Shown: piece after piece, positions 1-26,691 of the stretch
Numbering within the stretch: position 1 is the first letter of the stretch
Layout: every line of letters begins with the position of its first letter
Virus record (IMG/VR): IMGVR_UViG_3300025012_000263
Coordinates: 1 to 26,691 of that record
Strand: one strand, 5' to 3'
Source: a virus
DNA length: 26,691 bases
Made by a program: the position numbers and the translations under genes
The notes under the pieces: model-generated
Databases searched by the model: none
The model's input: only the letters and a program-made list of their open reading frames with translations
What the model was told of the DNA's origin: nothing

Positions 1-418
1 TTGCTTCCTCTATATGCTTTCTACCCAAAGCTTTATCTCTCATTCTCTGTCTTGTTTCTTCTGAATGGTGCTTACCAAACATTGGGTGATTCTCACCACT
101 AACTCTTTCCGAATTTTTATTATTTTGTTCCTCTGTTCTTTTCTTGCCAGTATTAGCTAATCTAATTCTTTGTCTTGTTTCCTCTGTTACAATTCTTCCT
201 TTATTATTTTCAGATATTTTTTTATTTCTTTCTTCAGAATACTTTCTACCTTTCGCTTTTTTTCTAATTATTTCTTTAGCTTCCTCCGAATGTTTCTTTC
301 CTACAAAAGAATGTCCTATAATATATTGAGGTATCCCATCATATTTATGTGTTTTTCTTATCTTAATCTTTCCATCACAACCACATTTGCATGTATGTTG
401 ATAATATTGTATTTCCAT
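1..418 (-). CDS. NUMOD3-type homing endonuclease, partial (cut by left edge)
   Basis: An open frame on the minus strand starts at 418 and runs off the left edge after 139 codons. The N-terminus has a short Cys motif (CKCGC) followed by KYDGIPQYIIGH, a pattern common at the start of phage HNH homing nucleases. After it come repeated basic helices of the form G+KHSEEA.. / GRKYSEE / NKGRIVTEETRQRI / FGKHHSEETRQRM, typical of NUMOD3 DNA-binding repeats. The catalytic HNH part would lie beyond the window, so nuclease activity is inferred. There is no Shine-Dalgarno in front of the ATG, but promoter-like hexamers end 7 nt upstream. It follows the tail-terminator-like gene in the same direction, so it is an insertion into the neck/tail operon. 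Confidence 0.8.
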   Translation of the reverse strand, partial: MEIQYYQHTCKCGCDGKIKIRKTHKYDGIPQYIIGHSFVGKKHSEEAKEIIRKKAKGRKYSEERNKKISENNKGRIVTEETRQRIRLANTGKKRTEEQNNKNSERVSGENHPMFGKHHSEETRQRMRDKALGRKHIEEA

Positions 419-425
419 ATTATAT

Positions 426-454
426 AGTGTATCAGATTATTTTAGAAAAGGCAA
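426..454 (-). promoter_or_regulatory. Candidate promoter of the left-edge homing gene
   Basis: Read on the minus strand: TTGCCT (449-454), a 17-nt spacer, then TACACT (426-431) preceded by TGA, an extended -10. The ATG of the NUMOD3 gene lies 7 nt beyond the -10, so a transcript would have almost no leader. Matches are 4/6 and 4/6, so the site is weaker than the similar ones at 2687 and 14626. Confidence 0.4.
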
Positions 455-462
455 GTTTTTAT

Positions 463-918
463 TTATGATAATTCTACAGAGATGACTTTACGGCATTGCA
501 GAGAAATTACTCCTCCTGCAATTATTTCGTCTCCTGAAGCAAGGACATAGGGAATTACAGAAAGTATTTCTGACCCTAAATCAGGACAATAGCCATTCAT
601 GTTCCATCGTTCACGAAGACAATTAGATAATTTGGAAAGACCAGTTCTTAGCCCACGTCTAACCCCTTTGTCTGAAATAGAACCGAAGTAGTATGTGATT
701 GAAAAATTTGCAATAATTGTTTTTCTTTTAGGAATTGATTTCCATTCTTCCGTCATGGAATCAAATTCTACAGTGATGGCCGGATATTTTGCAATAAAAG
801 CATCATCATTAGTTTCCAAAACAGAGTATCCTATAAAATCTTTATAATTTTGGATAACTGCTTGAATATTAGCAATAAAGCCAGCTATGTAATCTGTGGT
901 ATCTGAGGGATTTGCCAT
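463..918 (-). CDS. Tail terminator / head-tail completion-like protein
   Basis: 151 aa. It is the last of three neck-type genes (adaptor, gpG-like, this one), the position usually held by the tail terminator or tail-completion protein. The body alternates beta strands and helices (YPAITVEFDS, ANFSITYYFG, VISLQCRKVISVEL), a shape seen in tail-terminator-like proteins that cap the tail and dock it to the head. No enzyme motif is visible. The gene begins 3 nt after the stop of the upstream gene with only a weak ribosome site (TTTGG), suggesting translational coupling. The assignment rests on position and general shape more than on a diagnostic motif. A different minor neck protein is possible. 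Confidence 0.5.
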   Translation of the reverse strand: MANPSDTTDYIAGFIANIQAVIQNYKDFIGYSVLETNDDAFIAKYPAITVEFDSMTEEWKSIPKRKTIIANFSITYYFGSISDKGVRRGLRTGLSKLSNCLRERWNMNGYCPDLGSEILSVIPYVLASGDEIIAGGVISLQCRKVISVELS

Positions 919-921
919 TTT

Positions 922-1458
922 TTACCAAATAGAAATTATTTTCCTTGAAATCTTATTCTCTATAGTTTTGAATACTTCTTCTGCTTCGGTATCAGTAATA
1001 TAGAAGAATTCACGCTTGTTATCAAAATATTTAGCATATGGCAGTTTGTTGCCGTCTATGGCATATCTAAAACTTCCACCGTTAAATCCTTGACTATTCC
1101 CTATCTCAAATATATTAGCAAATCTTTTCTCTGTGGCCGAAGGGTACATAGTGTCTGTTAGCCGTCCAATAGCCGACAACTTACATACTCTTTTTCCAAA
1201 TGAACCCACAGGAATTTGAACTCCTCTGCGTGCAGCAGAAACTTTCCATTTAAGATATTTTCTTGTCAACGGCGTCCAAGAAGTTTTCCCTTCCTCAAAA
1301 CGCTTTTGAATAAAAGAACTTATTTTACGGAATACTGCATTCCATATAGAATTTGCAAACTCTCTGTCTTTAAATAAAGCACTGTCCAAATGTTCAAAGT
1401 CTTTAATTAATTCAGTAACACCTTTTATATCTACTTGCCAAGAAATCTTTGTTGACAT
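922..1458 (-). CDS. Mu gpG-like / HK97 gp10-like virion morphogenesis protein
   Basis: 178 aa. The pattern resembles the phage virion morphogenesis family (Mu gpG, HK97 gp10-like tail completion): an N-terminal helical part, a W-x-PLT..YL.WK segment near residue 60, a short IGRLTDTM segment (compare TG.L..S in the family), then YAKYFD and KREFFY near the C-terminus, where the family has the compact P-x-R-x-F region. Such proteins sit at the head-tail junction. The start overlaps the stop of the upstream adaptor gene as TAATG, so translation is probably coupled. The gene lies between the adaptor and the terminator-like gene, the usual order. No damage is visible. Confidence 0.65.
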   Translation of the reverse strand: MSTKISWQVDIKGVTELIKDFEHLDSALFKDREFANSIWNAVFRKISSFIQKRFEEGKTSWTPLTRKYLKWKVSAARRGVQIPVGSFGKRVCKLSAIGRLTDTMYPSATEKRFANIFEIGNSQGFNGGSFRYAIDGNKLPYAKYFDNKREFFYITDTEAEEVFKTIENKISRKIISIW

Positions 1459-1946
1459 TATTTCTTATGATGAGTTTTTATATCCTCATTATCCTCTAAA
1501 ATACCATCTCCTATTCCACTTACACCCCTTGTTTTAAATATAGCTGTAGCAGTCGTGTACCCAGCAACATTAGAGGTATCCCCACCAACACCAGCAGAAT
1601 ATCCTTTTTTATACATCTCAATAGCTTTCTCTGCCATCTCTCTCCAAGAAAGGACGATGGGGGATTCCTCATTGGGCTTATTTGCCGAAAATATCCCACT
1701 ATGTGTGAGGTAAGCACCCATATAATCGGAAGCAAATTGCAAAGAATTTGGTACAGGACTTACAGGAATAGCGGAAACTGTATCTTCCAACATAGAATTT
1801 ATGAAGCGTTCCCCATCCTCAATGTAAGATCTAATATCGGAAGTTCCTAGGGAATCAGTAAAAGCTGTGCCTATTGAAAAATACCCATAAGCCAATCTAA
1901 GAATTCTTTCCACTGTTTTCGTCCCCGTTGAATAATTCATACTCAT
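1458..1946 (-). CDS. Head-tail adaptor / connector-like protein
   Basis: 162 aa. An N-terminal helical region with a pattern such as YGYFSIGTAF, DIRSYIEDGERFINSML and FASDYMGAYL recalls the small helical adaptor proteins that bind under the portal (gp6- or Mu gp36-like). The C-terminus is Gly-rich and likely flexible. Its start overlaps the stop of the HNH gene as ATGA (1943-1946), and a GAGG ribosome site lies inside the HNH gene, so this virion gene is now coupled to a homing nuclease. The function is inferred from position in the neck block (after capsid genes, before the gpG-like gene) and from helical character. No catalytic motif is present. Confidence 0.5.
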   Translation of the reverse strand: MSMNYSTGTKTVERILRLAYGYFSIGTAFTDSLGTSDIRSYIEDGERFINSMLEDTVSAIPVSPVPNSLQFASDYMGAYLTHSGIFSANKPNEESPIVLSWREMAEKAIEMYKKGYSAGVGGDTSNVAGYTTATAIFKTRGVSGIGDGILEDNEDIKTHHKK

Positions 1947-2680
1947 AAGTATATCCTCATAATCTCAGAATAATAATTTGTCCAGTATTGTCTATTATTT
2001 TTACCATTTGTCTTTGCATGGCAAGAAACACAAAGAGTTGTAAGATTATCTAAACTATTGTTTTGTTTATTATAATCAATATGGTGAACGCATAAATTTT
2101 CTGTGTTCATACATCCTGGTGTTTGGCATATGTTGAAATCTCTATCCTTTATGAACTGCTTTAATTTTCCATTGAACTCAATACCATATTCTTCAAAAGA
2201 TTTTCCACCAGACCAATTTGGAGCAAGTTCACCAAATCTGTGAATACCAAGCATGGTCTTTTTTTTACCTTTTTTATATTCCTCTTTTCTAATTTCTGAA
2301 TTTCTTTTATTTTGTGCCTCTGTTCTCTTTTTGCCTACATTCTTACCAATATTTCCTTTTGTTATATTTATTACTGCTTCTTCTGTATGTTTTTTACCTT
2401 TAGTTAAATTTCTTAACCTATCTTTCTCCTCTTCTGATACAATTCTACCTCTAAGTGCTTTTGATAAATTTTGCCTATGCTCCTCTGTTTTCACATAATT
2501 TTTCATCGTTTCTGAAACTAATTTATATCGCACACAACCACAAGATTTTGCTTTTTTACCAATATCAAGCCTTTTTTCTACTTCTTGTTCACAAAAATCA
2601 CACCAAAATACAGCATAACTTTGATAATACCCTTTCTTATCTTTTCTTGCAGGTAATTTTCTAATTAAAATAAGTGCCAT
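1943..2680 (-). CDS. HNH homing endonuclease with N-terminal Zn ribbon and NUMOD3 repeats
   Basis: 245 aa. Residues 1-50 form a Zn-ribbon-like module (CDFC at 27-30, SCGC at 46-49). Residues 60-145 are basic repeats of the NUMOD3 kind (GRIVSEEEKDRL, GKKHTEEAV, GKKRTEAQN). Residues 150-235 are a classical HNH nuclease: C185/C190, H199-H200-I-D, the DNL core, then C217/C220/H221. It should nick or cut DNA at a specific site and spread into homologous genomes. It has its own consensus-like promoter ending 6 nt before the ATG, with no Shine-Dalgarno. It ends overlapping the adaptor gene start by 4 nt. Its C-terminal 95 residues closely resemble those of the nuclease at 14660. Confidence 0.9.
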   Translation of the reverse strand: MALILIRKLPARKDKKGYYQSYAVFWCDFCEQEVEKRLDIGKKAKSCGCVRYKLVSETMKNYVKTEEHRQNLSKALRGRIVSEEEKDRLRNLTKGKKHTEEAVINITKGNIGKNVGKKRTEAQNKRNSEIRKEEYKKGKKKTMLGIHRFGELAPNWSGGKSFEEYGIEFNGKLKQFIKDRDFNICQTPGCMNTENLCVHHIDYNKQNNSLDNLTTLCVSCHAKTNGKNNRQYWTNYYSEIMRIYL

Positions 2681-2686
2681 ATCTAT

Positions 2687-2714
2687 ATTATAGCATAAAA
2701 AAATAAAAAGTAAA
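2687..2714 (-). promoter_or_regulatory. Extended -10 promoter of the HNH gene, leaderless geometry
   Basis: On the minus strand: TTTACT (2709-2714), a 16-nt spacer, TGC then TATAAT (2687-2692). Exactly 6 nt separate the -10 from the ATG at 2680, placing the A at the expected transcription start. The -10 is perfect and extended, and the -35 matches 4/6. Hexamers, spacer length and distance to ATG are identical to those of the plus-strand promoter at 14626-14653, which serves the other complete NUMOD3/HNH gene. Confidence 0.7.
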
Positions 2715-2751
2715 CCTCTTTAATTATTATAATTTAATAGAATATTAAATT

Positions 2752-3111
2752 TTAAAGAACTGAATAACCACCAACATTGAATGAAACAGTGCCAAATAAA
2801 CCATGTAAATTTATATTCAAATTCGTACCTTTTGAAGTTTTTAAAGGTGCTTCAAATGCTTGATTAAAAATCCCTACAACTGGCAATTTCATTTGATATA
2901 AAAAAGCTGTACCATTTAGTAAATTTATAGAAGCATCTGCCAAATTACTTTGAAAAGAAATATCAGTAATAAATTTCTGATCCTGTCCTGAAATGACAGG
3001 TACACTTAAAGAAACAGTACCACCTATAGCTGTTCCTACATAACCATGCCATTGTCTCATGAAACTGTCAGTTTCTTTAGACAACATGATTTGATTAAAA
3101 TTTCTTGGCAT
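2752..3111 (-). CDS. 119-aa virion-region protein made of two modules (A-B) shared with the 672-aa protein
   Basis: 119 aa, function unknown. Residues 5-70 (module A: IMLSKETDSFMRQWHGYVG, then GGTVSLSVPVISGQDQKFIT, LLNGTAFLYQ) are nearly identical to the last ~65 residues of the 672-aa protein at 6125-8143. Residues 85-119 (module B: PLKTSKGTNLNIN..LFGTVSFNVGGY) match residues just before module A in that protein. The order is therefore reversed between the two. The modules look beta-rich, suited to a trimeric fibre tip or capsid decoration (inference). The gene follows MCP and two small genes and ends before the HNH gene. No enzyme motif is seen. Confidence 0.65.
   Translation of the reverse strand: MPRNFNQIMLSKETDSFMRQWHGYVGTAIGGTVSLSVPVISGQDQKFITDISFQSNLADASINLLNGTAFLYQMKLPVVGIFNQAFEAPLKTSKGTNLNINLHGLFGTVSFNVGGYSVL
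2966..3095 (-). repeat. 130-bp direct repeat, copy 1 (module A coding)
   Basis: This segment matches 6219-6348 at 129 of 130 positions. The only difference is at 2995 and is silent (GTC versus GTA for Val). Both copies lie in coding sequence on the minus strand in the same frame, 3253 bp apart, flanking scaffold, decoration and capsid genes. Confidence 0.9.
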
Positions 3112-3114
3112 ATG

Positions 3115-3378
3115 TTATATCAACCCCGTTCCAATAAAAATACCAATAGCTGTTCCAGCCACACCTGCAAAAGTCCCTCCACCAACTTGCCATATAGTCA
3201 CAGACTTCATATTATCAAATGAGGTTCCATATGTGTGTGCTGTTGATTTATTCAATGCTGTTATTACATGTTGAGGAACTTTGATCAGCCATGAGCCATC
3301 TACATTCTTATCCCTCATAAGTTGTGTTCTACCTACTCTGTATATTCCAAACTGACTATTATCAATTACATCTGCCAT
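3115..3378 (-). CDS. Small virion-region protein, unknown (87 aa)
   Basis: 87 aa, not recognised. The first half is polar (FGIYRVGRTQLMRDKNVDGSW). The last ~25 residues are Gly/Ala/Ile-rich and hydrophobic (VGGGTFAGVAGTAIGIFIG), which could be a membrane segment or a buried beta/helix packing element. A good ribosome site (AGGAGG) stands 10 nt before the ATG. It lies between the 81-aa protein and the 119-aa module protein, 3 nt from the next gene, so it belongs to the post-capsid operon. A role as a small structural or head-completion protein is plausible by position only. Confidence 0.6.
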   Translation of the reverse strand: MADVIDNSQFGIYRVGRTQLMRDKNVDGSWLIKVPQHVITALNKSTAHTYGTSFDNMKSVTIWQVGGGTFAGVAGTAIGIFIGTGLI

Positions 3379-3385
3379 TATTTAT

Positions 3386-3631
3386 CTAACCTCCTTTATA
3401 AACATGTTGTGGATGCCTATCCACTTGCTGACTTTTACTTAAATCAGTAACAATAGATTCTACTCTCCTCTTCCCTCTTTTACTTTTTGGCTGAAGTTCT
3501 TGTGGGAGAGCTTCTACCCAACCCAATTGTGTGTAATATTCTACTTGTGCTTTAGGAATATCAAAAATGTCACCTACACTTTGCCCACCTGATGGATATA
3601 ATGTTGAGTAATGCTTACAACGTACTAACAT
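3386..3631 (-). CDS. Small post-capsid protein, possible head-completion protein (81 aa)
   Basis: 81 aa. The pattern VRCKH...YPSGG..VGDIFDIPKAQVEYYTQLGWVE resembles short proteins commonly encoded right after phage major capsid genes, in which a conserved GD.fdvp...a..li..GwvE segment is followed by a basic tail (here KSKRGKRR). These are usually annotated as hypothetical or head-completion proteins. The ribosome site GAGGGA lies 9 nt before ATG. It is separated from the MCP gene by a strong hairpin (3664-3693), so its expression may be lower than that of MCP. No catalytic motif is visible. Confidence 0.6.
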   Translation of the reverse strand: MLVRCKHYSTLYPSGGQSVGDIFDIPKAQVEYYTQLGWVEALPQELQPKSKRGKRRVESIVTDLSKSQQVDRHPQHVYKGG

Positions 3632-3663
3632 TGTCTATTGTCCCTCATAAAAGTAAAACTTCA

Positions 3664-3693
3664 AGGACTCCACTCACTATTACATGGAGTCCT
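3664..3693 (-). terminator. Hairpin after the capsid gene (attenuator or terminator)
   Basis: Perfect 9-bp inverted repeat (AGGACTCCA / TGGAGTCCT) with a 12-nt loop, 15 nt past the MCP stop on the minus strand. The downstream tract (TTGAAGTTTTACTTTT on the minus strand) is T-rich but interrupted, so this may be a partial terminator or mRNA-stabilising 3' hairpin that raises MCP over the later genes. Confidence 0.55.
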
Positions 3694-3707
3694 CAAAGAA
3701 ATTAAAA

Positions 3708-4643
3708 CTAAGTTATTACGCCTGAGAGCAAATACCCGCAATCAGAACAGATCATCTTAGGGACATAATTATTTACCACCCTAATCCAATCGCCTTCACG
3801 CTCATCATCACGCCATGTAGTAACCTGCATATTCCTGTTACTAAGAACAAAAGTTCTTGCAAGAGTAATTGTATCTGACGGATTGACATAAGCAATTATG
3901 CAATTCTTACCCCAAGCATATGCCATTGTTGGGTTTAACCCTTGAACAGCACTATTATAAATTGCAGGAGCAATAACAACTTTAAGATCCCACAAAGTTC
4001 CAGGAAGTCCACCCTTTGTAAGTGCATTAGGGTCTGTGTACTTCCTCATCTCCTTTATTTGAGGATGATGTGCTAAATATTTCTCTACATGGGGAGGAAT
4101 CAAAATAACATTCGGCATTCTTGCCGTTCTTGCTGTAATTGCTTCCTTGCCTGTGGAAATATCATTCTCTGGGTCACTATTAGTATAATCATCCCAAAGA
4201 TTTGATGGGGTAACTACATGGTCTGGACTTGCAGAACTTATTCCACCAGTAACCCCAGTCAATAATATAGCTGCATCCAATTCTACACCAAGCTTTATCT
4301 TTTCAGTTAAAAACTTGGTAGTATCCGCTTTGAGATTGAATACATCATCAGCATTATTCATAGCACGGTCAGTTACTATATCCTTTACCGCACGCTCATA
4401 AGTTGTATATGTATCCTCATCATAAGACAGAGATGCCTCCTCAGCAGGAGCACCATCGGCTCTTTTAGGAGCACCAGAGAAATAACCATCCCTCTTATAC
4501 TTCCTAAACTTATCAGACTCCTTCTTTACAGGAAAATATGGGGCAAGATTCTCCATAACAAACGAAGCATTTGAATACTGAACTGCTATCTTAGACAAAT
4601 GTACATTTGTTTTGATCTTACCTGTTTGTATCGTTATAGACAC
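3708..4643 (-). CDS. Major capsid protein (HK97-fold type)
   Basis: 311 aa, GTG start with a strong ribosome site (AAGGTGGTGAT) about 5 nt upstream. The N-terminal segment (LAPYFPVKKESDKFRKYKR, then YFSGAPKRADGAPAEEASLS) and the later RTARMPNVILIPPHVEKYL, LWDLKVVIAPAIY, WGKNCIIAYV and VVNNYVPKMICSDCGYLL are typical of the HK97-like capsid proteins found in phages with Mu-type portal and protease genes. It would form the icosahedral shell. Context is decisive: the scaffold and decoration genes lie immediately upstream and the neck genes downstream. Length is normal for the family. There is no obvious N-terminal delta domain, consistent with the separate scaffold gene. Confidence 0.88.
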   Translation of the reverse strand: MSITIQTGKIKTNVHLSKIAVQYSNASFVMENLAPYFPVKKESDKFRKYKRDGYFSGAPKRADGAPAEEASLSYDEDTYTTYERAVKDIVTDRAMNNADDVFNLKADTTKFLTEKIKLGVELDAAILLTGVTGGISSASPDHVVTPSNLWDDYTNSDPENDISTGKEAITARTARMPNVILIPPHVEKYLAHHPQIKEMRKYTDPNALTKGGLPGTLWDLKVVIAPAIYNSAVQGLNPTMAYAWGKNCIIAYVNPSDTITLARTFVLSNRNMQVTTWRDDEREGDWIRVVNNYVPKMICSDCGYLLSGVIT

Positions 4644-4666
4644 TAAAAATCACCACCTTTCATAAA

Positions 4667-5296
4667 TTAGTTTAATACGTTATTCTTTATAAATCTGCTC
4701 TTTACTATTTCAACCTTAAATAATTGTCTTGGAGTTGTTGCTCTTTCCTTTGCAAAACCAAGAACAGGTTGGTCAATCTGGTAATAGAAATTACCCCCAC
4801 CAAAAGCACCTGCGTCAACACCTAAAAGCACTGTGCCTGATGCACCTAAAACAAGGTATGAATTAGTACCAGTCTCCCTAATAGACCCTGGGACTGCTTT
4901 ATTAGTAAGAGGGCCTCTTGGTACGACATGAGTACCAATATCTCCACCAGCAGCTATAGTTGCTACCGCCTCTGATGTATAAGCACTACGAACAAAACCA
5001 GTTGTACCACCACTATTGGTATAATCCAATATAACTGGGTCTCCTAAAGCAACTGTACCAGCCAAAGAGTTCCTCATGTTGATTACACCGTCTGTAGCAA
5101 CTTCTAAATAGTTATTCAAAGTACCTTCATTTGCCAAAATACCCCAAGGTATATCAGCAGCAGCATGACAATACTCAGCAGCTTCAGCAGTACCTATTGA
5201 AGTCCTAACAACATGACCTTCAAAACCAAAACTTGTTGAATTCCACTTAGCAGACCTTATTCCTTCTTTATTATCTCCTGTACTAAATTGTGGCAT
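4667..5296 (-). CDS. Capsid decoration / stabilisation protein
   Basis: 209 aa. It lies between scaffold and MCP with an excellent ribosome site (AAGGGGGTGAT). The sequence is Gly/Ala/Thr-rich and beta-prone. It has a pattern seen in head decoration proteins: an AADIPWGILANEG segment near residue 47-60, EVATDGVINMRN and VALGDPVILDY, then a Gly-rich C-terminal half. Such proteins bind the outer capsid and stabilise it. A recognisable DUF2190-like arrangement (repeated small beta domains with ..G.V..G..V..) is possible but not proven by eye. No catalytic residues are expected. Confidence 0.65.
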   Translation of the reverse strand: MPQFSTGDNKEGIRSAKWNSTSFGFEGHVVRTSIGTAEAAEYCHAAADIPWGILANEGTLNNYLEVATDGVINMRNSLAGTVALGDPVILDYTNSGGTTGFVRSAYTSEAVATIAAGGDIGTHVVPRGPLTNKAVPGSIRETGTNSYLVLGASGTVLLGVDAGAFGGGNFYYQIDQPVLGFAKERATTPRQLFKVEIVKSRFIKNNVLN

Positions 5297-5327
5297 TAAA
5301 AAATCACCCCCTTAAAATTTTTTATTT

Positions 5328-6029
5328 TTATAACTCTACTTTGCCTTCCTTAACAAGAACTGAACAAGCCTCTTGATAAGTCATTTTGTTGTCCTTTGCA
5401 TACTGATCTACTTCTTTCTCACTTAAATACTTCTTATTAGGGTCAGTGTTCTTCTCAATATGTGACCTCTCTTCAAGATTCACCCTAACCTCTGTAGGAA
5501 TAGCCTCAAGCATATCCACAATTACATCACTTACAGAAACATCCTTATCATCCAACTTTATTGTAGAAAACTTCCCAGAAACATCCTCCAACATTATTTT
5601 CTGAGCCTTCTCAACAACCGCTGGCCAAAAACCCTTAGAAATAAGATCGTCACAAATCTTAGTGACTTTCTCCTTCTTGAGGTCTATTTCCTTTTCGGAC
5701 AGCTTCTTCTCTGCTTCCTCCAATTTCTTATTTGCGGTCTCAATCTCCTTGGCATGAGATTCAGCAAGCTTCTTCTCAACCTCAGCTATTGCATCTTTAT
5801 GAGAATCCTCCAAAGCCTTCTTATCCTTTGTGAAAGCATCTGAAAGTTCTTGGAGCCTTCTCTCCATATCCTCTAATTTCTTCTCATCCGCCATATCCCT
5901 ATCACCCCCCTCTTTTTTTAATTCACCTTCTTTTTTAGTATCCTCCAATATAGTTTCTGTGGAATTCTGTTTTAAAATAGAATCCAAAAAACCAAAAAAT
6001 TTCTTTTTCTCCTCTTCTAAAATAGCCAA
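5328..6029 (-). CDS. Capsid scaffold protein with nested internal start
   Basis: 233 aa from a TTG codon with the ribosome site GGGGGTG. Residues 45-125 are a long Lys/Glu coiled coil. The C-terminal region (KICDDLISKGFWPAVVEKAQKIML, then SDVIVDMLEAIP) resembles the scaffold part of Mu-like protease/scaffold genes. It should guide MCP assembly and be removed by the upstream protease. A second ATG at 5894 (residue 46, MADEKK) has its own strong site (AGGGGGGTGAT), giving a 188-aa form, as in nested scaffold genes of lambda and Mu. The N-terminal extension (LEEEKKKFFGFLDSILKQN) is amphipathic. The gene lies directly before decoration and MCP. Confidence 0.78.
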   Translation of the reverse strand: MAILEEEKKKFFGFLDSILKQNSTETILEDTKKEGELKKEGGDRDMADEKKLEDMERRLQELSDAFTKDKKALEDSHKDAIAEVEKKLAESHAKEIETANKKLEEAEKKLSEKEIDLKKEKVTKICDDLISKGFWPAVVEKAQKIMLEDVSGKFSTIKLDDKDVSVSDVIVDMLEAIPTEVRVNLEERSHIEKNTDPNKKYLSEKEVDQYAKDNKMTYQEACSVLVKEGKVEL

Positions 6030-6064
6030 AATTACACCCCCTTTTATAACCTATAATATATTGT

Positions 6065-6092
6065 ACTATAAAAAAGCAAAAAAAATAAACAA
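6065..6092 (-). promoter_or_regulatory. Candidate promoter for scaffold-capsid genes
   Basis: Minus strand: TTGTTT (6087-6092), a 16-nt spacer, TATAGT (6065-6070), 35 nt before the scaffold TTG. Both hexamers are imperfect and the surroundings are very AT-rich, so this is tentative. The 95-nt gap between the fibre-like gene and the scaffold gene is the largest inside the head operon, which makes an internal promoter reasonable. Confidence 0.35.
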
Positions 6093-6096
6093 TTTC

Positions 6097-6125
6097 TTTA
6101 CATAATCAGTTACTTGTGGTATAAT
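6097..6125 (+). promoter_or_regulatory. Antisense consensus-like promoter facing the 672-aa gene
   Basis: Plus strand: TTTACA (6097-6102), a 17-nt spacer, TGG then TATAAT (6120-6125). This is a 5/6 -35 and a perfect extended -10 at ideal spacing. It fires into the 3' end of the minus-strand 672-aa gene, where no plus-strand gene exists. It may drive an antisense RNA, or be a chance match in AT-rich DNA. Confidence 0.4.
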
Positions 6126-8143
6126 TATGTTTTAGGTGTCTGTATTTGATAAATAAAAGCTGTGCCATTTAATAATTCCACAGAACCACCTGTTAAATTT
6201 GTGAAAAAAGACAAACTTGTAATAAATTTCTGATCCTGTCCTGAAATTACAGGTACACTTAAAGAAACAGTACCACCTATAGCTGTTCCTACATAACCAT
6301 GCCATTGTCTCATGAAACTGTCAGTTTCTTTAGACAACATGATTTGATCAATTTCCTTATTAGGAACTTTTCCTAATTTAGTGTAACCTGATACATTCAA
6401 CGAAACAGTCCCAAATAAATTAGCTATATTTATATTTAAATTTGTCCCTTGTGATGTTTTTAATGGTGTATTAAATCTATGAGAAAATTTATATGGATTA
6501 TTGGACGTTATCGGTGCATCACTAAATATCCATCCAGTATTACCACCACCATCTGTTGAGTTAGCTCCGGCATAAAAAGTTGCCCCACCAGTTGAAGGGA
6601 TATTAGTTAAACTTACATAGTCCCAGGATAAAGTACCTGAAGCCTTTGAAATAGTTGCTGACCCAGCAGAAGCGGTAAAGGTAATTACGTTAGTCCCATT
6701 ACCTAAGCCCTGTCCTGAAAGGAGAGTAGTGGTAGCAGAGCCAGGAAGGGTTATGGATTTAGTTCCTCCAATAACAGTTATCCTGTTAAAGGTATTTGCT
6801 CCTGTTATTATGACTGCTCCTGTACCACCACCAGTGATAGCAAGATTGTTGTAGATTAGGTTGCCTCCTTGAAATGTTTTTGAAGATGCAGAAATGTCGG
6901 ATAACAAAATTGTTGATGTCCCACTATTAAAAGTTAAGTTTGTTGTTACTGCTCCTGACCAAGGTACTCCAATAGCAGATAATGACCATGTACTGAAACC
7001 CATTAGAATAGAACGCAGATTGCTACCACTAAATGCAATATTCGCTAATGTAACATTGAAATCATTAGTATTAAATGTTCCGTTATTCAATGTAAATGCC
7101 CCTGTACAAGTGAGGGCATCTTGTAGGGTTAAAGTCCCTCCAAACATGGACATAGTAATAACACCAAAACTTTTCCCTGCACTGGTTAAGGTAAAAGAAC
7201 CTCTACCTTCTAAGGTCTGAGTTTGTCCAGTTGTTAAAGTCATTGCACTTATCAGAGTCATTGAACCATATCTTGTATTGGGAGTTGAGTTTAGGCCAAA
7301 AGTCGGACTTCCTGTTGCTCCTGTCCAGTCAATAGACTTTCCTAATCTTGGCATATTAGCAGTTACAGTTTGTGAGGCTGAGAAGGCATTATCAAAGTAG
7401 GCATCATCCTGTGGTAATGGAACTCTTGAAGTCCACTTAGTCACATCTGACCAGTTACCACCAGAAGCAGCAATCCAATGTTGGTCAACAGCAGTGGTAA
7501 AGGTGAAATTGGAGTTACCACCGCAGTCTCCTGAAAGACCTGTAATTGCTGAAATATCTGTAGGAGTATTAGCAGTTATGTCTCTAAAATCACAATTAAC
7601 AAAAGTCCCTCCCCCAATCGTAATTGTTAGTGATATTCCTATAGTATAAGTCTGAATTAGTAATCTATTGATAGTAGAATTACCTGAAATAGTATATCCA
7701 TTCATATTGAATAGACTATTTGCTATTTGTAAAACACAATCTGGCACAGCCAAGAAATTTAGATTACTGCCAAGAGTAATAGTACCTCCGGTGATAACGA
7801 TATTTCCAGTCAATTTACCAACAGTATTTAATGTTCCAGTTGCTGCTAAGGTAATTCTTGCAGAAGAGTTTATTGGTGAGTATGTCATTCCAGCTACAAA
7901 AGTAACCGACCCTGATGCTGTCCAATTAAAAGCATTATGCGTTAGTGTCCCTGTATACCCAGTACAATTAACACTCTTAGCCACAGACGTAGCATCAACA
8001 GTCAACTGCCCTGAATTAGCATCAAGGAACACGTCATCGGACGCTGTAGGAACTACTGTATCAGCAGCACCGCCACTTGTAGTAGACCATGTGGCATTGG
8101 CTGAATAGTTGCCTCCTACCCCTCTAACATAACGTGACGCCAT
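6125..8143 (-). CDS. Beta-rich fibre / decoration-like protein with C-terminal modules B-A
   Basis: 672 aa, Thr/Ser/Gly/Asn-rich with regularly spaced short beta segments (ITLAATGTLN, GNIVITGGTITLG, ANTFNRITVIGG), suggesting a beta-helix or repeated beta fold. Two related units are visible: near residues 13-60 (YSANATWSTTSGGA, SDDVFLDAN..LTVD) and residues 222-275 (WIAASGGNWSDVTKWTS, QDDAYFDN..QTVT). This unit occurs in phage fibres and surface adhesins. Residues ~560-600 are module B and ~608-672 module A, both shared with the 119-aa protein. It lies in the head operon between the 94-aa gene and the scaffold, an odd place for a tail fibre, so a head fibre or decoration role is possible. It starts immediately after the preceding stop. 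Confidence 0.7.
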   Translation of the reverse strand: MASRYVRGVGGNYSANATWSTTSGGAADTVVPTASDDVFLDANSGQLTVDATSVAKSVNCTGYTGTLTHNAFNWTASGSVTFVAGMTYSPINSSARITLAATGTLNTVGKLTGNIVITGGTITLGSNLNFLAVPDCVLQIANSLFNMNGYTISGNSTINRLLIQTYTIGISLTITIGGGTFVNCDFRDITANTPTDISAITGLSGDCGGNSNFTFTTAVDQHWIAASGGNWSDVTKWTSRVPLPQDDAYFDNAFSASQTVTANMPRLGKSIDWTGATGSPTFGLNSTPNTRYGSMTLISAMTLTTGQTQTLEGRGSFTLTSAGKSFGVITMSMFGGTLTLQDALTCTGAFTLNNGTFNTNDFNVTLANIAFSGSNLRSILMGFSTWSLSAIGVPWSGAVTTNLTFNSGTSTILLSDISASSKTFQGGNLIYNNLAITGGGTGAVIITGANTFNRITVIGGTKSITLPGSATTTLLSGQGLGNGTNVITFTASAGSATISKASGTLSWDYVSLTNIPSTGGATFYAGANSTDGGGNTGWIFSDAPITSNNPYKFSHRFNTPLKTSQGTNLNINIANLFGTVSLNVSGYTKLGKVPNKEIDQIMLSKETDSFMRQWHGYVGTAIGGTVSLSVPVISGQDQKFITSLSFFTNLTGGSVELLNGTAFIYQIQTPKT
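6219..6348 (-). repeat. 130-bp direct repeat, copy 2 (module A coding)
   Basis: Pairs with 2966-3095 (129/130 identical). It encodes part of module A at the C-terminal end of the 672-aa protein. DNA on both sides, including the separately shared module B, has diverged much more, so this block was homogenised or copied recently. Confidence 0.9.
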
Positions 8144-8428
8144 TTACTTACCCACATCCTTTGCAGTTAACAGCTTGGTGTTGACATCTGCTAATTGAGT
8201 TTCAAGTTCAGCTTTCTGAGCCTGAAGTTCGGTCTTCGTAGGTTCCACATAAGCAGGAGGATTTTTAACAGTGTTTACCCAGTTAGTCACCCTTGCTTCT
8301 TTCAAAACATCTATATCTACTTGACTCTTAGCTTGATACTCTGCTTGAGTGAAATACAGAGCATCATTAAACTCCCCTACCTCAGTCTGTTCCTTAAACC
8401 TTACTTGTACCATTATTTGTTCTGTCAT
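8144..8428 (-). CDS. Unknown 94-aa protein with C-terminal coiled coil
   Basis: 94 aa, not recognised. The N-terminal half (VQVRFKEQTEVGEFNDALYFTQAEYQAKS) looks like a small beta/alpha domain. Residues ~62-88 (TELQAQKAELETQLADVNTKL) form a heptad-like coiled coil. The ribosome site (AAGAGG) overlaps the end of the endolysin gene, and the stop abuts the start of the 672-aa gene, so expression is tightly linked to both. Chaperone or attachment subunit for the large beta-rich protein is a guess from adjacency only. Confidence 0.6.
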   Translation of the reverse strand: MTEQIMVQVRFKEQTEVGEFNDALYFTQAEYQAKSQVDIDVLKEARVTNWVNTVKNPPAYVEPTKTELQAQKAELETQLADVNTKLLTAKDVGK

Positions 8429-8430
8429 TT

Positions 8431-8961
8431 CTAACCTCTTTTATTTATTTCATTTATTTCATTTACCTTCTTTTTTAATAATGCAATTCTGTTATACCAA
8501 CCATTCTCAAATTCTTTCAATTTCTTATTTTTAGAAATTATTAATTTATAATATTTTTGTCTCTGCTCAAGGACTTTTTCTACTAAATCCATATCTTTGT
8601 GTAATTCAATAGCTGCTTTGGTGTGCTTTCCAATCATGGCATCTGCTTTTACACCAACAGCCATTTGTAGTAACATCCTTGTATTAGCATTGCCACAATT
8701 GACGCTTGTATCGAAAACAACAATAGCCGTTAAAGGCTTATTTATATCTACTAATTCTTCACAATAAGTAGGCAACCAATAGTCTTTATAATATATTCCT
8801 CTTGCTCTTTCCACTATCATACCTTTTATATCTTCTTTGGGGTAACTTCTTTTACTTATCCCAAAATTAGTTTCACCCCCTGGGTCTGAGGAATTATCTA
8901 CATAACCCCCCTCTGCTCCTATTGTAAAATCAAACGCTTTACCAAACCAATCTATAGACAT
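8431..8961 (-). CDS. Endolysin, GH108 N-acetylmuramidase
   Basis: 176 aa. The N-terminus carries the GH108 signature: an EGGY motif (E17 as catalytic acid) followed by DPGGETNFGISKR (residues 26-38). The ARGIYYKDYWLP segment and the VVFDTSVNCG segment are further conserved parts. The C-terminal half (DAMIGKHTKAAIE, with G..T) resembles the small peptidoglycan-binding domain usual in this family. It hydrolyses the glycan backbone of peptidoglycan for lysis. No signal peptide is visible, so a holin is needed. Only the small membrane protein at 23764 could fit within this window. It starts 9 nt after the protease stop with a good AAGGAGAT site. An endolysin inside the head operon is unusual but known. 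Confidence 0.9.
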   Translation of the reverse strand: MSIDWFGKAFDFTIGAEGGYVDNSSDPGGETNFGISKRSYPKEDIKGMIVERARGIYYKDYWLPTYCEELVDINKPLTAIVVFDTSVNCGNANTRMLLQMAVGVKADAMIGKHTKAAIELHKDMDLVEKVLEQRQKYYKLIISKNKKLKEFENGWYNRIALLKKKVNEINEINKRG

Positions 8962-8970
8962 AGTATCTCC

Positions 8971-9912
8971 TTAATAATTAGATTTTGAAACTTCAACAGG
9001 ATGTGCATTTTTCATATATGACATATTATTCATTATTTCTATCATCATAGAATTCATATGACTTCTAATAATACTTTTTATCCAATCAGCACTCTCTTTT
9101 TTCTTCATCTCATCCACAGCTTCTTGTATATGATTTTTCATCACATCCATTATACTTTTTATTTTATCCTCATCTTTATCCACATATTCTTCCAATGCTT
9201 TCCATAATTCTTCTTTTAATTCATCGGTATTTACAGTTTTAAAACATTGGCTTTCCAAATCCTCTGATAATACAATTGGAGCCAAATCTGTCAAAAATGG
9301 TCTATTTGTCAAAGCTCCACCAAATAGCACATTCTTATGCTCCTTACCACTTTCCTTATCTGTGTAAGAATCCCTATATTCTGGGCTAAAATATTTAAAC
9401 CCCTTCTGTTCAATAAGTTCTATTCCAAAAGGTGTCCATTCAATCAACGCAAGAAGCCTGTCCCCTTTTATCTTTAACTCCTGAACCCATCCAGTAGCCC
9501 CATCTTCAGGGTTGTGAGTTTTATCTATCGAAACATCCCTCCCAAGCACATTATTCTTCCAGTTAGAAATAAAATCATTAAATAATTTCTTAGTGCCTTC
9601 AATAATACCATACTTGGGATGATTCCATTTTCCAACTCTAAAAACCTCAATCCAAGAAGATTTCTTACCTTCCTTTTCCTCTAATTCAATATCAGAAATA
9701 TCGGTTAAATAATAATAAGAATTATCCAAGCAATCCTCCATTTGTTTCTTAGCCATAGAATTAGCTTGTCTTATAGCAGAACCCTCGCAATCTTCCCCAC
9801 CTTTTTCTTGACAACTTACCAATGCTGAATTAGCCACGTTAACCCAAGTTTTCTTTGCTTTGACTGAAAGACCCTTCATATGCTTTTCCACATCCTCTGT
9901 ACTAAATGGCAT
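8971..9912 (-). CDS. Capsid maturation protease, Mu I-like with ChaB domain
   Basis: 313 aa. Residues 1-55 match the ChaB-like domain often found at the front of phage proteases: MPFSTEDVEKHMKGLS, then KKTWVNVANSAL, and EGSAIRQAN. Residues ~85-235 resemble the Mu-like I protease: WIEVFRVGKWNHPKYG, GRDVSIDKTHNPED, GWVQELKIKGDRLLALIEWT, KYFSPEYRDSY, then GALTNRPFL. The C-terminal 80 residues are charged helices. It should cleave scaffold and capsid proteins during maturation. The start is set by a strong AAGGAGATGA site. It follows the portal/MuF genes and is separated from the scaffold gene by three genes, unlike Mu, where protease and scaffold share one reading frame. Confidence 0.85.
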   Translation of the reverse strand: MPFSTEDVEKHMKGLSVKAKKTWVNVANSALVSCQEKGGEDCEGSAIRQANSMAKKQMEDCLDNSYYYLTDISDIELEEKEGKKSSWIEVFRVGKWNHPKYGIIEGTKKLFNDFISNWKNNVLGRDVSIDKTHNPEDGATGWVQELKIKGDRLLALIEWTPFGIELIEQKGFKYFSPEYRDSYTDKESGKEHKNVLFGGALTNRPFLTDLAPIVLSEDLESQCFKTVNTDELKEELWKALEEYVDKDEDKIKSIMDVMKNHIQEAVDEMKKKESADWIKSIIRSHMNSMMIEIMNNMSYMKNAHPVEVSKSNY

Positions 9913-9914
9913 TT

Positions 9915-10088
9915 TTATTCATCTCCTTCAAAATTATTGTTAATATCTTCTATACAAACAGTTCCTTGATTAAAGTACATGAAATTTTTGCATTTACGGC
10001 ACTTTGACTCACAGATAGATTCTACTGTACATTTAGAAAAAAGCGATCCATCAACTATACATCTGAATTCTCTAATCTCTTTTTTCAT
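9915..10088 (-). CDS. Small Cys-rich protein, 57 aa
   Basis: 57 aa, missed by simple length filters. The ATG overlaps the stop of the MuF-like gene as ATGA (10085-10088), and the last codons contain the ribosome site of the protease gene, so the frame fits tightly between two real genes. Six Cys residues (10, 20, 26, 30, 33, 45), four of them in a C-x5-C-x3-C-x2-C run, suggest a metal-binding knuckle. Function unknown. Similar tiny Cys-rich proteins are common in phage genomes. It could be a minor head component or a regulator. Confidence 0.7.
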   Translation of the reverse strand: MKKEIREFRCIVDGSLFSKCTVESICESKCRKCKNFMYFNQGTVCIEDINNNFEGDE

Positions 10089-10771
10089 CTCTTTTTAATT
10101 TTAAATAACTTTTCTATTTGAGATTCAATAATATCATTCCCATCATTGATTAAGTAAGAGGAGGCTTCCTTCCTGATGTGAGCTTCCTCTCTTGCAGTAA
10201 AATCAATTTCTGTGTCTTTTTCAGTCTCTTTCATTAAAATTGTTCTACCTTTATTATCAAGAAAAAATATTATGTAAATTACTCTTGTTTTATCCATCTC
10301 TTGTTCCATAACTTCCATTTTTTGTTTTCCCTCTCCAATATTTCTAAGTTCTGTTTCTCTAATATATTCCTCTATGCTAAATATATCGTCAGGATTAAAC
10401 ACAAGCTCTGGGGCTTCCGGTGCATATGGTTCTATATCTATCTTTTCCTCTTTTTTCTTCCTTGGTATTAAAAACCAAAAAGGAGCGTACCTCTTAATCC
10501 AAGCATCTTTGGGTTTTTTCCAATCAACTTTTGGAATTACCTCTGCATCAGAAGTTATGGGAATTTGTGTACAACGACATCTTGGATGTAAGGGACTTTT
10601 ATAAATAGAATAATCAGGATTAGTTGCATCCATAACTTTACCATCCAATGACCTGCATAATTCGCATACTCTATCATCCAAAATAGCCGACCAAACAAAC
10701 CTAACAATTTTTTGGCTCATTAAATCAGCCAACCTCATATGCTTCAATTTATTTAAAGATAACAATTTCAT
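10085..10771 (-). CDS. MuF-like minor head protein (C-terminal part)
   Basis: 228 aa. Near residues 24-75 it carries the hallmark of the Mu F-like head-morphogenesis domain: FVWSAILDDRVCELCRSLDG followed by KV, then YKSPLHPRCRCTQIPI. The Cys/His set (CxxC, H, CRC) probably binds a metal. The usual N-terminal helical part of MuF proteins (with TE...N.GR) is not here but at the end of the portal gene, which it overlaps by 4 nt (ATGA). The remaining ~140 residues are charged and not recognised. The product would be a minor head protein ejected or bound near the portal. This looks like a MuF protein whose reading frame has been divided between two genes. Confidence 0.85.
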   Translation of the reverse strand: MKLLSLNKLKHMRLADLMSQKIVRFVWSAILDDRVCELCRSLDGKVMDATNPDYSIYKSPLHPRCRCTQIPITSDAEVIPKVDWKKPKDAWIKRYAPFWFLIPRKKKEEKIDIEPYAPEAPELVFNPDDIFSIEEYIRETELRNIGEGKQKMEVMEQEMDKTRVIYIIFFLDNKGRTILMKETEKDTEIDFTAREEAHIRKEASSYLINDGNDIIESQIEKLFKIKKR

Positions 10772-12861
10772 ATATTTTCTTTTGCTATATAAGAACGTCC
10801 TTTATTCAAAAAGAACATCCCCTCTGTTTCTACCATATTTTTAAGGTCACGGATTTCTATAGTGCCAAATCCTTTCTTAACATCATTGACAATATCCTCA
10901 TTTGTTTTATTCTCAGAAGATGCTGATAATAAAGACAATTCCACCAAATATTTAAGATTTGCAAAATATTTATCTACTAAAGTTCTTGACCTATTCTTAA
11001 TAAATATTAAGGAGTCCTTGTCGAATCTTGCATCCTCACTTGAATTTAATTCTTCCAATGCTGTCTGCTTCCCATACATGTAAGCTTCCTTCATATATGA
11101 GGATAGATAACTAAGCATCTTATTCCTCATTGGCTGCCATAAAAGAATGTTTTCACTGCCATCTACAGTTTCCATTTTAGTATAGAAAATTTCTTCTAAA
11201 GAAATCTTGTCTTTAAGCATAGAATTCAACTTAGTTAAAACCATCTCACTCTGTTTAGTGAAAATACCAAGTAAATTAGCATAATGGTCTTTTTGCAAAG
11301 AATTCATATAGTTTTCAATATCTTCCAATAACTTAGGGTCTTCAAAATCTAAATTAGGCTTCCTCCACCAATCATTTTCCGTCAGATTTATGTCAGAATA
11401 TTTCTTAGATTCGTCAGTTTTATTGTCAACCTTATCTTTAACATTAACAACCTTATTATCTTTGTTGTCAACCTTATTTGAACTATTAGGTTTTTCCTTA
11501 TTGTTCCCATTATTTTTAAGCATCTCAGCTACAGTAGTATCATTCTCATCATCCAAAGGTACGCCAACAACATCGGCGATCTCACGTGCAGCAGGGATAG
11601 CCGTACCTTTTTTTATCATTTCCATAAATACATCTTTAAGGAATCCTTTTCTTGCCTCTGTTATACGCTCAATCTTTATATAACATTGTGGTGCTTTAGC
11701 ACCAAAATTGTATTCTATCAAGCGTCTAACAACATATTTATTTACTTGATTTTCAATATCTACTAATAGAGCTTCCTCACCTAAAAGGAACATATCGGCA
11801 TGGGTTTGAGACAATGAGTAGGAACCTGCCTTAGAGGAGGAATCTTGAGTAATTGTCCTTTCAGGGACAAACATCCCTCTTAACATTTTATTCTCAAAAA
11901 AAGTTAAAGCGGAAAGAAACATTTCTCCTCTTTTATCATCCAATAAGTAGTTCAAGTCCCATTTGGGTGGAGTATTTTCATAAGTGGTACTTGGTATTGC
12001 TAAGACAGATTCGCCTATCAAGGCTTTACCCATCTCCAAAGCTATATCCGCATGGTCAGTACCATCCTTAGTTTGCCCCAAAGGAAATTTTACAATAACA
12101 GGTGGTGTTCCCTTACGTTCAAAATATCTCATCATAAACTGAACTAATGAAATCCACCAATACCAACAATCATAAGCAGGTTTTACTCTGCTAACACCAA
12201 ATAAATTACCAAAACTATCCCCTTTGTCATGTGTGAAAATAAAAGATTTCTCAACAGGTATATGAATATCACTGCCTACCCATTTTTGGATAATACCGTC
12301 AAAATTCTCCATCTCATCTAATTTTATATTAACTGTGTCTGGATATAAGGATTTGAATTTCTTCCACACAACTGCCTTTTTGTCAAAGAAAGGCTTTTTT
12401 TCATATTTTCTATTAAGAGTTATATCTTTAACATCATAAACTATTTCATGTGCTGCAAATCCGAAGTCCACAGCGGTAAGAGTAGAGGTCAATAAATTGT
12501 ACCACATTGGCCTAAGTAATTGGTCAATAAATTCACCAATGTCCTTATCATCACAAACAGTTGTCCATTGCTGACCAATTATGGGTAGTTTTATAACCTT
12601 TAGACCAGCAGCTATTTGAGCATTCATCCTTAGTTTGTTGTATGTATCTACCGAAATATCGTCTGGATTGTATTGCCCAGCATAGGACTGAATAGCTCCT
12701 GCTATTTGAGAAAGAGGGCCTCCATGCTTGGATAATTCGCCCTTATTTACATTTGTAGATAAGGAAGCAGTAAAATCCTCAAGCAACTTTGAGTCTTTTT
12801 CAAAGATTTTTTGTACTTGTTTTAAATTTGGTGATTTTTTTAAAGACTTAGATTTGGTCAT
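10768..12861 (-). CDS. Portal protein, Mu gp29-like (DUF935), with MuF N-terminal region
   Basis: 697 aa. Residues ~40-440 show features of the DUF935 / Mu gp29 portal family: QIAAGLKVI, a DFGFAAHEIVYDV segment, the VEKSFIFTHDKGDSFGNLFG region with a Trp-rich YDCWYWWISLVQFMMRYFERKGTPP stretch split around residue 240, FENKMLRGMFVPERTIT, and SYSLSQTHADMF. It forms the dodecameric DNA gate and binds terminase. Residues ~448-490 are an Asn/Lys-rich linker. Residues ~500-697 are helical and end with METEGMF-type TE...LNKGRSY, which belongs to MuF proteins. No ribosome site precedes the ATG. Two overlapping palindromes do. Confidence 0.85.
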   Translation of the reverse strand: MTKSKSLKKSPNLKQVQKIFEKDSKLLEDFTASLSTNVNKGELSKHGGPLSQIAGAIQSYAGQYNPDDISVDTYNKLRMNAQIAAGLKVIKLPIIGQQWTTVCDDKDIGEFIDQLLRPMWYNLLTSTLTAVDFGFAAHEIVYDVKDITLNRKYEKKPFFDKKAVVWKKFKSLYPDTVNIKLDEMENFDGIIQKWVGSDIHIPVEKSFIFTHDKGDSFGNLFGVSRVKPAYDCWYWWISLVQFMMRYFERKGTPPVIVKFPLGQTKDGTDHADIALEMGKALIGESVLAIPSTTYENTPPKWDLNYLLDDKRGEMFLSALTFFENKMLRGMFVPERTITQDSSSKAGSYSLSQTHADMFLLGEEALLVDIENQVNKYVVRRLIEYNFGAKAPQCYIKIERITEARKGFLKDVFMEMIKKGTAIPAAREIADVVGVPLDDENDTTVAEMLKNNGNNKEKPNSSNKVDNKDNKVVNVKDKVDNKTDESKKYSDINLTENDWWRKPNLDFEDPKLLEDIENYMNSLQKDHYANLLGIFTKQSEMVLTKLNSMLKDKISLEEIFYTKMETVDGSENILLWQPMRNKMLSYLSSYMKEAYMYGKQTALEELNSSEDARFDKDSLIFIKNRSRTLVDKYFANLKYLVELSLLSASSENKTNEDIVNDVKKGFGTIEIRDLKNMVETEGMFFLNKGRSYIAKENI

Positions 12862-12882
12862 ATACTATTAGTATACAGTATA
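12861..12882 (-). promoter_or_regulatory. Overlapping palindromes at the portal start (operator/promoter candidate)
   Basis: A 15-bp palindrome (TATACTA T TAGTATA, 12861-12875) overlaps an 11-bp palindrome (TATAC A GTATA, 12872-12882) at the portal start codon. On the minus strand a TATACT -10-like hexamer ends 8 nt before the ATG, but no good -35 is visible. This could be an operator controlling late head genes. Confidence 0.35.
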
Positions 12883-13009
12883 AAACCTAAAAAAATAAAC
12901 GATTTTTAAACATAATTGTGCTAAACGTATATTTTGTATGAAGAAAATGTATATAATAGATAAATTTTTACACATGAGGTATATTAAAACAAATTTTCTA
13001 TACTCTAGT

Positions 13010-13170
13010 AGTCCTTTCAGGACTGATTTAGTGTATTTACAATCCTTTCAGGATATTTCCTTCAGTGGTTTTGAATCTATTTCATTAGTCTCACAAGGAA
13101 CGCCAAAGGCGTTAAGTCTTGGAATGAAATGAAATGAGCGAAAGCGAATTGAATGGGAAGGGAAAGACTT
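13010..13170. ncRNA. Cluster of stem-loops in gene-free region, part 1
   Basis: No convincing gene is found at 12883-13443. Here four hairpins follow one another: AGTCCT/AGGACT (13010-13024), ATCCT/AGGAT (13042-13054), sharing TCCTTTCAGGA with the first, AACGCC/GGCGTT (13099-13113), and a 7-bp outer stem AAGTCTT/AAGACTT (13114-13120 with 13064+100 to 13170) enclosing a GCGAAAGC mini-hairpin with a GNRA-type loop. Such density fits a structured RNA. The direction of transcription is not known, and no family is recognised. Confidence 0.35.
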
Positions 13171-13250
13171 TCTTCAATACTATAATTATATAAATATCTA
13201 TTTTAGACACAGCTATACCTAATATAGTTCAATTTTTTAAAAAAATTACC

Positions 13251-13440
13251 AAAATCCCACTCTTTTGTTTGTTCGACAATTCGAGCAAATTTTGGATTTT
13301 CTGTTTCTCACCTAATGAGAGATCCGACAGACCGGAATACATCCTTAGCCCAGATGTCTTTATTCAAAACACCCATGTAACCCACTCTCCTAATACAACG
13401 GACAATAAGTTGCAGCTTTTATAGAGGCTGGTATTGGGGA
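13251..13440. ncRNA. Cluster of stem-loops in gene-free region, part 2
   Basis: GC content is about 41% (73 of 180 bases at 13261-13440) against about 18% in the next 60 bases. Hairpins: AAAATCC/GGATTTT (13251-13257 with 13294-13300) enclosing a 9-bp stem TTTGTTCGA/TCGAGCAAA; CTG..TTTCTCA/TGAGAGA..CAG (13301-13330); ACATC/GATGT (13339-13357); CAGC/GCTG (13413-13430). Local GC enrichment in an AT-rich genome is typical of functional RNAs. It could be a minus-strand leader between the zinc-finger nuclease and the portal. No Rfam family was recognised by eye. Confidence 0.4.
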
Positions 13441-13443
13441 TGC

Positions 13444-14118
13444 TTATTTATGACTATTTTTAATATGTTTCTTTAATTTACTCTCTATTCTACAAATAAC
13501 AGAACAAAAAGGACATTTGTATTTATTTTGCCCCTTAATTTTAAAGTTTTTTTCTATTTCTATATTTTTAATATCTTGTATGCTTTTTAGAATTAAAAAC
13601 AAAGCATCGGAGCATTGTTCGTTTTTATATCTAAGTATCTTTATATTAAATACTCTTTTTAAATGATCTTCTCTTTCCACATCTTTTGCTTGTTGTTCCT
13701 CCCCTTCATGGTATTTACCATCAATTTCAATTATTAAATTTTTCTTGGGGAAGAAAAAATCCACTATATAAAAGAAATTTTTTTCACTAAAGAAAAACCC
13801 ATGTTGAAAAATGAAAGAATCTTTCCCAAAAAACAAAGAAAATTTATCTTTTAAGAAACATTCCGAAGGTGTTGCTCTAATTCTAAGTTCATTTTCTCTA
13901 CTTTTCATTAAATAATAATTTTTTGTTTTCTTTACAAAAGGGGTATTTTTTAATACTTTCCTTTTTTTAGTTTTCTTCTTTACTCCAAGTCCCCAATCCC
14001 CTTTTTCTACTATATTTTTTACTTTTTTCTCATGATTTGATTTAAAGTGGTCTTCAGCCTCTTTCCATTTTGTAGTTGTGAATTTGCAAAAACGACATTT
14101 GAAAAGTTCTTTACTCAT
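13444..14118 (-). CDS. Zinc-finger / PD-(D/E)XK (DUF559/Vsr-like) nuclease
   Basis: 224 aa. A C2H2 finger opens the protein (C8, C11, H24, H29) and another closes it (C202, C205, H218, H223), both with spacing C-x2-C-x12-H-x4-H. The centre (residues ~75-175) is a DUF559/Vsr-like nuclease: E86 (TPSE), IVDFFFP with D120, the IIEIDGKYH core (E131, D133, H137), D146 and a closing KILRYKNEQ. Vsr-like folds include mismatch nickases and the EDxHD homing nucleases. With two DNA-binding fingers, a site-specific homing or defence nuclease is likely. The start overlaps the preceding gene as ATGA. The linker at 45-65 is strongly basic. Confidence 0.8.
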   Translation of the reverse strand: MSKELFKCRFCKFTTTKWKEAEDHFKSNHEKKVKNIVEKGDWGLGVKKKTKKRKVLKNTPFVKKTKNYYLMKSRENELRIRATPSECFLKDKFSLFFGKDSFIFQHGFFFSEKNFFYIVDFFFPKKNLIIEIDGKYHEGEEQQAKDVEREDHLKRVFNIKILRYKNEQCSDALFLILKSIQDIKNIEIEKNFKIKGQNKYKCPFCSVICRIESKLKKHIKNSHK

Positions 14119-14417
14119 TTCTTCTTATTCTTTTGTAACCACTCTCTCCAATAAGCAATTGTTCTTGTTGGTCTAATTACTTGACCATTCTCTTCCAAAT
14201 GCTTTACTTCTTCATTTGTTAAAAGAGGAATATCACGTAAAGCTTCTACATATTTACATTTATCACATCTATAAAATGTATGCAGATGTGGCTTTGGTAG
14301 GTCTTCTAAGACATCCATAGGAATATCTGCAATATCTATGCCAGATTTTAAAATATCAATATGTGGATAGATACTTATCTCTTCTATTTCTTTATTACAT
14401 TTTTTACAATGTGTCAT
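14115..14417 (-). CDS. Small zinc-ribbon protein, 100 aa
   Basis: 100 aa. Two Cys pairs (CKKC at 4-7 and CDKC near 51-54) make a zinc ribbon split by a 43-residue segment. The rest is mixed charged (VIRPTRTIAYWREWLQKNKKK at the end, given here in part). The ribosome site is AGGAAATGT. It overlaps the zinc-finger nuclease gene by 4 nt, so both are probably made together. The function is not recognised. A DNA- or RNA-binding helper is possible. Confidence 0.65.
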   Translation of the reverse strand: MTHCKKCNKEIEEISIYPHIDILKSGIDIADIPMDVLEDLPKPHLHTFYRCDKCKYVEALRDIPLLTNEEVKHLEENGQVIRPTRTIAYWREWLQKNKKK

Positions 14418-14480
14418 ACATTTCCTATTTTGGAGTTACTTTTATAGTCTAACACGAAATTCTTAAAAAAATAAGCATTA

Positions 14481-14552
14481 TTCTTGGGACAGAAATCGAA
14501 TCTGTATTTTTGTGGTCAAAGCACAATATCCTTCCATTTAGATGACCCAAGA
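14481..14552 (-). tRNA. tRNA-Gln (anticodon UUG)
   Basis: A 72-nt cloverleaf on the minus strand. The acceptor stem TCTTGGG/CCCAAGA (7 bp) is perfect with discriminator A. The D stem ATCT/GGAT has GG in the loop, the anticodon stem TTGTG/CACAA encloses loop CTTTGAC (anticodon TTG), the variable loop is AAAT, and the T stem ACAGA/TCTGT encloses loop TTCGATT. The 3' CCA is not encoded. Position 9 is C, which is unusual. It reads CAA, the favoured Gln codon in this AT-rich genome, and lies 42 nt from a good minus-strand promoter. Confidence 0.92.
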
Positions 14553-14593
14553 GTAAATAGTGTTTATTTTTTATATACTTTTATGTTATATTC

Positions 14594-14622
14594 AATATAC
14601 TATGAATGCAGATAAAAGTCAA
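14594..14622 (-). promoter_or_regulatory. Promoter of tRNA-Gln and the leftward genes
   Basis: Minus strand: TTGACT (14617-14622), a 17-nt spacer, TATATT (14594-14599). Each hexamer matches consensus at 5/6. The start would be about 35 nt before the tRNA. It is divergent from, and only 4 nt away from, the plus-strand promoter at 14626, so the two may compete. Confidence 0.65.
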
Positions 14623-14625
14623 TGC

Positions 14626-14653
14626 TTTACTTATACAGAAAGTATGTTATAAT
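14626..14653 (+). promoter_or_regulatory. Extended -10 promoter of HNH/terminase genes, leaderless geometry
   Basis: TTTACT (14626-14631), a 16-nt spacer, TGT then TATAAT (14648-14653). The ATG at 14660 begins after exactly 6 nt, at the expected +1. It has the same hexamers, spacer and distance as the promoter at 2687-2714. No Shine-Dalgarno is present. Confidence 0.72.
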
Positions 14654-14659
14654 TATAAT

Positions 14660-15445
14660 ATGGAACTGATTAGAAGATTAGGAACAAGAGTGAATAAAAA
14701 TGGGTATATCACAAGTTATGCTGAATTTTATTGTTGCTTTTGTAAACAAATAGTGGAAAGACCCTTATCTTACAAAGATTGTAAATCTTGTGGATGTGAA
14801 AAAGGTAAATTAATCTCAGAATCAAATAAAAAAAGAGAATATTCTGAAGAAACCAAGCAAAAAATATCAAAAAGTAATAAAGGAAAAAGTAAGAATAAAG
14901 GAAGAATACTCACAAACGAATGGAGACAAAAAATATCGGAATCTAAAAAAGGACAAAAACCTTGGAATAAGGGGAGAAGGAATGTTTATTCTGAAGATAC
15001 TATTCAAAAAATGAGTAATTCTCATAAAGGCAAAAAATTAGAAAAAGACCATAAACAAAAAATATCAGAAAAAACAAAGGGGATAAACAATCCTTTTTAT
15101 GGTAAAAAACACACAGAGGAAACTATACAAAAATTAAAAAGTTTTGTTGGTGAATTATCAAGCAATTGGCAAAATGGAAAATCTTTTGAAGAATATGGCA
15201 TAGAGTTCACTAAAGATTTGAAAAACTCTATATTGAAAAGAGATAATTATACATGCCAAAATCCTGATTGTAACTGTAAATCTGGGAGATTGGATGTACA
15301 TCATATTGATTATAACAAAAAAAATAATAATCCAAATAATTTAATAATTCTTTGTGTTAATTGTCATTCCAAGACAAATGGCAAAAATAAAAGGGTTTAT
15401 TTCACAACTTTTTACCAACAAATAATGATAATAAAATTATGTTAA
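14660..15445 (+). CDS. HNH homing endonuclease with N-terminal Zn ribbon and NUMOD3 repeats
   Basis: 261 aa from the ATG at 14660. A longer frame from 14606 would start upstream of the promoter's start point and adds residues not found in relatives, so it was not used. Residues 1-50 are a Zn-ribbon module (CCFC, SCGC), residues ~55-165 several NUMOD3-like basic repeats (NKGKSKNKGR, GQKPWNKGRRN, FYGKKHTEETIQKL), and the end an HNH domain (C..C, VHHIDYNKKNN, LCVNCHSKTN). The C-terminal half is close to the nuclease at 1943-2680, from GEL..NW..GKSFEEYGIEF onward. It ends overlapping the terminase start as ATGTTAA. It is a mobile gene inserted directly ahead of the terminase. Confidence 0.9.
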   Translation: MELIRRLGTRVNKNGYITSYAEFYCCFCKQIVERPLSYKDCKSCGCEKGKLISESNKKREYSEETKQKISKSNKGKSKNKGRILTNEWRQKISESKKGQKPWNKGRRNVYSEDTIQKMSNSHKGKKLEKDHKQKISEKTKGINNPFYGKKHTEETIQKLKSFVGELSSNWQNGKSFEEYGIEFTKDLKNSILKRDNYTCQNPDCNCKSGRLDVHHIDYNKKNNNPNNLIILCVNCHSKTNGKNKRVYFTTFYQQIMIIKLC

Positions 15446-17019
15446 TAAAAAAACAAAAAATTCTGCCACCAGAGTTAACTGAGACAAATCTAAAAAGGTA
15501 TATAGCTAATAGGATGCTTTTCAGAAAAGAACAATTTGTATTAGAACCTTCTATAGATTATCCACAAGGGGGTCTTTTTGGTGATCTTTGCCAACAATGG
15601 CAGATTGATTACATTTATGCTCCTTTAGATTTAAGAGATGAAAATGGTTGGCCCATTTACAAATTATTATATATGCAACTTCCTAAAAAAAGTGGGAAGA
15701 CGGCACTTTTAGCTGGTGAAGTCATTGTTCAATTACTATTAAGCCCCAGACCTACGGAGGAGAACTATATATTAGCAGGAGATCGTGAACAAGCAAGTTA
15801 TGTTTTAAAAAAGGTGAAGGACTTTATTGAACGTAATCCAAATTTCATAGATATTTTTACAATTTATAAAAATGAAGTAATCGTGAATTCCACAAATGCA
15901 AGAGTTCAAGTCATGTCTTCGGATGCTAAAACAAAGCAGGGACGCAACCCAGATTTTTTTATTTTTGATGAGCTATATAATCAGCCAGATAGAGATCTCT
16001 GGGATACGATGTTCCTTGGAATGGCTGCTAAACCTCATGCACAGGGGATAGCTATCACTAATGCTGGTTATGATCGTACCTCAATTTGTTTTGAGGTTAG
16101 GGAGCTTTGTAGGAATGGGGAATTTAATAACTTTTATTATTTTGAACCAACTGGGGTTTTGCTTGAATCTTTAAAAATGCCTTGGATAACCCCCCAATGG
16201 TTAGAGATAGAACGTAAATCCATGCCCCCCAAGGTATTTAACAGATTTCGTAAAAACCTCTGGGTAGATGAGGGGGTCAACCCATTTATGCCTGATGAAG
16301 GTTGGGAATGCTTCAAACCACAGCTTTTAGAAAAATCAATATGTTATAAAGGCCCCCACTATGTAGGAATAGACCTTGGATTAAAAAAGGATGCTGCTTC
16401 TTTGACAGTTCTTCATAGAGCTGGTAAAAAATTAGAAGTGGACATGTTTAGGAGATGGTTGGGTAGTTCAGAAAATCCTGTACAAATTAGTGATATTGAA
16501 AATGAATTGATAATGATATTAAGAAATTTTAATGATTGTGTATTAGTTTGTGATCCTTGGCAATTAATGGGGACTATTCAAAGATTTAGAAGTGTTGGAA
16601 TAGAAGTTATTGAATTTTATTTAACAACAGAAAATATTGGTAAATTGAGTCGTAATTTATTTTATTTATTCAAGAATCAATCAATAGATATGCCAAAATA
16701 TTCTAAACTTGAAGATGAACTAAAAGGATTACAAGTAATTGAGAAAAGTTATGGATGGAGGATTGACCATAGTGAGGATACAAGTAGTGATATTACAATG
16801 GGGTTAGGCATGGCATCAGTTGTGGCAATGGAAAGGGGTATTGATACTTATAGTGGTAAGGACTTAGCAGATTTGGGATTTTTGGATCAGAAATCTATTT
16901 TTAAATCAGGTGAAAAAAGGGATTTTATGGATAAAATTGAAGTAATAGATAATAAAGTTGATGTGGATAAAACAAGTAGCAGTCCTAAAGTATATTCGTT
17001 TAGCAAGAGACAATTCTAA
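15439..17019 (+). CDS. terL: Terminase large subunit
   Basis: 526 aa. The ATPase half shows a Walker A variant LPKKSGKT (81-88), Walker B FFIFDE (173-178) and the coupling motif ITNAG (206-210). The RNase-H-like nuclease half shows VGIDLGLKKDAASL (D312), VLVCDPWQL (D372) and SSDITMGLGMA (D451). It translocates DNA into the prohead through the portal and cuts concatemers. The start overlaps the HNH stop by 7 nt and no ribosome site is visible, so translation probably depends on the HNH gene or on leader-free reinitiation. It is on the opposite strand to the portal and capsid genes, and it precedes the possible small subunit instead of following it. Confidence 0.95.
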   Translation: MLIKKQKILPPELTETNLKRYIANRMLFRKEQFVLEPSIDYPQGGLFGDLCQQWQIDYIYAPLDLRDENGWPIYKLLYMQLPKKSGKTALLAGEVIVQLLLSPRPTEENYILAGDREQASYVLKKVKDFIERNPNFIDIFTIYKNEVIVNSTNARVQVMSSDAKTKQGRNPDFFIFDELYNQPDRDLWDTMFLGMAAKPHAQGIAITNAGYDRTSICFEVRELCRNGEFNNFYYFEPTGVLLESLKMPWITPQWLEIERKSMPPKVFNRFRKNLWVDEGVNPFMPDEGWECFKPQLLEKSICYKGPHYVGIDLGLKKDAASLTVLHRAGKKLEVDMFRRWLGSSENPVQISDIENELIMILRNFNDCVLVCDPWQLMGTIQRFRSVGIEVIEFYLTTENIGKLSRNLFYLFKNQSIDMPKYSKLEDELKGLQVIEKSYGWRIDHSEDTSSDITMGLGMASVVAMERGIDTYSGKDLADLGFLDQKSIFKSGEKRDFMDKIEVIDNKVDVDKTSSSPKVYSFSKRQF

Positions 17020-17020
17020 A

Positions 17021-17416
17021 ATGGGAAGGATAGGAGTTTCTTGGCTTTTAAAAACTAAAGACCAAAAAATAGAAGATATAAGGGCGTACTTTATATGTCC
17101 AAAAATAGTAGTAATAGAGAATCTCCTGCAATTAACAAAAAACCATATAGAAAGGTGCAAGGCTAAAATTGGAGAATTGCAAGAAATCAGAAACTTGGAA
17201 GAAACTGTGGTTACAAAAACAAAGATTGAAGAAATTAAGGAAAAAATTAAAGAAATACAGAGCAAAATTAAGAGTGTTAAAGCAAAAAGAAGATATAAAG
17301 GTAAGAAACTTAAAAGACTTTTGGAAGATGAATGGCAAAAGAAGGAAGCTTACTTGACAGATGATGAAATCCTGTGTTACATTAAGTATGGAAGGAAAAG
17401 TAAAAATGATGGATGA
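17021..17416 (+). CDS. Coiled-coil protein of unknown function (131 aa)
   Basis: 131 aa from the ATG directly after the terminase stop. A frame opening at 16958 would overlap terminase and is less likely. The N-terminus (MGRIGVSWLLKTKDQKIEDIR) looks like a short folded segment. Residues ~30-110 are Lys/Glu-rich heptads with a basic patch (VKAKRRYKGKKLKRLL). No family is recognised. It sits between the large terminase and the possible small terminase, and its end overlaps the next gene by 11 nt, so a role in packaging or DNA binding can be guessed but not shown. Confidence 0.55.
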   Translation: MGRIGVSWLLKTKDQKIEDIRAYFICPKIVVIENLLQLTKNHIERCKAKIGELQEIRNLEETVVTKTKIEEIKEKIKEIQSKIKSVKAKRRYKGKKLKRLLEDEWQKKEAYLTDDEILCYIKYGRKSKNDG

Positions 17417-18089
17417 AGAAGAATTTATTGCACAATATCCTGATGAAATACAAACTGAAATGAGAGAAGAATTGCAGAATATTATTGAGGAAGATGAGAA
17501 GATTGTTGAAGAATCAATAGCAATAGCAACAGAGGACACTGATACTACAGATAAAAATCCTGTAGGAAGACCGATAGGCATCCCAGCTTCTAATGCACAA
17601 AAAGAAGCAGTAAGTAAAGCTGCACGTGAATATCAGAGGAAATTGCGTGAGGGTTTGATTGAAAGACCAGCGTGGGAAACTCACGGAGCCTACAGTTACA
17701 TGAGTGGTGGTAAAGTTCCTAAAAAGAAAAGGTATTTGCTTGAATTTGTTCATAAAGAAAGAGAAAAATGGTTAGAGGAATTAGGTGGGGAAGAAAGTCT
17801 TACATCTATAGAAATCTCAATGCTTGACGAAGCAAGTAGGCTTCTTCTATTTAGTACGATGGTAAATGACTATCTTTTATCTGATGCAGATACAGATGTT
17901 GTATACAAAGGTAGTGATGGTGATATTAAAATGCACACTGGTCTTTCTCGTCATTATTTAAGTTTTACAAAATCTTACATCCAAATTTTAAGAGAACTTC
18001 AAAAAATTGCTACAGCAAAAACCAAGAAAAAGGGTGGTTCAAAGAAGGACAGTGCCAGTATTTTGCAAAAACTTTATAAGGAATCATAA
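17406..18089 (+). CDS. Possible small terminase subunit / DNA-binding packaging protein
   Basis: 227 aa from ATG 17406, chosen because AAGGA lies about 10 nt upstream. A frame from 17361 would reach further into the previous gene. Residues 1-50 are very acidic. A GRPIGIPAS motif near residue 55 is followed by helices (QKEAVSKAAREYQRKL), an aromatic segment, a long helical region (LDEASRLLLFSTMVNDYLL) and a basic tail (KKKGGSKKDS). The last part (HYLSFTKSYIQILRELQKI) recalls the C-terminal helices of P27-like small terminases. The position two genes after TerL supports this, but the match is weak. It may instead be an unknown regulator. Confidence 0.45.
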   Translation: MMDEEEFIAQYPDEIQTEMREELQNIIEEDEKIVEESIAIATEDTDTTDKNPVGRPIGIPASNAQKEAVSKAAREYQRKLREGLIERPAWETHGAYSYMSGGKVPKKKRYLLEFVHKEREKWLEELGGEESLTSIEISMLDEASRLLLFSTMVNDYLLSDADTDVVYKGSDGDIKMHTGLSRHYLSFTKSYIQILRELQKIATAKTKKKGGSKKDSASILQKLYKES

Positions 18090-18090
18090 T

Positions 18091-18678
18091 ATGAAATTGA
18101 TAAGAAAATTAGATATAAGGAAGGATAAAAATGGGTATAAAAGAAGGTGGGGTTTGTTTTGGTGTGCTGATTGCTTACAAGAAGTTGAAAGACAAATGAC
18201 TCAAGGGAAAAAGCAAATATCTTGTGGTTCTGTGCAATGTGTGGGAAAGAAAGGTAATTTTAAACATGGTGAAACTAAGACAAGATTACACCGTATTTGG
18301 ATAAATATGAAACAAAGAGTTTTAAATCCAAATGAACATGCTTATAAAGACTATGGAGGAAGAGGAATAACTATATGCAATGAATGGTTAGAATTTATCC
18401 CGTTCAGGGATTGGGCATTAAATAATGGTTATGCAGAAAATCTACAAATAAATAGAATAAATAATGATGGCAATTATGAACCAAGTAATTGTAATTTTAA
18501 AACTCCAAAGGAAAATTCAAGACATAGGAGAGGACAAAAAATAAAAAATAAGGGAATGGCTAATGAAATTAGAGACTTGCACATTGTAGAAGGTTGGACA
18601 CAAAAACAATTAGCTGAAAAGTTTGATATTTCTGTAGCTACTATTTCTTTAATTATTAATAATAAAATATGGGTTTAA
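18091..18678 (+). CDS. AP2/HNH-like homing-type DNA-binding protein with C-terminal HTH (copy 1)
   Basis: 195 aa from ATG 18091 (AAGGAA 8 nt upstream). An earlier frame from 18007 overlaps the previous gene. Residues 1-55 form the same Zn-ribbon module as the HNH nucleases (CADC, SCGS). Then comes the phage pattern KHGETKTRLHRIW, YKDYGGRGITICNEW, then a DNNGNYEP-like segment and a P.EN.RHRR end, typical of AP2/HNH-related homing proteins. The C-terminus is a helix-turn-helix (TQKQLAEKFDISVATISLI). It likely binds DNA. A nuclease centre is not certain. It is a recent relative of the gene at 20242. Confidence 0.75.
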   Translation: MKLIRKLDIRKDKNGYKRRWGLFWCADCLQEVERQMTQGKKQISCGSVQCVGKKGNFKHGETKTRLHRIWINMKQRVLNPNEHAYKDYGGRGITICNEWLEFIPFRDWALNNGYAENLQINRINNDGNYEPSNCNFKTPKENSRHRRGQKIKNKGMANEIRDLHIVEGWTQKQLAEKFDISVATISLIINNKIWV

Positions 18679-18684
18679 CCAATT

Positions 18685-18969
18685 ATGTTTGATAGAGAAA
18701 ATTTTTCAAATACCATAAAGTTAAAAACGGAGAGGTACAAATTATTAAAAGAAGCTAAACAATTTGAGGAATGTGTCAAAGAACTTGAACAGATAATAAC
18801 TCTTATGAGTGAGGCAATTGCAACAATTTTTGGAAAACCTAAAGTGAATTATTTAAAACCCCAATCAACTCTATTAGAAGGAAGAAAGAATATTACATTA
18901 GTTGATGTTATAGACCCTAATAAAATTATCACAATTGATAAAGAAGGAAATTTAAGGATAAAGAAATAA
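18685..18969 (+). CDS. Unknown 94-aa protein
   Basis: 94 aa, not recognised. The N-terminal 45 residues are a helix rich in Lys/Glu (KLKTERYKLLKEAKQFEEC), followed by a hydrophobic turn (SEAIATIFGKP) and a C-terminal beta-like stretch (TIDKEGNLRIKK). No ribosome site is obvious before the ATG, 6 nt after the previous stop, so translation may be coupled. The gene ends 9 nt before the deoxyribonucleotidase-like gene and probably shares its transcript. Confidence 0.55.
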   Translation: MFDRENFSNTIKLKTERYKLLKEAKQFEECVKELEQIITLMSEAIATIFGKPKVNYLKPQSTLLEGRKNITLVDVIDPNKIITIDKEGNLRIKK

Positions 18970-18978
18970 GAGGTTTTC

Positions 18979-19602
18979 ATGACATTAAATATAGGAATGG
19001 ACATAGATGGGGTGTTGGCTAACTTTCATTATGGTTTTTCTACAATAGCAAATAAGTTATTTGGTTCTCCTATAGTAGAGGATATTAATGAAGTTAAAGC
19101 ATATCGGTGGGAGGATTGGGGATACCCACTTGATAAGAAACAACATAATAAAGTGTGGAGAGAGATAGATACAAATATTAGTTATTTTTGGTTAGATTTA
19201 CAACCATTGGTTGAAAATACTATTTTTGAAAGAATGAAAAAGATGGAAAAAGAAAACTGTAACTTTTTCTTTATTACTTCTCGTAAAAATACAGCAGGGG
19301 AAAGTGCATTATCACAGACAAAAAATTGGATAGAAAGTTGCACAGCTTTAAAGAATTTTTCTGTAATCCCTTCTCATAGAAAAGGTGGTATATTAGATAG
19401 AGCAGAAATAAACTTTTTTATTGATGATTTACCAGAAAATGTGATAGAGGCAAGCATTGAAGCTCCTAATTGTAAGAGCTATCTTTTAGTAAGGCCATAT
19501 AACTCATACTCTGTAGAATTCTTTAAATATTCCCATAAATTTAAAAATATTGGAATAGTATATTCAGTTGAAGAATTCTTGAATATTGTTGAAAACAAAT
19601 GA
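18979..19602 (+). CDS. HAD-family 5'(3')-deoxyribonucleotidase-like protein
   Basis: 207 aa. HAD motif I is intact (GMDIDGVLANF, nucleophile D8 and acid D10), motif II is FFITSRK (near residue 100), a Lys/Arg-containing HRKGG segment follows, and motif IV is FFIDDLPENV. The arrangement fits the NT5C/5'(3')-deoxyribonucleotidase-like family, which removes phosphate from dNMPs. Phages use these to adjust nucleotide pools or to discard a nucleotide that competes with a modified one. The ribosome site is AAGAGG. The gene overlaps the Mom-like gene by 4 nt (ATGA), which suggests the two products are used together. Confidence 0.8.
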   Translation: MTLNIGMDIDGVLANFHYGFSTIANKLFGSPIVEDINEVKAYRWEDWGYPLDKKQHNKVWREIDTNISYFWLDLQPLVENTIFERMKKMEKENCNFFFITSRKNTAGESALSQTKNWIESCTALKNFSVIPSHRKGGILDRAEINFFIDDLPENVIEASIEAPNCKSYLLVRPYNSYSVEFFKYSHKFKNIGIVYSVEEFLNIVENK

Positions 19603-20279
19603 AAAATTATGATGTGGTAATTATAAGTAGAGATATAGCTAAGAATTTAATTATTAAGAATCACTACACCCATGTTTTTAGCTCATGCAGATATTCTTTT
19701 GGATTGGTATTGGATAATAGAATAGTTGGTGTTTGTGTATATGGTTATCCTGTTGGTAGATTAACAACACAGAGCATTTCCCAAAAAATAGAATCCAATA
19801 ATGTATTAGAATTAACACGTCTATGGGTAAATGATAGTGAGGGTAAAAATACTGAGAGTTACTTCATTGGGCAAACATTTAAATGGTTGAGGAAATATGA
19901 TAAAGATATTAAAGTATTAATTTCTTATAGTGACCCTATGCAGAAGCATGTCGGATACATATATCAAGCAACCAATTGGTTATATCAAGGGAATAAAACA
20001 AGGTTGGTGGATGGGTACTATTATATAGTACATGGTGAAACATTACACCCAAGAACCTGTTTTTCAAAATATTCCACCACTAAACCGGATGAATTACTAA
20101 AAATAGACCCTAATTTCAAAAGATTTGAATTGGAGAGAAAGCATCGTTATATTTATATATTGGATAAGAGGGATAAAAAACAAATTTTAAATACTTTGAA
20201 ACATCCAATATTAAAATACCCTAAATTGGAGGAAGATAAAATTGGAATTAATAAAAACATTAGGAACAAAACCCAATAA
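19599..20279 (+). CDS. Mom-like DNA base modification protein
   Basis: 226 aa. It resembles the Mom family (Mu Mom modifies adenine in phage DNA to protect it from restriction) through an IKNHYTHVFSSCRYSFGLVL opening and VGVCVYGYPVGR (residues ~20-54), the ELTRLWVNDSEGKNTESYFI block (~71-90), and VLISYSDPMQKHVGYIYQAT followed by NWLYQG (~107-132). This fold is related to GNAT acyltransferases. Mom uses an unusual chemistry, and its substrate here is unknown. It overlaps the HAD gene upstream and, by 38 nt, the AP2/HNH-like gene downstream. In Mu, mom is tightly regulated because it is toxic. No comparable control site was recognised. Confidence 0.82.
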   Translation: MKNYDVVIISRDIAKNLIIKNHYTHVFSSCRYSFGLVLDNRIVGVCVYGYPVGRLTTQSISQKIESNNVLELTRLWVNDSEGKNTESYFIGQTFKWLRKYDKDIKVLISYSDPMQKHVGYIYQATNWLYQGNKTRLVDGYYYIVHGETLHPRTCFSKYSTTKPDELLKIDPNFKRFELERKHRYIYILDKRDKKQILNTLKHPILKYPKLEEDKIGINKNIRNKTQ

Positions 20280-20826
20280 AAATAATATCCTTATAAGTTG
20301 GGCCTTATTCAAATGTCCTGATTGTTTACAAGAAGTTATAAAACAATTAGGACATGGTAAATCAGCAAAATCTTGTGGTTCTGCAAAATGCAAAAAGAAT
20401 AAAACAAATTATAAACACGGTGGATTTGGGACAAGATTATATAAAATATGGACAGGTATAAAAGATAGGTGTTTAAATTCAAATAGGAATAATTTTCCTA
20501 ATTATGGGGGTAGAGGAATAACTATATGCAATGAATGGTTAGAATTTATCCCTTTCAGGGATTGGGCACTTAGTAATGGGTATGCTGAAGGATTGCAAAT
20601 ACATAGAGAAAATGATGGTAATTATGAACCAGATAGTTGTAGATGGGTAACTCTAAAAGAGAATTGCAGACATAGAAGAGGACAAAAAATAAAGAATATG
20701 GAAATGGCTAATGAAATTAGAGACTTGCATAAGACAGGGAATTATACACAAAGAGAATTGGCTGAAAAATATAGTATCAGTAGACAAGCTATTTCTGATA
20801 TTACTAATAATAGAACTTGGAAATAA
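20242..20826 (+). CDS. AP2/HNH-like homing-type DNA-binding protein with C-terminal HTH (copy 2)
   Basis: 194 aa from a TTG codon at 20242 with a strong GGAGGAA site 7 nt upstream, inside the end of the Mom-like gene. The start is confirmed by alignment with MKLIRKL/MELIRRL starts of relatives. Zn ribbon (CPDC, SCGS), then YKHGGFGTRLYKIW, NYGGRGITICNEW, HRENDGNYEPDSCRW, ENCRHRR and a C-terminal HTH (TQRELAEKYSISRQAISDI). Two DNA blocks match the gene at 18091 closely (56/57 and 57/61 bases), so the pair arose by recent duplication or transfer. Nuclease activity is inferred from the family. Confidence 0.75.
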   Translation: MELIKTLGTKPNKNNILISWALFKCPDCLQEVIKQLGHGKSAKSCGSAKCKKNKTNYKHGGFGTRLYKIWTGIKDRCLNSNRNNFPNYGGRGITICNEWLEFIPFRDWALSNGYAEGLQIHRENDGNYEPDSCRWVTLKENCRHRRGQKIKNMEMANEIRDLHKTGNYTQRELAEKYSISRQAISDITNNRTWK

Positions 20827-20845
20827 TAAGATAAAGGAGTTGAAT

Positions 20846-21322
20846 ATGTACAATTCTGAAGAAGAACCAGAGGATTTCATAAATTATAGTAATTTATGTA
20901 ATAAGGAAGAAGGATGTTATATAGACCCATTGATAGGTTCTGAAGGTTATTCTTTAAATACTGATCAAATTAGAACATTTGATAGTGGGGCAACTCGTGA
21001 TACCTCAGATGGGAAATTAGAGTATGCCAGATTTATGAGTCCTGTTGTATTGAAAAGATTTGCAGAGTATATGAATTTACATCGTAGACAATCAGATGGT
21101 AATTTACGAGATCCAGATAATTGGCAAAAATTATTTGGGGAAAAACATGAGGATGTCTGTATGGACAGTTTATATAGACATTTAATGGATGTATGGTTAA
21201 TTAATAAGGGTTTTGAAACAGAAGCCCGTGAAGATATAGAATCCGCTCTGTGTGCTATTCTATTTAATGCACAGGCATGGTTATTTAAAGTATTAATGGA
21301 TAAACAGGAAAGGAACAAATAA
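20846..21322 (+). CDS. dATP/dGTP diphosphohydrolase-like protein (DUF5664 type)
   Basis: 158 aa from ATG 20846 (AAAGGAG 6 nt upstream). A longer frame from 20711 overlaps the previous gene and is rejected. The core DSGATRDTSDGKLEYARFMS, then VLKRFAEYMNLHR, DPDNWQKLFG, DSLYRHLMDVWL and EDIESALCAILFNAQAW matches the phage family once called DUF5664 and linked to dATP/dGTP diphosphohydrolases (MazG-like all-helical). It may hydrolyse selected dNTPs. No PurZ or DatZ gene is visible here, so the 2-aminoadenine pathway is not supported. It lies after the Mom-like and AP2 genes on the same strand. Confidence 0.7.
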   Translation: MYNSEEEPEDFINYSNLCNKEEGCYIDPLIGSEGYSLNTDQIRTFDSGATRDTSDGKLEYARFMSPVVLKRFAEYMNLHRRQSDGNLRDPDNWQKLFGEKHEDVCMDSLYRHLMDVWLINKGFETEAREDIESALCAILFNAQAWLFKVLMDKQERNK

Positions 21323-21481
21323 ATGGTTAATTCAGAGGAAGAAGTTATTGAATTACTAAATAATTGCTTTGAGGAATTTGAAGATGGGGAAATTATAAGA
21401 TATAAGAGTCAAAATATAATATGCGATTTTTTGACTTCTATTGGTTATGTTGGTATTGCAAAAGCATATAGTAAAGTATAG
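21323..21481 (+). CDS. Small acidic protein, 52 aa
   Basis: 52 aa, too short for ordinary filters. It starts directly after the stop of the DUF5664-type gene with AGGAAAGG upstream, and ends 12 nt before the phosphoesterase gene, whose ribosome site overlaps its last codons (AAAGGGAAA). Acidic first half (NSEEEVIELLNNCFEEFEDG), then a mixed helix (SQNIICDFLTSIGYVGIAKA). No family recognised. The tight packing between two real genes is the main support. Confidence 0.65.
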   Translation: MVNSEEEVIELLNNCFEEFEDGEIIRYKSQNIICDFLTSIGYVGIAKAYSKV

Positions 21482-21493
21482 AAAGGGAAAATA

Positions 21494-22651
21494 ATGTCTA
21501 AAAAATTAACTTCGGAAGAATTTTCAAAGAAGTATGAAATTTTGATAGGTTTATATGACCAAGGATTGAGTCAGGTTCAAATAGCAAGTAAGTTAGGGAA
21601 AAGTCGTGCAGCTATTATAAAGACAATCAAAAAAGGTATAGTATTGAATATTTTGACTGCTCGTGATGAAACTTTTGTTACTAAAAGTATTAAATCTCCA
21701 AAAGAAATATTAAAGGAACAAGATGAGCGTAGATTGATACAACAACAGGTAAGGGAACAATCAAGAACGGAACTTATAATTGACTCAGTTAAAGAAGCTA
21801 TTATACCTATCCCTTATATGAATAGTATAACATATAAACCTGTTGGTGATAAGAAAGAGGAAGAAGAAGCAGTTCTTGTATTGAGTGATGTTCACGTAGG
21901 TAAAGTTACTAAAAGTTATAATCCTAAGATATTTAAGGAAAGGCTTGATAAAGTAAAGAATGGTATGTTGAGAATTGTCGAATTACTTAGAAATGGTTAT
22001 TCATTAAATACATTAAATATTATCCTTGGCGGTGATATAGTGGACGGTGAAGGAATTTACCCCACTCAGGCCATGTCTATTGACCAAGGGGCTTTAAAAC
22101 AGGTATTTCAAACCGGAGTGCCAGAATTTTCTAACATGTTTATAAATTTTCTTAAATATTTTAAAAAGATAAGAATACATTGTGTTAGAGGTAATCATGG
22201 TCGTAGCGGTAGATTTGCGGATGAAACATCTAACTGGGATATGGCCTTGTATGAGGCTTGCAAAATAGCGACACAAAATTATAAAAATATTGAATGGAAC
22301 ATATCTTATTCATGGGAAAATATGTTTAAAATATATGATTGGAAGTTTTTATTGATTCATGGGCATCAGGTAAAGATGGCTATGAATATACCTCATTATG
22401 GGGTAACTTCCAAAGGTATGAGATGGCAAGGTTCAATGGGTCACTTTGATTATTTAGTTATGGGTCATTTTCATGTAGCTCAATATTGTGAATGGAATGA
22501 GTGGGAATATATGATGAATGGGACTTTCAGTTCTGATGACGAATTTAGTCAAGAAATTATAGGATTAATGGGGAGCACTAAACAATTATTCTTTGGTATA
22601 CATCCTCGTAAGGGGGTTACTTGGAGATATAAGATTAATTTGGATAAATAA
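21494..22651 (+). CDS. Calcineurin-like metallophosphoesterase with N-terminal HTH
   Basis: 385 aa. Residues 10-48 form a helix-turn-helix (GLSQVQIASKLGKSRAAIIK). Residues ~126-385 are a calcineurin-like phosphoesterase with all metal motifs: SDVHVGK (D132, H134), GGDIVDGEG (D181), RGNHGR (N234, H235), LIHGHQ (H289, H291) and MGHFHVAQ (H325, H327). Such enzymes act as nucleases (Mre11/SbcD type) or nucleotide phosphatases. The DNA-binding front suggests nucleic acid as substrate. Ribosome site AAAGGGAAA. It sits between the small acidic gene and the radical SAM gene, and could serve repair, host DNA degradation or modified-nucleotide handling. Confidence 0.85.
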   Translation: MSKKLTSEEFSKKYEILIGLYDQGLSQVQIASKLGKSRAAIIKTIKKGIVLNILTARDETFVTKSIKSPKEILKEQDERRLIQQQVREQSRTELIIDSVKEAIIPIPYMNSITYKPVGDKKEEEEAVLVLSDVHVGKVTKSYNPKIFKERLDKVKNGMLRIVELLRNGYSLNTLNIILGGDIVDGEGIYPTQAMSIDQGALKQVFQTGVPEFSNMFINFLKYFKKIRIHCVRGNHGRSGRFADETSNWDMALYEACKIATQNYKNIEWNISYSWENMFKIYDWKFLLIHGHQVKMAMNIPHYGVTSKGMRWQGSMGHFDYLVMGHFHVAQYCEWNEWEYMMNGTFSSDDEFSQEIIGLMGSTKQLFFGIHPRKGVTWRYKINLDK

Positions 22652-22652
22652 A

Positions 22653-23564
22653 ATGAAAGTAGGATTAATAGATGTGGATTCCAAAATACCAAATATAGCT
22701 TTGATGAAGCTATCCACATTTCATAAAGTAAAAGGAGATGCAGTAGAATTTTGGAAAGGTTCATTTTTTAATGATGAATATGATAAAATATACGCTTCAA
22801 AGGTTTTTGATTTTTCTTCCTTACCAAATGGGATGGATAAAAAGACAATTATTGGTGGAACAGGTTATGATTTAACTATTAAACTACCTGATAATGTAGA
22901 ATACTTATGTCCTGATTATTCATTATACCATAATTGTGATTATTCTATAGGATTTATTACAAGGGGGTGTAACAGGAATTGCTCATTTTGTAAAGTTCCC
23001 AAAAAAGAAGGCAAAATTAAATTCAACCAATCATGGGATAATTTCAAAAATCCTAATGGTAAATATTGGGTATTCTTAGATAATAATATTCTTGCCTATG
23101 AAAATCATTTAGATATTTTAAAAGAGATTAATGAAAGAAGGATGGTTATAGATTTTAACCAAGCAACAGATATACGCTTAGTTACAGAAGAAAATGCAAA
23201 AATATTAGCAACGATTAAATGGCATTCTTATTATCGTTTTTCTTTCGATTGGGTGTTTTTAGATAAGCAGATTATTGAAAAAGTTAAATTGTTAAATATC
23301 TTTGGATTACCCTCTTACAGGATGTTTTGTTTTATTTTAATTGGTTATAATACAACTATGGAAGAGGACTTATATAGAGTAGAATTGTGTAGAGAATTAA
23401 AAATAAATCCTTTTGTTATGCCATATAATAAATTTGATAAATACCAAAAAGACTTTTCCAGATGGGTTAATCATAAAGCTATTTTTAAATCTGTTGCTTG
23501 GGAGGATTATAAGAAAAAGAATTGGAAAATGCCTACTGTAAATGACCAACAAAAATTAATTTGA
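22653..23564 (+). CDS. Radical SAM protein
   Basis: 303 aa from ATG 22653. A frame from 22593 overlaps the phosphoesterase and was not used. The cluster motif C106-x3-C110-x2-C113 lies in GFITRGCNRNCSFCKVPKKE, binding a 4Fe-4S cluster and SAM. The N-terminal ~100 residues (LIDVDSKIPNIALMKLSTFH, YDKIYASKVFDFS, IIGGTGYDL) resemble the front domain of phage/mobile radical SAM proteins and of B12-binding-like relatives, though no B12 motif is seen. The reaction and substrate are unknown. The ribosome site is weak. It lies next to Mom-like and nucleotide genes, so a base or tRNA modification is a reasonable guess. Confidence 0.85.
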   Translation: MKVGLIDVDSKIPNIALMKLSTFHKVKGDAVEFWKGSFFNDEYDKIYASKVFDFSSLPNGMDKKTIIGGTGYDLTIKLPDNVEYLCPDYSLYHNCDYSIGFITRGCNRNCSFCKVPKKEGKIKFNQSWDNFKNPNGKYWVFLDNNILAYENHLDILKEINERRMVIDFNQATDIRLVTEENAKILATIKWHSYYRFSFDWVFLDKQIIEKVKLLNIFGLPSYRMFCFILIGYNTTMEEDLYRVELCRELKINPFVMPYNKFDKYQKDFSRWVNHKAIFKSVAWEDYKKKNWKMPTVNDQQKLI

Positions 23565-23588
23565 CATATTCATAGATTATGATAATAT
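23561..23588 (+). promoter_or_regulatory. Consensus promoter for the small-protein operon
   Basis: Perfect TTGACA (23561-23566), a 16-nt spacer, TGA then TAATAT (23583-23588). It overlaps the stop of the radical SAM gene. The next ATG (23596) starts 7 nt after the -10, with no Shine-Dalgarno, so the first gene would be nearly leaderless. It should drive the run of small genes at 23596-26691. Confidence 0.65.
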
Positions 23589-23595
23589 TAAATAC

Positions 23596-23751
23596 ATGAT
23601 GACAATCACAGTATTTTATTCAATATCAGATGGAAAAATTGTAACAGAAAAAGATTTAGATGTTATTGATGCTGATATGAATTCTTTAATGCGGGAATGT
23701 ATTAATAAGGGATTTAAGGTAAATAATTACCAAGACAGGAGTTTTCATTAA
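23596..23751 (+). CDS. Small protein, 51 aa
   Basis: 51 aa, first gene after the promoter at 23561. The sequence MMTITVFYSISDGKIVTEKD, then DADMNSLMRECINKGFKV, is a compact beta-alpha pattern without a known motif. There is no ribosome site at its start, and the AAGGAGA site of the next gene overlaps its stop. It fills the gap between the radical SAM gene and the membrane protein exactly. Function unknown. Confidence 0.55.
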   Translation: MMTITVFYSISDGKIVTEKDLDVIDADMNSLMRECINKGFKVNNYQDRSFH

Positions 23752-23763
23752 GGAGAAATAGAA

Positions 23764-23979
23764 ATGCCAAGAATAAATAATAATTCAACAGTTACAACAA
23801 GTTTTCCAATAGCCTCAATATTAGCAATAATTTTTGTTGTTCTAAAATTAACAAACAATCTTGATTGGTCATGGTGGTGGGTGCTTTCCCCCCTGTGGAT
23901 ACCTCTAAGTATTGTAGTTATACTATTTGTTATTATATTTATATTTTTATTTATAAAATCTATGAGTGGATTAAGATGA
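23764..23979 (+). CDS. Small two-span membrane protein
   Basis: 71 aa, with two hydrophobic spans: residues ~14-32 (FPIASILAIIFVVLKL) and ~38-67 (WVLSPLWIPLSIVVILFVII and following). The central DWSWWWVLSPLWIP pattern occurs in small phage membrane proteins annotated as transmembrane Fragile-X-F-like. The ribosome site is AAGGAGA. A holin partner for the GH108 endolysin cannot be excluded, but the gene is 15 kb away on the other strand and family members are not established holins. The start of the next gene overlaps as ATGA. Confidence 0.75.
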   Translation: MPRINNNSTVTTSFPIASILAIIFVVLKLTNNLDWSWWWVLSPLWIPLSIVVILFVIIFIFLFIKSMSGLR

Positions 23980-24191
23980 GTAGAACATACGGGTCATTGG
24001 AGTGCGGATGTTATGTTTCTTGTGAAGGCGGTGGTGGTTTGCTAACAGATTGTGAAAGTAAGAATTGCAAGTTTGAGGAATACAGTAATAAGCATTGGCC
24101 TTGTAAAATATGTGGAGAATGCTTTTTATGTGGGAATCATACGAATTGTTTAGAAGATTTAAAAGATATGGGGAGGGTTAGAGTTGGATAG
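23976..24191 (+). CDS. Cys-rich small protein, 71 aa
   Basis: 71 aa from ATG 23976 (ATGA overlap with the previous gene). A frame from 23865 is antiparallel in logic to the membrane gene and is rejected. Eleven Cys residues: ECGCYVSC, DCESKNC, then WPCKICGECFLCGNHTNC. The last block has closely spaced C-x2-C-x2-C-x2-C plus His, a likely zinc cluster. Function unknown. It is the first of a set of small Cys-rich genes that overlap one another. Confidence 0.65.
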   Translation: MSRTYGSLECGCYVSCEGGGGLLTDCESKNCKFEEYSNKHWPCKICGECFLCGNHTNCLEDLKDMGRVRVG

Positions 24192-24375
24192 TTCAAATAT
24201 TGCACATGTAGCACTTAATAGAAGAGGGGCTTTGGAATTAGGTCAATCACCATGTAATGTATGCCATTCTGGTTATGCTTCATATTCTATAAATAAATCT
24301 GAATCTTGCCGAGATATTTGTGAAGAATTTAAAGAATATGTAAATATACTGATAGAAAGGTCTAAGGATGAGTAA
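24184..24375 (+). CDS. Small Cys-containing protein, 63 aa (TTG start)
   Basis: 63 aa from a TTG codon with GGGAGGGTT upstream, overlapping the previous gene by 8 nt. Cys pairs CNVC (24-27) and C-x3-C (near 42-46) could bind zinc. The C-terminal third is an acidic helix (EEFKEYVNILIERSKDE). Not recognised. The next gene overlaps it by 8 nt, so all three are translationally linked. Confidence 0.6.
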   Translation: MDSSNIAHVALNRRGALELGQSPCNVCHSGYASYSINKSESCRDICEEFKEYVNILIERSKDE

Positions 24376-24649
24376 ACTTAAATGTTTAGAATGTAATACA
24401 ATACTTGAATCTGTGTATAGGCATGACTTCCAAAGTTGTGAATGCCCAAATGGGTCATTTGTTGATGGTGGGAATGATTATATGAGATTTGGTTGTAAAG
24501 ATATAACTAAAGTATTATTTTGGAATGAGGAAACAAAGGAGTTTGGCCCATTTAATACAACAAGTGAAGAAGAGAATGTTGAAGAACAAAAGGGGGAGGA
24601 TGTAGAATGTTCAGAAAGTTGCTTGAGGCATTGTCCAGAAAACAATTAG
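24368..24649 (+). CDS. DUF7695-like Zn-ribbon protein
   Basis: 93 aa. The start matches a widespread phage domain of unknown function (DUF7695-like, named from memory): KLKCLECNTILESVYRHDFQ, then CECPNGSFVDGGNDYMRFG. The family pattern is C-x2-C-x-I-x-S-x5-HDF...C.CG...VDGG.DY.R. The C-terminal 35 residues are acidic and carry three more Cys. The ribosome site is AAGG. The biochemical role of the family is not known to me. It overlaps a further tiny gene by 43 nt. Confidence 0.75.
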   Translation: MSKLKCLECNTILESVYRHDFQSCECPNGSFVDGGNDYMRFGCKDITKVLFWNEETKEFGPFNTTSEEENVEEQKGEDVECSESCLRHCPENN

Positions 24650-24726
24650 ATTTTGATAAGCTAAATAGGTTTCAATTATCCTTAGTTTGCAATGTAAAAG
24701 CTGGTAATATTCTAAAAGTTATATAA
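24607..24726 (+). CDS. Tiny basic protein, 39 aa
   Basis: 39 aa, overlapping the end of the DUF7695-like gene. Strong ribosome site GGGGGAGG at the right distance before ATG, and its stop is followed at once by the next ATG (24728), so it looks like a real link in the chain. Sequence begins MFRKLLEALSRKQLDFDKL and ends in a short hydrophobic segment. Function unknown. Confidence 0.55.
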   Translation: MFRKLLEALSRKQLDFDKLNRFQLSLVCNVKAGNILKVI

Positions 24727-24727
24727 T

Positions 24728-24922
24728 ATGGAAAAATTAAAATGTGAAGATTGCAGATATATGTTTGTGTGCTTTTATAGTGGGGAATCCATTTGCAAAA
24801 ATCCAAAGGAACGAAAAAGAATTGTATTAAATTTTAGACAGAATCATCAATGTGGTAAAGATTTAATTAAAAGGCTTTTATTTACCCTTAAAACAAGGAT
24901 ACAAAATAATGCAATATCTTAA
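24728..24922 (+). CDS. Small Cys-containing protein, 64 aa
   Basis: 64 aa. An N-terminal knuckle KLKCEDCRYMFVCFYSGESI, then C, NPKERK and C: five Cys in the first 42 residues, likely one zinc site. The second half is basic (KDLIKRLLFTLKTR). It starts 1 nt after the preceding stop and overlaps the next gene by 14 nt. Not recognised. It is another member of the Cys-rich set and may be a nucleic-acid-binding protein. Confidence 0.6.
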   Translation: MEKLKCEDCRYMFVCFYSGESICKNPKERKRIVLNFRQNHQCGKDLIKRLLFTLKTRIQNNAIS

Positions 24923-25217
24923 ATTTGATAAGAATTTTAAAACTGATAGACGGTGGAAGGTAGTATCTATAGATTATAGGCAATTGAATGAAATAAACAT
25001 TGACCCAAAAAGATTGAATTATGATTCAGTTAAATTTACTAATATGCCCGAAGACCTACATATAATTGCTTGTTGGTTAGATTATTTAAGACTAACTTGC
25101 AATTTTTTAGTAGAGCATGAAAGTTTCCTAAGAACACCGGAAGGTGCTGAAATAGAAATATACAATTCTGAGATTATATATTATACAAGTTCAATAAAAC
25201 TATCTTGGGGATTTTAA
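24909..25217 (+). CDS. Unknown 102-aa protein
   Basis: 102 aa. Alternating beta and alpha segments (RRWKVVSIDYRQLNEI, MPEDLHIIACWLDYLRLTC, TPEGAEIEIYNSEIIYYTS) suggest a small folded domain, without Cys clusters or catalytic motifs. Ribosome site AAGGAT about 8 nt before ATG. The stop overlaps the next start as TAATG. Not recognised. Confidence 0.6.
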   Translation: MQYLKFDKNFKTDRRWKVVSIDYRQLNEINIDPKRLNYDSVKFTNMPEDLHIIACWLDYLRLTCNFLVEHESFLRTPEGAEIEIYNSEIIYYTSSIKLSWGF

Positions 25218-25462
25218 TGAGTTGTTTAATGCTGACTGTTGACCTTCCTGCTGGGGTGACTATAAAGGATGCCTGTGCCGATGCTATTGAATTAGCTAAT
25301 AAGTTGAATGTAAAGATTAGATTTGAATTTAATGATAAACTTATTTATGCTTTGCCTCATACTAATGTGTATTCTTTAATATTGGCTTACAAAGAAGCTA
25401 TAAAAGAAAATTCTAATTTTGTTTGCAGTTTTGAAAAAATTCAAGGAGGAGGCTGTTTTTAA
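25217..25462 (+). CDS. Unknown 81-aa protein
   Basis: 81 aa from ATG 25217, preferred over a TTG at 25205 because of the GGGG site and the TAATG junction. Pattern: a beta strand (LMLTVDLPAGV), a helix (KDACADAIELANKLNVKI), a strand (RFEFNDKLIYAL) and a helix (LILAYKEAIKENS), i.e. a small alpha/beta domain often seen in phage hypothetical proteins. The GGAGGAGG site of the HNH gene lies in its last codons. Function unknown. Confidence 0.65.
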   Translation: MSCLMLTVDLPAGVTIKDACADAIELANKLNVKIRFEFNDKLIYALPHTNVYSLILAYKEAIKENSNFVCSFEKIQGGGCF

Positions 25463-26007
25463 TGTATGACAAAAAAGATTTTATTTACAAAGAATATAAA
25501 AGTAGACAAAGAAAAAGCGGATTTGTAAAAACAAAACTATATAGAATTATTTGTGATACATGTGGGGAGAAACAGGGTTATGGACTTACATGTAGTAAAA
25601 TAAATTATTGTAAAAAATGTCAATATGAGAAAATATCAAAAATACTTACTCAGGAAAAGATAAAAACAGATTGTTTTGTTTGTGGAAAAGAATTAGAATA
25701 TGTAAAAAGTCAATTTGAACGAAGCAAATTACATTGTTGCAGCAAGGATTGTCTTGGATTAGCAAGAAGAAAAGACATAACCGAAGTAAAAAAGAATAGA
25801 TTAAAAATAAAAATGTTGCAAGAAAATATTTTGCCAATATGTGTTAATTGTGGACATAAAAATTTATGGAATTTGCAAGCTCATCATATTATTTATGTTA
25901 CTAATGGTGGGACAAATGAAATATCAAATTTGGAATTTTTATGCAGAAATTGTCATTACAATTTGCATTTTGATAAAGGGCAAGACAAAGGGGAGAAATT
26001 ACAATGA
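25462..26007 (+). CDS. HNH endonuclease with Zn-binding N-terminus
   Basis: 181 aa. Residues 30-100 hold several Cys pairs (CDTC at 31-34, CKKC at 50-53, CFVC at 71-74, C92-C97) forming zinc ribbons. The C-terminus is a full HNH: C127/C130, AHHIIYVTNGGTNEISNLEF (H141-H142, N156), then C161/C164/H165. It lacks the NUMOD3 repeats and the N-terminal module of the other nucleases. Very good ribosome site (GGAGGAGG), start overlapping the previous stop (TAATG), end overlapping the RNA ligase start (ATGA). It could be a homing nuclease or a packaging/recombination nuclease. Confidence 0.85.
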   Translation: MYDKKDFIYKEYKSRQRKSGFVKTKLYRIICDTCGEKQGYGLTCSKINYCKKCQYEKISKILTQEKIKTDCFVCGKELEYVKSQFERSKLHCCSKDCLGLARRKDITEVKKNRLKIKMLQENILPICVNCGHKNLWNLQAHHIIYVTNGGTNEISNLEFLCRNCHYNLHFDKGQDKGEKLQ

Positions 26008-26691
26008 GTAATTTGATTATTGAGGTTTGTAAAATAGAAAAAATTATTTTTTTAGAAAATGCAAATAAACTTGAAATGGTACAAATAAAAGGTTGGAATT
26101 GTTTAGTTGGGAAAACCCAATATAAGGTTGGGGATTTAGTAGTTTTTGTGCCCCCAGATTCTATTGTTCCACAAAATTTAATTGAGAAATATGGATTAAC
26201 ATATCTTAAAAATAATGGGCGTATTGGCACAATTAAACTACGTGGTTATATTTCACAGGGATTGATATTAAATCTACCGGAAGGTAAATGGGAAGAGGGT
26301 GATGATGTTGCAAATGTTTTAAATATTGTTAAATATGAACCACCAGAGGAATTACCAAGTGTTTATGGGATTTGTAATAAGATTAAAAAGATGTATATTA
26401 ATAGTAATTTTCATAAATATACCGATATAGAAAATATAAAAAATCACCCCAATGTGTTTGAGGATGGAGAAAGTGTATACATCTCTGAAAAGATGCACGG
26501 AACGTCTTTTAGGGCGGGGTGGATAAAGAATGAAGCAAATACTTTGTGGAAAAAGATAAAGAATATTTTTGGATTTTTACCAAGTCATGAATTCATTTTT
26601 GGTTCCAGAAATGTCCAGTTATCTTACAAGAATAAGAATAAATATTTTTACGATAGTAATGTATATGCAAAAACAGCAGAAGCATATGACT
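26004..26691 (+). CDS. RNA ligase, DRB0094/Rnl-like, partial (cut by right edge)
   Basis: The first 229 codons are present. Residues 1-110 look like the OB-type front domain of DRB0094-type ligases (ANKLEMVQIKGWNCLVGKTQ, YKVGDLVVFVPPDSIVP). The nucleotidyl-transfer motif I is K163-M-H-G (SEKMHGTSFRAG), with K163 as the AMP-binding lysine, and FIFGSRN is a likely later motif. It would seal 3'-OH/5'-phosphate RNA breaks, as in repair of tRNAs cut by host anticodon nucleases. The ribosome site is GGGGAG and the start overlaps the HNH stop by 4 nt. The C-terminal part lies outside the window. Confidence 0.85.
   Translation, partial: MSNLIIEVCKIEKIIFLENANKLEMVQIKGWNCLVGKTQYKVGDLVVFVPPDSIVPQNLIEKYGLTYLKNNGRIGTIKLRGYISQGLILNLPEGKWEEGDDVANVLNIVKYEPPEELPSVYGICNKIKKMYINSNFHKYTDIENIKNHPNVFEDGESVYISEKMHGTSFRAGWIKNEANTLWKKIKNIFGFLPSHEFIFGSRNVQLSYKNKNKYFYDSNVYAKTAEAYD

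Follow-up and report, generated by a model that had tools for sequence, protein, structure and literature searches.

How did two genes in the virion region of one phage come to share a nearly identical patch of DNA, and does the shorter gene serve to rewrite the tip of the longer one? The window analyzed here covers one virus record in full, 26,691 bases. Its minus strand carries, in order, genes for a portal, a head morphogenesis protein, a lysozyme-like endolysin, a 94-aa protein, a large repeat protein (p2), and a scaffold-like protein, followed by decoration-like and major head protein genes, two small genes, a 119-aa gene (p1), an HNH endonuclease gene, and connector-type genes. The features that bear on the question are as follows.

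1943-2680, minus strand: HNH endonuclease gene (PHROGs), inserted between p1 and the next gene
2752-3111, minus strand: p1, open reading frame of 119 aa with module order A-B; homologues occupy the same place in relatives
2755-2880, minus strand: module B in p1 (residues 78-119), from BLAST match and rotation
2881-3111, minus strand: module A in p1 (residues 1-77), its edge set by the best rotation against the p2 tip
2966-3095, minus strand: near-identical core of A in p1 (putative exchange tract), 129/130 identical to 6219-6348
3115-6029, minus strand: genes between the copies (PHROGs and Pfam), in an order common to relatives
3115-3378, minus strand: 87-aa gene
3386-3631, minus strand: 81-aa gene
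3708-4643, minus strand: major head protein, strong match
4667-5296, minus strand: decoration-like (cement-like) protein, weak match
5328-6029, minus strand: scaffold-like protein, weak match to the tail of the head-maturation-protease family
6125-8143, minus strand: p2, open reading frame of 672 aa; repeats in residues 1 to ~550, then the permuted tip
6128-6367, minus strand: module A in p2 (residues 593-672, up to the C-terminus), from profile match (E=1.4e-39) and rotation
6219-6348, minus strand: near-identical core of A in p2 (putative exchange tract), 129/130 identical to 2966-3095
6374-6490, minus strand: module B in p2 (residues 552-590), from profile match (E=1.2e-14) and rotation

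Comparison of p1 with p2 by BLAST gave two matches in swapped order, with 184/208 nt identical in module A and 67/84 nt in module B. Treating p1 as circular placed the best cut after residue 81 in alignments with the p2 tip (cuts at 79-85 were nearly equal) and raised the alignment score from 302 for unrotated p1 to 413-420 for the rotated forms; the best shuffled p1 scored 36. BLAST and rotation therefore agree on the arrangement proposed in a preliminary description of this DNA, A-B in the 119-aa protein and B-A in the last ~120 residues of the 672-aa protein. The p1 proteins of three relatives (L003, L004, and L010) gave nearly the same best rotation. In p2, the old p1 termini are linked by two extra residues, Gly-Lys, beyond which Val-Pro of p2 aligns with Met-Pro of p1. 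The tip contains the whole domain once, in rotated order; judged from these alignments, it is one full p1 domain, circularly permuted with a cut near p1 residue 77-81.

A fold common to the two permuted copies is only suggested by their AlphaFold models, which are poor (mean pLDDT, 58.6 and 51.0) and in which predicted strands fall in corresponding segments. The weak p1 model matched Ena fibres, carbohydrate-binding modules, cupins, and insecticidal Cry proteins in the PDB and uncharacterised phage proteins in BFVD. These matches are of the generic beta-sandwich or jelly-roll kind, and we claim no function from them. A profile search of p1 against solved structures returned nothing convincing, and a fold search with the poor p2-tip model returned no significant match. 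The body of p2 (residues 1 to ~550) carries GGNWS..W..P..DDA.FD-type repeats, and its first 461 residues partially match a protein of Limnohabitans phage DC31 at 40% identity.

The 130-bp block described earlier was verified at 2966-3095 and 6219-6348. Its single internal difference (GTC/GTA, both Val) is silent, and its copies lie in direct orientation with a start-to-start spacing of 3253 nt; the genes between them include, as also proposed, those for the scaffold-like and decoration-like proteins (both weak matches) and the major head protein (a strong match). The longest one-mismatch run in the alignment of module A is exactly these 130 nt, and the longest exact run is 100 nt. When the mismatches in A were permuted 20,000 times, no one-mismatch run of 130 nt arose (maximum, 70). 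The tract begins near the p1 start codon and ends at Phe-Ile-Thr codons, and identity drops right past it, to 64% in the rest of A and 70% in module B (67/84 nt in the BLAST match), in agreement with the earlier claim that B has diverged in DNA. A search of the whole window found p1 sequence only at the p1 locus and at the end of p2. Other repeated pairs in the window are 69-79% identical and mostly endonuclease genes, leaving the p1/p2 tract as the sole patch of its kind.

We considered whether such a patch could have been produced by assembly. The window is a metagenome contig, and a 130-bp repeat is near typical assembly k-mer sizes. However, both loci sit in the gene order of other contigs (scaffold to p1 to connector; lysozyme, slot, scaffold), and the copies keep differences inside the tract and at its edges. 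A search with an exact 32-mer of the core found no other assembled allele that could have been the source. An artefact is thus very improbable.

Related contigs provided the means of dating the patch. Major head protein identity to the window is 95-96% in L003 and L004 and 82% in a group comprising L010, L012, L014, L028, L029, L033, L036, and others, which are nearly identical where compared. All contigs covering the place of p1 have it as a single-copy gene for 119 aa with fixed neighbours, the 87-aa gene immediately ahead of it and the connector gene behind. These proteins share 60-64% identity with the window p1 (L003, L004, L010, and near-identical contigs), and a profile search found no second p1 copy in any related record searched. 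Only 4 of the 21 codons changed between p1 of L003 and L004 are replacements, a codon pattern indicating that p1 is under purifying selection.

The p2 body was absent from all relatives examined. The place it takes in the window, between lysozyme and scaffold, holds several unrelated genes in L008 and L010, and L004 starts in genes of this type; the place resembles a fibre slot whose contents can be exchanged. The slot genes (L008:16804-18605 and L010:5238-8090) are several and small, some with repeats such as VTSAKLADGAV, and one pair in L008 shares 65% identity over 328 nt. When viral contigs and species genomes were searched for additional relatives of p1, p2, and the p2 tip, only the L003/L004 and L010-type lineages came up; a degenerate B-motif pattern hit these relatives again, matched L034 by chance, and yielded nothing of use in L032 or L035. 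Because no genome other than the window was found among the relatives searched to carry both p1 and a p2-type tip, the case for an exchange is built on one genome.

Within the window, the cores of p1 and p2 are 98.4% identical, with 2 silent and 0 replacement changes among 43 codons. Between either window copy and p1 of L003, L004, and L010, core DNA identity is 62-70%, with 13-16 silent and 11-15 replacement codons; 24-31 codons differ in each comparison. The rest of A and module B show no such closeness, the distance between p1 and p2 being about the same there as between genomes. Outside the core, the p2 tip is no nearer to the resident p1 than to the L010 p1, with 55 of 183 nt differing in the first comparison and 55 in the second; inside the core, it differs at 2 nt from the window p1 and at 49 from the L010 p1. 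The contrast extends to silent sites: where both copies encode the same amino acid, 2 of 43 codons have changed silently in the core versus 14 of 39 in the rest (Fisher P = 5e-4), and silent sites of the core differ less within the window than between the window and L003 (P = 8e-5). These sequence comparisons therefore give good support to a recent exchange, local in extent, between two paralogous domains that are themselves old: the tract is limited, and the copies are closer within the genome than between genomes, silent sites included. The suggestion of a recent exchange limited to A is upheld and narrowed to the core of A, and the expected pattern, with A identical within a genome and different between genomes, is true for the one genome with both copies. 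The few remaining differences show no direction of transfer.

The core by itself looks recent, as it would if the whole p2 tip were a recent duplication of the resident p1 whose remaining A and B sequence had diverged fast under selection. Selection on the protein and fast divergence after duplication do not account for the pattern, because silent sites outside the core have diverged too (14/39, against 2/43 in the core); moreover, p2 outside the core is not specially close to the resident p1. We regard a recent duplication as very improbable. The core also contains an imperfect 33-nt inverted repeat, TTGTCTAAAGAAACTGACAGTTTCATGAGACAA, which could mark a functional site conserved as DNA, for example for recombination or packaging. 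This repeat is absent from p1 of L003, L004, and L010, where the core DNA is 62-70% identical, making a functional DNA site extremely improbable; the repeat as a recombination site was dropped from consideration, as the relatives lack it.

The preliminary description went further and proposed that p1 may serve the p2 tip as a donor cassette, in a possible variation system without a reverse transcriptase. In its favor, the identity within the genome is confined to part of A, and the sequence received would lie at the C-terminus of a fibre-like protein. Neither part of the proposal is supported. By sequence, p1 is an intact, syntenic gene of the virion region, conserved as a gene and with its own start 3 nt after the upstream gene; it is under purifying selection, and it is kept where p2 is absent. 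The contig has one donor and one recipient, p1 and a single p2 tip without a second variant, and what can be seen is one event in one genome. The core has no amino acid difference between the copies, so this event made no diversity between them. Since p1 is conserved in its own right and retained without p2, and since a single event left the copies the same, the donor-cassette reading is unsupported, and repeated rewriting of the p2 tip by p1 is most unlikely. The tract has 1 internal difference, too few to show an adenine bias; its copies are direct, unlike the inverted repeats that bound invertible or shufflon-type segments; and no reverse transcriptase was recognized among the 30 window proteins scanned with PHROGs, in a contig that may be incomplete. 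A broader version, in which p1 and permuted p2 tips exchange patches recurrently in the lineage and p1 is a running, reverse transcriptase-free source of fibre-tip sequence, is given a very small probability. If true, it would be a route of variation without reverse transcriptase, working between circular permutants.

The probable history, in our assessment, is that of an ordinary p1 and a lineage-specific p2 with a permuted tip, between which a patch of ~130 bp later passed by homologous recombination without an intramolecular crossover. By its position and beta-rich prediction, p1 would be a small, ordinary protein of the virion region with a beta-rich domain, and p2 a lineage-specific fibre-like protein ending in a circularly permuted p1-type domain (B-linker-A); a virion location is presumed for both. 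Such a tip would be the expected remnant if a p1-like gene had been duplicated, fused, and trimmed. The permuted copy is probably either old or derived from a different phage, since its divergence from the resident p1 outside the core is as great as that among the p1 genes of different genomes. The ~130-bp stretch coding for the start of A would then have been copied or swapped between p1 and p2, perhaps during replication or coinfection. An intramolecular crossover would delete the scaffold, decoration, and major head protein genes and two more, so the event was probably a non-crossover patch or a double exchange between molecules. Phage recombinases tolerate short, diverged homology (PMC3945230). 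An SbcD-like exonuclease and several HNH endonucleases were recognized in the window, and no annealing recombinase was recognized among the proteins scanned. Overall, the tract has the look of a product of ordinary phage recombination rather than of an inbuilt variation system.

The p2 tip could mimic a p1 subunit, with the fibre docking onto p1 or sharing its ligand; the exchange would then have been kept because both copies need the same surface. In favor of this, the stretch of p1 encoded by the core (SKETDS..R.WHG..GT..GGTVSLSV) is well conserved, and the copies have no replacement change there; the idea is purely inferential, and we consider it rather unlikely. It adds function to the recombination history more than it competes with it, and a common binding or docking role of the domain is conceivable under that history.

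Homing endonuclease genes are often found at borders of exchange between phages (PMC10448857). The HNH gene at the junction of p1 and the next gene is absent from L003, L004, and L010. Identity between the window and L003/L004 is 81-90% for most head genes and about 70% for p1 and the next gene, a drop near the HNH gene that may reflect co-conversion and is not tied to the 5' tract. The HNH gene was rejected as the cause of the tract; it adjoins the 3' end of p1 and the tract lies at the 5' end, so there is no direct link.

HNH genes occupy differing junctions: after p1 in the window (1943-2680) and after the next gene in L003 (3882-4568) and L004 (5243-5896), with none between p1 and the next gene in L010. 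Elsewhere in the window, a deoxynucleotidase-like gene and a Mom-like gene for DNA modification lie between two HNH/HTH-type genes of the plus strand (18007-18678 and 20242-20826), which are 74% identical over 512 nt. A radical SAM-type gene (22593-23564; PHROG 9298, E=1.3e-80) adjoins the SbcD-like exonuclease gene, with the Mom-like gene nearby; these three possibly form a DNA modification cluster. A DUF559-type endonuclease-like protein with zinc-finger-like ends (13444-14118) lies between the two divergent gene blocks.

Among titles and abstracts of the open-access literature, we found no described exchange between circular permutants in phages. The window gives a clear example from nature in which both circular permutants of a virion-region domain share a genome and still exchange DNA. 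It also shows how relatives can be used to date a patch of local identity between two loci, in place of taking the patch for a variation system. Should the domain bind a ligand or dock the fibre, the two copies would be a ready natural pair of permutants for testing.

Several known systems resemble parts of this arrangement. Circular permutation can arise by duplication, fusion, and trimming, and as in permutants of that origin each part of the domain is present once, rotated, with the old termini joined by a short linker; unlike the usual case, both forms occur in one phage genome, and no intermediates were seen. In diversity-generating retroelements, too, a repeat lies near the end of a receptor-type protein gene, but here no reverse transcriptase was among the proteins scanned. 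Silent-cassette gene conversion, exemplified by the pilin genes pilE/pilS, likewise leaves a short copy identical in one patch to the end of a surface-type protein gene; here, the short copy is a conserved, intact single gene without a cassette array, and one event is seen. Relaxed homologous recombination between mosaic or paralogous phage genes, carried out by phage annealing proteins (PMC3945230), is similarly a homology-driven exchange of short, diverged patches. The present case differs from it in having no recognized annealing recombinase and in joining two loci of one genome that are circular permutants of each other.
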